A DNA stretch of 64,000 nt, taken from contig NZ_KB900373.1 of the NCBI RefSeq assembly GCF_000378725.1, forward strand, positions 62,001-126,000, in the 5' to 3' direction. Under the pieces are notes generated by a model. That model was not told the DNA's origin. It was given only the letters and a program-made list of their open reading frames with translations, and did no database searches. Positions 1 to 64,000 of the stretch are shown one piece after another (within the stretch, counting starts at the first letter, position 1; every line of letters begins with the position of its first letter). This DNA is from Peptoniphilus lacrimalis DSM 7455. Lineage in GTDB: Bacteria > Bacillota > Clostridia > Tissierellales > Peptoniphilaceae. Made by a program: the position numbers and the translations under genes.

Positions 1-204
1 ATAGTTGGTGGAATTTTTGGTATATTTTTAGGTGGAGTCTTGGGCATTATAGGCTCATCTTTACTCAAGATGAGGTCCTTGCCATCTATAACATCAGTTG
101 TTGTTGCAGTTGGTTTTTCAATGCTTATTGGAATTTTCTTCGGATATTATCCTGCAAATAAAGCCGCAAAGCTTGATCCTATAGAAGCTTTAAGATATGA
201 ATAA
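1..204 (+). CDS. C-terminal end of a MacB/FtsX-type ABC transporter permease (partial)
   Basis: The reading frame is open from the first base and ends at TAA 202-204, giving 67 residues. They contain two hydrophobic segments separated by a short polar stretch. The protein ends with GYYPANKAAKLDPIEALRYE, the hallmark C-terminus of MacB/FtsX-family permeases (Y-P-A-x-K-A-x-x-L-x-P-I-E-A-L-R). Such permeases work with a LolD/MacB-type ATPase, usually encoded just upstream, to export peptides or drugs or to move lipoproteins. The rest of the gene lies before the window, so the substrate cannot be judged. A hairpin terminator follows at once, so this is the last gene of its operon. Confidence 0.85.
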   Translation: MVGGIFGIFLGGVLGIIGSSLLKMRSLPSITSVVVAVGFSMLIGIFFGYYPANKAAKLDPIEALRYE

Positions 205-224
205 TTTATGATAAAAATTAAAAT

Positions 225-267
225 ATTGTATGGATTTTAAGATAATTAATTTCCATGCAATTTTTTT
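225..267 (+). terminator. Intrinsic terminator after the permease gene
   Basis: A 10-bp stem (ATTGTATGGA pairing with TCCATGCAAT, one G-U pair) is followed by a run of seven T. It closes the partial permease operon. The remaining AT-rich gap to position 384 shows no further gene. Confidence 0.7.
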
Positions 268-384
268 ATTTATCAATTTAAAAAATCAATAAAATTAAAT
301 AAATATTGGGTATATAAAATTCAAGCTCAAATAATATAAAAATTATTAAATTTATAAATTACTATTGGAAGAAGTGATGATTAA

Positions 385-1110
385 ATGAATTCCGATTTTC
401 TTGAAAAAAATGGAGTTATAAATTATATTTCAGGAAAGGAAATGTCTTTTAGAACTCAAAAAGAAGGAAATAAAGTTAAATCTTATGCACAAGATATTAT
501 AAAAAAATTAAAAATTAATCCTTATGAAATATACTCATGTAGACAGATGCACACCGATAATATTTGCTATGCCTCAGGGGAAAATGGTGATGATTATTTT
601 TATGGTAAATATTTTGATAATACAGATGCACTAATTACTGATAAAAAGAATATAGGGCTTTTAATAAAATTTGCAGACTGTACTCCTGTTGTATTATATG
701 ATAAGTCTAAAAAAGTACTTTCTATTATTCATTCAGGCTGGAGAGGATCAAGCAAAAAAATTGTTGAAAAAACTTTAATAAAGATGGAAAAAGATTTTTC
801 TTGTCAAAGAGAAAGCATAATAGGTTTTATTGGACCGACAATTGACCAAGAAAATTATGAGGTTGGAGAAGAAGTATATGATGCTTTTAAATCTTTTAAA
901 AATAGGGACAGTTTCTTTAAATATAGGAATGAAAAGTTTTATTTGTCTTTAATTTCTGCTAATTTGGACCTATTAACTGAACAAGGTCTTATTAGAGAAA
1001 ATATTAAGATTTCTCAAAAGTCTACTTTTTTGACAGAAAGCCTACATTCTGCTAGACGTGATAAGGAAAATTATGGTCTAAATTCTATGTTTGTTATGAT
1101 GAAAAAATAA
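385..1110 (+). CDS. pgeF: Purine nucleoside phosphorylase / multicopper-oxidase-fold YfiH family (DUF152)
   Basis: This is a 241-residue cytoplasmic protein of the YfiH/YlmD/LACC1 family. Members act on purine nucleosides (phosphorolysis and adenosine deamination) and have been linked to peptidoglycan editing. The conserved zinc-site residues are visible: His56 in QMHTD, Cys99 in FADCTPV and His116 in HSGWRG. The family motifs IGPTI and a C-terminal SARRDKENYG-like segment are also present. Length is typical. The ATG at 385 is preceded by a GAAG-rich stretch. The gene stands alone between terminators at 225-267 and 1144-1170. The older annotation as a polyphenol oxidase/laccase is a common alternative name. 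Confidence 0.85.
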   Translation: MNSDFLEKNGVINYISGKEMSFRTQKEGNKVKSYAQDIIKKLKINPYEIYSCRQMHTDNICYASGENGDDYFYGKYFDNTDALITDKKNIGLLIKFADCTPVVLYDKSKKVLSIIHSGWRGSSKKIVEKTLIKMEKDFSCQRESIIGFIGPTIDQENYEVGEEVYDAFKSFKNRDSFFKYRNEKFYLSLISANLDLLTEQGLIRENIKISQKSTFLTESLHSARRDKENYGLNSMFVMMKK

Positions 1111-1143
1111 AAATAATATTGGAATAGTTTTAAATTTAAAAGG

Positions 1144-1170
1144 CAAGGGGAAAATACTCCTTGTTTTTTT
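1144..1170 (+). terminator. Intrinsic terminator after pgeF
   Basis: The stem CAAGG...CCTTG has a short AT-rich loop and is followed by a run of eight T. It lies 34 bases after the pgeF stop codon. Confidence 0.7.
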
Positions 1171-1273
1171 ATTTGAATAATTTTTGAATATAAAGTTATT
1201 TTTGCTATGTAGATATAAAAAATTTATCTTATAATATTAACGATAAATAATATCATTTATAAGGAGGTTTATT

Positions 1274-3022
1274 TTGAAATTATACAGGAAGCTATTTGCA
1301 TATATGCCTGAGAAAAAAATACAAGGCATTTTGGCTGTTTTATTTACACTTATAGGAACGTGTATGCTATTTTTTGCATATTATCTGATATGGACCCTAT
1401 TAAGAGATGTATTTATTGGCACTACAATAAGTGATGCAAAAAAAAGAGCAGTTGTGATTTTAATTTTATTTATTTGTCATGGACTTATTTATTTCTTAGG
1501 ACTTTGGATGAGTCATTTGGCTGGATTTAGGTTAGAAACAAGGCTTAGAGAAAAAGGTATAAAAAATCTCTTAAAAGCATCACAGAGTTTTTATGACACA
1601 CACAAGTCTGGTGAAGTCAGAAAAATTATTGATAACAATGTGGAACAAACTCATATGATTGTTGCCCATTTGATACCGGACCAAACTGCAGCTTTAATCA
1701 CTCCAATTTTTATGGCTATCCTTGCCTTTTACTTAGATATTTCTCTAGGTATTTTCTTTCTAGTTATTGTTGGATTATCTTTTTTCTTATTTACAAAAAT
1801 GGTGGGAAATATGGAATTTATGGATGCTTATATGAAAAAAGGTGATGAACTAAATGCAGGTGCAGTTGAGTATGTGCGTGGGATGCCTGTTGTAAAAATT
1901 TTCAATGCACCCATAGTTGGCTTCAGAAGTCTTTATGAAAATATTATCGGCTACAGGGATATGGTTTATGCATACTCTATGTCTTGCAGGATTTCCTATG
2001 TAAGTTTTCAATGGCTTTTAAATATCTTTATAGTTTTACCGATTTTTTTAGCTGCCTTTAAAGTTGCTGGAGGAGCAGATCCGAGACTTTGGTCTATTAA
2101 GGTTTTATTCTTCACTTTATTTATGGGAATATTTTTCTCTAATATGATGAAGATAATGTATGTTTTCATGTATATATATCAAGCAAATTCAGCAGTAGAC
2201 AATTTAGAAAATTTATTTACTGAAATGGAAGAAAAATCTATAGATTTTGGAAGCTTAAAGGAAATGAAAAATCATTTTATAGAATTTAAAAATGTGGACT
2301 TTTCTTATGATAAAAATACTAAAATTTTATCAGATTTTTCTCTTAAACTTGAAGAAAATAAAGTTTATGCCCTTGTCGGAGCATCTGGCTCAGGTAAATC
2401 TACCATAGGAAAATTAATATCTGGACTTTATCCAGTTGATAAGGGACAAATATTAATAGGTGGAGAAAAAATACAGAACTATGATAAAAACTTTCTCATG
2501 GATAATATTGGCATAGTTTTTCAAAACCCTAAATTATTTGCAGATATTTCAATTTATGAAAATGTGAAACTTGCAAAAAAAGATGCAAGTAAGGCTCAAG
2601 TAATTGAGGCTCTCAAGTTAGCAAGGTGCAACGAATTTATTGGAAAGTTTAAGGATGGATATGATGCTGTTATTGGTTCAGAAGGAATTAATCTCTCAGG
2701 AGGAGAAATTCAAAGGATCTCTATTGCTAGGGTATTCTTAAAAAATCCAAAAATTATTATTCTTGATGAAGCTTCAGCAGCTGCTGATCCGGAAAATGAA
2801 TATGAATTACAAAGAGCCTTTAAAGATTTAATTAAAAATAGGACTGTCATTATGATAGCACACAGACTTTCTTCTATTCGTGGAGTTGATGAAATTCTTG
2901 TAGTAGAGGATGGCAGAGTGATAGAAAGAGGAAGTCATGAAAAACTTATGAAAGTTTGCGGATCTTATAAGAAATACGTAAATCTTTATGAATCTGCTAA
3001 CGAATGGAGGGTAAATGAATGA
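1274..3022 (+). CDS. ABC transporter, fused permease-ATPase, subunit 1 (YbtP/IrtA-like half-transporter)
   Basis: 582 residues with about six membrane segments in residues 15-310 and a C-terminal nucleotide-binding domain. Walker A is GASGSGKS (residues 369-376), the signature is LSGGEIQRIS, Walker B is IIILDEASAAAD and the H-loop is IAHRL. The start is TTG at 1274, eight bases after a perfect AAGGAGG. The stop overlaps the start of the next half-transporter by four bases (ATGA), so the two form a heterodimer. The exporter fold, the partner type and the neighbouring AraC regulator match the YbtPQ/IrtAB group that takes up metal-siderophore complexes. This substrate is inference; drug or peptide export is the alternative. 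Confidence 0.8.
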   Translation: MKLYRKLFAYMPEKKIQGILAVLFTLIGTCMLFFAYYLIWTLLRDVFIGTTISDAKKRAVVILILFICHGLIYFLGLWMSHLAGFRLETRLREKGIKNLLKASQSFYDTHKSGEVRKIIDNNVEQTHMIVAHLIPDQTAALITPIFMAILAFYLDISLGIFFLVIVGLSFFLFTKMVGNMEFMDAYMKKGDELNAGAVEYVRGMPVVKIFNAPIVGFRSLYENIIGYRDMVYAYSMSCRISYVSFQWLLNIFIVLPIFLAAFKVAGGADPRLWSIKVLFFTLFMGIFFSNMMKIMYVFMYIYQANSAVDNLENLFTEMEEKSIDFGSLKEMKNHFIEFKNVDFSYDKNTKILSDFSLKLEENKVYALVGASGSGKSTIGKLISGLYPVDKGQILIGGEKIQNYDKNFLMDNIGIVFQNPKLFADISIYENVKLAKKDASKAQVIEALKLARCNEFIGKFKDGYDAVIGSEGINLSGGEIQRISIARVFLKNPKIIILDEASAAADPENEYELQRAFKDLIKNRTVIMIAHRLSSIRGVDEILVVEDGRVIERGSHEKLMKVCGSYKKYVNLYESANEWRVNE

Positions 3023-4740
3023 AAAATTATTTGAAAAATAGATACGCTCTTACAGACAAGGGAGCAAAAGGAACAGTTGTTGCTATTATCTATTCCACAT
3101 TAAAAAGTCTATCCTTTATGATGCCAATTATTCTTCTGATGTATGTTTTAAATGGACTGCTTGGTTTTGGAAATTTTGATATAAAAATTGCCGGTATTTT
3201 ATTTATTGTAATAGGTATTTTTATGGCGTTTGTAATTAATAAAGACTACATTACTACCTATAATGAAACTTATAAAGAATCAGCAAACCTTAGGATTGAA
3301 ATTGCACAAATAATAAAAAATTTGCCCTTATCTTTTTATTCAAGGACAGATTTAACTGATCTATCCCAAACAATAATGAAAGATGTTGAGGCTGTGGAAC
3401 ATTCACTGTCCCATGCTGTGCCAGGTTTTTTCGGTTTTATTTTTAACTTTATAATCATTGGAGCCATGCTTTTAATTGGAAATATAAAGTTGGGACTTGC
3501 AATTATTATCCCTGTTCTTCTTTCAATGGTATTTAATTTTTTGTCCAAAAAAATTCAAGTATCTGCAACGAAAAAATATTATATAGAAAAAAGAAAGTCT
3601 TCAAAAATATTTCAAGAACTGATAGATCTTTCAACAGAAATTAAATCTTATAATTTAACTAAGGATAAGGGAGATTATGCCACTGATTTCGTAAAAAAAT
3701 TAGAAAAAGGACATATTTTAACAGAACTTGGTCAAGTTATACCTGTTTCAATAGCTGATGTAGTAGCAAATCTTTCTTTAGGGCTTGTAATATTAATAGG
3801 TTTAATAGAATTAAATAAAGGAAATATAAATATACTTTATTTTGCTGCTTATCTTTTTGCTGCGGCAAGAATGATTGATGGCGTAGCAGCTTTTAACCAA
3901 TATTATGCTGAACTGATGTATATTGATGGTCCAATTGAAAAGATTAAAGCATTAAGGACAGAAAAAGTGCAAGAGGGAGAAAAAGAAGAATTTAACTCCT
4001 TTGATATTTTAGGAGAAGATGTTGAATTTTCTTATTTAGAAGATAAAAAAATAATAGATGGAATATCTTTTAAGGCTCTTCAAGGAAAGATCACTGCATT
4101 GGTAGGGCCATCAGGTTGTGGAAAAACAACAGTTTTAAGACTTGTGTCAAGATTATATGATATTGATAGGGGAAAAATTTCAATAGACAATAAAGATATA
4201 AATAGATCAAGAACCCAAGATTTATTTAAACATATATCCATGGTGTTTCAAGATGTAGTCCTATTTGATGGAAGTGTAATGGAAAATATCAGAATAGGAA
4301 ATATGGATGCAAGTGATGAAGAAGTTATAGAAGCGGCAAGGCTTGCCAACTGTCAAGAATTTGTAGACAAACTTCCAAAAGCTTATGACACAAATATCGG
4401 AGAAAATGGGTCAAAATTATCTGGAGGAGAAAGACAAAGAATCTCAATAGCAAGAGCATTTTTAAAAAATGCAGAGATAATTCTTTTAGATGAAATTGCA
4501 GCATCTTTAGATGTACAAAATGAAAAATATATTCAAGAATCTTTAAATAAATTGACTAAAGATAAAACTGTGATGATAATTTCTCACAGACCCAGGTCCA
4601 TAGAAAAAGTCGATCAAATAATAGTTATGAATGATGGCAAAATTGAAGCAGCAGGAAGTCATGATGAGTTATTAAAAAAATCAAAGACTTATAAGAAGAT
4701 GATAGAGTATTCAAAAAAGTCTGAGGAATTTGTATATTAA
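3019..4740 (+). CDS. ABC transporter, fused permease-ATPase, subunit 2 (YbtQ/IrtB-like half-transporter)
   Basis: 573 residues: a six-helix exporter-type membrane domain up to about residue 310, then an ATPase domain. The ATPase has Walker A GPSGCGKT (about residue 363), signature LSGGERQRIS, Walker B IILLDEIAASLD and H-loop ISHR. The D-loop residue Asp is kept in both subunits. The N-terminal ALTDKGAKG segment resembles IrtB/YbtQ proteins. Translation is coupled to the upstream gene by the ATGA overlap. Remnants of a membrane gene and of another ABC ATPase follow, so a larger uptake locus has probably been reduced to this pair. Confidence 0.8.
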   Translation: MKNYLKNRYALTDKGAKGTVVAIIYSTLKSLSFMMPIILLMYVLNGLLGFGNFDIKIAGILFIVIGIFMAFVINKDYITTYNETYKESANLRIEIAQIIKNLPLSFYSRTDLTDLSQTIMKDVEAVEHSLSHAVPGFFGFIFNFIIIGAMLLIGNIKLGLAIIIPVLLSMVFNFLSKKIQVSATKKYYIEKRKSSKIFQELIDLSTEIKSYNLTKDKGDYATDFVKKLEKGHILTELGQVIPVSIADVVANLSLGLVILIGLIELNKGNINILYFAAYLFAAARMIDGVAAFNQYYAELMYIDGPIEKIKALRTEKVQEGEKEEFNSFDILGEDVEFSYLEDKKIIDGISFKALQGKITALVGPSGCGKTTVLRLVSRLYDIDRGKISIDNKDINRSRTQDLFKHISMVFQDVVLFDGSVMENIRIGNMDASDEEVIEAARLANCQEFVDKLPKAYDTNIGENGSKLSGGERQRISIARAFLKNAEIILLDEIAASLDVQNEKYIQESLNKLTKDKTVMIISHRPRSIEKVDQIIVMNDGKIEAAGSHDELLKKSKTYKKMIEYSKKSEEFVY

Positions 4741-4750
4741 GGAGAAAAAA

Positions 4751-4883
4751 ATAAAAAAACGCACGGCTATCTTATGTTGTGTTTATGATTTTTGGAGCAT
4801 CAAATCTTTTACCGATATTTTTGGCAGGAGATGCTTATATAAATTCTATGATTATATGCTATTTATTTTTGCTATTATTTTAA
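4751..4883 (+). pseudogene. Frameshifted remnant of a small membrane-protein gene
   Basis: Directly after the ABC pair and a GGAG site, one frame begins KKRTAILCCV. A second frame then reads VFMIFGASNLLPIFLAGDA and on through a hydrophobic stretch to TAA at 4881-4883. Joining the two frames gives a plausible membrane-protein N-terminus broken by a frameshift. I do not recognise the family. An integral-membrane partner of the adjacent ABC ATPase remnant (an ECF-type T or S component) is a guess based on context. Confidence 0.4.
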
Positions 4884-4979
4884 TATTTTTAACTAGTAAA
4901 TAATGCTAATTAAATATAGAATTAAATAAAAAATAATCGATGGAAGAGATGAAATTTCAAATAAGGAGTGTCTATAATT

Positions 4980-5159
4980 ATGGTAAGTATAATAAATTTA
5001 TTGAATTGAAATTACATTGGGATCTTAATTTTTATAGGGATTGTTATTTTTGCATATTCTATATTGACTTCTGATAAAACAAACAAAAAATATTTGGGTA
5101 AGATACTGGGATGCTTAATTATCATTATTGGGTGTATATGTTTGTATATTAATAATTAA
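4980..5159 (+). pseudogene. Small membrane protein frame with an in-frame TGA at codon 10
   Basis: An ATG at 4980 follows AAGGAG by about eleven bases. It opens a 59-codon frame, broken only by TGA at 5007-5009 (codon 10). After the TGA come two hydrophobic segments (IGILIFIGIVIFAYSIL and a later LGCLIIIIGCICLYI) joined by a charged loop. Ribosome binding site, frame and hydrophobic pattern look gene-like, so I call it a recently inactivated small membrane protein. No family is recognised. The chance that the second half is translated from an internal start is low, because no good start follows the TGA. Confidence 0.4.
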
Positions 5160-5169
5160 ATTAATTTAA

Positions 5170-5370
5170 AGCATAGAATATAAAAAAATTGTAATTCTTG
5201 ATGAACCAACATCGGGTCTTTGTCACAAAAATATGATTAATTTAATAAAAATTTTAAAGAAAATGAAAGAGCAAAATAAAATTATTATAATAATCACACA
5301 TGATTATGAATTTATAAAAATGGCTGGTGGAAATGTGGTGGAATTTGTAGATGAAAAGAAAAGGAATTGA
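5170..5370 (+). pseudogene. C-terminal remnant of an ABC/ECF-type ATPase
   Basis: The frame has no start. It encodes the last 66 residues of an ABC ATPase: Walker B KIVILDEPTSGL, then the expected D-loop position reading CHKN, then the H-loop IIITHDYEFI. The wording THDYEFI and TSGL-x-x-KNM is typical of the dual ATPases of ECF/CbiO-like systems. Walker A and the signature are missing, so it cannot work. The end overlaps the first codons of the AraC gene. It is evidence that an additional transporter module once stood between the ABC pair and its regulator. Confidence 0.75.
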
Positions 5371-6274
5371 AAGTTGGGGCTTTAAAATATTAACTACTGA
5401 AGATGCAGATATTTTATATTTTAAGCATCTTGATTTTGCAGATAATAGGATTACTTCTTATAGGTTATTTCCTGGTGTCTATATAATGTTTATTGATTTT
5501 AAACACAAATACAATGCCAAGGATTCTGAATATGGTGGCAGGTATGGTTACAGGATTGGATATTCTTATGAGGGAAATTATTACACCTATATAAATAAAA
5601 ATAAAGTCCTAATAACAAGAGAGATTTTTGTGGGCAAATATATACCTAAGGCAAAAGAATCTTATTCAACCAGTGATAGGACTATTGCCTTTAATATTTC
5701 TATTGTTCCCAAAGAATTAGAAAAAGATTTTTACTATTATACATTTATTGAAGAATTTATAAGGATAGTTGAGGGGACCAAGGATATAGGTTATATCATT
5801 TCAGATGAAAAAATAATATATAGGGCTAATGAACTTATAGAAATTCTAAAAAATAAAGACAAGAAGTTAATATGTCTTAAAACCCTTGAACTGATCTATT
5901 TAATATCCAAGAAAAAATTATCAGATAATAGGAAAAAATATTACAAGAAAGATTTGCAAGATGATATAAATAAAATAGAAGAATATTTAAGGTTAAATAT
6001 TTCTGAGAAAATTAATTTAGATTTTCTTTCAAAAAATTTTAAAATATCTAAGACAAATTTGAACAACAAATTCATTAGAAAATTTCAGTACACGCCAATG
6101 AGGTATCTAAATAATTTGAGAATGATTGAGGCGGAAAAACTTCTAATAGATTTAGAAAAAGAGATTACAGATATTGCTCAAGATGTTGGTTTTTCTAATC
6201 CATCGAACTTTTCTAGATCTTTTAAAAAATTTACAGGACTTAGCCCTAGCGAATACAGGAAAAATAATATATGA
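5351..6274 (+). CDS. AraC-family transcriptional regulator
   Basis: 307 residues (302 if the TTG at 5366 is used). The C-terminal 100 residues are a clear AraC double helix-turn-helix. The first helix-turn-helix lies in LDFLSKNFKISKTNLNNKF. The second is ITDIAQDVGFSNPSNFSRSF, followed by the conserved KKFTGLSPSEYR. The N-terminal 180 residues are an unassigned ligand-sensing region. The TTG at 5366 has a purine-rich AAAAGGA just before it, whereas the ATG at 5351 has only a weak GGTGG upstream, so the start is uncertain. Its place behind the YbtPQ-like ABC pair suggests it controls that pair, as AraC regulators do in siderophore loci. This is inference. Confidence 0.8.
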   Translation: MKRKGIESWGFKILTTEDADILYFKHLDFADNRITSYRLFPGVYIMFIDFKHKYNAKDSEYGGRYGYRIGYSYEGNYYTYINKNKVLITREIFVGKYIPKAKESYSTSDRTIAFNISIVPKELEKDFYYYTFIEEFIRIVEGTKDIGYIISDEKIIYRANELIEILKNKDKKLICLKTLELIYLISKKKLSDNRKKYYKKDLQDDINKIEEYLRLNISEKINLDFLSKNFKISKTNLNNKFIRKFQYTPMRYLNNLRMIEAEKLLIDLEKEITDIAQDVGFSNPSNFSRSFKKFTGLSPSEYRKNNI

Positions 6275-6283
6275 TAAAAAATG

Positions 6284-6325
6284 ACTTTACATAATAAAAA
6301 AATATTGTGTAAAGTTATTTTTTAT
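6284..6325 (+). terminator. Intrinsic terminator after the AraC gene
   Basis: A 13-bp stem (ACTTTACATAATA pairing with TATTGTGTAAAGT, one G-U) has a six-base A loop and is followed by TATTTTTTAT. Confidence 0.75.
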
Positions 6326-6439
6326 TTACATAATTTAAAAATAGATAAATGGGTATTATATAAAATATTAGAAAATTATAAAGAAATTCTATAATTCAAG
6401 GGATTTTATTTAAAATGTTGTAATAATATTAGTTTAGTA

Positions 6440-6465
6440 AAGTCTTTTTTAAGACTTATTTTTTT
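6440..6465 (+). terminator. Terminator-like hairpin in the leader of the calcium ATPase gene
   Basis: The stem AAGTCTT/AAGACTT with a TTTT loop is followed by A and seven T, ending 29 bases before the ATPase start codon. A terminator in this position may end stray upstream transcripts or act as an attenuator. No riboswitch core (for example yybP-ykoY) is recognisable before it. Confidence 0.5.
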
Positions 6466-6494
6466 ATGTTTTTTAACTTATGTAAGGAGTTTAA

Positions 6495-9197
6495 ATGGAT
6501 AATATTAATTGGTATGAGCTTAGTAAAGATGAAAGTTTTGAAAAATTGTCCTCTTCAACTTTAGGTTTAAAAGAAGATGAGGCTAGAAAAAGGCTAGAAA
6601 AGTATGGACCTAATGCCCTGAAAAAGGAAGAAAAGAAACCGCTTATTGAAAAATTAAAGGACCAATTTTTTGATCCCATGATTATTATATTAATTGTTGC
6701 TGCTATTTTTTCTGCCTTTTCAGGAGAAAAACTTGATTCATTTATTATTGTTGCTATAGTTATTGTAAATGCCATTCTGTCAATTTATCAAGAAGGAAAG
6801 GCTGAAGAAGCCATTGCATCTTTGCAAAAAATGTCAACACCTAAGGCAAAAGTCCTAAGAGATGGTAAAGAAATTCAGATTGATTCTGAAAAAATTGTTC
6901 CAGGAGATATTGTTATTTTAGAAACAGGAGATATTATACCTGCTGATTTAAGATTAATTGAATCTAATAATTTAAAGGTCGATGAATCATCTCTTACTGG
7001 CGAATCTGTCCCAGTCGATAAAGATTCTGAAAAAGTTTTTAATGATTATACAGAACTTGGAGATAGGGTTAATCTTTGTTTTTCTTCAACTATTGTATCT
7101 TATGGTAGAGCAAAGGGTATGGTTATAGGAACAGGATATGATACAGAGATAGGAAATATTGCATCATCTATTACAAGCTTAGATAGGGAAGAAACACCTT
7201 TACAAAAAAAGCTCGCAGGCTTATCTAAATCTTTGGGAATTTTAGTTATTGGCATTTGTATAATTGTTTTAGTGGTGGGACTTTTATACAAGCACGAACT
7301 TAAAGAGATGTTTTTAACTTCTATTTCTTTAGCTGTGGCAGCTGTTCCTGAAGGACTTCCGGCAATAGTTACAATAGTTTTATCTATTGGAATGGGAAAA
7401 ATGGCTCAAAAAAATGCAATAGTTAAAAAACTTTTAGCTGTTGAAACTTTAGGGACGACTACTGTAATATGTTCAGATAAAACTGGAACCTTAACTCAAA
7501 ATGAAATGACGGTTAGAAAAGTTTTTGTAGATGATAAGATATTTGATGTTTCAGGAACAGGTTATATGCCTAAAGGAGAAATTTCTCATAAAGGAGAAAA
7601 AATATCCTTATCAGATGAAGAAAATTTATATATACTTTCTTCCATAGCATCTTTGACAAATGATGCAAGACTTAATTATGATAATAATAAGGTAGATTTT
7701 ATTGGCGACCCCACAGAAGTAGCTTTATTAACCTTTACTGAAAAGATAGGAAATTCCATTGATGACTTAAAAGAAGATTTTCCTAGAATTGCAGAGATAC
7801 CCTTTGACTCTGATAGAAAAATGATGACAACTTTTCACGAAAACTTTTTTGAAGGAAAAGTTTCTTCATTTACAAAGGGAGCTGCCGATATAGTTTTATC
7901 TAAGTGCCATAAAATTTTTCTTAATGGAGAAATTCAGGATCTAACTGATGAAATGAGAGAGGAAATTTTAACAAAAAATAAAAGTTTTGCTAAAGAAGCC
8001 CTAAGAGTTTTATCTTATGCATTTAGAAACTATAATGAAATGCCCAAAGATTTAACGAGCCAAAGCATAGAAAAAGATATGATTTTTGTTGGTCTAAGTG
8101 GGATGATAGACCCGGCAAGACCTGAAGTTAAAGACTCTATCAACAAATGTAAGAGTGCAGGAATTTCTACATTTATGATTACGGGAGATTATCTTGAAAC
8201 AGGACTTGCAATTGCAAAAGAATTAGGAATCGCCTACTCAGAAGACCAAGCAGTTAGTGGAAAAGATTTAAAGGGTTTATCTGATGAAGAATTTAGAAAA
8301 CTTGTTAAAGAAAAAAGAGTTTACACAAGAGTTTCACCAGAGAATAAAGTTCAAATTGTTAAGGCATTAAAGGAGAACGGACAAATAGTAGCTATGACTG
8401 GTGATGGTGTTAACGATGCTCCGGCAATAAAAAAAGCAGATATTGGTATAGCTATGGGTATAACTGGAACAGATGTTGCAAAAAATACAGCCGAAGTTAT
8501 TTTGACTGATGATAATTTTGCTACTATTGTAAATGCAGTTGAAGAAGGAAGAATTATTTATTCCAATATTAAAAAATTTGTGGGATATTTACTTTCATGC
8601 AATATAGGAGAAGTTTTAATTGTATTTATTTCAATTATTCTTAATCTGCCTGTGCCTTTAATTCCAATTCAACTTTTGTGGTTAAATCTTGTAACAGATT
8701 CTTTTCCTGCTTTGGCACTTGGCGTTGAAAAAGGTGAGGATGATATTATGGATAAGCCACCGAGAGAAGTTGATGAATCAATCGTTGATAGAAATTTAAA
8801 AATAACTGTTGCAATTCAATCTATTGCTATAACTTGTGGGACTTTAGTATCTTATATAGTAGGATTAAATTGGTTTGGAACAAGTGGTCATGGATTAGAG
8901 ATGGCAAGGTCTATGGCATTTACAACTCTCATACTTTCAGAACTTTTAAGGTCTTATTCAGCAAGGTCTGTAGATAAAACAATTTTCCAAATAGGAATAT
9001 TTTCAAATAAAAGTTTATTTATGGCGACACTTTTTTCATTCTTACTAATGATTGCTGTAATTTATATACCATTTTTATCAAGTGCTTTTAAGCTGGTAGA
9101 TTTAGATTTAAGAGAATGGGCAGTAGTTTTAATAAGTGCTTTCTTCCCCCTTGTTATAGGAGAAGTGCAAAAAGTTTTAAGATTTAAAAGTAAATAA
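6495..9197 (+). CDS. P-type calcium-transporting ATPase (SERCA-like, type IIA)
   Basis: 900 residues. An N-terminal cation-ATPase domain is followed by actuator motif LTGES, phosphorylation motif DKTGTLT (Asp328) and hinge motif TGDGVNDAPA. Ten membrane segments are expected. Ion-site residues of SERCA-type pumps are present: PEGLP in M4, NIGE in M5 and NLVTD in M6. These motifs mark it as a Ca2+ exporter driven by ATP in the cytoplasmic membrane, rather than a copper or potassium pump. The ATG is preceded by AAGGAG. It stands alone, with a hairpin in the leader and a terminator behind it. Mn2+ or other divalent ions are possible additional substrates. Confidence 0.88.
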   Translation: MDNINWYELSKDESFEKLSSSTLGLKEDEARKRLEKYGPNALKKEEKKPLIEKLKDQFFDPMIIILIVAAIFSAFSGEKLDSFIIVAIVIVNAILSIYQEGKAEEAIASLQKMSTPKAKVLRDGKEIQIDSEKIVPGDIVILETGDIIPADLRLIESNNLKVDESSLTGESVPVDKDSEKVFNDYTELGDRVNLCFSSTIVSYGRAKGMVIGTGYDTEIGNIASSITSLDREETPLQKKLAGLSKSLGILVIGICIIVLVVGLLYKHELKEMFLTSISLAVAAVPEGLPAIVTIVLSIGMGKMAQKNAIVKKLLAVETLGTTTVICSDKTGTLTQNEMTVRKVFVDDKIFDVSGTGYMPKGEISHKGEKISLSDEENLYILSSIASLTNDARLNYDNNKVDFIGDPTEVALLTFTEKIGNSIDDLKEDFPRIAEIPFDSDRKMMTTFHENFFEGKVSSFTKGAADIVLSKCHKIFLNGEIQDLTDEMREEILTKNKSFAKEALRVLSYAFRNYNEMPKDLTSQSIEKDMIFVGLSGMIDPARPEVKDSINKCKSAGISTFMITGDYLETGLAIAKELGIAYSEDQAVSGKDLKGLSDEEFRKLVKEKRVYTRVSPENKVQIVKALKENGQIVAMTGDGVNDAPAIKKADIGIAMGITGTDVAKNTAEVILTDDNFATIVNAVEEGRIIYSNIKKFVGYLLSCNIGEVLIVFISIILNLPVPLIPIQLLWLNLVTDSFPALALGVEKGEDDIMDKPPREVDESIVDRNLKITVAIQSIAITCGTLVSYIVGLNWFGTSGHGLEMARSMAFTTLILSELLRSYSARSVDKTIFQIGIFSNKSLFMATLFSFLLMIAVIYIPFLSSAFKLVDLDLREWAVVLISAFFPLVIGEVQKVLRFKSK

Positions 9198-9210
9198 TTT
9201 TATAATAAAT

Positions 9211-9240
9211 AAGTCTTTGCTGATGCAAAGACTTTATTTT
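9211..9240 (+). terminator. Intrinsic terminator after the calcium ATPase gene
   Basis: A perfect 10-bp stem (AAGTCTTTGC/GCAAAGACTT) with a TGAT loop is followed by a T-rich tail. It reaches into the 3' end of the convergent gene on the minus strand. Confidence 0.85.
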
Positions 9241-10274
9241 TCATTTAGAATGTCCATAACAATTTTCATGTCAACATCCTCTATTGATTTTACAGACCAA
9301 GTTGGATTTTCATCTTTATCTATCATTGTAGCCCTAATTCCTTCGGCTACATCACCATTATCGGTAGCGTAATTTAAAATATGAAGGTCAAGGTCTATTG
9401 TTTGTTCTGCAGATAAATTTTTACACATAAAATATTTTTCAAATTGAACATTAAGCATTAAAGGTGATCGGATTTTTAAATTGTGATAATTTTTATATGC
9501 AAAAGAGTCATCAAAATTATCTTTTAAGTCATAATATATTTCTTTTACACTATTTTTAGAAAAATATTTTTCAATTTTATCCATATTTTGAGATATATAG
9601 GTATTTCTAATAGGTAAGTTATAATTCTTTGATGCTTCTTTGAATTTTTCAATAATTTTATCTTGCGGATTTTCCTTAGCTACTTTAAATAATTCTCTTA
9701 TCAATTTTTGATAATTATCGCTTCTGCAAAATATATGAGAAAAATTATATCTCATCAGATCAGATGCTTCTAGGATAGCTCCAGTAAGACCAACATATTG
9801 ACCTAGAGCTTGAGGAAGTGTGGAAATATTTTTTCCAACAGATACATCAGGCACAAAGCCAAGTTTTGTTTCGGGCATTGCCCATTTTGTTGTTTCATCT
9901 GTGATAATTATATCAGAATGAATACTAAGTCCAACTCCTCCACCCATAACAATACCAAACCAGTGACTTATAATTGGTTTTTTATAGGACATTATATATT
10001 TATCTAAAAGAACCTCTTTACTAAAAAATTCATGTTTATTTAAGCAGGAAGGATTTGTCAAAAAAGCCTCATAGAATTCTTTTAAATCTCCACCTGAACA
10101 AAATCCTCTTTGACATGCTGCATCAAAAAGAATTACTTTTACATCAGATAAATTTTCCCATTCTTTTAAAGTTTCTTCTATATCAATGAACATTTCATAA
10201 TTTAAAGCGTTTATTTTATCTTCTCTATTTAATGTAATAATTCCTACATTATCTTTAATTTCTTTAATAATCAT
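9234..10274 (-). CDS. Enoyl-CoA hydratase/isomerase family, 3-hydroxyisobutyryl-CoA hydrolase-like
   Basis: 346 residues with a crotonase fold. The oxyanion-hole segments are CSGGDLK (near residue 60) and GIVMGGGVGLS (near residue 107). These are followed by AMPETKLGFVPDVSVG, the segment that marks the HIBCH subgroup, and LTGAILEASD. Length fits HIBCH enzymes, which hydrolyse 3-hydroxyisobutyryl-CoA or 3-hydroxypropionyl-CoA. No valine-degradation genes are nearby, so the true acyl-CoA substrate is open. The gene is transcribed alone and away from the divergent YtrA-type operon. Confidence 0.75.
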   Translation of the reverse strand: MIIKEIKDNVGIITLNREDKINALNYEMFIDIEETLKEWENLSDVKVILFDAACQRGFCSGGDLKEFYEAFLTNPSCLNKHEFFSKEVLLDKYIMSYKKPIISHWFGIVMGGGVGLSIHSDIIITDETTKWAMPETKLGFVPDVSVGKNISTLPQALGQYVGLTGAILEASDLMRYNFSHIFCRSDNYQKLIRELFKVAKENPQDKIIEKFKEASKNYNLPIRNTYISQNMDKIEKYFSKNSVKEIYYDLKDNFDDSFAYKNYHNLKIRSPLMLNVQFEKYFMCKNLSAEQTIDLDLHILNYATDNGDVAEGIRATMIDKDENPTWSVKSIEDVDMKIVMDILNEK

Positions 10275-10324
10275 TTAATCACCCAAAATAAGAATATTTT
10301 AGATAAAAAAATTTGTCAAGAATA

Positions 10325-10375
10325 TTGACATAAATAATTTATGAGTATATACTGTTAATATACAATATATACAGT
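10325..10375 (+). promoter_or_regulatory. Sigma-A promoter overlapped by a YtrA-type operator
   Basis: TTGACA at 10325-10330 and TATACT at 10348-10353 are separated by exactly 17 bases. Over and after the -10 box lies an inverted repeat, GTATATA (10345-10351) with TATATAC (10366-10372), nested with ACTGT/ACAGT (10351-10355 and 10371-10375). The first gene downstream encodes a GntR/YtrA-family repressor, which normally binds such a site in its own promoter. Confidence 0.75.
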
Positions 10376-10384
10376 GGTGATTAG

Positions 10385-10756
10385 ATGAATATAATTATTT
10401 CCGGAAAATCTGAAAAACCAATTTATGAACAAATAAAATATCAGATAAAAAAAGCTATAATTCTCGGACAATTAAAAAAAGATAGCCCACTTCCAGGCTT
10501 GAGAAGTCTTGCAAGTGATTTAAAAGTTAGTGTAATCACAACAAAAAGAGCCTACAGTGAATTAGAAAATGAAGGTCTAATATATACAGTTGCAGGCAAG
10601 GGATCTTTTGTTAGCTCCATAGATAAGGAGATTTTTTATGAAGAGGGAATAGAAAAAATTGAGGAAAAATTTAAAGATATTATTATAATTTCTCAAGATC
10701 TGAAAATGTCGAAAAAAGATTTATTTGATATTTTAGAAAATTTATATAAGATTTAG
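10385..10756 (+). CDS. GntR-family regulator, YtrA subfamily
   Basis: 123 residues. The winged helix-turn-helix occupies residues 1-75: PIYEQIKYQIKKAI, then LPGLRSLASDLKVS, then TTKRAYSELENEGL and a YTVAGKGSFV wing. The short C-terminal helical tail (about 45 residues) lacks a large ligand domain, which defines the YtrA type. Such repressors control the ABC exporter encoded downstream, and the same arrangement is known for YtrA and the PSM-exporter repressor PmtR. The start lies nine bases after the operator. Translation continues into the ATPase gene after eight bases. Confidence 0.85.
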   Translation: MNIIISGKSEKPIYEQIKYQIKKAIILGQLKKDSPLPGLRSLASDLKVSVITTKRAYSELENEGLIYTVAGKGSFVSSIDKEIFYEEGIEKIEEKFKDIIIISQDLKMSKKDLFDILENLYKI

Positions 10757-10764
10757 GTGATTTT

Positions 10765-11604
10765 ATGAAAACAATAGAAATTAAGAATTTAGAAAAATCA
10801 TATGGAGATTTTCACTTAACCATTGATAATTTTTCTATGGAAAGTGGGACTGTAATGGGTCTTATTGGTGAAAATGGTGCAGGAAAAACAACTTTAATAA
10901 AATCTATTTTGGATCTTGTAAAATACAAGGGAGATATTAAAGTTTTTGGAAATCATATGTCAAAAGAGATTAAAGAGGATATTGGAGTTGTTTTTAATGA
11001 GGGATTTTTCACAGAAAATTTGAAAATTAAAGAGATTGAAAAAATCATGGCGAGCCTTTATAAAAAATGGGATAAGGATTATTTTTATAAACTTATTGGT
11101 GAATTTAGAATTCCTAAGGATAAAAAATATAATGAGCTTTCAACTGGAAATAAGATGAAACTTAAAATTATAAATGCTCTTTCTTCCCATCCTAAATTAC
11201 TAATTTTAGATGAACCGACTTCAGGACTTGACCCTGTAATTAGAGATGAAATTTTAGATATATTTTTTGAGTTTATAAAAGATGAAAATTCAAGCATATT
11301 ATTTTCAACTCATATAACAAGTGATTTAGAAAAAATTGCTGATTATATAAGTTTTATTTCTCAAGGAAAGTTAGTATTTTCAAAAAACAAAGATGATTTA
11401 ATATATGACTATGGAATTTTGAAAACAGACTCTAAAAGTTTAAGTAATTATGACAATAAATATTTTCTTAAAATAAAAGAAGAAAAATATAATACTGATG
11501 TCCTTATAAAAAATAAAAAGGAATTTTCCAACAAGTATAAAGATGCAATACTTGAAAAGCCATCAATTGACCAAATAATGGTATTTTATGAAAGAGGCAA
11601 ATAA
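10765..11604 (+). CDS. ABC transporter ATPase of a YtrB/BcrA/PmtA-like exporter
   Basis: 279 residues. Walker A is GENGAGKTT (residues 32-40), the signature is the variant LSTGNKMKLKI, Walker B is LLILDEPTSGLDP and the H-loop is FSTHI. The shortened signature (STGNK) is typical of the CcmA/YtrB exporter group. A C-terminal extension of about 70 residues follows the core. The gene sits between its YtrA-type repressor and a membrane subunit, with a one-base overlap to the latter. Likely cargo is an antimicrobial peptide, toxin peptide or lipid. This is inference from the operon type. Confidence 0.8.
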   Translation: MKTIEIKNLEKSYGDFHLTIDNFSMESGTVMGLIGENGAGKTTLIKSILDLVKYKGDIKVFGNHMSKEIKEDIGVVFNEGFFTENLKIKEIEKIMASLYKKWDKDYFYKLIGEFRIPKDKKYNELSTGNKMKLKIINALSSHPKLLILDEPTSGLDPVIRDEILDIFFEFIKDENSSILFSTHITSDLEKIADYISFISQGKLVFSKNKDDLIYDYGILKTDSKSLSNYDNKYFLKIKEEKYNTDVLIKNKKEFSNKYKDAILEKPSIDQIMVFYERGK

Positions 11605-12224
11605 TGAAAGCTATTTTAAAAAAAGATTTTTATGAAAATTTTAAAAGTATTTTCGTAAATATAATATTTTTAATTTTATTTATATTTATTCTTAATAGAA
11701 TAAATATTGCAGATGATTTAAGGAAAACTCTACTTCTTGTCTTGGCAGCTAGTTCAGTTATTATTTTAGTCAATTTTTCCACAAGGGATATTAATAATTC
11801 TTCATTTAAAGATTTATTAAGATATCCTATAGAAAGGAAAGAAATATTGAAAGTAAAGTATTTTGAATATATTTCTCTTTCAATATTCTATATTGTACTT
11901 GGATTTTTTTGCTATTATTTAGCAGGAGAAAATTCTGAAAATTTTTTACTTTTATTTTTCACCTTTGTCCTCTTGTCATCTCTTATATCTTTTACAATCC
12001 CCATATGCTTATATTTTTCTGGAAAAAATAAGTCTTTTGAAATTATTTATATTGTGCTTGTATCAGCCTTATTTAAGGTTATAATAGATTTATTTATAAA
12101 GATAGGCTCAAATTTAAATATAAGTGTTTACGCCTATGTAGTTATTATGATAATTTTGACTATAATAATTTATTTACTATCTTTTTTTACAGGCTCAAAA
12201 ATTATAAGAAAAAAAGAATTTTAA
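11604..12224 (+). CDS. ABC-2-type membrane subunit of the YtrA-controlled exporter
   Basis: 206 residues, almost entirely hydrophobic, with about six membrane segments. A short cytoplasmic loop containing RYPIERKEILKVKYFEY lies between segments two and three, typical of ABC-2 exporter permeases. The start overlaps the ATPase stop by one base, so the proteins are made together. No sequence feature reveals the substrate. A strong bidirectional terminator follows after three bases. Confidence 0.7.
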   Translation: MKAILKKDFYENFKSIFVNIIFLILFIFILNRINIADDLRKTLLLVLAASSVIILVNFSTRDINNSSFKDLLRYPIERKEILKVKYFEYISLSIFYIVLGFFCYYLAGENSENFLLLFFTFVLLSSLISFTIPICLYFSGKNKSFEIIYIVLVSALFKVIIDLFIKIGSNLNISVYAYVVIMIILTIIIYLLSFFTGSKIIRKKEF

Positions 12225-12227
12225 AAA

Positions 12228-12255
12228 AAGCTAGCCAGTCGGCTAGCTTAATTTT
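12228..12255. terminator. Bidirectional terminator between the exporter operon and serS
   Basis: A perfect 9-bp GC-rich stem (AAGCTAGCC/GGCTAGCTT) with an AGTC loop. T-rich sequence follows on the plus strand and a longer T-run follows on the minus strand, so it can serve both converging units. Confidence 0.85.
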
Positions 12256-12260
12256 ATATG

Positions 12261-13550
12261 TTATTTATTCTTAGGAACAAGCTTATCTTTTCCGCCCATA
12301 TACATTCTTAAAGGTTCAGGAATTTTTATGCTTCCATCTTCTTGAAGTAGGTTTTCTAAAAATGCTATAAGCATTCTTGGAGGAGCAACACAAGTATTAT
12401 TTAAAGTGTGTGCAAGGTATATGCCATCTTTTCCTCTAAGTCTTATATTTAATCTTCTAGCTTGAGCATCTCCAAGATTAGAGCAAGAACCAACTTCAAA
12501 ATATTTATTTTGTCTAGGTGAAAAAGCTTCAACATCAAGAGATTTTACTTTTAAATCAGCCAAATCTCCTGAGCAGCATTCCAAAGTTCTAACAGGAATT
12601 TCAAGTGATCTGAAAAAGTCTACTGTATTTCTCCACAAGTTTTCAAACCATTTTTTTGAATCTTCAGGCTTACATATAACTACCATTTCTTGCTTTTCAA
12701 ATTGGTGAATCCTATAAATTCCTCTTTCTTCGATTCCGTGTGCACCGACTTCTTTTCTAAAGCATGGTGAGTATGAGGTCATAGTTAAAGGCATCTTATC
12801 TTGATCGGTAATTGTATTAATAAATTTACCAATCATAGAGTGTTCGCTTGTACCTATTAAATATAAATCTTCTCCTTCAATTTTATACATCATATTTTCC
12901 ATTTCAGCAAAAGACATAACTCCAGTAACTACATCAGAGCGAATCATAAAAGGTGGAATATAATAAGTGAAGCCCCTATCAATCATAAAATCTCTAGCAT
13001 AAGATAAAATTGCTGAGTGAAGTCTTGCAATATCACCTTTTAGATAATAAAATCCAGCACCAGAAGTGTTTCTTGATGAGTCAAGGTCGATTCCATCGAA
13101 AGTTTCTATAATATCAACATGGTAAGGAATTTCATAAGAAGGGATCGCAGGTTCTCCAAATTTTTCAATTTCAACATTTTCACTGTCGTCTTTACCTATA
13201 GGTACAGTTTCATCAATAATTTGAGGAATAACAAGCATCCTTTGTCTAACTTCTTCATCAAGCTTTTTTTGTTCTTCTTCTAAAGTTTCCAGTTCCTTAT
13301 TAATTTTTGCAACTTCAAGTTTTGCAGATTCAGCCTTATCTTTTTGACCATTTTTCATAAAGCCACCAATTTCTTTAGAAATTGAATTTCTTTTAGCTCT
13401 CAATTCGTCTCCATGATTTTTTGCTTCTCTATTTTTTTTATCAAGCTCTATGACTTCATCTACAAGTTTTAGTTTTTCATCTTGAAATTTTTTCTTGATA
13501 TTTTCTTTTACAAGTTCCGGATTAGTCCTTATCAGTTTAATATCTAACAT
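12261..13550 (-). CDS. serS: Seryl-tRNA synthetase
   Basis: 429 residues, class II synthetase charging tRNA-Ser. The N-terminal long antiparallel coiled coil (about residues 30-100) begins with the standard MLDIKLIRTNPELVKENIK. Motif 2 reads FRKEVGAHG and the C-terminal motif 3 region includes LNNTCVAPPRMLIAFLEN. I place the start at the ATG 13548-13550, because AGGAGG precedes it at a good distance. An ATG 13 codons upstream has no such site and would run into the leader terminator. Expression is controlled by the serine T-box upstream. Confidence 0.95.
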   Translation of the reverse strand: MLDIKLIRTNPELVKENIKKKFQDEKLKLVDEVIELDKKNREAKNHGDELRAKRNSISKEIGGFMKNGQKDKAESAKLEVAKINKELETLEEEQKKLDEEVRQRMLVIPQIIDETVPIGKDDSENVEIEKFGEPAIPSYEIPYHVDIIETFDGIDLDSSRNTSGAGFYYLKGDIARLHSAILSYARDFMIDRGFTYYIPPFMIRSDVVTGVMSFAEMENMMYKIEGEDLYLIGTSEHSMIGKFINTITDQDKMPLTMTSYSPCFRKEVGAHGIEERGIYRIHQFEKQEMVVICKPEDSKKWFENLWRNTVDFFRSLEIPVRTLECCSGDLADLKVKSLDVEAFSPRQNKYFEVGSCSNLGDAQARRLNIRLRGKDGIYLAHTLNNTCVAPPRMLIAFLENLLQEDGSIKIPEPLRMYMGGKDKLVPKNK

Positions 13551-13567
13551 TTTTTTCCTCCTAAAAA

Positions 13568-13752
13568 TAAAAAAATCCCTCAATCCCAAAGGGACGAGAG
13601 AACCCGCGTTGCCACCCTAATTAACTATTAGTTCGCTTTAAAATAACTGACTATTAAGTGGATTTAGCATTTCCAAATAGAAGTTTTCACCAGCCACTTC
13701 CTCTCTAAAATTTTTTCATGCCTACTATTCTTAATATATGTCATATAAAATT
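13568..13752 (-). promoter_or_regulatory. T-box leader of serS, serine specifier UCC
   Basis: On the minus strand the leader holds the T-box sequence AGGGTGGCAACGCGGGTT (complement of 13601-13618). A terminator hairpin ending in a T-run (13568-13600) follows it. Stem I closes with ATTAAG/CTTAAT (13730-13735 with 13653-13658). The bulge above contains AGTA on one side and AAATCCA on the other. That places codon UCC followed by A at 13660-13662, which is serine and matches the gene. Uncharged tRNA-Ser would stabilise the antiterminator and let transcription continue. Confidence 0.88.
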
Positions 13753-13758
13753 TTGTTC

Positions 13759-13787
13759 ATAATAACATATAAAAAAATTTTTTTCAA
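13759..13787 (-). promoter_or_regulatory. Promoter of the serS T-box transcript
   Basis: On the minus strand TTGAAA (13782-13787) and TATTAT (13759-13764) are separated by 17 bases. The start of transcription is expected near 13752, just before stem I. Confidence 0.6.
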
Positions 13788-13881
13788 GTCTTAAAATTTC
13801 TATCTTTATTTTTAAAAATAAAGAAGTAAAAATTTAACTCTATATAAACCAATTTAAGGTATAATAAGCCAAGGAGGTTTT

Positions 13882-14790
13882 ATGAAAGAATTTTTAATAA
13901 GACAAGGTGTTGACGAAAAACTATTAAATGAAGTTGATAAATTTATAAAATTTTACAAAATAGATAATGAAATTGAGTATAGAATACCAAATCCTAAATA
14001 TAAGTATTACGGCTATCTTACTTGGAATAAAGCTATAGCAGCTATATTAAGCGGAAATCATATACTTCTTACAGGTCCAAAGGCTACAGGTAAAAATGTT
14101 TTAGCTGAAAATTTAGCCTATCTTTTTAAAAGACCTTTGTGGACAATATCTCTAAATATAAATTCTGATCCGGCAAGCTTAATTGGCGCTGATACTTTTC
14201 GTGATGGACAGGTAACTTTAAAAAAAGGACCAGTTTATCAAGCAGGAATTTATGGTGGATTTGTGATTTTTGATGAGATAAATATGGCAAAAAATGAAGC
14301 ATTATCCGTTGTCCACTCTGCTCTTGATTATAGAAGAATTATTGATGTGCCTGGATATGACAGGTTAAATTTACATGAGGCTTCAAGATTTATCGGAACT
14401 ATGAATTATGGCTATGTTGGGACAAGAGATTTAAATGAGGCCTTGGTTTCAAGATTTCTTGTAATTGATATGCCTACAATAACAAGAGAGGATTTGTATA
14501 AACTTATGGGAGAAAATACGTCTTTGAAAAAAGAATATATTCCTATTTTTGCCCAATTATTTTTAGATTTACAAAAAAAGTCGTTGAATTCAGAAATATC
14601 TTCAAAATCAATAGATTTGAGAGGACTTTTATCTGCAATAAATTTAATGAAAAGAGGACTTTCTATAAATTCATCTCTTGAGATGGGGCTTGCAGATAAG
14701 ACTTTTGATACTTATGAAAAAGAAGTGGTTATGGATGTTGTTGCAACTTTATTTACATCAAATATAAAAAGTGAGGACCTTTTTGACTAA
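13882..14790 (+). CDS. MoxR-type AAA+ ATPase
   Basis: 302 residues. Walker A is GPKATGKN (near residue 67), Walker B is GGFVIFDEINMAK, sensor 1 is IGTMNYGY and the arginine-finger region is LNEALVSRF. The last Walker A residue is Asn instead of the usual Thr/Ser. This variant occurs in some MoxR/CbbQ-like ATPases but deserves note. MoxR ATPases act as chaperones that remodel or insert cofactors into target proteins, together with a von Willebrand factor A partner. Here the partner follows with a short overlap. The target is not encoded next door. The ATG has AAGGAGG upstream. Confidence 0.85.
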   Translation: MKEFLIRQGVDEKLLNEVDKFIKFYKIDNEIEYRIPNPKYKYYGYLTWNKAIAAILSGNHILLTGPKATGKNVLAENLAYLFKRPLWTISLNINSDPASLIGADTFRDGQVTLKKGPVYQAGIYGGFVIFDEINMAKNEALSVVHSALDYRRIIDVPGYDRLNLHEASRFIGTMNYGYVGTRDLNEALVSRFLVIDMPTITREDLYKLMGENTSLKKEYIPIFAQLFLDLQKKSLNSEISSKSIDLRGLLSAINLMKRGLSINSSLEMGLADKTFDTYEKEVVMDVVATLFTSNIKSEDLFD

Positions 14791-16489
14791 TAAAGAAAGA
14801 CTTTTTAATATATCTTGGACTATTGCAGAAAATTATAAGCTTAATAATAATCCCTTATTTAATGTTGAAGATAAATATACAGCATCACTTTGGGGATATA
14901 TAGGGAAATATTTTAATGTGAGTTTATTAAAAGATTATATTGAAAGGTTTATAGAAAATTTATCAAATAGTTATGAGCTAAAAACTTTACTAAGAATTAT
15001 TTTAGAAAATGTTATTTGGGATGACATTACAAGAGAAAGACCAGGAACCCTTGAATTTAGACAAGACTATTTAAAAGAATTTAAGGAAAAAATTAATAAA
15101 TCTAAAAAAGATAAAAAAATAGAATTTTTAGAAACTTTTTATGACTTAAAAACTGATAAAATTCCAGTTTGTTCAAATATTAGCTCAAATCTTATAAATG
15201 AAATTATAAGATTTCATAGCTATGATACTTTTCAAGTGATTGAATTCTGCCAAGAACTTTTTTCTAAATACTTCCATATAAATAAAAGTTTACCTGTTGA
15301 AGAAGATAAAAAGTTTGAAGTATTTATAGAAAAAGAAAAGTTGCAAGCTGATTTCAGACAGATGATGAGAAAAGAATTAGAAATAGATGATTGGAAACTT
15401 GAAAAATACAACATTGGTTCAGCGGAGTTTACAGGTGTAGAGGATGAAGAAGAAAAAAGGATAAAGGCTGAGGAGATTAAAGGTCAAATAGACTTAAATG
15501 TTTCCTTATATGAGATTACTAAGAAGCATTTTGGTAATGAAGCCTTGCCCAGGTTTGAAAGCCAAAAAATTGAAAGAGAAATTTCAAAAGGAATCCATAA
15601 GCACATAGAGATATTCACCTCTTGCGGTGATTTCCAAGATAAAAATTCTTATTTTGCTCAAGAAATGGAAAATTCATATAGGCAGAATTTAGAATATTAT
15701 AATAAAAATAAATTGGTTTTTGATAGAGCCTCTAGTAAGCTTGCTGAGGTTATAAAGAATTCTCTATTGCAGGACTTGGAAGATGAGATAGTAAAAAGCG
15801 ATTCAGGGAAAATTATTGTAAAAGATATTTGGAAAAACAAGTTTTTAAATGATTCAAGGATATTTGAAAAAATAAATAAAAACGATTCAAAAGATCTTTA
15901 TGTAGATATTCTCTTAGACTCTTCAGCTTCACAGATAGAAAGAAAAAGTTTAGTAGCAAGTGAATCTTATATAATTGCCGAGGCGCTTAGCAAATTGAAT
16001 ATTAAAACAAGAGTGGTCTTTTATAATAATTTCTATAATTATTTAATAGTTAGAAAAGTTAAGGATTATAAGGACAGTAGATTAAAAAATAAAGATATAT
16101 TTTACTACAATCCAACTGGTTCTAATAGAGATGGATTTGCAATAAAATACATGAGATACATTATTGAGAAAGACTACAGAAAAAGAAATATTTTAATTAT
16201 TCTCTCTGATGGAAAGCCTAATGATGAAATAAATTTAGGTCTTATTGGTGCTAATAAAGTCAAAGGTCAAGATTATGTAAAAGAAGATGCAGTTAAGGAC
16301 AGTGCCAAGGAAATACTTTTGACAAAATTAAAAGGTATATATACCTTTGGTGTTTTTACAGGAGAAGAAGAGGATATAAAAAGTGTTAAGAAAATTTATG
16401 GTAAGGATTTTTGCTACATCAATAATATTAATAGATTTCATGAAGTTGTAGGTATATTTTTAAAGACATTTGCAGAAAAATTACAATAG
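14783..16489 (+). CDS. Von Willebrand factor A domain protein, partner of the MoxR ATPase
   Basis: About 568 residues. The C-terminal third is a VWA domain with a complete MIDAS: DSSAS (Asp-x-Ser-x-Ser) after DLYVDILL, Thr in NPTGSNRDG, and Asp in ILSDGKPND. The N-terminal 370 residues are helical and charged and resemble the NorD/CobT-like partners of MoxR proteins. I prefer TTG at 14783 as start, because GAGG lies six bases before it. A GTG at 14771 would overlap that site. The gene overlaps the ATPase gene by eight bases. The pair probably forms a metal-dependent chaperone complex. The client is unknown. Confidence 0.75.
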   Translation: MTNKERLFNISWTIAENYKLNNNPLFNVEDKYTASLWGYIGKYFNVSLLKDYIERFIENLSNSYELKTLLRIILENVIWDDITRERPGTLEFRQDYLKEFKEKINKSKKDKKIEFLETFYDLKTDKIPVCSNISSNLINEIIRFHSYDTFQVIEFCQELFSKYFHINKSLPVEEDKKFEVFIEKEKLQADFRQMMRKELEIDDWKLEKYNIGSAEFTGVEDEEEKRIKAEEIKGQIDLNVSLYEITKKHFGNEALPRFESQKIEREISKGIHKHIEIFTSCGDFQDKNSYFAQEMENSYRQNLEYYNKNKLVFDRASSKLAEVIKNSLLQDLEDEIVKSDSGKIIVKDIWKNKFLNDSRIFEKINKNDSKDLYVDILLDSSASQIERKSLVASESYIIAEALSKLNIKTRVVFYNNFYNYLIVRKVKDYKDSRLKNKDIFYYNPTGSNRDGFAIKYMRYIIEKDYRKRNILIILSDGKPNDEINLGLIGANKVKGQDYVKEDAVKDSAKEILLTKLKGIYTFGVFTGEEEDIKSVKKIYGKDFCYINNINRFHEVVGIFLKTFAEKLQ

Positions 16490-16606
16490 TTTTAAATATT
16501 TACTTAAAAATTATATTATGATTAAATTTTTTATTTTTGAAGTCATATAAAATATTTATTGACTATGATAAAATCTTATTAAGAATTTCTGTGTATGAGG
16601 TGAATT

Positions 16607-17083
16607 ATGTTTAGAAAAATTAGAAGAGTTAAAAATGAAATTTCTTTAGAAGATACAAAGCTACTTCTTAAAAATAATAAAAGAGCAACCCTTAGTGTAA
16701 ATGGATTAAATGGGTATCCGCATTCTTTTCCAATAAATTATTTCTACAATGCAGAGGAAAATAAATTATACTTTCATGGAGCTAAGATGGGATATAAAAT
16801 TGACTGCATAAATAAAGACAACAGGGCAACTTTTGTAACTTTTGGCAACGAAGTGCTTACAGAAGATGGCTGGTCCTATAAAGTTTCAAGTGCCATAGCC
16901 TACGGCAAAATTGAATTGATTGAAGATAGAGAAGAAACTTTAAAGTTTGTTAAAGAATTGGCTATGAAATATTACACTTCAGAAAAAGAAGTCGATGAGG
17001 TAATAAAAAGAAGCGGAAGTGCCGTTTTAGTGTATAGGTTAAATATTGAGCATTTAACTGGAAAAATAGTTCATGAAAAATAA
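16607..17083 (+). CDS. Pyridoxamine 5'-phosphate oxidase-like flavin-binding protein (NimA-like)
   Basis: 158 residues with the split-barrel FMN-binding fold. ATLSVNGLNGYPHSFPINY near residue 27 and KLYFHGAKMGYKIDCI near residue 55 match the Nim/pyridoxamine oxidase-related family. Some members reduce nitroimidazole drugs and others are general flavin reductases or heme-binding proteins, so no substrate can be assigned. The ATG is preceded by GAGGTG. It is a single-gene unit with a bidirectional terminator behind it. Confidence 0.75.
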   Translation: MFRKIRRVKNEISLEDTKLLLKNNKRATLSVNGLNGYPHSFPINYFYNAEENKLYFHGAKMGYKIDCINKDNRATFVTFGNEVLTEDGWSYKVSSAIAYGKIELIEDREETLKFVKELAMKYYTSEKEVDEVIKRSGSAVLVYRLNIEHLTGKIVHEK

Positions 17084-17085
17084 CA

Positions 17086-17126
17086 AAAACTCTTATAGAT
17101 TAAAAAATCTATGAGAGTTTTTTATT
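17086..17126. terminator. Bidirectional terminator between the Nim-like gene and the MATE gene
   Basis: A 16-bp stem (AAAACTCTTATAGATT with AATCTATGAGAGTTTT, one wobble) with an AAAA loop. TTTTTTATT follows on plus and TTTTTGTTA on minus. Confidence 0.85.
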
Positions 17127-17177
17127 ATAAAAGAATAGTTTTCACCATTAGCTTATTAGAAATACAAAATTATTTTT

Positions 17178-18548
17178 TTATTCATTTAAAATATTTGATT
17201 CAAAAGGAATCATCTGCATTATTATTAAATAAATTACTGCAGCTATTGTATTAGAAAATAAGTTGCCCCAAAATACTGCATCAACACCAAGTATATGTCT
17301 TGTCAAAATTATAAATATGTATCTAAATCCCCAAACTCTTAATAATCCGATCACAAAGGTAACTTTAGTCCTACCAAGAGCAAGAAGTGTTCCTTGAACT
17401 ATCATAAATAAGGTGAAACCGAATACAGAAATATTATAAATTTTAAGGGCATGAGTAGCAATATTAATTATTTCTCCATCCATTACAGTTTTTTGGAAAA
17501 TTTTTACAAAAGCTCTAGAAAAAGGTGTAATAATTAAAATCATAGCTATTGAAAGTATAGAGCCTATTATTAATGATTCGTAATAAATACTTTTGCCCTT
17601 TTTAATGTTATTGTTGCCTACATTCATAGAAATCATTGTTGTAATTGTTGTCGAAATTGATGAGGGGACTGTAAAAGTAAGGGCACTTATATTTGAAGCA
17701 ATTCCTTGAGCGGCTAAAACTTTTGGTCCATAAGATTGAACTTCCATATTTATTAAGAAAAATCCTAAAAAAACAAACATAGATGATAGCATGGAAGGTA
17801 GACCAATTCGTACAAATTGTCTTATAGTTGCCCAGTCAGGTCTGTAATTTTTAAAAGATAATTGGTATTCATATTTTTTTATAAATAAATCATAGAATAA
17901 CCATAAGGTTATGATTGAATATGAGCAAAAACTTGAAAATACAGCACCTTTTGCTCCAAGCCTTAAAATTTTTAAAAATATAAAAGAAAAAATAATTTTT
18001 AAAATTAAAAGCATAACCATTCTTATAAGTGTTGCTTCGGGTTGGCCACAGGCATTTTTTATTCCATTATAAATGGCTGCCATAAAAAGCATGGGCATTA
18101 CAAAAGAATATAATGATAAATATTCCAATATGTATGGAGCTACATCTTTATTTACATAGTTGGTTAAAATATGACCGATAACATAAAGAAGTGGTGAACA
18201 GATGATGCCTAAAACAAGAGCAAAAACTAAAAGTTGTAAAGATGCATGCTTTACTCTTTTTATATCGCCTAGACCATTAAATTGTCCAATTATTGCCATA
18301 CCAGCAGAACCAAGGCCCATAGAAAGTCCATTGATTATATTGACAATAGGTGCACAAAAAGTTACCGCTCCAGCAACAAGAACACCACCATAATTATTTA
18401 AAAAGAATCCATCAAAAACTGGAATCATAGATTGGACAATTGCCATAATTATTGTGGGCAGGCTGAGCAGGATTAACGTCGGTAAAATATTGCCTTCAAG
18501 AATCAATTTTCTGCGTTCTAAAGGTGATTTTTCTAGTAAATTCAACAT
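17178..18548 (-). CDS. MATE-family multidrug/sodium efflux transporter
   Basis: 456 residues, about twelve membrane segments in two six-helix halves. Each half carries a MatE signature: the first has PTIIMAIVQSMIPVFDGFFL and GLSMGLGSAGMAIIGQ, the second GLPSMLSSMFVFLGFFLINM and TTMISMNVGNN. It exports cationic compounds in exchange for Na+ or H+. AAAGGAGCGC precedes the ATG. The gene is transcribed alone. The exported compound cannot be inferred. Confidence 0.88.
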   Translation of the reverse strand: MLNLLEKSPLERRKLILEGNILPTLILLSLPTIIMAIVQSMIPVFDGFFLNNYGGVLVAGAVTFCAPIVNIINGLSMGLGSAGMAIIGQFNGLGDIKRVKHASLQLLVFALVLGIICSPLLYVIGHILTNYVNKDVAPYILEYLSLYSFVMPMLFMAAIYNGIKNACGQPEATLIRMVMLLILKIIFSFIFLKILRLGAKGAVFSSFCSYSIITLWLFYDLFIKKYEYQLSFKNYRPDWATIRQFVRIGLPSMLSSMFVFLGFFLINMEVQSYGPKVLAAQGIASNISALTFTVPSSISTTITTMISMNVGNNNIKKGKSIYYESLIIGSILSIAMILIITPFSRAFVKIFQKTVMDGEIINIATHALKIYNISVFGFTLFMIVQGTLLALGRTKVTFVIGLLRVWGFRYIFIILTRHILGVDAVFWGNLFSNTIAAVIYLIIMQMIPFESNILNE

Positions 18549-18772
18549 TCAAAGCGCTCCTTTTATTTGAATTATAACGATAAAAAAATATAAAGTCAAT
18601 TTAATAGAAAATATTGCTAAATAAATTGTTAAAAAACATTTCTTTTGATAATATTAAGATGTAGTGAAATAAATAAAGATAAAAATTTTTGATAAAGAAA
18701 ATGCGTTTAATTTTATTCTATTATATTTTCTACACTTATAATTAGGATAAAATAAAATAGAGGAGAGTGACT

Positions 18773-20371
18773 ATGTTAAGTGTAAATAATGTTTCTGTAA
18801 TTTTTCCAGATAAAAAATTGTTTGATGATGTTAATTTAATTTTTACTCCAGGGAATTGTTACGGAATTATTGGTGCAAATGGTGCCGGTAAATCAACTTT
18901 TTTAAAAATATTAGCAGGAGAAAAGGAACCAACAAACGGGACAGTTTCTCTTGAAAAAAATAAGAGAATGTCAAAATTAAACCAAGACCACTATGCCTTT
19001 GAAGATTATCTTGTGATTGACACCGTAATTATGGGAAATAAAAAACTCTATGATATAGGAAAGGAAAAAGATGCAATTTATATGAAGGCTGATTTTTCCG
19101 ATGAAGATGGAATTAGAGCGGCTGAACTTGAAGCGGAGTTTGGGGAGCTTGGTGGATATGAAGCAGACTCTGAAGCATCAACTTTGTTGCAAGGTCTTGG
19201 AATTACTACAGATAAACATAACCTTTACATGAGAGATTTAATTGAATCAGATAAGGTTAAGGTTTTATTGGCACAAGCTTTATTTGGCAGTCCCGATATT
19301 TTACTTTTAGACGAACCGACCAATGGTATTGATGTAAGAGCTGTTTTGTGGTTAGAAGATTTTTTGATGGAATTTCCGGGAATTGTAATAATCGTATCCC
19401 ACGACAGATATTTTCTTAACGAAGTATGTACTCATATGGTGGATATAGATTTTGGCAAAATTAATTTATTTGTAGGTAACTATGACTTCTGGTATGAATC
19501 TTCTCAATTGGCATTAAAGATGGCAAAGGAAGAAAATAAGAAGAAAGAAGAAAAAATAAAAGAACTTGAAGAATTTATCAGAAGATTTTCTGCTAATAAA
19601 TCCAAATCAAAACAAGCAACTTCAAGGAAAAAACTTCTTGATAAGATTTCTCTTGATGATATAAAGCCGTCTTCTAGAAGGTATCCCTTTGTTTCTTTTG
19701 ACCTTTCAAGAGAAGTGGGTAAGGAAATATTAAACATAAATAATTTAACCTTAAAAGATGATACAAGAACTTATTTAAAGGATTTTTCTATGAGAGTAAA
19801 TAAGGATGACAAAATCGGTTTTATTGGTGATGAAATTTCTATTACAAAATTTTTCCAAGCAATTTGTGAGGAAGAAGAAAATTATGAAGACCAAATGAAA
19901 TGGGGACAAACTATAACAAAAGAATATTTCCCAAAGGATAACAGTAAATTTTTTGATGGTGTAGATTTAAATTTAATAGATTGGTTAAGACAATTTAGTG
20001 AAGAACAATCAGAAATTTTTATTAGGGGATTTTTAGGGAAAATGCTGTTTTCTGGAGATGAAACAAAGAAAAAAGCAAATGTCCTCTCAGGTGGCGAAAG
20101 GGTTCGTATGATGTTTTCCAAGATGATGATTAATTCTTCAAATGTAATAGTTTTAGACCAACCCACAAACCATTTAGATTTGGAATCAATTGAAGCGGTA
20201 AATAACGGGCTTATTTCCTATAAGGGTAATATATTATTTACATCTCTTGACCATCAATTTATTTCTTCTATTGCAAATAGAATAATAGAAATTTTCCCTG
20301 ATGGAAGCTACAGAGATGAATCAATAACTTATGATGAATATATTGAAAAATATATAGTAGAAAATAAATAA
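18773..20371 (+). CDS. ABC-F family ATPase (YbiT/YkpA-like ribosome-associated factor)
   Basis: 532 residues with two ABC ATPase domains and no membrane segments. Domain 1 has GANGAGKST and LLLDEPTNGID, but a degenerate signature (MRDLIESDKVK), as is usual for the YbiT/YkpA group. Domain 2 has LSGGERVRMM and VLDQPTNHLD and a divergent Walker A. A lysine-rich linker of about 45 residues lies between them. ABC-F proteins bind the ribosome E site and assist translation or antibiotic resistance. The start is ATG 18773, six bases after AGGAGAG. A GTG at 18767 sits inside that ribosome binding site. The hydrolase gene follows after 17 bases. Confidence 0.88.
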   Translation: MLSVNNVSVIFPDKKLFDDVNLIFTPGNCYGIIGANGAGKSTFLKILAGEKEPTNGTVSLEKNKRMSKLNQDHYAFEDYLVIDTVIMGNKKLYDIGKEKDAIYMKADFSDEDGIRAAELEAEFGELGGYEADSEASTLLQGLGITTDKHNLYMRDLIESDKVKVLLAQALFGSPDILLLDEPTNGIDVRAVLWLEDFLMEFPGIVIIVSHDRYFLNEVCTHMVDIDFGKINLFVGNYDFWYESSQLALKMAKEENKKKEEKIKELEEFIRRFSANKSKSKQATSRKKLLDKISLDDIKPSSRRYPFVSFDLSREVGKEILNINNLTLKDDTRTYLKDFSMRVNKDDKIGFIGDEISITKFFQAICEEEENYEDQMKWGQTITKEYFPKDNSKFFDGVDLNLIDWLRQFSEEQSEIFIRGFLGKMLFSGDETKKKANVLSGGERVRMMFSKMMINSSNVIVLDQPTNHLDLESIEAVNNGLISYKGNILFTSLDHQFISSIANRIIEIFPDGSYRDESITYDEYIEKYIVENK

Positions 20372-20388
20372 AACTTAGGAGGTAAATT

Positions 20389-21756
20389 TTGAAAGACAAA
20401 TTAGAAAAAATCTTAAAAACTTATGCTCACGAATTTAATTTACAAGGTGTTAATCTTGGCATATTAAAAAATGGCAAGAAAGAAATTGTATCAATGGGCT
20501 TAAGAGATATTAAAAACAATCTGCCCATGGAAAAAGATACTATTTATGCTATAGGCTCACAAACTAAAGCTTTTACAGCAGTAGCCCTAGGAAAACTCTT
20601 ATATGAAAATGGCTATTCTTTTGATACTCCCATAAAGCAATTGTATGAAGATTTTAAAATGGAAGATGATTATTTAACAAAAGATTTAAGGATTAAGGAT
20701 GGCTTTTCACATAGAACAGGGTTTCCACCACACTTGGCAGCATGGTACAATAATAACTTTAAAAAACCACAAGAGTTTTTAAAAATTTTAGCTTATTTGC
20801 CTGCAACTATGCCTTTAAGATATACTTTTTGCTATCAATCATATTTCTTCATATTAGGAGGACTTATCATTGAAAAATTATCAGGTAAATCTTATGGGGA
20901 TTACTTAAAAGAAAATATTTTTGGACCACTTCAAATGAATAATACTTATGTATTAGGCTCATTTGCTCCTGATGAAAATAAGGCTAGACCCTATGATTTT
21001 GTAGATGGAACTTATAAAGAAATCTCTTATAATTATGAATTTACAAAATTTCCTAACGGTTCAGGAACAATCTATTCAACAATGGAAGATATGATGAAAT
21101 GGTTAGATTTTTGCTTGCATGGAAACGAAAAAATAGTTGATAGAAAAATACAAGAAGAACTTTATTCTCCACAAACTATTATAGGGCCAGATACAAATAT
21201 GCCCGAACTTTCATACTCAAAAAATAAAACATATGGAATGGGTTGGTATCTAGAAAATTATAGGGGAAGAAAATTAATAAGCCATGGGGGAATTGTCGAT
21301 GGTTTTAGAGCTTTTCACATTCTTGTGCCTGAAGAAGATATGGCAGTAAGTATTGTGACAAATTTAAATGAAGCTCAAGGAACTGAATTAATTACCCTAT
21401 CAGTTATTGATGAAGCTTTGGGAATAAAAAAAGATTGGCAAGAAAAATATATTAAGGATTTAAAGGCTATTAATGAAAAAAAATCTCCCAAAGAAGATAA
21501 ACTTAAAGATTTAAAAGATGAAGATTTTTCAAAATATTTGGGAATTTATAGAGATAAGGCTTATGGAGAATTTGAATTTATTGAAGAAGATGGAAAACTT
21601 TATGTTAAGGCTTTTTCTCATAAATTGGAAGTTAAAGAAAGCAAGGGAAAAAAGGTAATAGCTTTTAAACCATATAATTTATTCATCCCTATTGAATTTG
21701 AAGATTGCAACTTAATATTATATATTGATGATAGAAAAATAATAATAAAAAAGTAA
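20389..21756 (+). CDS. Serine hydrolase of the class C beta-lactamase/AmpC-like family
   Basis: 455 residues. The catalytic SxxK is GSQTKAF (near residue 57) and the third element is SHGGIVDG (HGG in place of KTG). The second element, normally YxN, reads YQS in FCYQSYFF. A C-terminal domain of about 100 residues resembles the beta-barrel found in D-aminopeptidase-like members. No signal peptide is visible, so it acts inside the cell, unlike true beta-lactamases. The start is TTG, eight bases after AGGAGG. Likely role: peptidase or esterase. It is probably co-transcribed with the ABC-F gene. Confidence 0.75.
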   Translation: MKDKLEKILKTYAHEFNLQGVNLGILKNGKKEIVSMGLRDIKNNLPMEKDTIYAIGSQTKAFTAVALGKLLYENGYSFDTPIKQLYEDFKMEDDYLTKDLRIKDGFSHRTGFPPHLAAWYNNNFKKPQEFLKILAYLPATMPLRYTFCYQSYFFILGGLIIEKLSGKSYGDYLKENIFGPLQMNNTYVLGSFAPDENKARPYDFVDGTYKEISYNYEFTKFPNGSGTIYSTMEDMMKWLDFCLHGNEKIVDRKIQEELYSPQTIIGPDTNMPELSYSKNKTYGMGWYLENYRGRKLISHGGIVDGFRAFHILVPEEDMAVSIVTNLNEAQGTELITLSVIDEALGIKKDWQEKYIKDLKAINEKKSPKEDKLKDLKDEDFSKYLGIYRDKAYGEFEFIEEDGKLYVKAFSHKLEVKESKGKKVIAFKPYNLFIPIEFEDCNLILYIDDRKIIIKK

Positions 21757-21861
21757 AATTTAAGGATATCTTCTATTTTTAATACTATAAATAAATTATA
21801 GTTTTGTTCACAACTTGGTCTATTTAATAGGCAACAAAAATTTGTATTAAAGTAAATTCTG

Positions 21862-21888
21862 AAGAAGAGTCTGTGAACTCTTCTTTTT
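21862..21888 (+). terminator. Intrinsic terminator after the serine hydrolase gene
   Basis: The 9-bp stem AAGAAGAGT/ACTCTTCTT with a CTGTGA loop is followed by TTTTA. Confidence 0.75.
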
Positions 21889-21926
21889 AATGAAAAAATT
21901 TATTTAAAAGATAAAGAGGTATTGTT

Positions 21927-23111
21927 ATGTATGATTTTAATTTTTCAGTAAAAACAGAAATTTTATTTGGTAAAGACCAATTAAAATATTTACCTGAAAA
22001 AATTTTAGAAAATGGCTCAAGAGTTCTAATATGCTATGGTGGAGGTTCTATTAAAAAAATAGGTATTTATGACAAAGTTATTTCTCTATTAGATGAAAAT
22101 AATATTTTTTATAAGGAACTTTCAGCAATAAAGCCTAATCCAAGAGTAGACAAGGTCAGAGAAGGTCTTGAAATTATTAGGGAAAATAAATTAGATTTTA
22201 TTTTGGCTATTGGAGGAGGTTCGGTGATTGATACAGCTAAACTTTTAGCTTGTGCAGTATTTACAGATAAGGATCCATGGAAGATTATAAAAAAAGAAGT
22301 AAAAATTGAAAAAGCCTTAAAAATTGGTGTAATTTTAACTATCGCAGCAACAGGCTCAGAAATGGATTCTATTGGAGTTGTTTCCAATCCACAAACCAAG
22401 GAAAAATTATCTTTTTCAAGTCCTCTTTTAGTGCCATGTTTTGCAATAGAAAATCCGGAATTTACATATTCTGTAAGTCCCTACCAAACAGCATCAGGAG
22501 TTGCAGATATTATGAGTCATACAATGGAAAATTATTTCAGCATAGATGATGGTTGTTATTTACAAAATAAAATTGCTGAAGGGATTTTAAAAACATGCAT
22601 AAAATTTGGTCCTATAGCTCTTAAAGAACCAACAAATTATAATGCTCGTGCAAATATTTTATGGGCAAGTGCGTGGGCGATAAATGGTTTACTTAACAAA
22701 GGTAAAAATACTTCCTGGACTGTTCATTCTATGGAACATGAACTTTCTGCTTATTACGATATAACTCACGGAGTGGGCCTTGCAATTTTGACACCAAGAT
22801 TTTTAAATTATATTTTAAATGAAAAAACAGAAAAAATGCTAAGCGATTTTGCAATAAATGTTTTTGATGTTGAAGATACTAATAATTATAGGGAAAATGC
22901 TAAAAAGGGAATTGAAGCCTTATATAAATTTTTCAAGGATGATTTAAACTTGCCAATGAGCCTTGAAGAGCTTAATATTACTGATGAATATTTTGAAGAA
23001 ATGGCAGAAAAACAAGCAAAAAGATCAAATGGATATGTTGGAGGAGTTGTGCCTTTAGAGGCAAAAGATGTTGTCCAAATTTATAAGGCATCTATGAAAG
23101 ATGAATACTAA
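21927..23111 (+). CDS. Iron-containing alcohol dehydrogenase (NADPH-dependent butanol dehydrogenase-like)
   Basis: 394 residues, group III iron-dependent alcohol dehydrogenase. The cofactor motif is IGGGSVIDTAK (near residue 95). Metal ligands are in ADIMSHTMENYF (Asp and His), HSMEHELSAYYDITHG (His and His). The motif ATGSEMDSIGVV and the length of 390 match BdhA/YqdH butanol dehydrogenases. These reduce butyraldehyde and other aldehydes in the cytosol, which fits an anaerobe with butyrate-type metabolism. The ATG has AGAGG upstream. The next gene overlaps by eleven bases. Confidence 0.85.
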   Translation: MYDFNFSVKTEILFGKDQLKYLPEKILENGSRVLICYGGGSIKKIGIYDKVISLLDENNIFYKELSAIKPNPRVDKVREGLEIIRENKLDFILAIGGGSVIDTAKLLACAVFTDKDPWKIIKKEVKIEKALKIGVILTIAATGSEMDSIGVVSNPQTKEKLSFSSPLLVPCFAIENPEFTYSVSPYQTASGVADIMSHTMENYFSIDDGCYLQNKIAEGILKTCIKFGPIALKEPTNYNARANILWASAWAINGLLNKGKNTSWTVHSMEHELSAYYDITHGVGLAILTPRFLNYILNEKTEKMLSDFAINVFDVEDTNNYRENAKKGIEALYKFFKDDLNLPMSLEELNITDEYFEEMAEKQAKRSNGYVGGVVPLEAKDVVQIYKASMKDEY

Positions 23112-23958
23112 TTTTTTAAGACTATCAAGCGGAGAAGATATTTTTTACACATATAAGAAAAATGTAAACAATAGTAAAAATTTATTATTTATTCATGGAA
23201 ACTATGCTACATCTTATATATGGACAGATATTTATCAAAGCTGTAAGGAAATTTATAATGTTTACGGTCTTGATTTAAGAGGTTTTGGAAGGTCAAGCTA
23301 TAAAACTCCTGCTAGGCAAATGAAAACCTACGCAAGAGATGTAGTGGAATTTGTACGTAAGCTTAATCTTAAAAATCTAACAATAATTGCGTGGTCTGCA
23401 GGTGGTGCTGTTGCCATGGAAACTTTAAAAGAACTGAGGGGATATTTGAATGAAATTTACCTTGTGGATTCTATATCCACAAGGGGATATGATTCCCCCT
23501 ATAGGATATTTCTTGATATAAATGAATATACAAGAAATTTATTTCCTATGATAGATTTTTATACAAATAATTTAAATCCATACCAAAAGATTGAAAATTT
23601 CATACCATCCTATTATGAAGCTGAAAAATATTTTTCTAAGTATTTATTTAATTTTACAAGACCAAAAGAATTATTTTTGAAAAAAATTGCACAAGAAATG
23701 CTTTTACAAAGAAATAATTTAGATTTTTGGGAAGCTATGACTAATTTTAGAATGGATAAATCAGTTTTAAAAGAAAATAAAATTCCAATTAAAGTTATAT
23801 GGGGAGCTTATGATAAAATCGTAAGTCAAGAAGATACAGAGGAAATTCTAGAAGATTTTAATTTTAAGGCAAAATTTATAAAATTTAATAAATCAGGTCA
23901 TGCACCTTTTATAGACCAAAAAGCTGAATTTTTAGAGCTTTTATATATAAAAAAATAA
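23101..23958 (+). CDS. Alpha/beta hydrolase
   Basis: 285 residues with the alpha/beta hydrolase fold. The oxyanion segment is LFIHGNYATS, the glycine turn is DLRGFGRSSY, the nucleophile elbow is AWSAGGAV (Ser near residue 100), the acid is in GAYDKIVSQ and the His is in SGHAPFI. No signal peptide or membrane anchor. It is translationally coupled to the alcohol dehydrogenase by an eleven-base overlap, hinting at linked ester or aldehyde metabolism. The substrate is unknown. Confidence 0.8.
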   Translation: MNTNFLRLSSGEDIFYTYKKNVNNSKNLLFIHGNYATSYIWTDIYQSCKEIYNVYGLDLRGFGRSSYKTPARQMKTYARDVVEFVRKLNLKNLTIIAWSAGGAVAMETLKELRGYLNEIYLVDSISTRGYDSPYRIFLDINEYTRNLFPMIDFYTNNLNPYQKIENFIPSYYEAEKYFSKYLFNFTRPKELFLKKIAQEMLLQRNNLDFWEAMTNFRMDKSVLKENKIPIKVIWGAYDKIVSQEDTEEILEDFNFKAKFIKFNKSGHAPFIDQKAEFLELLYIKK

Positions 23959-23996
23959 AAATATAAACTTTTATATTGAAAATTTTAAAAAAAGAT

Positions 23997-24025
23997 TTGC
24001 ATTTTTTTAAAATAACTTGTATAAT
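23997..24025 (+). promoter_or_regulatory. Promoter of tRNA-Pro
   Basis: TTGCAT (23997-24002) and TATAAT (24020-24025) are 17 bases apart, with the tRNA beginning twelve bases after the -10 box. Confidence 0.75.
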
Positions 24026-24036
24026 ATAAAAGTCGT

Positions 24037-24113
24037 CGGGGTGTAGCGCAGTTTGGTAGCGCACATGGTTTGGGACCATGGGGTCGAAGGTTCAAATCCT
24101 TTCACCCCGACCA
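24037..24113 (+). tRNA. tRNA-Pro, anticodon TGG, CCA encoded
   Basis: The acceptor stem is CGGGGTG/CACCCCG with discriminator A at 24110 and CCA at 24111-24113. The D arm is AGCGCAGTTTGGTAGCGC. The anticodon arm CATGG-TTTGGGA-CCATG presents TGG. The T arm is AAGG-TTCAAAT-CCTT. It reads the CCN proline codons and has its own promoter and terminator. Confidence 0.97.
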
Positions 24114-24121
24114 TTTTTTAT

Positions 24122-24142
24122 AGGCTGCAAAGCCTTTTTTTT
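24122..24142 (+). terminator. Intrinsic terminator of tRNA-Pro
   Basis: The stem AGGCT/AGCCT with a GCAA tetraloop is followed by seven T. Confidence 0.85.
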
Positions 24143-24165
24143 ATTTTCATTTTCCTAAATTTTCG

Positions 24166-24194
24166 TTGCTTTTATATTTTTATTAGTTTATAAT
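24166..24194 (+). promoter_or_regulatory. Promoter of the amino-acid importer operon
   Basis: TTGCTT (24166-24171) and TATAAT (24189-24194) are spaced by 17 bases, 35 bases before the binding-protein start. Confidence 0.6.
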
Positions 24195-24229
24195 TATGAA
24201 TAATTATTCAGTGAAAAATAGGAGGAAAT

Positions 24230-25120
24230 ATGATGAAGAAAGTATTTATGGTCATCTCACTTTTAGCCCTCGTATTTACCTTAGTTGCTTGTTCAGGCAG
24301 CCAAGAAAATGCAAACAAGGCAATCAATGAAGCTGCAAAAAATGCTAAACAAGAAAATACAGAGGCAAATAAAGAGGCAAGTGACTCTTCTCTTGAAGAT
24401 ATTAAAACCAAGGGAAAGATTGTTTTAGGAACAAGTGCAGATTTCCCACCACTTGAATGGGTTTCCTATAAAGATGGAGGAGAATCTTATAAGGGTCTTG
24501 ATATTGAAATTGCAAAAGCAATTGCAGATTCTTTAGGTGTAAAACTAGAAATTAAAAACATGGCATTTGAAGGTCTAATCACTTCACTTAATGCAGGTGA
24601 TGTTGATATGATTATTGCAGGAATGGAAGCTAGTGATGAACGTAAGAAAGAAGTTGATTTTTCAGCGCCTTATTATTCAGGTGGACAAAGTCTTGTAGTT
24701 AGAGCTGAAGATAAAGACAAATTTAAAACTCTTGATGATTTAAAAGGACATAAAATTGGAACTCAACTAAATACAGTTCAACAAACTTTCGCAGAAGAAA
24801 AATTTGGAAGTGATGTTCAAGGTTATGATTTAAATAATGTCCTTATTGAACAATTGAAAAATAAATCTGTAGATGCCCTTTTCTTATCAGAACTCCCAGC
24901 AAAAGAATTTGCTTATTTAAACAAAGATCTTGCATTTATTGAAGATATTGGAGCTCCAAAGGAAAAAGGATTTTCAGTAGCAATTAAAAAAGGAAATCAA
25001 ACACTATTAGATGAAGTTACAAAAATAGTTAGCGAATTAAAAGATTCAGGCAAAGTTGATACTTGGCTTGATGAGAATATAGAACTTTCTCACCAAGAAG
25101 TTGAAGAAGGTAATAAGTAA
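24230..25120 (+). CDS. Polar amino-acid ABC transporter, substrate-binding lipoprotein
   Basis: 296 residues. A signal peptide ends in the lipobox LVACSG (Cys21), so the protein is lipid-anchored outside the membrane. A 30-residue Ala/Asn/Glu linker leads to a type II SBP_bac_3 domain starting KGKIVLGTSADFPPLEW. The motifs AGMEASDERKKEVDFSAPYY and LKGHKIGTQLNTVQQ are typical of binding proteins for polar amino acids such as glutamine, cystine or arginine. The exact ligand is not readable. Two ATG codons in a row follow GGAGG. The permease and ATPase genes follow after an attenuating hairpin. Confidence 0.9.
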   Translation: MMKKVFMVISLLALVFTLVACSGSQENANKAINEAAKNAKQENTEANKEASDSSLEDIKTKGKIVLGTSADFPPLEWVSYKDGGESYKGLDIEIAKAIADSLGVKLEIKNMAFEGLITSLNAGDVDMIIAGMEASDERKKEVDFSAPYYSGGQSLVVRAEDKDKFKTLDDLKGHKIGTQLNTVQQTFAEEKFGSDVQGYDLNNVLIEQLKNKSVDALFLSELPAKEFAYLNKDLAFIEDIGAPKEKGFSVAIKKGNQTLLDEVTKIVSELKDSGKVDTWLDENIELSHQEVEEGNK

Positions 25121-25126
25121 GAAGAA

Positions 25127-25152
25127 TTCCCTACTATGTAGGGATTTTTCTT
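25127..25152 (+). terminator. Attenuating hairpin between binding-protein and permease genes
   Basis: The stem TCCCTAC/GTAGGGA with a TAT loop is followed by TTTTTCTTTTT. In this position it would let more transcript cover the binding-protein gene than the membrane genes. Confidence 0.75.
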
Positions 25153-25182
25153 TTTATCTATTTTTATCATTTAGGAGGTAAT

Positions 25183-25860
25183 ATGAATTTTATAAATTCA
25201 CAAATTAATTTCATAAAAACTTTTTTACCTGCTTATTTAAAAGGGGCAGGTGTTACCATCAAACTTTCTTTAATTGGTGTAATTTTAGGTTTGACAATAG
25301 GAATTGTTTTGGCACTTATGAAAATCTCTAAAAATAAATTATTAAAATTTATCGCAAGTGCCTACATTGAAATTGTCAGAGGAACTCCGATGCTTGTGCA
25401 AATTATGATAGTTTACTTTGGACTAAAAAAAATAATTCCAGATTCTCTACCATATTTGAAAGCTCCTATGCTTTTGTGTGCATTATCAATTTCTCTAAAT
25501 TCTGCAGCTTATGTTGCTGAAATTATAAGAAGTGGGATAAATTCAGTTGACAATGGACAGATGGAGGCAGCAAGGTCATTGGGACTTACAAGAAGCCAAG
25601 CCATGAGAAAAATTATTTTGCCTCAGGCAGTAAAAAATATTTTACCGGCTCTTGTAAATGAATTTATTACTTTGATTAAGGAATCTTCAATAGTTTATAC
25701 TGTTGGAGTTGCAGAACTTATGTATTCAGGAAAGTCTATTGCTTCAGCTACTTATCAAGCTGTAAGACCATTTATTTATGCAGCAATTATTTATTTTATT
25801 ATGACTTATTCACTTTCAAAAGCTTTGCAAGTATTGGAAAGGAGGCTATCAAATGATTAA
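25183..25860 (+). CDS. Polar amino-acid ABC transporter, permease (HisM/GlnP type)
   Basis: 225 residues with about five membrane segments. [15 protein letters not shown] near residue 67 and the EAA loop [21 protein letters not shown] (residues about 125-145) are diagnostic of the HEQ amino-acid importer permeases. AGGAGG precedes the ATG. The ATPase gene overlaps the end by eight bases. It would work as a homodimer in the membrane. Confidence 0.9.
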
Positions 25861-26575
25861 GGTTGAAAATTTGAAAAAATCTTTCGGAAACCTTGATGTT
25901 TTAAAGGGCATAAATGAAGAGATAAAAGATGGAGAAGTTCTTGTAGTAATAGGACCTTCAGGCTCTGGTAAATCAACTTTTCTCAGATGCTTAAATCTTT
26001 TGGAAAGACCGACATCAGGCTCTATATTTTTTGAAGGAAAAAACATCACAGATAAAAATATTGATATAAACAAGGTGCGTGAAGAGATGGGGATGGTTTT
26101 TCAATCTTTTAATCTTTTTAACAACTTAAATATTATTGATAATATTACCCTTGCTCCAAAACTTGTAAAAAATATGAAGGAAGATGAAGCAAAAGAAATT
26201 GCAAAAAAACTTTTACAAAGAGTTGGACTTCCAGATAAAGAAAATTCTTATCCTTCAGAATTATCCGGGGGACAAAAACAAAGAATTGCTATTGCAAGAG
26301 CTTTGGCAATGAATCCGAAAGTTATGTTATTTGATGAACCAACATCAGCTCTTGATCCTGAAATGGTTGGAGAAGTTTTAGATTTAATGAAAGATTTAGC
26401 AAAAGATGGCATGACAATGGTTGTTGTAACTCACGAAATGGGATTTGCTAGAGAAGTTGGAAATAGAATCTTATTTATGGATCAGGGACAAATTATTGAA
26501 AGAGGAGCGCCTAAAGAGGTTTTCCAAAATCCAAAAGAAGAGAGAACAAAATCATTTTTAGCAAAAGTTTTATAA
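25853..26575 (+). CDS. Polar amino-acid ABC transporter, ATPase (GlnQ type)
   Basis: 240 residues. Walker [10 protein letters not shown] (near residue 34), signature [15 protein letters not shown], Walker [15 protein letters not shown] and H-loop VVTHEMGFA. The sequence [11 protein letters not shown] is characteristic of GlnQ/HisP ATPases. It powers the importer formed with the two preceding gene products. A terminator follows. Confidence 0.92.
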
Positions 26576-26580
26576 ATTTT

Positions 26581-26617
26581 AATGTTTCAGATATTTATAT
26601 TTGAAACATTTTTTTTA
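26581..26617 (+). terminator. Intrinsic terminator after the amino-acid importer operon
   Basis: The stem AATGTTTCA/TGAAACATT is followed by six to seven T. Confidence 0.8.
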
Positions 26618-26658
26618 AAAATTTTTATTTAATGATAAAATGAAAATGAGATGATATT

Positions 26659-27636
26659 ATGTTTGTGAAAATAATTGTTTTAATACTTATAATTTTATTT
26701 ATTCCTCAAGCTTATTTTTTCCTTTCCGACAAAAAAAGTAAAAGGTATGCTTGGGAGGCGATTGCAAATGGAGAAGATTTTAAGCTTTTATGCTTAGATA
26801 ATTTATATATTCATGGAAAAATTTATAAAGTTCCAGATCCTAAGGCTGTGGTTCAAATTGTTCATGGGGCTTTGGAACATAAAGAACGCTACATGGATTT
26901 GATAAAATTTTTAAACAAAAAAGGTTATAGTGTTGTAATTTCTGACAACAGGGGTCATGGTGAATCAGTAAATAAAAAATATCCATTGGGGCATATAAAT
27001 TTCCTAGACCAAGTCATTGATGATCAATTAGTCATAAATGATTATATAAAAAGTCTTAGTGATAAAGATATATACATGATTGGTCATTCTATGGGTTCAA
27101 TGATTGCAAGAAATTTTTTGAAAAATTATGACTACAGGATAAAAAAACTGGTACTAACTGGAACAGTTACCTATAATCCTTTAGTATATTTTGCAATATT
27201 TGTGGGAAACATTATTAATTTTTATATGGGATTTTATGGAAATTCAAAGATTTTAAAAAAGCTTTATTCTTCAGGTATGTCAGAAGGTTGGTTATCTTTT
27301 AATGAAGAAAATCTCATGGAAGCTAAGAATGATAAATTGATGCTTGAATCTTTCACAAATAGGGGATACTTAACGGTTTTTCATGCAATGAAAGAATTAA
27401 AAAATTATAGGGCTTATAAGCTAAAAAATAAGGACCTTAAGATTTTATCAATAACTGGTGATTGTGACCAAGTTGTTGGAGGGAAAAAAGGTCTTATGGA
27501 TACAATAAAAACTTTAAAAAAGATAGGTTATAAAAATGTGTCATATTTTATCATGCCTCATATGAAACATGAAGTTTTAAGAGAAAATAATAAAGAGGAT
27601 GTATTTAAAATTATTGAAGAATTTTTTAATTCCTAG
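26659..27636 (+). CDS. Membrane-anchored serine hydrolase (monoacylglycerol lipase-like, Hydrolase_4)
   Basis: 325 residues. A single N-terminal hydrophobic segment (residues 2-22) is followed by an alpha/beta hydrolase domain. The segments are VQIVHGALEHKERY, SDNRGHGES, the nucleophile elbow MIGHSMGSM (Ser near residue 146), an acid in TGDCDQVVG and a His in PHMKHEVL. HGxxEHxxRY and the GHSMGS elbow define the Hydrolase_4/monoglyceride lipase group. Likely role is release of fatty acids from lipids or esters at the membrane. Whether the catalytic domain faces the cytoplasm or outside is uncertain. Confidence 0.8.
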   Translation: MFVKIIVLILIILFIPQAYFFLSDKKSKRYAWEAIANGEDFKLLCLDNLYIHGKIYKVPDPKAVVQIVHGALEHKERYMDLIKFLNKKGYSVVISDNRGHGESVNKKYPLGHINFLDQVIDDQLVINDYIKSLSDKDIYMIGHSMGSMIARNFLKNYDYRIKKLVLTGTVTYNPLVYFAIFVGNIINFYMGFYGNSKILKKLYSSGMSEGWLSFNEENLMEAKNDKLMLESFTNRGYLTVFHAMKELKNYRAYKLKNKDLKILSITGDCDQVVGGKKGLMDTIKTLKKIGYKNVSYFIMPHMKHEVLRENNKEDVFKIIEEFFNS

Positions 27637-27656
27637 TCGTGCAAAATGGCACAAAC

Positions 27657-27685
27657 TTGATAATTAAGGCTTGCAATGCTATAAT
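27657..27685 (+). promoter_or_regulatory. Promoter of the metG-tatD-rnmV-rsmA operon
   Basis: TTGATA (27657-27662) and a perfect TATAAT (27680-27685) lie 17 bases apart, about 47 bases before the RBS-linked metG start. Confidence 0.75.
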
Positions 27686-27739
27686 TATCATTTAGAAAAG
27701 ATTACTTAAAATAGAAGAGGTTAAAATTTTGGAGGGATT

Positions 27740-29701
27740 ATGAAGAAAAATTTTTACTTAACAACACCTATATATTATCCCAGCGACAATTTACACATAG
27801 GACATACTTATTGTACTGTGGCGGCTGATTGTATAAAAAGATTTAAAGAATTACAAGGTTATAATGTTTTTTTCACAACAGGTACTGATGAACACGGACA
27901 AAAAATTGCAACAAAGGCTCAAGAAGCAGGAATGGAGCCAAAGGCTTATGTTGATAAAATAGTAGCAAATATAAAAAAATTATGGGAAAGTTTAGACATA
28001 CAATATGATGCTTTTATAAGATCAACAGATGCTCAACATGAAAAAGATGTTCAGGATTTATTTAAAAAATTATACGATAAGGGCGATATTTATAAGGGCG
28101 AATATGAAGGATACTACTGCACACCCTGTGAATCCTTTTGGACACAGGCTCAAGTTGGTGATGACCATGCTTGTCCTGATTGCGGCAGAGTTACTCAATT
28201 AACAAAAGAAGAATCTTATTTTTTTAGACTTTCAAAATATAAAGACAAACTTCTTGATTTGTTAAATAATAATGAAGAGTTTACAGAACCAGCCTTCAGA
28301 AAAAATGAATTAATTAAAAATTTTATTGAAAGTGCTGAAGGACTTGAAGACTTATCTGTTTCACGTTCCTCTCTGACATGGGGAGTTCAAGTTCCTTTTG
28401 ATAACAAACACGTAATTTATGTTTGGATAGATGCACTTTTGTGCTATCTTTCAGCTATAGAATTTGGTACTGATAAGGAAAAATTTAATGAATTTTGGCC
28501 TGCTGATGTGCATTTAGTAGGAAAAGAAATTTTTAGATTTCATGCTTTAATTTGGCCTGCACTTTTAATGGCGCTTGATTTGCCTCTACCAAAGAAAATT
28601 TTTGGTCACGGATGGATTTTATTTGATAATGACAAGATGAGTAAATCTAAAGGCAATGTTGTTTATCCTGAACCTATAATAAAATTATACGGAGTAGACG
28701 CTTTAAAATACTTTTTACTTCGTGAATTTTCTTTCGGGTCTGACGGTTCCTTTACTAAGGAAAAATTCATGCAAAGATTAAATTCAGACCTTGCAAATGA
28801 TCTTGGCAATTTATTATCCAGAACCGTTTCTATGATTACTAAATATAATGACGGAATAATTGAAAAACCTAATAGAGAAGAAGAAATAGATAAGGACTTA
28901 GAAAACATGGCTATTTCTGTTAAGGCAAAAGTTGAAGAAGCTATGGAACATTTTAAATTTAATGTTGCCCTTGAAGAAATTTGGAAACTTATCAGACGTT
29001 CCAATAAATATGTAGATGAAACTACTCCATGGATTTTAGCTAAAGATGAAAAAAACAAAGATAGGTTGAATACAGTTTTATATAATTTAGCCGAATCATT
29101 AAGAATAATATCAGTTTTAATTAATCCTTTTATAACAAATACCTCTAAGGAAATTATAAGGCAATTAGGATTAGAAGAAAAAGTGGATTGGGAAAGCTCT
29201 CAAAAGTGGGGATTGATTCCAAACGCTACAAAAGTTAATAAGGGTCAAATTATTTTCCCAAGACTTGATATAAAAGAAGAAATTGAAAAACTTGATGATG
29301 AAAATAAAAAATTAATGGAATCAAGAGCCTTAGAAAATTCATCAGCTAATAAGGATACTGATGAAAAATTTAAAGATGAAATAAGTTTGGATGATTTTGC
29401 AAAGCTTGACATTAGACTTGCCTATGTTGAATCTGTAGAGGACCATCCAAATGCCGATAAATTATATCTTCTTCATTTAAAAATAGGTAATAGCAGAAGA
29501 GTTATCGTTTCAAATATTAAAGATAAATACACTAAAGAAGAATTAACAGGCAAAAAGATTTTAGTTTTATGTAACTTAAAGGCTAAAAAATTCAGAGGAA
29601 TTGAATCTAAGGGAATGCTTCTTGCAGCAGAAGATGAAAATGGAAAATTATCCATAGCTTCAACCTTAGAAGATTTAGTTGATGGAGCAAAAATTTCTTA
29701 A
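27740..29701 (+). CDS. metG: Methionyl-tRNA synthetase
   Basis: 653 residues, class I synthetase charging tRNA-Met. The HIGH motif is in PSDNLHIGHTY, a zinc knuckle is formed by CTPC and CPDC near residues 130-150, and KMSKSKGN is present near residue 300. The C-terminal 110 residues are an OB-fold tRNA-binding domain (FAKLDIRLAYVESVEDHPNA), as in Bacillus-type enzymes. The start ATG follows GGAGG. No T-box precedes it. It leads the conserved Gram-positive run metG-tatD-rnmV-rsmA. Confidence 0.96.
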   Translation: MKKNFYLTTPIYYPSDNLHIGHTYCTVAADCIKRFKELQGYNVFFTTGTDEHGQKIATKAQEAGMEPKAYVDKIVANIKKLWESLDIQYDAFIRSTDAQHEKDVQDLFKKLYDKGDIYKGEYEGYYCTPCESFWTQAQVGDDHACPDCGRVTQLTKEESYFFRLSKYKDKLLDLLNNNEEFTEPAFRKNELIKNFIESAEGLEDLSVSRSSLTWGVQVPFDNKHVIYVWIDALLCYLSAIEFGTDKEKFNEFWPADVHLVGKEIFRFHALIWPALLMALDLPLPKKIFGHGWILFDNDKMSKSKGNVVYPEPIIKLYGVDALKYFLLREFSFGSDGSFTKEKFMQRLNSDLANDLGNLLSRTVSMITKYNDGIIEKPNREEEIDKDLENMAISVKAKVEEAMEHFKFNVALEEIWKLIRRSNKYVDETTPWILAKDEKNKDRLNTVLYNLAESLRIISVLINPFITNTSKEIIRQLGLEEKVDWESSQKWGLIPNATKVNKGQIIFPRLDIKEEIEKLDDENKKLMESRALENSSANKDTDEKFKDEISLDDFAKLDIRLAYVESVEDHPNADKLYLLHLKIGNSRRVIVSNIKDKYTKEELTGKKILVLCNLKAKKFRGIESKGMLLAAEDENGKLSIASTLEDLVDGAKIS

Positions 29702-29712
29702 GAGGTGAAAAT

Positions 29713-30480
29713 TTGATAGATTCACATGCGCATTTAGACGATGAGGCCTTTGACGATGATAGGGATCAAGTAATAAATGCTCTTTATGAAAATGGAATAG
29801 ATTTTATTGTTAATATTGCTTGCGATTTGAAGTCTTCAAAAACTTCGCAAGAATTGGCAAAAACCTATGAAAATATATATGCAACTGTTGGTGTGCATCC
29901 TCATGATGCTATAACTTATACTGATGAAGTTGAAGAAACTTTAAAAATTTTAGCTCAAGAGAAAAAAGTTGTCGCTGTTGGAGAAATTGGCCTTGATTAT
30001 TATTATGACAATTCGCCAAGGCATATACAAAAAGAGGTATTTAAAAGACAGCTAAAGTTGGCACATGAACTTAGAAAAAATGTTGTGGTGCATTCTAGAG
30101 ATGCATCACAAGATACTTTTGATATATTAAAAGAAGCTCATGATAAATATGAATTCAAAGCAGTGATTCATTGCTATTCTCAATCACTAGAGATGCTTAA
30201 AGAATATTTAAGACTTGGAGATTATATTTCTCTTGGCGGAGCCGTAACATTTAAAAATTCAAAAATCCGTAAGGAAGTTGCAAAAATTGTGCCTTTGGAT
30301 AGACTTTTACTTGAAACAGATTGTCCATATATGACACCTGTCCCTTATAGAGGAAAAAGAAATGAACCTAAATATGTAAATATAGTGGCAGAATATATTG
30401 CTGATTTGAGGGGCATATCTAAATCTGATCTTGTTAAGGTTACAGATGAAAACACTAAGAGGTTTTACAACATATGTTAA
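29713..30480 (+). CDS. tatD: TatD-family metal-dependent hydrolase/DNase
   Basis: 255 residues. The metal site is seen in IDSHAHLD (His-x-His), VGEIGLDYYY (Glu), VVHSRDA (His), IHCYSQ (His) and LLETDCPY (Asp). TatD enzymes are Mg2+-dependent 3' exonucleases or deacylases involved in quality control. The start is TTG, seven bases after GAGGTG. The gene is eleven bases after metG and overlaps rnmV by seven bases. Confidence 0.92.
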   Translation: MIDSHAHLDDEAFDDDRDQVINALYENGIDFIVNIACDLKSSKTSQELAKTYENIYATVGVHPHDAITYTDEVEETLKILAQEKKVVAVGEIGLDYYYDNSPRHIQKEVFKRQLKLAHELRKNVVVHSRDASQDTFDILKEAHDKYEFKAVIHCYSQSLEMLKEYLRLGDYISLGGAVTFKNSKIRKEVAKIVPLDRLLLETDCPYMTPVPYRGKRNEPKYVNIVAEYIADLRGISKSDLVKVTDENTKRFYNIC

Positions 30481-31031
30481 AACATATTGACGATGTTATT
30501 GTCGTTGAAGGAAAAGATGACGTAGCCGCAATAAAAAGGGCATGTGATTGTCAAATAATCACGACCCATGGCTTTGGCTACGGTTATAAATTAATAAATC
30601 AGTTGAAAGAAGTTTCAAAAAGAAAGAGAATAATTATCTTTACCGACTCAGATTATATGGGTTCACAGATAAGAAAAGATTTAGCAAAACATTTACCAAA
30701 TGCAAAGCACGCTTATCTTTCTCAGGACAAATCATCAAAAGACGGAGATATAGGTGTAGAAAATGCCAAGCCTGAGGATATTTTAAAGGCACTTGAAAAT
30801 GCAAGAGCAGTTTTAAACAAAAAACAAATTGAATATTCTCTTAAAGATTTACGTGAAAATAAGCTTGTGGACCATGCTGATGCTGCAAAAAGAAGAAAAT
30901 TATTTTGCGATATTCTATCTATTGGATATTCAAATGGTAAAGGACTTTTAAATAAATTAAATTCTTATGGCATAAGCCGAGATGAATTTAATTTAGCTAT
31001 AGAAGAGGTGAACAATGGAAAGACTCTTTAA
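30474..31031 (+). CDS. rnmV: Ribonuclease M5
   Basis: 185 residues. An N-terminal TOPRIM domain with VVEGKDDVAAIKRA and IIFTDSDYMG carries the acidic metal ligands. The C-terminal part is the DUF4093 type of RNase M5. The enzyme makes the final cuts that mature 5S rRNA in Gram-positive bacteria. It overlaps tatD by seven bases and rsmA by seventeen, indicating tight translational coupling. Confidence 0.94.
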   Translation: MLKHIDDVIVVEGKDDVAAIKRACDCQIITTHGFGYGYKLINQLKEVSKRKRIIIFTDSDYMGSQIRKDLAKHLPNAKHAYLSQDKSSKDGDIGVENAKPEDILKALENARAVLNKKQIEYSLKDLRENKLVDHADAAKRRKLFCDILSIGYSNGKGLLNKLNSYGISRDEFNLAIEEVNNGKTL

Positions 31032-31881
31032 GCCAAAAAGGGTATCTGAAATTTTAAAAAAATATAATTTCAGATTTTCAAAAACCTTGGGTCAGAATTT
31101 TTTAATAGATGGAAATATTGTAAGAAAAATTGTAGACAGTGCTGAAGTGAGTGAAGCTGATAATGTATTAGAAATTGGTCCAGGTATTGGGACACTAACT
31201 GAAGAATTAGCCCTGAGAGCAAAAAAAGTTGTAAGCATAGAAATTGATAAGAGGCTAAAAGATTTGTTAGAGGAAACACTACCCTATGACAATGTAAAAA
31301 TTATTTATAAGGACTTTTTAAAACTTGATTTAAAAACTTTAATTGATGAAGAATTTAAAGGTCAAAATTTTAAAGTAGTGGCAAATCTTCCTTACTATAT
31401 AACAACACCAATTATTGAAAAATTACTCTTAAATAGTGAAAACATTGAAATTATAAATGTTATGATTCAAAAGGAAGTAGCAAAAAGATTTACAGCACAG
31501 CCACAGACTAAGGATTATGGTTCACTTTCAGTTTTTATACAATTTTTTTGCAAGGCTTTTTACGAATTTACAGTTCCAAGGACAGTTTTTATGCCAAAAC
31601 CAAATGTGGATTCTGGAGTATGTAAATTAGAAGTTAAAAGAGATTTACCTAATATAGATAGGGAAGAATTTTTTAAAATTGTAAGAGCAGCTTTTTCTAA
31701 AAGAAGAAAAACCCTTGTAAATTCTCTAAGTCAGTCCCAATTAAACTTAGACAAGAACAAAGTAACAGAAATTTTAGAACTTTCAGGGATTGATACAAAA
31801 AGAAGGGCAGAGTCATTAACTTTAGAGGATTTTTTGGTACTTTATGTTAATGTTTTAAAGTTTGGAGGATTTAATGGATGA
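31015..31881 (+). CDS. rsmA: 16S rRNA (adenine1518-N6/adenine1519-N6)-dimethyltransferase
   Basis: 288 residues. The N-terminal KTLGQNFLID and SAM motif VLEIGPGIGTLTE, plus the catalytic NLPYYITTPI near residue 124, identify KsgA/RsmA. It dimethylates two adjacent adenines in helix 45 of 16S rRNA late in small-subunit assembly. GAGGTG precedes the ATG. The 3' end overlaps the start of the zinc-sensor gene by eight bases, which is unusual as an extension of this conserved operon. Confidence 0.96.
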   Translation: MERLFKPKRVSEILKKYNFRFSKTLGQNFLIDGNIVRKIVDSAEVSEADNVLEIGPGIGTLTEELALRAKKVVSIEIDKRLKDLLEETLPYDNVKIIYKDFLKLDLKTLIDEEFKGQNFKVVANLPYYITTPIIEKLLLNSENIEIINVMIQKEVAKRFTAQPQTKDYGSLSVFIQFFCKAFYEFTVPRTVFMPKPNVDSGVCKLEVKRDLPNIDREEFFKIVRAAFSKRRKTLVNSLSQSQLNLDKNKVTEILELSGIDTKRRAESLTLEDFLVLYVNVLKFGGFNG

Positions 31882-32236
31882 AAAATTAATGGGAGATTTG
31901 GATAAAGATTTTATAGAAGATGTGAAAAAATTTACAGAAGATGGTGACCTTTTAAATTTTATAGCACAAATTTTTAAAACTTTATCAGACCCAACAAGAT
32001 TAAAAATACTATATGTTCTGAGCAAAAAAGATTTATGCGTATCAGATATTTCTGAACTCTTATCCATGAGCCAATCATCAATATCTCATCAACTTGCCTT
32101 GTTAAGACATCAACAACTTATAAAAGTTAATAGGGTCGGCAGGATGGCAATATATTCCTTAGATGATGACCATGTACTTTCAATATTTAATCAAGGTAAG
32201 ACTCACGCCGAACATAAAAAATCAAAAAATGATTAA
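31874..32236 (+). CDS. ArsR/SmtB-family repressor with a CzrA-type zinc site
   Basis: 120 residues with a winged helix-turn-helix: TLSDPTRLKILYVLSKKDL, then SISHQLALLRHQQLIKV. The alpha-5 helix has Asp-x-His, then His eleven residues later and His three after that (DDH...THAEH). This is exactly the D84-H86-H97-H100 zinc spacing of CzrA and SmtB. The alpha-3 position reads DLCVSD, with one Cys instead of the CxC of CadC, so zinc or cobalt rather than lead or cadmium is expected. The start is ATG 31874, five bases after GGAGG. A TTG at 31862 precedes that site. No metal pump is adjacent; the glutaredoxin gene follows. Confidence 0.85.
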   Translation: MDEKLMGDLDKDFIEDVKKFTEDGDLLNFIAQIFKTLSDPTRLKILYVLSKKDLCVSDISELLSMSQSSISHQLALLRHQQLIKVNRVGRMAIYSLDDDHVLSIFNQGKTHAEHKKSKND

Positions 32237-32293
32237 CATATGAGCCTTTGGGTAATATAATAGATAAAGATACTAGATATGAAGGAGGAAATT

Positions 32294-32524
32294 ATGAAAA
32301 AAGTTACTGTATATACCTCAACAACTTGTCCATATTGTCAAATGGCTAAGGAATATCTTCAAGAAAGAGAAATTCCATATGACGAAAAAAATGTTCAAAC
32401 TGACAAAGAAGCAAGAAGCGAATTAATGGCAATGGGATACACAGGTGTTCCTGTTATATGTGTTGATGACCAAGAAGTTGTAGGTTTTGATAAAAATAAA
32501 CTGGATGAATTGTTAAATAAATAA
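32294..32524 (+). CDS. Glutaredoxin-family protein (NrdH/YruB-like)
   Basis: 76 residues with a thioredoxin fold. The redox motif is TCPYC (CPYC near residues 11-14) and the cis-proline segment is TGVPVI. The C-terminal GFDKNKLDELL matches small glutaredoxin-like disulfide reductases that receive electrons from thioredoxin reductase. The start ATG 32294 follows GGAGG by six bases. An ATG at 32279 lies upstream of that site and is not used. It follows the zinc sensor by 57 bases, so it may be under that repressor's control (inference). Confidence 0.88.
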   Translation: MKKVTVYTSTTCPYCQMAKEYLQEREIPYDEKNVQTDKEARSELMAMGYTGVPVICVDDQEVVGFDKNKLDELLNK

Positions 32525-32540
32525 TAATTTTAATATTAAT

Positions 32541-32570
32541 GGAGTTACTTTAGTGTAGCTCCTTTGTTTT
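32541..32570 (+). terminator. Intrinsic terminator after the glutaredoxin gene
   Basis: The 8-bp stem GGAGTTAC/GTAGCTCC with a TTTAGT loop is followed by TTTGTTTT. The gap onward to 32770 is AT-rich and shows no other feature. Confidence 0.75.
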
Positions 32571-32770
32571 AACAAAATATTAATCTAATTTATATTATTA
32601 ATTCTTGATATAAATAAATGGGTTTGAAAAATTTTTAAAATTTATATTTTATAAAAATTTAAAACATAATATTGACTTTCTTCTTATAAAATATAGATTT
32701 TAAAGTGAAAATATATTAAAATAGGGTATAGTTTTAAAATTGATTTAAAATAAAAATGGAGGGGAAGAAA

Positions 32771-32974
32771 ATGTTAAAAAATAACATATTAGAAATTAGA
32801 AAGAAGAAAGGTATAACTCAAAAGCAAATAGCAAATGCTGTAGGAACTACGCCTAAATTTATTTCTAAATTGGAACTAGGAATTTCAAATCCTTCTTTAA
32901 CTAAAGCATTTGAAATAGCTAGATTTCTAGAATGTGGAGTTGAAGAACTTTATTCATTTGAAGATGATAAATAA
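32771..32974 (+). CDS. Small XRE-family helix-turn-helix regulator
   Basis: 67 residues that are almost only a Cro/CI-type helix-turn-helix. Helices are NILEIRKKKG, TQKQIANAVG, TPKFISKLELG and SLTKAFEIARFLE, ending in the usual VEELYSFEDD. The start ATG 32771 follows GGAGGGG. An ATG at 32756 precedes that site. No target operon is adjacent: it stands alone between terminators, so its regulon cannot be guessed. Confidence 0.85.
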   Translation: MLKNNILEIRKKKGITQKQIANAVGTTPKFISKLELGISNPSLTKAFEIARFLECGVEELYSFEDDK

Positions 32975-33020
32975 TAATTCATTTAATTTATAAATAATGA
33001 ACTTTTAAAAAGTTTGAAAA

Positions 33021-33057
33021 AATAGTGTTGGTGAGAAATCATCAGCACTATTTTTTA
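33021..33057 (+). terminator. Terminator with the recurring GTTGGTGA motif
   Basis: The 14-bp stem AATAGTGTTGGTGA/TCATCAGCACTATT with a GAAA loop is followed by six T. It shares the GTTGGTGA core with hairpins at 38899 and 41501. The rest of the gap to 33247 holds no recognisable feature. Confidence 0.8.
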
Positions 33058-33247
33058 TTAGAATACAAAAATAATTCTAAAAAATTTGTAGTTAAAGACC
33101 AATATTTAAATTATTGACTGATGAGAAAATATATTAATACTAATCGAATGGGCTTAATGATATAATTAATCATTATAAAAGTTTTTGAAATTGTTTTTAA
33201 TATGGTGTTTTTTATTGAATTAATTTTTTATATGGAAGGACTTTAGG

Positions 33248-34378
33248 ATGAGAGAAAATAATAAGGATATAGTTTTAGCGATTTGTTATGATTTTGATAA
33301 GACTCTTTCTCCCAATGATATGCAAGCTCAGGGATTTATTCAATCTTTTGACCTTGAAGTTGAGGATTTTTGGAATGAATCTAATAAATTGGCTGATGAT
33401 AATGAGATGGATCAAAATTTAGCTTGGATGTATATGTTGACTAAAAAATCAAGAGGCAGGCATATTTTTAATAAAGATACATTAAAAGATTATGGTTCTA
33501 AGGTAGAATTATACCCTGGTGTTCTTACATGGTTTGATAGAATCAATAGATACGGTCAAGAAAAGGGCATAAAAGTTGAGCATTACATAATTTCATCAGG
33601 ACTTAAAGAGATGATCGAGGGGACTGAAATTGCAAAATATTTCAAAAAAATTTATGCAAGTTCTTTTTATTTTGATAAAGATGGAATTGCAGTTTGGCCT
33701 GCCCAATGTATAAATTATACTAACAAAACTCAATATTTATTTAGAATTGAAAAGGGAGCTGTTGAAGTTAATGACCCAAAAGTTAATGATTATTTTACTG
33801 ATGATAAGCTCAGAGTCCCTTTTAGAAATATGGTCTACATAGGTGATAGCGATACGGATATACCTTGTATGAAACTTGTTTTCACAAATGGAGGATACTC
33901 TATTGGTGTTCATGGCAAAGAGTCTAAAAATAAAGTTTTTAATATGATTGAAGAAAAAAGAATAAAATATTTTGCAGAAGCTGATTATAGTGAAGGTTCT
34001 GATTTGGACAAATTATTGAAAAATATTATTGATAGAACAGCAATAAATGAAATATTGGAAATGGACCATGAGAAATGCTTAAGTGAAACAATAGATGCAA
34101 GGAAAAATCAAGACAAGGGTCATAGACAAAGAGAAAATTTGATAGATAAGTTAAATGAAAGCTCAACTTTTTCACGAACTCATGAAATCATAAAAGAAAT
34201 GAAAAAAATTGATACTTGGAAAGATAGTCAAATAGATAGAATTTTAAAAATAGGTATATCCAATAGTCAAGTTAAATATATTTTAAATGATAAGGATATC
34301 AAGGAATTTTTTGAAAATATTTGCAGAGATTTTAATAGTGAGTCTGCAATAAAAATAAGAAAACTTATAGAAAAATAG
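33248..34378 (+). CDS. HAD-superfamily phosphatase
   Basis: 376 residues. HAD motif I is CYDFDKTLS (residues 13-21), motif II is the Ser in IISSGLKEMI, and motif III/IV is YIGDSDTDIPCM. An inserted cap domain lies between motifs I and II, giving the layout of phosphoserine-phosphatase-like enzymes. The C-terminal 120 residues are helical, charged and of unknown role. The ATG follows GGAAGGA. No substrate can be assigned and no operon partner exists. Confidence 0.75.
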   Translation: MRENNKDIVLAICYDFDKTLSPNDMQAQGFIQSFDLEVEDFWNESNKLADDNEMDQNLAWMYMLTKKSRGRHIFNKDTLKDYGSKVELYPGVLTWFDRINRYGQEKGIKVEHYIISSGLKEMIEGTEIAKYFKKIYASSFYFDKDGIAVWPAQCINYTNKTQYLFRIEKGAVEVNDPKVNDYFTDDKLRVPFRNMVYIGDSDTDIPCMKLVFTNGGYSIGVHGKESKNKVFNMIEEKRIKYFAEADYSEGSDLDKLLKNIIDRTAINEILEMDHEKCLSETIDARKNQDKGHRQRENLIDKLNESSTFSRTHEIIKEMKKIDTWKDSQIDRILKIGISNSQVKYILNDKDIKEFFENICRDFNSESAIKIRKLIEK

Positions 34379-34548
34379 AATTATTTTAAATTATTATATT
34401 CCAAACTTACAAGTTTTTTAGCTTAAAGGTTATCAAAAAATTTAATTTAGACTATTTTAACAATAAATATAATATTATAGACCTATTCGCATTTTATAGG
34501 CTATGTAGGTAGTGGGGAAAAAATATTTTTCACCAAATGAAAAAAAGC

Positions 34549-34577
34549 TTGACATTTATTTTATAAGTTAGTAGAAT
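34549..34577 (+). promoter_or_regulatory. Promoter of the Met T-box transcript
   Basis: A consensus TTGACA (34549-34554) and TAGAAT (34572-34577) are 17 bases apart. The gap 34379-34548 before it holds only a weak hairpin after the HAD gene. Confidence 0.75.
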
Positions 34578-34583
34578 ATGTAA

Positions 34584-34842
34584 CATCAACCAAAGATATA
34601 AACTTTATAAAAAGAAGAGTAGTTGGAGGGAGTTTTTACAGAGAGCTTCGTTTGGTGAAAGAAGCAAAATGAACTTTGATGAACATGGTCTTTTTCTAGG
34701 ATTTATCAATATGAGATATTTACGGGAGCTCCCGTTACAGAGCTAGAGTATGTTGGTACTTGAGAGTGGCATTTATGCAAAATAGGTGGTAACGCGGAAA
34801 TATTTCGTCCTTGTTGTTTTTTAACAGCAAGGACTTTTTTTA
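34584..34842 (+). promoter_or_regulatory. T-box leader with methionine specifier AUG
   Basis: The T-box sequence AGGTGGTAACGCGG is at 34784-34797. The terminator stem GTCCTTGTTG/CAGCAAGGAC plus T-run ends near 34842. Stem I is closed by AAAAAGA (34609-34615) with TCTTTTT (34689-34695). Just inside the 3' strand the specifier bulge reads ATGG, placing codon AUG at 34685-34687. It therefore senses uncharged tRNA-Met, which fits the MetE-like gene downstream: methionine shortage should switch on methionine synthesis. Confidence 0.9.
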
Positions 34843-34898
34843 TAGGCTAATACTTATTTTTTAAAGTAACTCTCATAAAGAATAAGGAGGATTACAAA

Positions 34899-36014
34899 AT
34901 GACAAAAAAATTAGAAATTGCTAGAGTGGATGTAGTAGGTTCTTTTTTAAGACCAGATAGTTTAAAAAAGGCTAGGGAAGATTTTGAAATTGGTAAAATT
35001 ACTGAAGCTCAATTAAAGAAGGTAGAAGACACTGAGATTGAAAAGTTAATTGAAAGGGAAAAAGAAATAGGATTAAAGTTTTTCACTGATGGTGAATTTA
35101 GAAGAAGCTGGTGGCATCTTGATTTCTTTTGGGGACTTCAAGGGGTTAAAAAAATTGATGTAAAAGAAGGATATATTTTCCATGATGAAGTTACTAGGGC
35201 CGAATCAGCTACACTTACAGGAAAAATTTCTGGTGAAAATCATCCTTTTGTTGAGCATTATAAATTTATCAAGAAATATGAAGATAAGGACCATTTTGCT
35301 AGACAAACAATTCCGGCTCCTGCTCAACTACTAAAGGAAATTGACAGAAATCCCAAAGAAGAAATTGAAAAAATTTATCCATCTAGAGATGAGTTAATAA
35401 ATGATATTGCCAAGGCTTACAAACATGTAATTCTTGATCTTTATAAGAATGGATGCAGAAACCTTCAACTTGATGACTGTACTTGGGGAATGGTTGTTGA
35501 CAAAAATTATCAAGATAATTTGAAAAAGCAAAATATTGATTTTAATAAAGAAGTTAATGAACTATTGCTTATAAATAACAAGGCTATTTCTGATTTGCCT
35601 GATGATTTATTGATTACTACTCATGTTTGTAGGGGTAATTATCATTCTTCTTATGCTTCAAGCGGTGCTTATGATGAAATTTCTGATTTGCTTTTTGCTA
35701 AGGAAAATGTGGACTGTTATTATTTAGAATATGATACAAAAAGAGCCGGCGGATTTGAACCTTTAAAAAAAGTAAGTCCCAATAAAAAAGTTGTACTTGG
35801 TCTTATTTCTTCTAAATTTCCTAAGCTTGAAGATAAGGGTGAGATTCTTGATAGAATTAAAGAAGCTAGTAAATATATTCCTATTGAAAGAATTTCAATT
35901 TCCCCTCAATGTGGCTTTGCTTCAACTGAAGAAGGAAATATTTTAACTATTGAAGAACAATGGAGAAAAATAAAACTCCTTTGGGAAATTGCTGAAGAAG
36001 CCTTCAATAACTAA
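34899..36014 (+). CDS. Cobalamin-independent methionine synthase, MetE catalytic-domain protein (YxjG-like)
   Basis: 371 residues, matching only the C-terminal catalytic half of MetE. The N-terminal half of long MetE enzymes is absent, as in YxjG/YxjH and archaeal core-MetE proteins. Zinc ligands appear as His and Cys in THVCRGN, Glu in YLEYD and Cys in SPQCGFAS. It probably transfers a methyl group to homocysteine, with a donor other than polyglutamyl methyl-folate possible. Control by a Met T-box supports a methionine-forming role. AAGGAGG precedes the ATG. Confidence 0.85.
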   Translation: MTKKLEIARVDVVGSFLRPDSLKKAREDFEIGKITEAQLKKVEDTEIEKLIEREKEIGLKFFTDGEFRRSWWHLDFFWGLQGVKKIDVKEGYIFHDEVTRAESATLTGKISGENHPFVEHYKFIKKYEDKDHFARQTIPAPAQLLKEIDRNPKEEIEKIYPSRDELINDIAKAYKHVILDLYKNGCRNLQLDDCTWGMVVDKNYQDNLKKQNIDFNKEVNELLLINNKAISDLPDDLLITTHVCRGNYHSSYASSGAYDEISDLLFAKENVDCYYLEYDTKRAGGFEPLKKVSPNKKVVLGLISSKFPKLEDKGEILDRIKEASKYIPIERISISPQCGFASTEEGNILTIEEQWRKIKLLWEIAEEAFNN

Positions 36015-36093
36015 TTAACAGTTGACTTTAACCTCTCCACTCTTTATAATTTATATGTAAAATTGCGTTTTTAGTAATTTAATGGCATTTTAT

Positions 36094-36122
36094 TTGTAAA
36101 TAAATATTTTAAATGTTAAAAT
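36094..36122 (+). promoter_or_regulatory. Promoter of secA
   Basis: TTGTAA (36094-36099) and TAAAAT (36117-36122) are 17 bases apart, 28 bases before the secA start codon. Confidence 0.55.
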
Positions 36123-36149
36123 ATATATTTGAGATAAAGGAGTGGTAAG

Positions 36150-38888
36150 ATGGGTTTAATAGATAAAATATTTGGAACCTATAGTGACAGAGAATTAAAA
36201 AAGATTGAACCACTGGTTAATAAAGTTATGGATCTTGAAGACCAAACTGCAAAACTATCTGACGATGAATTAAAAGCTAAGACTGAAGAATTTAAAGATA
36301 GATATAAAAATGGCGAAAGCCTTGATGAACTATTACCTGAGGCTTTTGCAGTTGTTAGAGAAGCAGCATGGCGTGTGCTTGGAATGAAACCCTTTAGAGT
36401 TCAAGTTATCGGGGGTATAATTCTTCACCAAGGAAGAATAGCTGAAATGAAAACTGGTGAAGGTAAGACCCTAGTGGCAACTCTACCTGTATATTTAAAT
36501 GCCTTAACTGGTAAGGGTGTCCACGTAGTAACAGTCAATGATTATTTGGCAAAGCGTGACCATGACTGGATGGGAAAAGTTTATGAATTTTTAGGCTTAA
36601 GTGTTGGATGTATACTTCATGATCTTGATGGCGACCAAAGAAGAGAAGCTTATGGTGCAGATATAACTTATGGTACTAATAACGAATTTGGTTTTGATTA
36701 TCTGAGAGATAATATGGTTATTTATAAGGAAGAAAGGGTGCAAAGAACTCTTAATTTCTGTATCGTGGACGAAGTCGATTCAATTTTAATTGATGAAGCG
36801 AGAACTCCTCTTATTATTTCTGGTCAAGGTGATGAATCAACAGATTTATACGTCAGAGCTAGAGATTTTGTAAATTCTTTAACTTCAAGAATAAAGACTG
36901 AAGATGAAACTAATTTTGAAAGATTTAATAGAGAGTTTGAAGAAGAAACTGTTGATTATGTAATCAATGAAAAGGACAAGACTTCAACTCTTACTGACAA
37001 GGGTGTAGCTAAGGCTGAAAAATATTTTGGCATAGATAACCTTTCTGATTTAGATAACATGGAACTTTCTCACCATATTAATCAAGCCCTAAAAGCTAAG
37101 GGTAATATGAAAAAAGATATTGACTATGTAGTTAATGATGGTGAAATTATAATTGTTGATGAATTTACAGGTCGTCTAATGTATGGTAGAAGATATTCTG
37201 AAGGACTTCACCAAGCAATTGAAGCTAAGGAAGGATTAGAAGTTAGAGCTGAATCTAAAACTCTTGCTACAATAACTTTCCAAAATTATTTCAGAATGTA
37301 CAAAAAGCTTTCAGGTATGACTGGTACAGCTATGACAGAAGAAGGAGAATTCCGTGACATCTACAATATTGACGTTGTGGAAATTCCTACTAATAAACAA
37401 GTTATAAGAAAAGATTATAATGATGTTATTTATAGAGATGAACCTGCTAAATTTAGAGCTGTTACAAGGGAAATAGATGAACTTCACAAAAAAGGTCAAC
37501 CAGTTCTAGTAGGTACAATTTCAATTGATAAGTCAGAAGAACTTTCTAAATATTTGAAAAGAGCAGGGATTGAGCATAAGGTACTAAATGCTAAGAAACA
37601 TGCTCAAGAATCTGAAATTGTTGCCCAAGCAGGACGTTTTGGTGCAGTTACAATTGCAACAAACATGGCTGGCCGTGGTACGGATATTGTGCTTGGTGGT
37701 AACCCATCTTTTCTTGCCAAAAAAGAACTTAAAAAACGTGGCATGGAAGATGAAATGATTGAATTTGCAGATTCTTATTTTAAAACTGATGATGAAGAAA
37801 TTATTAAGGCTAGAGAAGATTATCAAAATTTAGTTGAAAAATTTAAAAAAGAAACTGATGAAGAAGCTAAAAAAGTTTCTGAAGTCGGAGGTCTTCATAT
37901 AATCGGTACAGAAAGACACGAAAGTAGACGTATTGATAACCAACTTCGTGGCCGTAGTGGTCGTCAAGGAGATCCAGGTTCCTCAAGATTTTATATTTCA
38001 GGTGATGATGATTTAATTAGACTATTTGCCGGAGATAGGTTTAAAAATACAATGGAAAAAATTGATACTCCAGAAGATGAACCTATAGAAGCAGGAATAT
38101 TGACAAGGCTAATTGAATCAGCTCAAAGAAAGGTTGAAGGAAACAACTTCTCAATTCGTAAAAATGTATTGCAATATGATGATGTCATGAATAAGCAAAG
38201 AGAAGTTATCTATGGAGAAAGAACTAGAGTCCTTGAAGGTGAAAATCTCAAAGATGATATCGTAGCTATGAAGGAAGATATAATTTCTCAAACTGTTGAT
38301 TTTTATAATAAACTTGACCACAACAATACTAAACATTTAGATATTGAAGGATTAGAAAATTTTGTGGAAGATACTTTTGATTTTCCTGAAGAATTTTTAA
38401 AGGGTCATGAAAATGACAGCATAGAAAATATTAAAGAATATATTAGTGAAGCTTCAGCGGAAAAATATAAGGAAAAAGAAGAAGAATTTGGGGATGAAAG
38501 ATTTAGAGAAGTAGAAAGAGTAGTCCTTCTTAAAAATGTAGACTCCAAATGGATGGATCATATAGATGCAATGGATCAACTTCGTAAGGGTATAGGTCTT
38601 AGAGCTGTTGGTCAAGTAGATCCTGTTCGTGCTTATGCTGAAGAAGGCTTTGATATGTTTGAACAAATGAATGAATCTATCAAGGAAGACACAGTGAAGA
38701 TGCTTTATCATGTAATTAATCCTGAAAGAGTAAAAAGGGTTAGAGTTGCAAAAGAAGTAGAAACAGTAAATCCTGATGATGGAAAGAAAAAACCATTTGT
38801 AAGAAAAAATAAAAAAGTTGGAAGAAATGACCCATGTCCATGTGGCAGCGGTAAAAAATATAAAAACTGCTGTGGTAAAAATGAATAA
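36150..38888 (+). CDS. secA: Preprotein translocase ATPase SecA
   Basis: 912 residues. Walker A is EMKTGEGKT (near residue 105), the DEAD-like motif is [20 protein letters not shown], and the second RecA-like domain has [14 protein letters not shown] and [24 protein letters not shown]. The C-terminus carries the SEC-C zinc motif [16 protein letters not shown], used for SecB or lipid binding. It drives protein export through SecYEG. The start ATG follows AAGGAG. A repeat-type terminator starts directly at the stop codon. Confidence 0.98.
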
Positions 38889-38936
38889 ATAATTTTAAAT
38901 ATCTGTTGGTGATTAAAAGCCGACAGATATTTTTTT
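38889..38936 (+). repeat. Hairpin repeat copy A (secA terminator, GTTGGTGA family)
   Basis: The stem ATATCTGTTGG/CCGACAGATAT (38899-38909 with 38920-38930) is followed by six T, so it terminates secA. Over 48 bases it is nearly identical to copy B at 41491-41538, with one change in the loop and one pairing-preserving C to T change in the stem. Confidence 0.85.
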
Positions 38937-39049
38937 GATAAATATTTCTTAGCAAAATACTAGGATATTATTGAAATGATTAATAATATTTGTTATCATT
39001 AACTAGTGAAATTTTTTAAGTTCTACTTTTTTGGAAAGAAGGCTAAATT

Positions 39050-39802
39050 TTGAAAGTAAACTTTAAGGGTCTAATAAGCTTTTTTGCTATAATTTTCCTT
39101 TGGTATTTTTTAACAAAAATAGGAATCTATAGCACTTATTTATTGCCGACCTTTCCTATGATTTGGGAAAGTTTTTTTCAGATGTTAAAAGATGGCTCAC
39201 TTTTTGTCCATGTATCAACATCTCTTACTAGGGTTTTTATAGGCTATTTTATTGCTTTTTTTCTAGCTTTTTTCCTTTCTATTGCGTCATTAATTTTTAA
39301 GTCTTTTGACAAGTATTTTGATTGGCTCATTCAATTTTTAAGAAACGTACCGCCTCTTTCCCTTATACCACTTTTAATATTGTGGTTTGGAATAGGTGAA
39401 AAAACAAAGATAATAATAATTATTTTGGCATCATTTTTTCCGATGTATCTAAACATCAACAAAGGTTTTAAAATGACTGATGTAAAACTTATTGAGGTGG
39501 GCAAAGCCTTTAACTTTTCAAAGTTAAAATTATTTTTCAAGATAAGGCTTCCATACGCTTTAAACGATATTTTAGTCGGTATGAGAATTGGGCTTGGATA
39601 TTCCTATAGAGCAATAATCGGAGCTGAAATGATAGCCTCATCAACAGGTCTTGGTTATATGATTAATTTTGCTCGCTCGCTTTCACAGACAGATGTTGTC
39701 ATTGTGGGCATTATTATTATAGGATTATTGGGATATTTATGCGATTATTTGTTTAAAAAAATGAGCAAATTACTTTTAAAAGGTAGAGAGATTTATGAAT
39801 GA
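39050..39802 (+). CDS. NitT/TauT-type ABC importer, permease
   Basis: 250 residues with about six membrane segments. SLIPLLILWFGIGEKTKI and the EAA-type loop VGKAFNFSKLKLFFKIRLPYA near residue 160 are typical of SsuC/TauC/ThiX-like permeases. The start is TTG after GAAGG. It heads the order permease-ATPase-binding protein. The lot lies between two near-identical hairpin repeats. Substrate classes for this family include nitrate, sulfonates, thiamine precursors and riboflavin; nothing here decides between them. Confidence 0.85.
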   Translation: MKVNFKGLISFFAIIFLWYFLTKIGIYSTYLLPTFPMIWESFFQMLKDGSLFVHVSTSLTRVFIGYFIAFFLAFFLSIASLIFKSFDKYFDWLIQFLRNVPPLSLIPLLILWFGIGEKTKIIIIILASFFPMYLNINKGFKMTDVKLIEVGKAFNFSKLKLFFKIRLPYALNDILVGMRIGLGYSYRAIIGAEMIASSTGLGYMINFARSLSQTDVVIVGIIIIGLLGYLCDYLFKKMSKLLLKGREIYE

Positions 39803-40493
39803 AATAGAAATTTCTGATCTAAATGTAAGCTTTAAAATCACAGATAGAAAAGTGAAAGTTTTAAAGGACTTAAATTTAAATATTGAATCAGACAAAATAA
39901 GTGTAGTTTTGGGTAAATCTGGTTGTGGAAAGACTACTTTACTTAAAGCTATAAAAGGGTTAATTCCAATTGAAAAAGGAATTATAAAAAAAGAAAATCT
40001 AAATATATCCTATGTATTTCAAGAACCAAGGTTGATGGCATGGCTAAATGTTTATGAAAATATTATTTTTGGCTTAAAGAAACAAGAAGTCAATAATAAA
40101 AATATAGATGAACTGATTGATATGATAGGACTAAGAGATTTTAAAAAAGCTTATCCCAAGGAACTTAGTGGGGGTATGTGCTCAAGGGTATCTCTTGCAA
40201 GAGCACTTGCAACAAAGGCGGGTTTTATTTTGATGGACGAACCGTTCGCTGCTCTCGATTATTTTACAAGGTTACATCTCCAAAGAGAACTTATAAGACT
40301 TTATAAGCTTAATAATTTTGGAGTCTTATTTGTAACACATTCCATTGAAGAGGCAATAAATATAGCTGATGTCATTTTAATAATGGATCAGGGAAAAATC
40401 AAAAAGAAATACCACAAAGTTTATATGGAAAAAATTGGTATTTCTAAATTACGCTCAGAAATTTTGAGAGACTTAGAGGAGGAAGTAGTATGA
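39795..40493 (+). CDS. NitT/TauT-type ABC importer, ATPase
   Basis: 232 residues. Walker A GKSGCGKTT (near residue 40), Q-loop YVFQEPRLMAWLNV, signature LSGGMCSRVSLARAL and Walker B FILMDEPFAALD. QEPRLMAWLNV and DEPFAALDYFTR are hallmarks of TauB/SsuB-type ATPases. The signature has Cys in place of the usual Gln/Arg after GGM. It overlaps the permease gene by eight bases and the binding-protein gene by four. Confidence 0.88.
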   Translation: MNEIEISDLNVSFKITDRKVKVLKDLNLNIESDKISVVLGKSGCGKTTLLKAIKGLIPIEKGIIKKENLNISYVFQEPRLMAWLNVYENIIFGLKKQEVNNKNIDELIDMIGLRDFKKAYPKELSGGMCSRVSLARALATKAGFILMDEPFAALDYFTRLHLQRELIRLYKLNNFGVLFVTHSIEEAINIADVILIMDQGKIKKKYHKVYMEKIGISKLRSEILRDLEEEVV

Positions 40494-41485
40494 AGAAAGT
40501 ATTAGTTCTTGTTTTATCACTACTTTTACTTACTGCTTGTGGACAAAAGTCTGCAGGAGAAGCGAATAGTGAAAATCAAGCAAATGTTAAGACAGAAGAA
40601 AAAGAAACTAAGGACACAAATAAAAAATTAAGTATAGAAAAGCTAAACGTAACTTATGTTACAAGCCCTTTAAATGTGCCATCAATAGTGGAAAAGCAAA
40701 ATAAATTTTTTGAAGAAAATTTAGGCCTTCCGGTAAATTATGCTGAAATTACATCAGGTGCTGACCAAACTCAAGCTCTAGCATCAGGGGATGTAGATAT
40801 TTTATATGCCCTTGGAGGCTCATCAGCAGTTTCAGCCTATGCCGGAGGAGCAGATATAAAAATTATCAATATGTATTCAAGAGCACCTAAGGCATTTTGC
40901 TTATATTCAAAAGATGACTCTATAAAAAGTCCGCAAGATTTAAAGGGAAAAACAATAGCAGGACCGATGGGAACTAATTTGCATGAACTTTTACTTGCAT
41001 ATTTGAATACAAAAAATATGACTCTTAAAGATGTGAATTTTGTAAATATGGCAATTCCTGATGCTCTTGCTGGACTTGAAAATGGTTCTTTAGATGTTGG
41101 TCTTTTAGGTGGACCAGCAGCTTATAAGGCACAAGAAGCAGGATTTCATAAAGTTTGTGATGGAGAAGGCTTGATTGAAGCTATAATTTGTGTTGCTACA
41201 AGCCAAAAATTTTATGAGGAACATCATGATGTTATTGAAGCACTAGAAAAAGCTCAAGACCAAGTTTTATCTTTTATGAAAGACCAGCCAGATAAAACTA
41301 AGGAACTTGTAAAAAATGAATTAAAACTTGATGATAACGCATATGATACTATGTATCCACAGTATAATTTCGATACAAAAGTTAGTGATAAGGATGTTGA
41401 AGGTCTTCAAAAGACAGCAGACTTTATGTTTAATTCTCAAATGATTAAAGATAAAGTTGATGTAAAGGATATGTTCATTAAGTAA
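40490..41485 (+). CDS. NitT/TauT-type ABC importer, substrate-binding lipoprotein
   Basis: 331 residues. The lipobox LLLTACGQ gives a lipidated Cys near residue 17, followed by a Glu/Asn/Lys-rich linker of about 30 residues. The binding domain starts LNVTYVTSPLNVPSIVEKQ and includes ALASGDVDILYALGGSS and LKGKTIAGPMGTNLHELL, as in NMT1/THI5-like and SsuA-like proteins. ATGA overlap couples it to the ATPase. The ligand is unknown; a sulfonate, thiamine precursor or similar small organic molecule would be usual. Confidence 0.85.
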   Translation: MKKVLVLVLSLLLLTACGQKSAGEANSENQANVKTEEKETKDTNKKLSIEKLNVTYVTSPLNVPSIVEKQNKFFEENLGLPVNYAEITSGADQTQALASGDVDILYALGGSSAVSAYAGGADIKIINMYSRAPKAFCLYSKDDSIKSPQDLKGKTIAGPMGTNLHELLLAYLNTKNMTLKDVNFVNMAIPDALAGLENGSLDVGLLGGPAAYKAQEAGFHKVCDGEGLIEAIICVATSQKFYEEHHDVIEALEKAQDQVLSFMKDQPDKTKELVKNELKLDDNAYDTMYPQYNFDTKVSDKDVEGLQKTADFMFNSQMIKDKVDVKDMFIK

Positions 41486-41490
41486 AAATA

Positions 41491-41538
41491 ATAATTTTAA
41501 ATATCTGTTGGTGATTATAAGCTGACAGATATTTTTTA
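41491..41538 (+). repeat. Hairpin repeat copy B (importer-operon terminator, GTTGGTGA family)
   Basis: The stem ATATCTGTTGG/CTGACAGATAT (41501-41511 with 41522-41532) plus a T-run terminates the importer operon. Together with copy A it brackets that operon in direct orientation. Confidence 0.85.
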
Positions 41539-41581
41539 TAAGGAATTTTATAAACGATAAAACTTAAAAAAGATAAATTTT

Positions 41582-41606
41582 AAACCCCTGATTTTTTCAG
41601 GGGTTT
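41582..41606. terminator. Hairpin between the importer operon and the symporter gene
   Basis: A perfect 10-bp stem AAACCCCTGA/TCAGGGGTTT. The T-rich tail is modest on either strand, but it lies just past the minus-strand symporter gene and most likely terminates it. Confidence 0.7.
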
Positions 41607-41634
41607 AGAAAAATTTTATATAAACAGCTACTAA

Positions 41635-42993
41635 CTATTTATTAGCCTTTGGATAGTACTTAGGGTCTTTAAAGTATTGATTCTTCATTTCAACGGCTTG
41701 TCCGCCCATAAGAAGTACACCTATCATATTTGTAATAACTACAAGACCTAGCAAGAAGTCAAGTAGAGAATAAGCAGTTTCTAGGTTAAATACAACACCA
41801 AGAACTATAAATACCATGTATACGCAACGGCAAATTATTGCTACAGTGTGACCGAATAAAAATTCAGCTTGTTTTTCTCCGAAGAAGATTATTGCTACAA
41901 CAGTTGTTATAACGAAAAGTAATAAACAAACTGAAACTATAGTAGAACCGAATCCTGCGCCTAGGGCTGCTCCGAAAGCTTGAGCAGGCATTGTTGCTGC
42001 TAAATCAGATGGAATTTCTGTCCATACGCCTGATACTAAAACTACTATTGCAGTTACTGTACAAACTATAATTGTATCAACAAAAATTTCAAATACTGCC
42101 CACAAACCTTGTTGTGCAGGAATTTCAACAGTAGCACTTGCATGGGCTATAGTTGAAGTACCCATACCAGCTTCGTTAGAATAACATCCTCTTGCAATAC
42201 CATTTCTCATAGCTTGTGCAACGGCAGCTCCTGAGAATCCGCCAACAGCAGCAGCAGGTGAGAATGCGTGAGCAAAAATAGTAGCGAAAGCTCCGGGAAC
42301 GTGTTTTAAATTAAAAGCGATAACCACAAGACCGCCAAGAATATAAAAAGCTGCCATAAAAGGAACTGCGATTTCACAAAATCTTGCAACGCCTTTAAGT
42401 CCACCAAAAACAATAGCGCCAACTATAATAAAAAATATTCCTAATCCTACATATTTACTGATTCCTAATAGCTCAACATTTTGTATAAAAGTAAGAGTTT
42501 GAGTTGAAATAGAAGGTGCAATTTCAATCATCAAGAAGAATGCAAATAATGGTCCTAAGAATGGAAGGGGTGAATTTTTAAGATAATACATGGCACCGCC
42601 AACAAATTCTCCCTTTTCGTTCTTTTCTCTATATTTTATACCTAAAGTGATTTCTGTAAATTTTGTTGCCATACCAACAAGAGCGGTTACCCACATCCAA
42701 AATACAGCACCAGGTCCACCTAAGGCGATGGCAACAGGAACACCAACAATATTTGCCCCACCAATACAGGAAGCAAGGGCAGTTGCGGCTGCGGCAAAAG
42801 CGGATACAGAACCTTCACCGTCAGATTTTTTAAACATTCCGCCAAAAGTTTGTTTTAATATGTATCCAAAATACCTAAATTGGAAAAATCCTAAACGTAT
42901 GGTTAGGTATAAACCGCCACCAACTAATAAAATTAGGATTGGTGGTCCCCAAAACCAGTTCGCCAAATTAATTAAAATATCAAGAAATTTCAT
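41635..42993 (-). CDS. Sodium:alanine/glycine symporter (AGCS family)
   Basis: 452 residues, about eleven membrane segments. ATALASCIGGANIVGVPVAIALGGPGAVFWMW (read in parts) near residue 70 and GCYSNEAGMGTSTIAHASA near residue 275 are AGCS signatures. It takes up alanine, glycine or similar small amino acids with Na+. GGAGG precedes the ATG. The gene lies after ctlX on the same strand, 59 bases apart, so the two may be co-transcribed for amino-acid use. Confidence 0.92.
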   Translation of the reverse strand: MKFLDILINLANWFWGPPILILLVGGGLYLTIRLGFFQFRYFGYILKQTFGGMFKKSDGEGSVSAFAAAATALASCIGGANIVGVPVAIALGGPGAVFWMWVTALVGMATKFTEITLGIKYREKNEKGEFVGGAMYYLKNSPLPFLGPLFAFFLMIEIAPSISTQTLTFIQNVELLGISKYVGLGIFFIIVGAIVFGGLKGVARFCEIAVPFMAAFYILGGLVVIAFNLKHVPGAFATIFAHAFSPAAAVGGFSGAAVAQAMRNGIARGCYSNEAGMGTSTIAHASATVEIPAQQGLWAVFEIFVDTIIVCTVTAIVVLVSGVWTEIPSDLAATMPAQAFGAALGAGFGSTIVSVCLLLFVITTVVAIIFFGEKQAEFLFGHTVAIICRCVYMVFIVLGVVFNLETAYSLLDFLLGLVVITNMIGVLLMGGQAVEMKNQYFKDPKYYPKANK

Positions 42994-43052
42994 ATAAATC
43001 CTCCATTTTAGTCAAAGACTATTTTTAAATTAAAAATTAAGATTCTAAAAAA

Positions 43053-43988
43053 TTAGAAAATCTCCGCAATCATACAGCGTGCAGAACCTCCGCCGTAATA
43101 TTCAATCGTAGAAATATCTACACAAACAATTTCAGTAGTTTCTTCGATTTTTTTGATTTGATCTTTATCAAGACTATCGTAAGCCATTTTGCTCATAACT
43201 ATAAAACTCTTGCCATCTGAACCCATAAGCTCAAGAGTATTACCAGCACAAGCCTTAGTTTGTTCTAAAGTAAGTTCGACAATATCATTGCCACCTTCGA
43301 TAAGCTTATCTTTTACTCTTTGTCTATCTTTTTCATCAACAGCTTCAAGGCAGATGATTGCCTTCTTTTCACCTATACCCATTACTATATTTGTATGATA
43401 TATAAGTTTTCCGTCTTGTCTTGATTCAAAAGCTACGCCAACGTGACCTGTGTCTTTACACCAAGTTTCAAATAAATTCTTGTCGGCACGTGGAGATAGG
43501 GAACAATATGCCACCTTATTTTTTCTATCAATAACAATAGAACCAGTACCTTCTAAAAATTTATTCTTGTCATGATTTTCGCTGTAATCAAAAATTTTGA
43601 AAAATTCTTCATCCTTAGCCTTGTCTTTACAAATTTTAACAACCTTTTCCTTAAATTTAGTAATTTCCATTTGACGATTTTCTGCAAACATAGGATATAT
43701 GCACATTATTCCACCCTCATGAGTTGAAAACCAGTTATTTGGAAATATGGAATCTGGTGTTTTAGGTTCAGCAGTATCTTCAAGGATATTAACCTTTACT
43801 CCCTTTGCCTTAAGAGCATCACTTAAATTATTAAATTCTTCCAAAGCTCTTTTTTGTACTTCGTTAAGATCAGCTTCATCATTGTGTTGGTAAGCATTAT
43901 TTACAGCTGTTTGGGCATTAAAGAAAAATCCCTTAGGTCTTACCATAACAACTTCATTTGTTGTGTGTTTAATATCAATCCCTCCCAT
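43053..43988 (-). CDS. ctlX: CtlX-like arginine deiminase-superfamily hydrolase
   Basis: 311 residues of the guanidino-group-modifying superfamily. Catalytic elements are PDSIFPNNWFSTH (Asp and Asn near residue 80), the His in LIYHTNIVM and the nucleophile Cys in GGGSARCM five residues from the end. FFFNAQTAVNN near the start is typical of the CtlX group, reported to hydrolyse citrulline. The start is unclear: the ATG at 43988 is followed by GGGAGGG, which looks like the ribosome binding site itself. An ATT six bases later could then be the start. It neighbours an amino-acid symporter. Confidence 0.82.
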   Translation of the reverse strand: MGGIDIKHTTNEVVMVRPKGFFFNAQTAVNNAYQHNDEADLNEVQKRALEEFNNLSDALKAKGVKVNILEDTAEPKTPDSIFPNNWFSTHEGGIMCIYPMFAENRQMEITKFKEKVVKICKDKAKDEEFFKIFDYSENHDKNKFLEGTGSIVIDRKNKVAYCSLSPRADKNLFETWCKDTGHVGVAFESRQDGKLIYHTNIVMGIGEKKAIICLEAVDEKDRQRVKDKLIEGGNDIVELTLEQTKACAGNTLELMGSDGKSFIVMSKMAYDSLDKDQIKKIEETTEIVCVDISTIEYYGGGSARCMIAEIF

Positions 43989-44327
43989 AAATAAAAAATT
44001 TTAATAAGTTATTAACAAACAACTTTCTAACAAGTTCAATTTAACATATTGGGAAAGTTATTGCAAGCGTTTTTTTATTAGATTGGATTAAATCACATAA
44101 AAATTATATTAAAAATATTACTTATAGATAATTATAATTGATTATTAGATGATTTTAGAAAGAAATAATTTTAAAGCTGATGAATCGGACTACAAACATT
44201 TTGAAAATATCTTTTAATTCTTACCACCTATATTTTATTTAAAAAGATCATATGAAATTTTGTGAAACTAATAGTTTATTCAACTTCAAATTAAGGGCAA
44301 AAAAAATCAATAGTAAATTTTTATTTA
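43989..44327. other. Gene-free stretch upstream of ctlX
   Basis: This 339-base AT-rich gap should contain the ctlX promoter on the minus strand. A possible TTGCAA followed after 17 bases by TAAATT is near 44040-44070. At its right end is the terminator of the next minus-strand gene. I see no RNA gene or repeat. A 22-codon frame at 44149-44217 has no ribosome binding site and is not called. Confidence 0.5.
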
Positions 44328-44334
44328 CTATTGA
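44299..44334 (-). terminator. Terminator overlapping the stop of the anchored-protein gene
   Basis: On the minus strand TCAATAGTAAAT pairs with ATTTACTATTGA, followed by a run of seven or eight T. The gene's TAG stop codon lies inside the left arm. Confidence 0.8.
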
Positions 44335-45026
44335 CCTATTTCCATTTCATTTCCTTCAATGTTATTGTATTTTAAAATTTTTTCTATATCATCTTTTAAG
44401 TTACTTTTTGTAATAAATATAGCTTTAACTTTTCCATCACTTCCAAGGGACTTATCTACCAGATAAATATATTTATACAAACCATCAATATCTTCATAAG
44501 AAGTTTTGAACAAATCATTTGATTTGATCAAAAGATTATCATTAGGATTTAAAGAAATATTAATATAGGAATCAGAGGACTCTTCCTTTGCAAAATTTGC
44601 AGGAATTTGACCTTCTATGGAAGTTTTTAAAAGCTTAATCAAATCATCCTCGGCTTTTTTGTTATCGAGAACATATAAAATTCTTTTTTCTTTTTCTATT
44701 CCTGAGTCTGTATAATAAGTTCCATATTCTACACTTAAATCTGAAATTCGTAAATTTTCATTTTCTATAGATAAATTTCCTTCGTGATTTTCTTGTGACT
44801 TATCGGAAGAATTGTTGGTAGTTTCTTTGGCAGGTAAAGAAGTATTTACAGAATTATTGTTTAAATTATTTTCTTTATTATCATTTGACTTACCTCTGCC
44901 ACAAGATTTTACTATAAACATAAGAAGTATAAAAACAAAGAAAACAAAGATAGCTCTTCTGATGACATACTTTCTCTTGAGCCTTCTTTTCCTATAAGGT
45001 CTTCTCCTATTATCATAACTTGACAT
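44328..45026 (-). CDS. Membrane-anchored extracytoplasmic protein of unknown function
   Basis: 232 residues. A very basic N-terminus (residues 1-25, rich in Arg and Lys) precedes one membrane segment (about 27-45). Then come a 50-residue Asn/Ser/Glu-rich linker and a folded C-terminal domain of about 135 residues. The segment ILYVLDNKKAEDDLIKLLK and a later KAIFITKS have the rhythm of GerMN-like domains, but the match is not firm enough to name. I choose ATG 45024-45026, behind AGGGTG; a GTG three codons earlier is part of that site. It stands divergent to the methyltransferase gene. Confidence 0.6.
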   Translation of the reverse strand: MSSYDNRRRPYRKRRLKRKYVIRRAIFVFFVFILLMFIVKSCGRGKSNDNKENNLNNNSVNTSLPAKETTNNSSDKSQENHEGNLSIENENLRISDLSVEYGTYYTDSGIEKEKRILYVLDNKKAEDDLIKLLKTSIEGQIPANFAKEESSDSYINISLNPNDNLLIKSNDLFKTSYEDIDGLYKYIYLVDKSLGSDGKVKAIFITKSNLKDDIEKILKYNNIEGNEMEIGQ

Positions 45027-45155
45027 AATTATCACCCTAATTATTATAAAATTTAATTATTAAAGCTAATAGTATAATATGGGATAATTCTTGTCAAGAA
45101 AATTTAAGACTATTATGCCTTGTCAATATTTAGTATAATAAAAAAGAGGTGAATT

Positions 45156-46292
45156 ATGGAAAAATTTAAAATAATTGCCACGACAAATTTTGGATTGGAA
45201 GCCCTATGCAAAAGAGAGCTTTTAGATTTGGGATACAATGATTTAAAAGTTCAAGACGGAAGAATAGAATTAACAGGAACATATAAAGATGTATGTGCTT
45301 TGAATTTGAATCTGAGAACAGCAGAAAGAATTTTTATGGTAGTTGCCTCTTTTGAGGCTCTAAGTTTTGAAGAACTTTTTGATAAAGTTTACGATATAGA
45401 TTGGACTTATTTTTTAAATGAAGATTCAAACTTTATTCTTCTGGCAAAAAGTCATAAATCAAAATTATTTTCTCTTTCAGATATACAAAGAATTTCTGAA
45501 AAGGCAATAATAAAAAAATTACAAAATAAATATAAAAAAGACTGGTTTTCTAAAAGTAATGAGAGAATAAAAATTGAAGTTTCTCTACTTGATGATATAG
45601 CCACAATTGCTATAGACACATCAGGAGATGGCTTACACAAAAGAGGATACAGACAAATTAATTACAAGGCTCCTATTTCAGAAACAATAGCCGCATCTAT
45701 GGTTATGCTTTCTTTTTGGAATCCTGAAAGACCACTAGCCGATCCTTTTTGTGGTTCGGGAACAATAGTGATAGAAGCTGCCATGATCGGGAAAAATATA
45801 GCCCCTGGACTTATGAGAAGATTTGACCTTCAAAATTTTATTTTTATTCCTCAAGAAATATTTAAGGAAGAAAAAAGAAAGTGCTATGAAAAAATTGATT
45901 ATGATAAGAAACTAAACATTAATGCATCTGATGTATCTTATAAGGCAATAGAAGTAGCAAAGAATAATTCAGCCATACTTGGCCTTGATGAAGATATTAA
46001 TTTCTTCCAAAAAGATATCCGCAATTTAGATCTTGAGGATAATTATGGAGTTTTAATCACAAACCCTCCCTATGGAGAAAGGCTTGCCGTAAAAGAAGCA
46101 CCGGAACTTAATAGAGAACTGGGAAGACTCTATAAGACTATACCAACTTGGTCTTTATATGCCATTACAGGCTCAGAAACTTTTCAAAAAGATTTTGGCA
46201 AAAAAGCCGACAGAAAAAGAAAGTTATACAACGGCAAAATAAAAACCTATTATTTTCAATATTATGGTCCTAGACCCTTTGTTAAGAAGTGA
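45156..46292 (+). CDS. THUMP-domain class I RNA methyltransferase (RlmL/YpsC-like)
   Basis: 378 residues. An N-terminal ferredoxin-like plus THUMP RNA-binding part (residues 1-155) is followed by a Rossmann methyltransferase domain. The catalytic NPPYGERL near residue 307 marks N2-guanine methyltransferases. LADPFCGSGTIVIEAAMIG is the SAM-binding motif I. The Bacillus relative YpsC and the first half of E. coli RlmL methylate 23S rRNA. GAGGTG precedes the ATG. The phosphatase gene follows after 35 bases, possibly with its own promoter. Confidence 0.88.
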   Translation: MEKFKIIATTNFGLEALCKRELLDLGYNDLKVQDGRIELTGTYKDVCALNLNLRTAERIFMVVASFEALSFEELFDKVYDIDWTYFLNEDSNFILLAKSHKSKLFSLSDIQRISEKAIIKKLQNKYKKDWFSKSNERIKIEVSLLDDIATIAIDTSGDGLHKRGYRQINYKAPISETIAASMVMLSFWNPERPLADPFCGSGTIVIEAAMIGKNIAPGLMRRFDLQNFIFIPQEIFKEEKRKCYEKIDYDKKLNINASDVSYKAIEVAKNNSAILGLDEDINFFQKDIRNLDLEDNYGVLITNPPYGERLAVKEAPELNRELGRLYKTIPTWSLYAITGSETFQKDFGKKADRKRKLYNGKIKTYYFQYYGPRPFVKK

Positions 46293-46327
46293 TAATTTGA
46301 TATAATCATAAAGCTGGAGGTGATATT

Positions 46328-47413
46328 ATGGAAGAAGATTATTTATACTCGCAAAAAATTGACCATCAAGTATTAAATGGAATTGCCGATCCCATTAGAG
46401 TTTTAGATTCCGATGAAAGAGTTATATTTGTAAATGAAGCAATGGAAAAAACTCTTGGTTACGATAGAAAAAAATTGCTCTGTGACATTGATGAGAGTAT
46501 CTTCAACCCTGATATCACAAGAAGTGTCTTAAGAACTGGAGAAGTTGTCCAAAGAGAAGAGATAATAAAAGATACAATCTATTCAGTAAAATGCTCTCCA
46601 GTATTAGGTCAAAAGGGACAAATAATCGGAGTGGTAGAAGTTTTTAGAAATGTAACAGTGGAAAGAAGACTTCAAAGAGAAATAATAGAAAGAAACAGGT
46701 TCATGGTAAGAGAAACCATGGCAGCATCACAAATACAAAAAACAGTCTTACCCGACAAGGGCTTTATAAAAAATTTAAAAATTGACTATATTTACAAACC
46801 TTCAAATATGCTTTCAGGCGATATGTTTGATGTTTTTGAAATAAATGAAGATAATATTGCAGTTTATATTTCAGATTCAGTAGGGCATGGTTTTGCAGCA
46901 TCTATGGTAACCATGTTTATAAAATCTTTAATAAGAACTCTTCCAATTTTTATACTCTTATCGCCCGCTAAGACCCTTGATGCCATTTCAAACAGATTCT
47001 CTCTTTTGAAGCTTGATATTGAAAATTATTTCACATGTTTTTATGGAGTTTTCAATATAAAAAAAGGTATTTTTACATATGCTAATGCAGGGCATCTGCC
47101 CTTGCCCCTAAAGGTTTCAGAAAAAATTGAATATCTTCACGCTGAAGGAAATCCCATATCAAGATTTTTTAAGAGTGCAAAATATAAAGAAGAAAATTCA
47201 AAATTTTACGCTGGAGATAAGATATTATTTATGACTGATGGAGTAAGCGAATCAAGAAATCTTGAAGGAGAGGTTTATGGCTTAAAAAGACCTGAAGAAA
47301 TAATGTTAGAAAATGACATAGATGAACTTTCAATTTTGAAAGATAATTTACTTTCTTTTATGAATATTACACAGACAGATGATATTTCAGTACTTCTCTT
47401 GAGTGTGTGGTAG
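46328..47413 (+). CDS. PAS-domain SpoIIE/RsbU-type serine phosphatase
   Basis: 361 residues. A PAS sensor domain (about 15-115, with FVNEAMEKTLGYDRKKL) is joined by a helical linker to a PPM/SpoIIE-type phosphatase domain. That domain has the motifs MLSGDMFDVFEI, VGHGFAASMVTMF, TYANAGHLP and FMTDGVSE. Such enzymes dephosphorylate anti-anti-sigma factors or other phosphoproteins in stress or envelope signalling. No anti-sigma or STAS partner is encoded nearby. No membrane segment is seen. GGAGGTG precedes the ATG. Confidence 0.85.
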   Translation: MEEDYLYSQKIDHQVLNGIADPIRVLDSDERVIFVNEAMEKTLGYDRKKLLCDIDESIFNPDITRSVLRTGEVVQREEIIKDTIYSVKCSPVLGQKGQIIGVVEVFRNVTVERRLQREIIERNRFMVRETMAASQIQKTVLPDKGFIKNLKIDYIYKPSNMLSGDMFDVFEINEDNIAVYISDSVGHGFAASMVTMFIKSLIRTLPIFILLSPAKTLDAISNRFSLLKLDIENYFTCFYGVFNIKKGIFTYANAGHLPLPLKVSEKIEYLHAEGNPISRFFKSAKYKEENSKFYAGDKILFMTDGVSESRNLEGEVYGLKRPEEIMLENDIDELSILKDNLLSFMNITQTDDISVLLLSVW

Positions 47414-47432
47414 TAATAAAAAATTATAAATT

Positions 47433-47500
47433 TTAGGGACAGTCCGCAAGGGACAGTCCCATGGGAAGAAAATTAGGGACAGTCCACAAGGGACAGTCCC
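47433..47500 (+). repeat. Two tandem REP-like GGGACAGTCC repeats
   Basis: Two 28-base copies (47433-47460 and 47473-47500) differ at a single base and are spaced 40 bases apart. Each holds two GGGACAGTCC palindromes separated by about four bases. GC content is far above the surroundings. Such GGGACwGTCCC units are common REP-like elements in clostridia and relatives, sometimes linked to tyrosine (RAYT) transposases; none is encoded here. They lie just after the phosphatase stop codon. Confidence 0.85.
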
Positions 47501-47627
47501 CGAACTTCTGGTTTACAAAAAATTCACAAAAAATTAATGTTTTCATTAATAATGTAAAAATTGCATGATGAGATTTATTTATAAAAATAATTATTTAAAA
47601 AACTAATGTTACAAAACGATTAAATAT

Positions 47628-47687
47628 CTTAAAAATCTCTTAAAAAAATCTTAAAATTCTAGATTTTTATTACTTTTAGGGTATAAT
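47628..47687 (+). promoter_or_regulatory. Promoter region of the SLH gene with three 11-bp phased repeats
   Basis: CTTAAAA begins at 47628, 47639 and 47650, exactly 11 bases apart, so all copies face the same side of the helix. TATAAT follows at 47682-47687 with no good -35 box. This layout is typical of promoters activated by OmpR/PhoB-type response regulators. The transcript would carry a 5' leader of about 40 bases before the AAGGAGG site. Confidence 0.55.
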
Positions 47688-47731
47688 AGAAATACGGAGA
47701 ATGAAAACCGAATATTTAAGGAGGAAATTTT

Positions 47732-50338
47732 ATGAAAACTTATAGAAAACGTTTCATGGCATCGACACTTGCTTTACTTATGACAGTATCGATTCCACTT
47801 TCAGCACTAGCTGCAGAAAATGCAGGAACTGAAAATAATGGTTTAGAAATTAGCCAAGAATTAAATGAACAGCCAGTTTCTGGACCTTTGGGAGCTCCAG
47901 CAGATCCAGCTACTCCAAGTGAAGAAGATATTAAAAATGCAAAGGATGCATTAGATGGAGCTATTAAGGCTGCTGAAGACTATCAAAAAACTGATGATTA
48001 CAAAAATTCAAAAGTAGATAAAACAACTTTAGAAAATGCAATACAAGCAGCAAAAAATGCAAGAGCAGCTTTAGAAGGAACACCTTCAAAACAAGAAGTT
48101 GATACAATACCAGGAGTTGTAAATGCTCTGAATAATTCTTTACAAGATTTACAAGCTAAAGTAACTGAAGAAAAAGCTAAAGATGCATTAAAAAAAGCTA
48201 AAGAAGAATTAGAACAAGCTATAAATGATGCTGAAACTTTTAAATCAGATGAAAAATATACTAAAGGTTTAGAAGCTGATAAAACAGAGTTTGACAATGC
48301 TTTAGCAGCTGCAAAAACAGCTAAAGATGCAGCAGATGCAAGTGTAGATAGTTTAAATGCAGCAAAAACTAGATTAGTTGGTGCTCAAGAAAAACTTAAA
48401 AATGCACAACCACAACAAAAAGAAGCGGATAAATTTATTCCACAAACAAAGGCTTTAGAAGTAGAAAAGGGAAATGCTGTTGATATTAAAACTGGATTAT
48501 TAAATGCGCCAAATGATGCAACAGTAAATGTAAAAAAAGATGTAGATACATTAAAAGCAGGACTTCAAATTGGAGTATTAACAGTAAAATTTAATGATAA
48601 TTCAACAAAAGATGTAAATATAACTGTTAGCGTTACAGAAAAAACACCTGTTCCAAGCCCTACTTTAGTAATTTCTGGACAAAAAGTATCTTCTAAAGGT
48701 TATGTATCAGGTTATGTAAAAGCTGATGGACTTTTAGTTTCCGGTGTAAGTGTAAGTTTCTATACAAATGATGGAGTATTTGTTGCTAAGGGAAATACTG
48801 ATGCAAATGGATATTTTGAATTTTATGTAGGAACTGAATATTATAATTATTACTATGATGGATATTATAACGGATATTATAATGGACATAAGGTATATTA
48901 TGATTCAATTTACGGATATTACTACAAAAATTCCAACAATGATAGAGTTTATCTAAATGACTATTATTGGTATGGTAAGGATTATAGATGTGGCAAGAGT
49001 GGATATTTACTTGCAGAAAAATCTCTTTATACAACAAGCGAAAAAGCATATGTAAAAGGAAGTTGTGATTACAATAATTACTATTGGCAAGGCTCATACG
49101 ATAACAAATATTATGATTATAGAGTTTACCCAACAAGCGTATCTAGAACAACTTCTTATGTAAAGGGATATCTACCAAATGAAAAAGGTAGAACAGTTTC
49201 TGTTTACTCAAATGACTATTATAATGACGGATATTATAATGATGGGTACTATGATTCTTATGGAAATTGGCGCTACTACAATTACTATAATGGATACTAT
49301 AATAGATATTACAGAAATTCCAACTATTATTTAGGCTCAGCTACAGTTGATTCTGACGGATATTTCACTATTTACTTCAATAGAAGTGTTCCAACTTCTG
49401 AAAGTTTATATTACTATGTAGATGGCTATAAAGATGGAAGATATGCAACTGTTCCTAGCGTAAGTCAAGCTGAAGCTGGAACAATGTTTATAAAAGGTAA
49501 GGCAGGAAGCTATGCAAGCATAAGAGTTGAAGATGCCAAGGGTACAAAAATTGGATCAACAACTGCTAATAGTGACGGCGAATTTACTTGTTATTTAGAT
49601 AGAAAATTAAGTCTTGGTGAAACTATAAAAGTTATAGCTTCTGAATCTTCAAAATATGATTCACAAACTACTTATAAAGTTGTTGATACAAGCCTAAGCG
49701 GTCAAACTTATTCAAGAATTTCTTATATTAAGGGATATCCTGATGGAACATTCAAACCATCAAATAACGTAACAAGAGCAGAAGCTGCTCAAATGTTTGC
49801 TACATTATTAAATGGCGGAACAAGTTTTGGAACTTCTACTGTAACTAAGTTTACAGATGCTAACAACAAATGGTATTCACCTGCTGTAAGTTATATTGCT
49901 GGTAAGGGTCTTTTAAGTGGATATAGTGATGGAACTTTCAAACCTGATGCTGATATCACAAGAGCTGAATTTGCTCAAATGATTTCTGGATATCTAAAAG
50001 CTGGTTATGCTGGTTCTGCTAACTTTAAAGATGTTAAAGGACACTGGGCAAGTGATGCAATAGATAAAGTTTTTGGAAACAAAGCTGTTGAAGGTTACCC
50101 AGATGGAACATTCAAACCAAACAAAACTCTTACAAGAGCAGAAGCTGTTACAGTATTAAATGCTGTATTTAACAGATATACAACTTCTAACTCATTAAAT
50201 AATGTATCTTCTGCTAACTTAAAGAACTATTCTGATATATCTTCTTCACACTGGGCATATTATCAAATTCTAGATGCTTCAAATGCTCACGTATCTCAAA
50301 AAGTTACTTCAACAAGTAATGAAGAAGTTTGGAAATAA
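47732..50338 (+). CDS. Secreted SLH-domain surface protein with FIVAR, Ig-like and tyrosine-rich regions
   Basis: 868 residues. The signal peptide (1-28) ends LSALAAENA. Residues about 65-230 hold two or three helical FIVAR-like modules (KDALDGAIKAAEDYQ; KKAKEELEQAINDAE). Residues about 310-660 hold Ig-like beta modules (VKADGLLVSGVSVSFYTNDG; FIKGKAGSYASIRVEDAKG). Two insertions at about 369-425 and 490-533 are dominated by Tyr, Asn, Gly and Asp (for example YYDGYYNGYYNG). The C-terminal 200 residues contain three SLH repeats (YPDGTFKPSNNVTRAEAAQ and two more), which bind cell-wall polymers. It is a surface or S-layer-like protein, probably abundant. A second FIVAR protein lies at 61961. Confidence 0.9.
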   Translation: MKTYRKRFMASTLALLMTVSIPLSALAAENAGTENNGLEISQELNEQPVSGPLGAPADPATPSEEDIKNAKDALDGAIKAAEDYQKTDDYKNSKVDKTTLENAIQAAKNARAALEGTPSKQEVDTIPGVVNALNNSLQDLQAKVTEEKAKDALKKAKEELEQAINDAETFKSDEKYTKGLEADKTEFDNALAAAKTAKDAADASVDSLNAAKTRLVGAQEKLKNAQPQQKEADKFIPQTKALEVEKGNAVDIKTGLLNAPNDATVNVKKDVDTLKAGLQIGVLTVKFNDNSTKDVNITVSVTEKTPVPSPTLVISGQKVSSKGYVSGYVKADGLLVSGVSVSFYTNDGVFVAKGNTDANGYFEFYVGTEYYNYYYDGYYNGYYNGHKVYYDSIYGYYYKNSNNDRVYLNDYYWYGKDYRCGKSGYLLAEKSLYTTSEKAYVKGSCDYNNYYWQGSYDNKYYDYRVYPTSVSRTTSYVKGYLPNEKGRTVSVYSNDYYNDGYYNDGYYDSYGNWRYYNYYNGYYNRYYRNSNYYLGSATVDSDGYFTIYFNRSVPTSESLYYYVDGYKDGRYATVPSVSQAEAGTMFIKGKAGSYASIRVEDAKGTKIGSTTANSDGEFTCYLDRKLSLGETIKVIASESSKYDSQTTYKVVDTSLSGQTYSRISYIKGYPDGTFKPSNNVTRAEAAQMFATLLNGGTSFGTSTVTKFTDANNKWYSPAVSYIAGKGLLSGYSDGTFKPDADITRAEFAQMISGYLKAGYAGSANFKDVKGHWASDAIDKVFGNKAVEGYPDGTFKPNKTLTRAEAVTVLNAVFNRYTTSNSLNNVSSANLKNYSDISSSHWAYYQILDASNAHVSQKVTSTSNEEVWK

Positions 50339-50370
50339 GATAGTTTTGAAAATTGAATATTAAATATTAA

Positions 50371-50398
50371 GGAAGGGATTTTTATCCCTTCTTTTTTT
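50371..50398 (+). terminator. Intrinsic terminator after the SLH gene
   Basis: The stem GAAGGGA/TCCCTTC is followed by seven T. Confidence 0.85.
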
Positions 50399-50475
50399 CG
50401 TGGTTTTTAAATAAGCTCTTATAAAGAGATTTTGTCAGGTCTTTTTATATAAGAAAATATTTTATGACATAAAAC

Positions 50476-50507
50476 AAGGGACTATCATAAAAAAGTCCCT
50501 TATTTTT
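50476..50507. terminator. Bidirectional hairpin between the SLH and PLD genes
   Basis: The 8-bp stem AAGGGACT/AGTCCCTT has ATTTTTATA on the plus side and GTTTTATG on the minus side. It can end the PLD transcript and back up the SLH terminator. Confidence 0.7.
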
Positions 50508-50528
50508 ATATAGTATTTAATTAATTTC

Positions 50529-51947
50529 TTACCAAGTGCAAGTTCCTGTTTTTTCCTGAACTTTCCAAATAAATTTTAAAAATATATTTTTATCTAAGCC
50601 ACTTTCAAAGTCTTGTGTATATTCTCCACCAATATTATTCCAAATTCTATCATAATAATTTTCAAATTTTGAAATTAAAGCTGAGTTTTTGTTCATTTTT
50701 ATTTCAACATCTGTTTCTAAATTGAAGTTATCAAGATTTCTTCTTGTGAAATTTGCTGATCCCAATATTAGCCTCGGCTCTTTATCTTTATAGGAGAAAT
50801 ATGCAATTTTTGTGTGGAACTGTTCGCCTGTAGTTTTATACCATTTGATATTAATTTTTGGATGTTCTTTTTTTAGCTCACTTAAGGCAGGTCTATTTGG
50901 GCATCCGTTTTTCTTTATTCCGAAGGCATCTTTATTTAGGTCTGCTATGATTTTAACATCAACACCCCTATCGGAGGCTTGACCTAAAGCTTTCAAAATT
51001 CTAAATTCAGAAAGGTAAAATATGCCAATTTTAATTTGATCTTTTGCTTTAGTTTCATTAATGTTTTTGTATAGGGCATTAAAAATTTCACCTTCACTTA
51101 TTATTCTAAGCTCTTCATTTGAATTTTTAATATCGACTGCCTTATAATTTTTTATTGTATCAGGCATTTTATCAAAAAATATACTTTCTGATTTTATTAG
51201 ATCCTCAATCGCTTTTCCTGTAAATATACAGGCTACGTTTGAATGGAAAGCGGAAGGATCATGTGGGTTTGCTGATGCTACAAGGGCTTTATTTTCTGAA
51301 ACTAGGATTTTTCTGTGGTTTGCTTTGAAGTTTAAAAGTTTAAGTATTGCCCTTATATTAATTTTAGGACCATCTTTTTTGAAAAAATTATTTATATAAG
51401 TTTTGCCTCCTGTGCCTAAGTATTTTATATATGCCCTGTATGGTCCAGAAATTATGGGGTTTGAATCCCTCATTTTGTTTAGGTCTGTAATTACAAGTTC
51501 TATTCCGTTTTCTTTCAATTTTTTCAGATATTTTTGCTCGTAGGCTCCGTAAAAATTGTTGATGGGGTCTGTTACAAAAAGTATGGGCATATGAGGATTT
51601 TCTTTTTTCTTTTCTATTAATAAATTTGTCATTTTCTCAACTTGAGCTGGATAAGCAGATAATTTTTTGTCATATTCATCATTATATAAAAAGAAATCTA
51701 TCAGCAAAAATTTTTTTGCATTTTTTATTATTTCAATTTCTTCTTTATTAATATTAATTTCATGAATTCTCTTTTGGTCTTTTGTATAGGTCAGGTCATA
51801 AATGAAATCAGCTTGAGTTTTTTTAAATTCTCCTGAAATATTTGTGCCTTTTGGGTTTTTAGTATTTAAGCTATATATGATTGGAATGATTAATAATAAG
51901 ATTAAGGCTAACATGATTTTCTTCTTCTTTTTGTCTTTTTTCTTCAA
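50529..51947 (-). CDS. Phospholipase D-like protein, membrane-anchored, with altered HKD motifs
   Basis: 472 residues. An N-terminal Lys-rich start and one membrane segment (about 11-27) are followed by two PLD domains. The first HKD motif reads HRKILVSE, with Glu where HxKxxxxD has Asp. The second reads HTKIAYFS, with Ser at that place. The downstream VASANPHD and LGSANFTRRN are conserved. The catalytic His and Lys are kept, so phosphodiesterase or transfer activity is plausible (cardiolipin synthase/PLD group), but the changed acid residues make this uncertain. The gene stands alone, divergent to the DUF975 gene. Confidence 0.75.
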   Translation of the reverse strand: MKKKDKKKKKIMLALILLLIIPIIYSLNTKNPKGTNISGEFKKTQADFIYDLTYTKDQKRIHEININKEEIEIIKNAKKFLLIDFFLYNDEYDKKLSAYPAQVEKMTNLLIEKKKENPHMPILFVTDPINNFYGAYEQKYLKKLKENGIELVITDLNKMRDSNPIISGPYRAYIKYLGTGGKTYINNFFKKDGPKINIRAILKLLNFKANHRKILVSENKALVASANPHDPSAFHSNVACIFTGKAIEDLIKSESIFFDKMPDTIKNYKAVDIKNSNEELRIISEGEIFNALYKNINETKAKDQIKIGIFYLSEFRILKALGQASDRGVDVKIIADLNKDAFGIKKNGCPNRPALSELKKEHPKINIKWYKTTGEQFHTKIAYFSYKDKEPRLILGSANFTRRNLDNFNLETDVEIKMNKNSALISKFENYYDRIWNNIGGEYTQDFESGLDKNIFLKFIWKVQEKTGTCTW

Positions 51948-52081
51948 ATGTTTAACTCCTAATATAATTTACTATAATTATAGCAAAATTTATAGAAAAT
52001 TATAATTTTAATTGTAATTTTCTTATATATCAAATATAAAATTAGGGTATAATTTGAATATAAATTTAAGGGGGAATTCGT

Positions 52082-53008
52082 ATGTTTGATATAGGCGACA
52101 TAAAAAGAGAAGCGAAAGCTTACTATAAGAAGCATTTTAAAAGTGCCATTATTTTATTACTTATTTTTACTGTAATTTCGATTTTCTTTGGCGACTTTGA
52201 AAGTAACAAACCAATAAATTTGGGTTTAAATTTAAAAACACCATCAGATTATATGGAAAATTATAATAATTATAGAGATCTTAAGTTCATTGATAAGTCA
52301 AAGATATCTGTAGGAACAGGAGGAGCTGGATATAATTATAGTAAGAGGCATGATTATGGTTATTATGTTGATATGAGCGGGGAATCAGTTGATACAAGTC
52401 AAGGTAACAATGAATTTAAGTCTTTAGGTCTTTTTGGCAAATGTTTGAGCTTAAATTTATTTCTAATAGTAAGCCCCATCATATTTTATATAATTTTATG
52501 TATTCAAATTTTTGGAAGAATATTTATTGTTAATCCTGTATTAGTTGGGAAAAATAAGGCTTTAGTTGAAGGACTTAGAAATCCAGAAGAGGACCTTGTA
52601 ATTAATAAACTTTTTTACTTTTTTGGTAATGAAAATTATTTAAAAGTCTGTGGTAAAATCCTTCTTAAGGATGTATTTATTTTTCTGTGGTCTTTGCTAT
52701 TAATTTTGCCTGGAATTTACAAATATTACCAATACTTTTTTGTAGGATATATCCTTGCAGATAATCCAGATATGCCATTTAATGAAGCTATAAATATGAG
52801 TAAAAAATTAACTGATAATTATAAGTTTAATATTTTTCTTTTGGGTCTATCCTTTATAGGTTGGTATATACTCTGCTTTTTTACTTTAAGTATAGGACTT
52901 ATATTTTTAAATCCTTATATAGAAATTTCATATGCAACATTGTATAAGGATAGGTTAGAAGAATATAGAAAAAAAGTTGAAGTTGAAGAAGAATTTATTG
53001 GTGATTAG
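52082..53008 (+). CDS. DUF975-family integral membrane protein
   Basis: 308 residues. The N-terminal IKREAKAYYKKHFKSAIILLLIF is the DUF975 start. A polar loop of about 90 residues (45-130), Gly- and Tyr-rich, separates the first membrane segment from the others. About four more segments follow, with LLILPGIYKYYQYFFVGYILADNPDM in the conserved core. Function of the family is unknown; it is widespread in Bacillota. GGGGG precedes the ATG. Confidence 0.75.
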   Translation: MFDIGDIKREAKAYYKKHFKSAIILLLIFTVISIFFGDFESNKPINLGLNLKTPSDYMENYNNYRDLKFIDKSKISVGTGGAGYNYSKRHDYGYYVDMSGESVDTSQGNNEFKSLGLFGKCLSLNLFLIVSPIIFYIILCIQIFGRIFIVNPVLVGKNKALVEGLRNPEEDLVINKLFYFFGNENYLKVCGKILLKDVFIFLWSLLLILPGIYKYYQYFFVGYILADNPDMPFNEAINMSKKLTDNYKFNIFLLGLSFIGWYILCFFTLSIGLIFLNPYIEISYATLYKDRLEEYRKKVEVEEEFIGD

Positions 53009-53050
53009 AAACATTATATTTTAAGTATTTTAATTTGAGCTTATAATGCT

Positions 53051-53080
53051 TTGATAAAGTCATATAAGCTATGTTATAAT
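53051..53080 (+). promoter_or_regulatory. Promoter of the universal stress protein gene
   Basis: TTGATA (53051-53056) and TATAAT (53075-53080) are separated by 18 bases, 31 bases before the start codon. Confidence 0.6.
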
Positions 53081-53111
53081 TAATGTAGAATATAATAAAA
53101 GGAGTGATTTT

Positions 53112-53546
53112 ATGAAAATATTAGTACCAATTGATGGTTCCAAATCATCTAAGGCATCACTTAAAGAAGCTAGTAGTTTAGGTGAAAAATTACAAGCTGA
53201 ATTAATTATACTTACAGTTATTCCAGAAACAAGTATTTTTGAACAATATCCAACTAATTTTGCTTATGCACTTGAAGTTGATAAAGCTAATACTGAAAGA
53301 GCACAACATATTTTAAAAGAAGCCGAAAAAGATCTTAAAGATTTTCCTAATAAGGTAGAAACTTTCTACACATCAGGAAATCCTGCAGCTCAAATCTGCA
53401 AGTTTAGTGATGAAAAAGAAGTCGATCTTATCGTTATGGGTAATAGAGGTCTTGGAGCTTTCTCAAGAACTCTTTTAGGTTCAGTTTCTAATAAAGTAAT
53501 CAACCAATCTAGAGCATCAGTTTTAGTTGTAAAGGCAGATATTTAA
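53112..53546 (+). CDS. Universal stress protein, UspA family
   Basis: 144 residues, one Usp domain. It starts MKILVPIDGSKSSKASLKEA and ends with the ATP-binding GNRGLGAFSRTLLGSVS and the terminal strand ASVLVVKAD. The G-x2-G-x9-G-S/T motif is complete, so it should bind ATP. It is a small cytoplasmic stress or energy-state protein. AGGAG precedes the ATG, and it stands alone with its own promoter and terminator. Confidence 0.92.
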   Translation: MKILVPIDGSKSSKASLKEASSLGEKLQAELIILTVIPETSIFEQYPTNFAYALEVDKANTERAQHILKEAEKDLKDFPNKVETFYTSGNPAAQICKFSDEKEVDLIVMGNRGLGAFSRTLLGSVSNKVINQSRASVLVVKADI

Positions 53547-53577
53547 TATTTTATTAGTTCAATAATTTAAATTAATT

Positions 53578-53601
53578 TGGAGGTTTAGACCTCCATTTTT
53601 T
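53578..53601 (+). terminator. Intrinsic terminator after the UspA gene
   Basis: The 7-bp stem TGGAGGT/ACCTCCA with a TTAG loop is followed by six T. Confidence 0.85.
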
Positions 53602-53794
53602 GTGTATAATTTTTTACTTTAAGTTCAATTTTTATAAAATTTATATTTTTGTAGAGTTTTATCTAAGTAATAAAGTATTTCAAATTAAGAATTATTACTC
53701 AATCAATTTTTCATGACATTAATAATAACGTTTCGTATAAAATATTGAAATTTCAAATAAAAATAGTAAGATTATTGTTAAGCTTATTCAAGGC

Positions 53795-53822
53795 TTGAAA
53801 ATATTTGCCAAAATGATATAAT
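53795..53822 (+). promoter_or_regulatory. Promoter of the bcd-etfBA operon
   Basis: TTGAAA (53795-53800) and TATAAT (53817-53822) are 16 bases apart. The expected transcription start is near 53829. The gap upstream to 53602 is AT-rich without other features. Confidence 0.65.
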
Positions 53823-53837
53823 AATTTGTGTGCGTTA

Positions 53838-53853
53838 TGTTAATAATATAACA
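53838..53853 (+). promoter_or_regulatory. Rex-like redox operator at the bcd promoter
   Basis: TGTTAATAATATAACA lies about nine bases after the expected transcription start. Against the clostridial Rex consensus TTGTTAANNNNTTAACAA, the inner 16 bases differ at one position. Rex represses butyrate-pathway genes at low NADH/NAD+, so the location fits. No rex gene is in this window. Confidence 0.5.
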
Positions 53854-53886
53854 CTCTTTATATAATCAAAGTTAGGGGGATTATAA

Positions 53887-55029
53887 ATGGATTTTAGAAT
53901 GGACAAAGAACATCTACTTTTACAACAAATGTACCGTGCATTTGCTGAAAATGAAGTAGATCCTGTTGCAGCCGATGTTGATGCAACTGAAGAAGTTCCA
54001 ATGGAAAACGTTAAAAAATTAGCTAGATATGGATTCTTCGGAATACCATTTCCAAAAGAATACGGTGGACAAGGGGCTGACTACTTAGCTTACTCAATGG
54101 CTGTTGAAGAACTTTCAAAGAAATGTGCAACAACAGGCGTAATTGTTTCAGCACATACTTCATTGTGTTGTGCTCCCATTTTCGAAAATGGAAATGAAGA
54201 ACAAAAGAAAAAATACTTACCTGATTTATTATCAGGACGTAAAATCGGTGCTTTCGGTTTAACTGAACCAGGTGCTGGTACTGATGCCTCAGGTCAAAAA
54301 ACTACTGCAGTTCTTGACGGAGATGAATATGTATTAAACGGTTCAAAAATATTTATTACTAACGGTGGATTCGCTGATGTATTCGTAGTAATTGCTGTTA
54401 CTGATAAAACAAAAGGATACAAAGGAATTTCAGCTTTCATAGTTGAAAAAGGAACTCCAGGATTCTCTGTTGGTGAACCTGAAGATAAGATGGGAATTAG
54501 AGGTTCTTCTACTTGCGAACTTATTTTTGAAGATTGCAGAATTCCAAAAGAAAACTTACTTGGAAGAGAAGGAAAGGGTTACACATTAGCTCTTAAGACT
54601 CTTGACGGTGGTAGAATTGGTATTGCTTCTCAAGCTTTAGGTATTGCAGAAGGCGCTATTGATGAAACTGTTAAATATGTTAAAGAAAGAAAACAATTTG
54701 GTAAGAGAATTTCTCAATTCCAAAATACTCAATTCCAACTTGCTGATATGCAAACAAAAACTGATGCAGCACAATTATTAGTTTATAGAGCTGCTAGCAC
54801 AAAAGGCAATGGAGAAGAATATATGCATCAAGCAGCTATGGCAAAATTATTTGCAGCTGAAAATGCAAGTGATGTAACTAGAAGATGTCTTCAATTATTC
54901 GGTGGATATGGATACACTAGAGATTATCCAATTGAAAGAATGATGAGAGACGCTAAGATTACTGAAATTTATGAAGGTACATCTGAAGTTATGAGAATGG
55001 TTGTCTCTAACTGGATGGGCGTTAAGTAA
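53887..55029 (+). CDS. bcd: Acyl-CoA dehydrogenase, butyryl-CoA dehydrogenase type
   Basis: 380 residues. Flavin and substrate segments are FGLTEPGAGTDASG, NGSKIFITNGG and MGIRGSSTCELIFEDC. The catalytic base is Glu363 in IYEGTSEV, the position used by short-chain acyl-CoA and butyryl-CoA dehydrogenases. With the EtfAB pair encoded directly behind, it most likely reduces crotonyl-CoA to butyryl-CoA, possibly by electron bifurcation with ferredoxin. GGGGG precedes the ATG. The gene for crotonase is not in the window. Codon choice is richer in C-ending codons than in neighbours, suggesting high expression. Confidence 0.9.
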   Translation: MDFRMDKEHLLLQQMYRAFAENEVDPVAADVDATEEVPMENVKKLARYGFFGIPFPKEYGGQGADYLAYSMAVEELSKKCATTGVIVSAHTSLCCAPIFENGNEEQKKKYLPDLLSGRKIGAFGLTEPGAGTDASGQKTTAVLDGDEYVLNGSKIFITNGGFADVFVVIAVTDKTKGYKGISAFIVEKGTPGFSVGEPEDKMGIRGSSTCELIFEDCRIPKENLLGREGKGYTLALKTLDGGRIGIASQALGIAEGAIDETVKYVKERKQFGKRISQFQNTQFQLADMQTKTDAAQLLVYRAASTKGNGEEYMHQAAMAKLFAAENASDVTRRCLQLFGGYGYTRDYPIERMMRDAKITEIYEGTSEVMRMVVSNWMGVK

Positions 55030-55043
55030 TAGGAGGCTTTGAG

Positions 55044-55847
55044 ATGTTAAAAATAGTTGTTTGTATGAAACAAGTTCCGGATACTAACGAAGTTAGACTT
55101 GATCCTGTAACTAATACATTAATTAGAGAAGGAGTTCCAAGTATTATTAACCCTGATGATAAGTCAGGTCTTGAATGTGCTTTAAGATTAAAAGATGCTG
55201 ATCCTGATAATGTTCATGTAACAGTTCTTTCAATGGGACCTCCACAAGCTGATGTTGCTTTAAGAGAAGCTCTTGCAATGGGAGCTGACGATGCAATTCT
55301 TGTATCTGATAGAGCTTTTGGTGGTGCTGATACTTGGGCTACATCTTGTACTATTACAGGTGCTCTTGAACATTTAGATTATGATATTATCATTACAGGA
55401 CGTCAAGCAATTGATGGTGATACTGCACAAGTTGGACCACAAATTGCTGAACACATTGGAATCAAACAAGTTTCTTATGTTGAAGGACTTGAACTTTTAG
55501 AAGATAAGTCTGGTGTTCGTGTTCAAAGACAATTCGAAGATAGATATCATGTAATAGATGTTAAATTCCCATGCTTAATCACTGCAATTGCTGAACTTGC
55601 AGAACCAAGATATATGAGCGTTGGCAAAATTTTTGATGCATATAAAGTTGAAATTCCAATGTGGGGATTAAAAGATATTGAAGATAAACTTGACCTTTCA
55701 AATGTTGGATTAAAGGGTTCTCCTACAAGAGTAAAGAAATCCTTCCCTAAACAAGGTAAGGGAAAGGGAGTTCTTCTTACAGATTTAACTGCAGATGAAG
55801 CAGCTCAAGCAATAGTAGCTAAACTTCAAGAAAAGTATATAATCTAA
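55044..55847 (+). CDS. etfB: Electron transfer flavoprotein, beta subunit
   Basis: 267 residues. It starts MLKIVVCMKQVPDTNEVRLD, contains the signature TGRQAIDGDTAQVGPQIAEHIG near residue 120, and ends with a helical tail that docks on EtfA. It carries the second cofactor (AMP, or FAD in bifurcating types). It lies fourteen bases after bcd with AGGAGG before the ATG, in one operon. Confidence 0.95.
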   Translation: MLKIVVCMKQVPDTNEVRLDPVTNTLIREGVPSIINPDDKSGLECALRLKDADPDNVHVTVLSMGPPQADVALREALAMGADDAILVSDRAFGGADTWATSCTITGALEHLDYDIIITGRQAIDGDTAQVGPQIAEHIGIKQVSYVEGLELLEDKSGVRVQRQFEDRYHVIDVKFPCLITAIAELAEPRYMSVGKIFDAYKVEIPMWGLKDIEDKLDLSNVGLKGSPTRVKKSFPKQGKGKGVLLTDLTADEAAQAIVAKLQEKYII

Positions 55848-55859
55848 TGGAGGCTTGAA

Positions 55860-56870
55860 ATGAGTAAAGATATTTATGTATTTATAGAACAAAGAGATAA
55901 TAAGCTTGAAAAAGTTGGTATTGAACTTTTAGGAAAAGCTAGAGAACTAGCTGACAGATTAAATGAACAAGTAGTTGCTATGCTTATTGGCGAAAAGGTA
56001 AAAGGACATAGCGATTTATTGATTCATCACGGAGCTGACAAGGTTATAGTTATTGAAGATCCAATGTTAAAAGAATATGTAACTGAACCATATGCAAAAT
56101 CAGTTTTCCATATTATCAAAAAATATGAACCGGAAATAGTACTTTTTGGTGCTTCTTCAATAGGAAGAGACTTAGCTCCAAGAATGGCAGCAAGAATCCA
56201 TACAGGACTTACTGCTGACTGTACAAAACTTGACATTGAAGATGAATCAAATTTACTTCTTATGACAAGACCTGCTTTTGGTGGTAACTTAATGGCAACT
56301 ATCGTTTGCGAAAACTTCAGACCACAAATGGCAACAGTTAGACCTGGCGTAATGCAAGCTATGGATAGTGACGCTTCAAGAACTGGTGAAGTTATTGAAG
56401 AAAAACTTGAATTTACTGCTGAAGATATGAACGTTAAGATTGTTGATGTATTGAAACACGAAAGCAAGAAGAAAGATATTACTGAAGCTAATATCTTAGT
56501 TTCTGGTGGTCGTGGACTTGGTGGACCAGAAGGATTCAAGCCACTTGAAGAATTAGCTGAAGTTTTAGAAGCTGAAGTTTCTTCATCAAGAGCTGCTGTT
56601 GACTCAGGCTGGATAACTAAGGACAGACAAGTTGGACAAACTGGTAAGACAGTTAGACCAGAACTTTATTTCGCAATTGGTATTTCAGGAGCTATCCAAC
56701 ATTTAGCTGGTATGGAAGAATCTGATTTAATTATTGCTATTAATAAAGATACTGATGCTCCAATGTTTGAAGTTGCAGACCTTGGTGTAGTTGGAAACTT
56801 AAATGCAGTAGTTCCAAAATTAACAGAACTTATTAAGAAAGAAAAAGCATTAAAAGCTGAAATTAGTTAA
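55860..56870 (+). CDS. etfA: Electron transfer flavoprotein, alpha subunit
   Basis: 336 residues. The FAD-binding C-terminal domain has SGGRGLGGPEGF, SSSRAAVDSGW, VGQTGKTV, PELYFAIGISGAIQH and INKDTDAPMFEVADLGVVGN. It accepts electrons within the EtfAB complex and passes them to or from the dehydrogenase encoded upstream. It starts twelve bases after etfB. A strong terminator ends the operon. Confidence 0.95.
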   Translation: MSKDIYVFIEQRDNKLEKVGIELLGKARELADRLNEQVVAMLIGEKVKGHSDLLIHHGADKVIVIEDPMLKEYVTEPYAKSVFHIIKKYEPEIVLFGASSIGRDLAPRMAARIHTGLTADCTKLDIEDESNLLLMTRPAFGGNLMATIVCENFRPQMATVRPGVMQAMDSDASRTGEVIEEKLEFTAEDMNVKIVDVLKHESKKKDITEANILVSGGRGLGGPEGFKPLEELAEVLEAEVSSSRAAVDSGWITKDRQVGQTGKTVRPELYFAIGISGAIQHLAGMEESDLIIAINKDTDAPMFEVADLGVVGNLNAVVPKLTELIKKEKALKAEIS

Positions 56871-56892
56871 TTAAAATTAATTTATAATCTTA

Positions 56893-56931
56893 AAAGAGTT
56901 GCTATAGATTTTTGTAGCAACTCTTTTTTTA
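56893..56931 (+). terminator. Intrinsic terminator of the bcd-etfBA operon
   Basis: The 12-bp stem AAAGAGTTGCTA/TAGCAACTCTTT with a ten-base loop is followed by further T residues. Confidence 0.9.
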
Positions 56932-56940
56932 TGTTTTTAT

Positions 56941-56978
56941 AATATATGTTGGTGAGTAAATCTCTAACAGATATATTT
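56941..56978 (+). repeat. Degenerate hairpin repeat of the GTTGGTGA family
   Basis: ATATATGTTGGTGA, then a loop, then AACAGATATATT keep the core of copies A and B, but the stem has a bulge and there is no strong T-run. It stands behind an intact terminator, so it is not needed for termination. Confidence 0.5.
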
Positions 56979-57022
56979 GATATAGAGCCAAAATTTATTA
57001 AATTGCGAGCAAATGCCTTTTC

Positions 57023-57051
57023 TTGCAAATTAAAAAGGTAAATGTTAAAAT
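57023..57051 (+). promoter_or_regulatory. Promoter of the decayed dlt/MBOAT operon
   Basis: TTGCAA (57023-57028) and TAAAAT (57046-57051) are 17 bases apart, followed by GAGGTG and the ATG at 57069. The promoter looks intact although the genes behind it are not. Confidence 0.5.
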
Positions 57052-57068
57052 CTATTTTGAGGTGTAAA

Positions 57069-57689
57069 ATGATTTTAATTGATCAATTGGATGAGATTTG
57101 CAAAAAATTTCCAGATAAAATAGCTATTGTAGATAAAGAAAAAAAGATTACATTCAGAGAACTTAGGGATAAGGCTAGGAGCTTTGCCTTTTTTATAAGA
57201 GAAAATTTTTCCTATGAAAATGAACCGATTATGGTTGAAGCTTCTAGAGATTTAGAAACAATAATATGTTTTTTTGCTATTTTATATTCAGGGAATTTTT
57301 ATGTGCCGATTGATTGTGAAATGCCTTATGATAGAATTTTATCTATAAAAAATACTTTAAATTCTAAGCTTGGTATTTATCATCACAAAAACATTTTTAA
57401 AGATTCAGCCTTATCTTTTGATTTTGAAAAAAATTATGAAATAGACGAGAATAAACTGGTAAATATCAGAAGAAAAATAATTGATACAGATCCTTGCTAT
57501 GTACTTTTTACTTCAGGAACTACAGGGGAACCCAAGGGAGTTGTCATTAGTCACTTTATGATTGTTGATCTTATGGAATGGCTGGGAAATACTCTTGGCT
57601 TAAGCCATGAGGATAAAATTGCAAGTCAAACCCCCTTCTTTTTTGATGCTTCCGTTAAGGATATATGTTTATTATTAAAGAAAGGATAG
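57069..57689 (+). pseudogene. dltA: DltA-like AMP-forming adenylation enzyme, N-terminal fragment
   Basis: 206 residues remain of an enzyme that normally has about 500. Present are the N-terminal FPDKIAIVDKEKKITFRELR, the nucleotide-binding P-loop YVLFTSGTTGEPKG and SQTPFFFDASVKDI. The frame stops after LLLKKG, where DltA proteins go on to bind the adenylate. DltA activates D-alanine for attachment to teichoic acids. The start is ATG 57069, behind GAGGTG; the ATG at 57042 lacks such a site. The break coincides with the fused end of an MBOAT gene, so a deletion has removed the rest. Confidence 0.85.
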
Positions 57690-58077
57690 TTTTGGAATTT
57701 CACCGACAAATAAAGCACTTAAGCTTTTTCAAATTATAAGGACAAGTCTACTTGTTTTTATTGGCAGATACTTTACAAGGTCTGAGAATTTATCTCAAGC
57801 TATTTTTATGCTTAAAAAAACTTTTACGGATAGGAATTTCAGATTTGGACAAATTGGCTTAAAAGCGTCAGATTATTTGATTTTATTTGTTTCTGTCTTA
57901 ATTCTTTTTATTATTTCATATAGCGAAGAAAAAAATATAGATGTAAAAGAAAAAATACTTGAATTTAAACCTTACTGGCAATTTGTATTTATATTTTTAG
58001 CATTAGCCTATGTGTTGTATTTCGGTATTTTTTCAAGTAATTTTACCGCTGTTGATTTTATATATAGGAATTATTAG
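57679..58077 (+). pseudogene. C-terminal remnant of an MBOAT acyltransferase (DltB/AlgI-like)
   Basis: In a different frame from the dltA fragment, 132 codons without a start read ISPTNKALKLFQIIRTSLLV, then FIGRYFTRSENLSQAIFMLKK, then two membrane segments and the stop. The phrase on a membrane helix followed by F-T-R-S-x-x-L-x-x-A is the C-terminal pattern of MBOAT proteins such as DltB and AlgI. About 250 N-terminal residues, including the catalytic His region, are missing. The junction with dltA lies at about 57680-57700. An ATG at 57808 is only an internal Met. Confidence 0.7.
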
Positions 58078-58085
58078 GTGAAAAT

Positions 58086-59834
58086 ATGAAAGAAAAAAGA
58101 TTTAATATTATTTTTTTAACAGTATTTTTTATTATTGCTAGTTTTATTGCATTTTTAAATATTTATACAGACCCTTTTAATGTTTTCGGGGATAAATTCT
58201 TCAAGTGGTATACTTATGATTTTACACAAAACCCTAGAACTGTGAAGATAGAATATATTAAGGGTAAAAATTACCAAAATTTTATAGTTGGAGCGAGTGG
58301 GGCTTCTTCTATTCCAATAAAGACTTTAAAAGAATATACGGGTAAGGATTATTTTAATTTATTTTCCTATGGGGCAGATCTTTTTGTGGCTGAAAAAAAT
58401 GTGGAATATTTATTAAAAAATTATAATGTCAAGTCAATAATTATGCCCCTGTCAATACCATCAGCTACAAAATTTAATGAGGAAAGAAATTCTCTAAATT
58501 ATTATATGAATCCTTATGTTTCTGGAGAAAGCAAGTTTAATTTTTATGGCAAGTATCTTTTCGCATCTCCTTTAAATGGAATTGAAAAGATAAAATATTC
58601 CAAGAAAAAATCTTATGTTCAGGAGAGCTTTGATGTTTTTAATATTGACGGTTCTTATGACAAGAGCCAAAGAGATATAGAATATATTGGAAACATTGAA
58701 ACTTACAAAAATAATTACGGTTTTAATAAGGATTATTTTCATGTGGAAATGTCTCATATGGATGAGGCCCTTTCTGCTATTAGCCATATAAAAGATCTAT
58801 GTAGAAAAAGAAATGTAGAAATAACTTTTATCCTTTGTCCCATGTATGATGAGGAAAATAAAAGGTATGATAAAAAAGAATTTTAAACTTACTATAATAA
58901 ATTATCTGCCATAACTCCTTTTTGGGATTTTACAGGAACAAACTATGAATATGATCCCAGATTTTTTTATGATCCATCTCATTTCAGAAATGCTTTAGGA
59001 AAGATGATGGTTGAGAGGATTTATGAAAATAGAAAAGATTTCGGAAGATATATAGATAAGGTAAGTTATCCCCAATATGGGCAAAATAAAATAGAAGAAA
59101 AATCTTTTTATATTTTTGAACTTCACCATATAGACGAAAAACCTTCAAATGATTATATAATTACAAAGGAAAGGTTTGAAAATATTTTAAAATTTTTAAA
59201 AACCAACAAGATTGAAACATTTACCTTTGAAGATATTTATAATTATGTAAATAATAATGGAAGTCTTCCTGACAAATTTTGCATTTTGACCTTTGATGAC
59301 GGATATAAATCCAATTATGAAATAGCTTATCCCATGCTAAAAAAATATGGCTTTAAAGCTACTATTTTTCCAATAGGAAAAACTATGGGAATGGATAAAT
59401 ATCCTGGAACTGACAGAAAAATAATACCACATTTTAGCATAAAAGAAGCAAAAGAAATGTCAGATATTATTGAATTCGGCTCTCACAGTTTTTGGATGCA
59501 CCAATCTTTGCGTGAAAATAATATATGCTTTAGACAAACGGCAAAAATTCTTAAAGGAGAAAGTGAAGATAGTTATTTACAAGCCTTTAAAGAAGACAGT
59601 CAAAAATTCAAAAAAATTTATAGGGAATTTTCTACAAAAGACCCCATTGTTTTTGCATACCCTGAAGGGGATTATGATAAGCTTAGTGAACTTGCTTTGG
59701 AAGAAGAGGGTTATAAAATCAGTCTGACCTCTGATGAATGGGAAAATACCATAGTAAAAAATTTGCCCGAATCTTTAAAAAAATTAAGACGTGTAAATAT
59801 TGATGAAAATAGGGATTTAGAAGAATTAAAATAA
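58086..59834 (+). pseudogene. SGNH-hydrolase-like plus polysaccharide deacetylase fusion with one in-frame TAA
   Basis: The frame runs through 582 codons and is broken only by TAA at 58884-58886. Before it (266 residues) are one N-terminal membrane segment and a DltD/AlgX-like SGNH part with IVGASGASSIP. After it the SGNH domain is completed by DPRFFYDPSHFRNALGKMM. Then a NodB deacetylase domain follows with LTFDDGYKSNYE and FGSHSFWMHQS. The sense of KKEF-stop-TYYNKLS suggests a Gln codon (CAA) changed to TAA. Intact, it would modify a wall polymer outside the membrane. AGGTG precedes the ATG. Confidence 0.8.
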
Positions 59835-59866
59835 GCTTTATAAATATTTATAAAGCTTATTTTAAT
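59831..59866. terminator. Palindromic terminator between the deacetylase remnant and the LtaS-like gene
   Basis: AATAAGCTTTATAAAT and its exact reverse complement form a 32-base perfect palindrome at 59831-59862, with TTTT on the plus side and ATTTTAATTC on the minus side. Confidence 0.8.
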
Positions 59867-59934
59867 TAATTTCAAAACTTTGATTTTTATAATAAAAACC
59901 TTACATTCTCTAAAAGTATTTAATTTTTTATGAT

Positions 59935-61767
59935 CTACTTATTGTTTAATAGTTCATTTAAGGCATCTTTTTCCATAAGTTCTGTTGAATAATCTAAGGT
60001 GACAGTAGCCTTAGTTGACATTTTTTTGGCATCTTTAGTGGGCAAAATTTTTCTTGTTTTTCTATCTATCAGTCTGGAATTTTCAAAAACTCCATCACGA
60101 GAATATTCAAAAAGCTTATCGTGTGTAATAAATGAACCTTTTAAAAGATAGGTCTGAGGAAATACAGCATTATTATTTACATCTTCTGAATTTCCTAATA
60201 AGTCAATACCAAATGTTGGAATTTTACTCATATCCCATCCCATCAGGTTTAATACAGTTGGGTAGAGATCCAATTGGGAACCAATGTTATCTCTGATAAG
60301 ATTTTCTTTATAGTTTGGAATATGAATTATAAGAGGAATATTCATCATTGTATCATAATCAACTTTTCTTTCTAGCCATCTTTCTAAAGACGCTACACTT
60401 TCTTTATTATTCATTGTCATTGCATGGTGATCTCCATAGATTACGACCATAGTTTTATCTAAAATTCCATTATCATCAAGTTTTTGGAAAAATTCTTCTA
60501 TTGCATTATCTGTATATCTTGCACAATTTACATAGTTATAAACATATTCTGTCTTATCCCCAGCTTCTTTTTTTATTTGTCTTAATTCCTTGGGAAGATT
60601 GAAGGGGGTATGCGTAGTAAGAGTTACCATAAGTGCAAAAAAGTTTTTTCCAGTCTTATCAATATCTGATAAAGGACCTATAGATTGGTTGAAAAAGCTT
60701 TTATCTGAAAGCCCCATTATTATTTTGTCCTTTTGCTCATAATTTTCTCCAAGATAAATATGAGTGAAATTAAAATTGGGATACACTTTTTGCCTATCAT
60801 AAAATTTGCCTGTATTTGCGTGCATAGCAACAGTTTCGTATCCATGTTCTTTTGCAATTTTAGGAAGTGCATAAGATTTTTTTCCGAAGTAGACACTATA
60901 GGCTTGACCTAATAGAGTTGGATAAACTGAAGACATTGATACAAATTCTGCATCTGATGTGTTCCCAAAACCTAAAAGTTCAAAATAATCATTGAAGTAA
61001 ATAGTGCCTTTTGCTTTTGTGAGCCTATTTAAAAATGGTGTAATTTCTTCTCCATTATATGTTTTGTTTAAAAAAGTATTTTGTAGGGATTCACATTGAA
61101 TGAATATTATATTTTTTCCTCTAGCAAGTCCTGTAAATTCGTTAGATTTAATTTGTCTATTTTTGTAGTAGGATTTTATATCTATATTTTTTGCTATCTT
61201 TTTAAATTCTTTTTTCTCCATTTTTTTATTAATGGGTCCCAAGATATTAGTTGCATAAATTTCTGTGCCAAATACTCCCTTAATAAAAAATAAGGGGGTA
61301 AAGAGAATAATTATAAGAGAAAGCACACAGATGGAAAAATTTTTTATAGAGAAAAAATTTTTATTTTTTGAAAAGCTTATAGTTATTATAATAATTATTG
61401 CAAGTATTATCATAAGTCCCATAAATATATTCAAGTCGTTTATGATAACTGGTACTATTGATCTAGCTTCTTTTGCTAAACCAACTCTTTCTAAAATATA
61501 AAAGCTTCCAAATTCTTTAAAATAAATTGATAAGCATATTTTTAATAGGGTCTGAGCAAGTATAATAAAAGATTTATAAATTTTATAAGGGAATAAATTT
61601 AAAATTGATAAATCAATGATACTTGTAAAGATAATAGTTAGAAAAATTGGGAAAAAGCTTATTTTCGTGCTGGTATTGACAAGAGTTCCTATGTAAAATA
61701 TTGAATTTAAAATAATATATAACAAAAAATATAAAAAAAAGGAAAAGGAACAATATTGTTTTTTCAA
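59935..61767 (-). CDS. LTA synthase-family sulfatase-fold membrane enzyme
   Basis: 610 residues. Five N-terminal membrane segments (to about residue 170) are followed by an extracellular sulfatase-like domain. Metal-site elements are NIIFIQCESLQN (Glu), the nucleophile Thr in GFGNTSDAEF, HANTGKFYDR and VIYGDHHAM (Asp and His). This is the LtaS layout, an enzyme that polymerises glycerol phosphate from phosphatidylglycerol onto a lipid anchor. Other members transfer phosphoglycerol or phosphoethanolamine. It faces the decayed D-alanylation-type operon, which would have decorated its product. A weak AGGTG precedes the start. Confidence 0.85.
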   Translation of the reverse strand: MKKQYCSFSFFLYFLLYIILNSIFYIGTLVNTSTKISFFPIFLTIIFTSIIDLSILNLFPYKIYKSFIILAQTLLKICLSIYFKEFGSFYILERVGLAKEARSIVPVIINDLNIFMGLMIILAIIIIITISFSKNKNFFSIKNFSICVLSLIIILFTPLFFIKGVFGTEIYATNILGPINKKMEKKEFKKIAKNIDIKSYYKNRQIKSNEFTGLARGKNIIFIQCESLQNTFLNKTYNGEEITPFLNRLTKAKGTIYFNDYFELLGFGNTSDAEFVSMSSVYPTLLGQAYSVYFGKKSYALPKIAKEHGYETVAMHANTGKFYDRQKVYPNFNFTHIYLGENYEQKDKIIMGLSDKSFFNQSIGPLSDIDKTGKNFFALMVTLTTHTPFNLPKELRQIKKEAGDKTEYVYNYVNCARYTDNAIEEFFQKLDDNGILDKTMVVIYGDHHAMTMNNKESVASLERWLERKVDYDTMMNIPLIIHIPNYKENLIRDNIGSQLDLYPTVLNLMGWDMSKIPTFGIDLLGNSEDVNNNAVFPQTYLLKGSFITHDKLFEYSRDGVFENSRLIDRKTRKILPTKDAKKMSTKATVTLDYSTELMEKDALNELLNNK

Positions 61768-61885
61768 AATATCACCTCACAAATTAATCTGTATTTTTCA
61801 TTATATAGTATTGTAAAATTTTAGTAAATAAATTTAACTGTTTGAAGTTTGGATAATTTTCTTAAGTTTTTGTCACTTTACATAT

Positions 61886-61931
61886 AAAAAAATGTATCAA
61901 CCTTAAGATTTAATATACTTAGGTTGATACA
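61886..61931 (-). terminator. Terminator of the FIVAR protein gene
   Basis: On the minus strand TGTATCAACCTAAG pairs with CTTAAGGTTGATACA (one bulge), followed by seven T. Confidence 0.85.
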
Positions 61932-61960
61932 TAAAATTATTCATTGAATTATTTTATTTT

Positions 61961-62755
61961 TTAGATTTCATAATCATCAACTGTAGCCTTAGCAGCAGCA
62001 AGAGCATTTTCCCAGTTAGAAGATAATTTTTTGTCTACATTTTTATATTCATTGGAATTTCTTATTTTGTTTTCTTCTTTTATCATTTCCTTTAAGTCAA
62101 AAATATCTCTCACATTAATTTTTTCTTCAGCTTCTAAAAGGTCATAATAAGCATTTTGTCTTTGACTTTTACTTGCTATTTTGTCTTTAGCCACAGATTT
62201 AGTGGCAGCTAGAGCACTTTCCCAGTTAGAAGATAATTTTTTGTCAGCATTTTTATATGATTTTGAATTTCTTAGCTCGTTTTCATAGCTTATTCTTCTT
62301 AAAATCAAACCTGCGTAGTCATTTGACAAAGATTTTTGTGCATCTTCAAGACCGAAAATGGCATTTGCAATTTGTTCTTCGCTTGCTTTTTCATCTGTAG
62401 AAATAGATTTTGCAGCGGCAAGAGCATTTTCATAATTTGCCTTATCTTTTTGAGTAGCTTTGTTGAAATATTTATTTGCTCTAACTTCTTTATCTTTTAA
62501 AATTTCAGCCTTTAATTTAGAAATATTTGTAACTTTTAGCTTGTTTTCTGCATCTTTTAAAGCATTTAATGCATTTTTAACTTGTTTGATGTCAGCTTTT
62601 TCAGTTACTTTCTTATCAGCTATTTTTACATCATTTATTTCTTCTTTTTTTGTATTTTGATCAGAACTTTGAGCAAATAGGTTTGAAGTCATTGGACCTA
62701 CGCTTAAAAGTAGAGCAAGGGAAAAAGATAATACTCTTTTTTTATTTAGTTTCAT
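61961..62755 (-). CDS. Secreted protein with FIVAR-like helical repeats
   Basis: 264 residues. The signal peptide (about 1-30) ends TSNLFAQSS. The mature part is four helical modules of about 55-70 residues. The last two share YKNxDKKLSSNWExALAA and stand exactly 70 codons apart. The modules resemble FIVAR domains of Gram-positive surface proteins, which bind polysaccharide or matrix. No LPXTG, SLH or other anchor is seen, so it may be released or held by another protein. I choose ATG 62753-62755, five bases after GGAGG; a TTG four codons earlier is the first base of that site. Its modules resemble those of the SLH protein at 47732. Confidence 0.8.
   Translation of the reverse strand: MKLNKKRVLSFSLALLLSVGPMTSNLFAQSSDQNTKKEEINDVKIADKKVTEKADIKQVKNALNALKDAENKLKVTNISKLKAEILKDKEVRANKYFNKATQKDKANYENALAAAKSISTDEKASEEQIANAIFGLEDAQKSLSNDYAGLILRRISYENELRNSKSYKNADKKLSSNWESALAATKSVAKDKIASKSQRQNAYYDLLEAEEKINVRDIFDLKEMIKEENKIRNSNEYKNVDKKLSSNWENALAAAKATVDDYEI
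61991..62280 (-). repeat. Two direct repeats encoding FIVAR modules (210-base offset)
   Basis: The stretch 61991-62070 matches 62201-62280 closely, with an identical core of about 27 bases around CCCAGTTAGAAGATAATTTT. The offset of 210 bases is in frame, so it reflects a recent duplication of a protein module. Confidence 0.75.
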
Positions 62756-62941
62756 ACTAACCTCCAAATTTATTATTTTATATTATTATATATTAAGCCT
62801 ATGAAAAAAATTTGTATAAAGTGTTACAAATTCATAAAAAACAGATTAAAAATTGGTTAATGTGATAATTCTTTCTTAGATTTTTCTTATAAATTTTTAG
62901 CATGTTAAAAATTTTACAAAAATCCTATAATTGTAAATTAT

Positions 62942-62995
62942 TTTACATATATTTTACATAACTTATCTTTCTTATTTACATTGGGCTAATATAAT
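62942..62995 (+). promoter_or_regulatory. Pho-box-like repeats and promoter of pstS
   Basis: TTTACA occurs at 62942-62947, 62953-62958 and 62975-62980, so copies are 11 and 22 bases apart on one face of the helix. A perfect TATAAT follows at 62990-62995. TTTACA resembles the TT(A/T/C)ACA half-sites bound by PhoP in Bacillus, also spaced by 11 bases and placed upstream of the -10 box. The gap 62768-62941 before it shows nothing else. Confidence 0.6.
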
Positions 62996-63039
62996 TCAAA
63001 GTGAAATAAATTTCTATTATTTTTGAAAGGATGAGAAAA

Positions 63040-63960
63040 ATGAATTTAAAAAAATTAGGTAAATTAGCTATAGTTATAGGACTTGCCACAACTTTAGCTG
63101 CTTGTGGAGCAAGTAAAGACAGCGCAAATAACAAATCAGCAAATACTTCTACAGAAGGAAATAAGACTGAAACAGCTTCTGCTGATTTAAGTAAGATTAA
63201 TGTTATTTCAAGAGAAGCTGGTTCCGGTACTAGGGGTGCTTTTACAGAAATCACAGGTGTTCTTGAAAAGAAAGACGGACAAGAAGTTGATAATACAACT
63301 GAAGAAGCAGCCGTTCAAAATTCAACCGATGCAGTAATTACAACAGTTTCAAATGACCCTGCATCTATTGGCTATATTTCTCTAGGTTCTCTTAACGATA
63401 CAGTTAAGGCTCTTAAAGTAGAAGGTGTTGAAGCAACTCCTGAAAATGTTAAATCAGGTGAATATAAAATTGCAAGACCTTTTAATATCTGCTATCAAGA
63501 AGGTGCTGATGAAAAAGCCCTTGATCTTTTAAAATTTATCGAATCTGATGAAGGACAAAAAATTGTTGAAGCTGAAAAATATATACCTGAAGTTAGTGGA
63601 AAGACATATACAGCTATTGACAATGATGCCCATATAACAATTGCAGGTTCAACTTCTGTTACTCCCCTTATGGAAAAATTAGTTGAAGCTTATAAAGAAC
63701 TTAATCCTAAATTTGAAGCTGACATTCAAGCAACAGGTTCATCTGCTGGTATTCAATCAGCTATTGACGGAACAGCTCAAATCGGTATGGCTTCAAGAGA
63801 ACTAAAAGATGAAGAAGCTCCAAAAGTTAAGGTTGATGTAATAGCAAGAGATGGTATAGCTGTAATAGTTAATAAGGAAAATCCTGCTGAAGATGTATCT
63901 CTAGCATCATTAAAAGATATTTTTACAGGATCAATGACACAATGGTCAGAAGTAAAATAA
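63040..63960 (+). CDS. pstS: Phosphate ABC transporter binding lipoprotein PstS, circularly arranged type
   Basis: 306 residues. The lipobox LAACGA gives a lipidated Cys near residue 22, followed by a Ser/Asn/Thr linker. Phosphate-binding motifs are present, but in swapped order compared with classical PstS. The ISREAGSGTRGAF loop and ASIGYISLGSL come first. The ITIAGSTSVTPLMEK start motif and IGMASREL come second, and the protein ends with DIFTGSMTQW. This arrangement is known in Clostridia. I prefer ATG 63040, because GAAAGG abuts the ATG at 63031. The pst permease genes are expected just beyond the window. Confidence 0.9.
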   Translation: MNLKKLGKLAIVIGLATTLAACGASKDSANNKSANTSTEGNKTETASADLSKINVISREAGSGTRGAFTEITGVLEKKDGQEVDNTTEEAAVQNSTDAVITTVSNDPASIGYISLGSLNDTVKALKVEGVEATPENVKSGEYKIARPFNICYQEGADEKALDLLKFIESDEGQKIVEAEKYIPEVSGKTYTAIDNDAHITIAGSTSVTPLMEKLVEAYKELNPKFEADIQATGSSAGIQSAIDGTAQIGMASRELKDEEAPKVKVDVIARDGIAVIVNKENPAEDVSLASLKDIFTGSMTQWSEVK

Positions 63961-64000
63961 GATAGTTTTTTGGTCAAAGATTGGAATGAAATATATGGAT
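63961..64000 (+). other. Window-edge sequence after pstS, possible pstC fragment
   Basis: Directly after the pstS stop, in the same frame, thirteen codons read DSFLVKDWNEIYG. This resembles the FLF-x-x-x-W-x-P...G region that PstC proteins have after their first membrane segment. No start codon with a ribosome binding site lies before it. It may be chance. Confidence 0.2.

Follow-up and report, generated by a model that had tools for sequence, protein, structure and literature searches.

What could runs of tyrosine, set into the Ig-like domains of a putatively wall-anchored protein, do at the surface of a bacterial cell? The question is raised by an ORF of 868 residues with an ATG start (47732-50338, forward strand), found in the ORF listing of the window, by which we mean the whole 64-kb stretch of DNA analysed here. 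The genome is 1.85 Mb in size, and its closest relatives among named contigs are Peptoniphilus species, anaerobic commensals and opportunists. The original prediction placed two segments rich in tyrosine, asparagine, and glycine at 48838-49340, and both are indeed present, corresponding to residues 369-536 of the ORF. In addition to the tyrosine contents listed in Table 1, the first segment (insertion 1) contains 12% Asn and 12% Gly and the second (insertion 2) 20% Asn and 9% Gly. We also noticed a third Tyr-rich stretch besides these two. The densest 50 residues of the protein hold 20 tyrosines, compared with 11 in the next-best of the 49 window ORFs of at least 150 aa, which were listed mechanically and might include a few that are not genes. 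With a tyrosine content of 4.35% in the 48 other ORFs (17,585 aa), a simple binomial gives a chance of about 8e-15 per 50-residue stretch for 20 tyrosines. The G+C content is 29.5%, and AT-richness does not explain the tyrosine excess, because SLH ORFs without the insertion hold 6-11 tyrosines per 50 residues (13 listed, 12 from the genus and one from a different genus in its family), and three further SLH proteins encoded in the window's genome hold 4-7.

Table 1. Features of the SLH surface-protein gene and its product, with window positions
Feature	Position	Strand	Basis
TATAAT hexamer	47682-47687	+	direct reading; absent from the promoter-scan list
Shine-Dalgarno sequence AAGGAGG	47718..47724	+	direct reading
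SLH surface-protein gene, 868 aa	47732..50338	+	ORF; Pfam SLH, Big_6, Rib, weak FIVAR; orthologues share the neighbourhood
Signal-peptide-like N-terminus, residues ~1-28	47732..47815	+	translation read by eye
FIVAR-like helical repeat, best stretch residues 156-222	48197..48397	+	Pfam, below cut-off
Rib domain, residues 231-303	48422..48640	+	Pfam; PDB sequence matches 6sx1, 6s5z
Ig/MG-like domain 1 (Ig1), residues ~315-443, hosting insertion 1	48674..49060	+	model strands; fold match
Tyr insertion 1, residues 369-425, 37% Tyr	48836..49006	+	alignment, composition
Predicted beta-hairpin within insertion 1, residues 386-407	48887..48952	+	model strands 82-87, 91-95, 101-103; block pLDDT 64, 77, 51
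Third Tyr-rich stretch, residues 438-462, 28% Tyr	49043..49117	+	alignment, composition; mostly low model confidence (blocks 39, 42)
Ig-like domain 2, residues ~463-568	49118..49435	+	alignment, model
Tyr insertion 2, residues 490-533, 41% Tyr	49199..49330	+	window protein only among 12 aligned; low model confidence
Big_6 Ig domain, residues 575-647	49454..49672	+	Pfam; Bap-like fold
SLH domains 1-3 (matched stretches) with VTRAE, ITRAE, LTRAE	49727..50146	+	Pfam; motifs read in the translation
Terminator-like hairpin 3' of the gene	50369..50394	+	terminator scan

Pfam matched the protein to SLH (E 7.3e-40, in three stretches), to Big_6 (E 2.6e-14), and to Rib, with FIVAR, bMG3 (E 1.6e-5), and CarboxypepD_reg (E 0.0019) under its cut-off, and NCBIfam gave no match above its own cut-offs for the protein. 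The C-terminus belongs to the SLH part, ends in SNEEVWK, and carries no LPXTG signal. A promoter scan returned 11 sites, fewer than the 16.2 in shuffles, and two terminator-like hairpins were found in the region against a shuffle mean of 1.0. Upstream of the gene, the intergenic DNA at 47436-47499 contains four copies of GGGACAGTCC, which has no other copies in the window (0.02 expected) and looks like a small palindromic repeat element.

The gene lies in a conserved neighbourhood, as seen in 11 loci of named Peptoniphilus species (L045-L055). Downstream, the window genes at 53112 and 53887, which we take to encode a universal stress protein and an acyl-CoA dehydrogenase, respectively, have relatives in all 11. 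Upstream, relatives of the window genes at 45156, presumably a methyltransferase, or at 46328, a PAS-SpoIIE protein by Pfam, occur in eight of the 11; the upstream DNA of L054 covers only 35 bases, and L052 and L055 show other genes in the stretch that was examined. The PAS-SpoIIE neighbour of P. timonensis appears as two ORFs (L050 2650-3763), which may reflect a disrupted gene or an error in sequencing.

We modelled residues 305-660 with AlphaFold2 using 11 sequences, 11 of the 12 orthologue rows being used in the structure alignments. The model is of moderate quality (mean pLDDT 71.8, pTM 0.35), with the loops as its weakest parts, and a second model of the P. senegalensis segment is weaker still (mean pLDDT 66.8). 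The flanks of insertion 1 in Ig1 (model residues 21-60 and 121-140) have pLDDT blocks of 86-94, insertion 1 itself, with its predicted hairpin, 48-77, and insertion 2 mostly 32-58. Ig1 matched E. coli alpha-2-macroglobulin with 76 residues aligned over model residues 6-138 (Z 9.2, r.m.s.d. 2.3, VIA-align), and insertion 1 is therefore extra to the fold. In the model, insertion 1 forms a loop on an Ig-like domain. The original prediction that the Tyr-rich segments are set in Ig-like modules is thus borne out for insertion 1 by the model together with the sub-cut-off bMG3 and CarboxypepD_reg matches, and for insertion 2 by the 11 orthologues whose sequence continues across that site with no insertion. 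The fold matches of Ig1 and of the Big_6 domain in the model are matches to common folds and show no function. A likeness of the inserts to choline-binding hairpins, suggested by the appearance of WYYYDSNG, gave no Pfam match up to E 10 among six inserts, a search in which the filters of HMMER and the shortness of the repeats can hide weak matches.

How far the layout is kept among relatives was assessed with 12 aligned orthologues, namely the window protein, those of nine named species, and those of two further genomes. Insertion 1 is found at the same place in all 12, with 50-76 residues and 26-42% Tyr (the residue count excludes row L021, which is nearly identical to L047). On an SLH protein it occurs in 12 of the 14 genomes of the genus. 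G005, which we infer to be P. ovalis, encodes at the locus a protein of 258 residues that consists of nothing but a signal-peptide-like start plus three SLH domains (L055 4860-5633), the exposed part having apparently been lost naturally, and carries the Tyr-rich Ig domain on two other proteins with a Cu_amine_oxidN1 end. In G004, the fourteenth, the contig ends inside the gene. With both kinds of ends combined, the Tyr-rich domain is present in 13 of the 14, and SLH paralogues without the insertion were seen in at least 11. Absence of the insertions from most relatives, together with poor expression or variation by slippage only, was the outcome that the original prediction named as telling against it. 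With insertion 1 retained on SLH proteins in 12 of 14 genomes, the prediction stands for this segment, whereas insertion 2 is absent from the 11 other aligned orthologues, which is one half of that outcome.

Outside the genus, other genera of the same family have Tyr-rich Ig proteins with a Cu_amine_oxidN1 end, identified by Pfam in four genomes (G149, G026, G137, G145) and as Cu_amine_oxidN1-type proteins by motif only in four others (G150, G017, G098, G138), and G148 encodes an SLH protein with a milder tyrosine content of 13 per 50 residues. A profile from seven of the 12 orthologues and five Cu_amine_oxidN1-type proteins (alignment A3, E 1e-5) matched 23 of 249 genomes of the order, all of one family, some of them by the Ig core only (e.g., G099 with 8 Tyr per 50). 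In a draw of 398 genomes from the phylum, four matched, the window's own and three without a Tyr-rich loop in the examined DNA. We rejected these three weak matches as a spread beyond the family; they carry only 5-8 Tyr per 50 residues, so that the Ig core was what matched. Across both samples, Tyr-rich copies were thus seen in one bacterial family only. Among the Cu_amine_oxidN1 proteins, two adjoining ones on the reverse strand of L109 (1949-3832 and 4152-6434) are both Tyr-rich Ig proteins, one with a GA module, which is of the albumin-binding type, and the other with Big_2 repeats. A second protein of G007 (L114 1685-3127) has a Tyr/Arg/Asp-rich stretch shortly behind its signal-peptide-like start, followed by Ig domains and a Cu_amine_oxidN1 end.

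The persistence of insertion 1 is accompanied by low dN/dS values where these could be obtained (0.28, 0.15, and 0.09, for three pairs out of seven); no usable ratio came from the remaining four, of which two had zero or one change in insertion 1 and two had saturated dS. The positions of the tyrosines in residues 367-462 agree in a fraction of 0.70 of comparisons, compared with 0.57 in 60 identically realigned shuffles (sd 0.03, largest 0.65), in a test using eight of the 12 rows. Non-tyrosine positions of the same region also agree above their shuffles (0.35 versus 0.16). Therefore, the whole sequence is conserved, and tyrosine is not singled out.

The anchoring side of a possible mechanism is well supported on sequence grounds. 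The protein has the three SLH domains and the TRAE-type motifs of an SLH protein. As described in PMC6081394 for the partner chemistry of SLH domains, such a motif contacts a pyruvylated polymer. A pyruvyltransferase-family gene (PF04230), presumably CsaB, was found above the cut-off in seven of seven genomes, including that of the window. The protein would be secreted and held on the cell wall by its three SLH domains, with a row of Ig-like domains above the anchor, the farthest of which would display the Tyr-rich loop (about 50-76 residues long across the orthologues), and with FIVAR/Rib or List_Bact repeats beyond this loop-bearing Ig domain. The loop would most likely act as a non-covalent binding patch in which tyrosines, placed among Asp, Arg, Asn, and Gly, make stacking, cation-pi, and hydrogen-bond contacts, and it probably makes the protein sticky. 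Tyr-rich antibody loops bind in a comparable way. The partner surface might belong to the host (a protein or a glycan) or to another bacterium, or it might be the corresponding loop of an adjacent cell. Insertion 2 would be an addition in the lineage of the window that enlarges the Tyr-rich surface.

The best reading in our view, with an about even chance of being correct, is that the Tyr-rich loop binds non-covalently and sits on a stalk anchored by SLH domains, and an adhesive role would fit the data best. The occurrence of the Tyr-rich Ig domain on Cu_amine_oxidN1 proteins as well argues for a binding loop, as do the constant place and low dN/dS of insertion 1 and the divergence of the outer half between species described below. 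The conservation of the non-tyrosine positions counts against it, as do the moderate model, weakest in its loops, and the case of the diatom Tyr-rich protein AC3362 discussed below.

A wider form of the binding-loop reading concerns how such a loop might vary. The outer half of the protein can diverge with the anchor being kept: between P. harei and P. vaginalis, the part from the N-terminus through the Tyr region is 34-45% identical and the SLH part 95%, with a dN of 0.019-0.058 for neighbour genes. This pattern is as would be expected of an exposed part that is exchanged or fast-changing. Exchange and fast amino-acid change are not separated by this pair, since one neighbour reaches a dS of 0.81, no lower than the 0.69 of the Ig1 core. 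The reverse pattern, with a nearly identical outer part, is seen between P. phoceensis and P. timonensis, a case that is no more than suggestive because one neighbour (dS 0.03) is equally close. It is conceivable, if somewhat doubtful, that the Ig scaffold with its Tyr/Asp/Arg/Asn/Gly loop is a surface module of one family, carried on SLH or Cu_amine_oxidN1 ends and strongly diverged or exchanged between species, and that this modular binding loop diversifies via recombination and short repeats. In composition and length variation, the loop of the module resembles antibody binding loops.

Instead of binding a partner of another kind, the Tyr-rich loops could give cohesion to the envelope or a biofilm by associating with themselves, in a sticker-type or amyloid-like manner, with the Ig modules as a stalk as in staphylococcal Bap. 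The closest fold matches are Bap domains, Bap is described as self-assembling into a functional amyloid (PMC4915627), and the loops are of low model confidence and biased composition; a diatom Tyr-rich protein with a role in the wall (PMC4220933) offers a precedent. However, the likeness to Bap covers the common Ig stalk and not the loops, and insertion 1, with its position-specific conservation and predicted hairpin, is not a degenerate tract throughout. Taken together, we regard self-association as fairly unlikely.

The insertions might also be a little-constrained expansion of low complexity, in which slippage of AT-rich repeats in a tolerant loop yields Tyr, Asn, and Asp from TAT, AAT, and GAT codons. 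This idea is favoured by insertion 2, which is present in one of the 12 aligned orthologues, that of the window; the 11 others read VYVYDDGTYLGSD or similar at the site, where the window protein has 36 additional residues. Tandem repeats in the DNA encoding the Tyr-rich segments have short units (12 nt x 2.2, 15 nt x 2.4, and 12 nt x 2.2), and this DNA also holds several imperfect repeats of 28-31 nt, which are common to insertions 1 and 2. The local DNA score between the two insertions is 42, compared with a mean of 30 and a best of 56 in codon shuffles (p ~0.03), a result by which insertion 2 is not established as a copy of insertion 1. Tandem copies also occur in relatives: L049 has 15 nt x 4.6 (83%), and L134 has a 51 nt x 2.4 duplication (1666-1785, 97%) inside the Tyr-rich loop, from which it follows that the loop length can change by repeat gain. 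Slippage may account for insertion 2. As an explanation of the Tyr-rich loop in general it is unlikely, given the dN/dS of 0.09-0.28 for insertion 1 in the measurable pairs, the agreement of the tyrosine positions above shuffles, and the presence of the Tyr-rich domain, with either anchor, in nearly all genomes of the genus (13 of 14).

It also seems quite unlikely that the clustered tyrosines are O-glycosylation sites that would make the protein a glycan carrier, like the Tyr-linked S-layer glycoproteins of Paenibacillus alvei and Thermoanaerobacter. Tyrosine O-glycosylation of S-layer proteins is established, but for P. alvei the description in PMC2943079 gives at least two glycosylated tyrosines rather than dozens. 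A Wzy_C gene is present in seven of seven genomes, yet in each genome the single match is no more than 1.6 kb away from that of the pyruvyltransferase and may therefore serve the wall polymer instead. A coat in which oxidised tyrosines covalently join neighbouring molecules through dityrosine, an idea that goes back to the original prediction and to which the high tyrosine density lends itself, is very improbable and found no support in the searches, as neither DyP (PF04261) nor PF00141 peroxidases matched in any of seven genomes (controls matched in 3 of 14 and 5 of 14, respectively; those for tyrosinase, PF00264, gave no match, which makes that search uninformative) and Peptoniphilus lives anaerobically.

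The original prediction knew of no SLH protein described as having this layout, and the layout itself, Tyr-rich insertions within the Ig-like modules of an SLH protein, is confirmed; in searches of the literature outside subscription papers, no such SLH protein turned up among the papers listed, judged by titles and the beginnings of abstracts. Its parts are of known kinds. Apparently no description exists of a Tyr-rich Ig loop on the SLH or Cu_amine_oxidN1 proteins of this family. We found little in the literature on the surface proteins of Peptoniphilus, for which a genus-wide Tyr-rich module at a fixed locus would be a concrete candidate for attachment or aggregation. According to PMC12660362, one of the three prominent bands in the medium of P. 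harei is E4KY84, a released SLH-domain protein with a calculated mass of 99.9 kDa. The P. harei orthologue of the window protein has a mass of 86.4 kDa, and E4KY84 is not assignable to it, SLH frames of 887 and 932 aa (G012) and of 949 aa (G003) being nearer in size.

How does the protein compare with known systems? With SLH proteins such as SpaA and SlhA of P. alvei and Sap, it shares the three SLH domains with TRAE motifs and the genomic pyruvyltransferase-family gene, and it matches the SLH structures of Sap (6bt4, 3pyw, 9g93) by sequence. Unlike these, the window protein and its relatives carry, above the anchor, Ig domains bearing Tyr-rich loops as well as repeats of the Rib/FIVAR or List_Bact type, and they give no sign of a lattice. 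The Big_6 domain resembles staphylococcal Bap (7c7u, Z 11.9, r.m.s.d. 2.0, 88 aligned), and a second Bap structure, 7dm0, was matched with Z 13.3 and an r.m.s.d. of 12.2 over 156 aligned residues, which is therefore not one rigid superposition. The identity is 19% in both matches, and the window protein differs from Bap in its SLH end and its Tyr-rich loop. The LPXTG sorting signal is a Bap-type feature that it does not have. Tyr-rich adhesive proteins, such as mussel foot proteins, and Tyr-rich wall proteins share with it the tyrosine-rich composition at a surface, a likeness that concerns composition. Diatom AC3362, picked for its mussel-glue-like tyrosine composition, is presented in PMC4220933 as a wall protein rather than an adhesin. 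A likeness in the Tyr-rich part itself is seen with the Cu_amine_oxidN1 (PF07833) proteins of the same family, five of which carry a Tyr-rich insertion at the same place of the Ig domain, with no SLH domains and instead a Cu_amine_oxidN1 end, recognised by Pfam in four of the five and by eye in that of L113.
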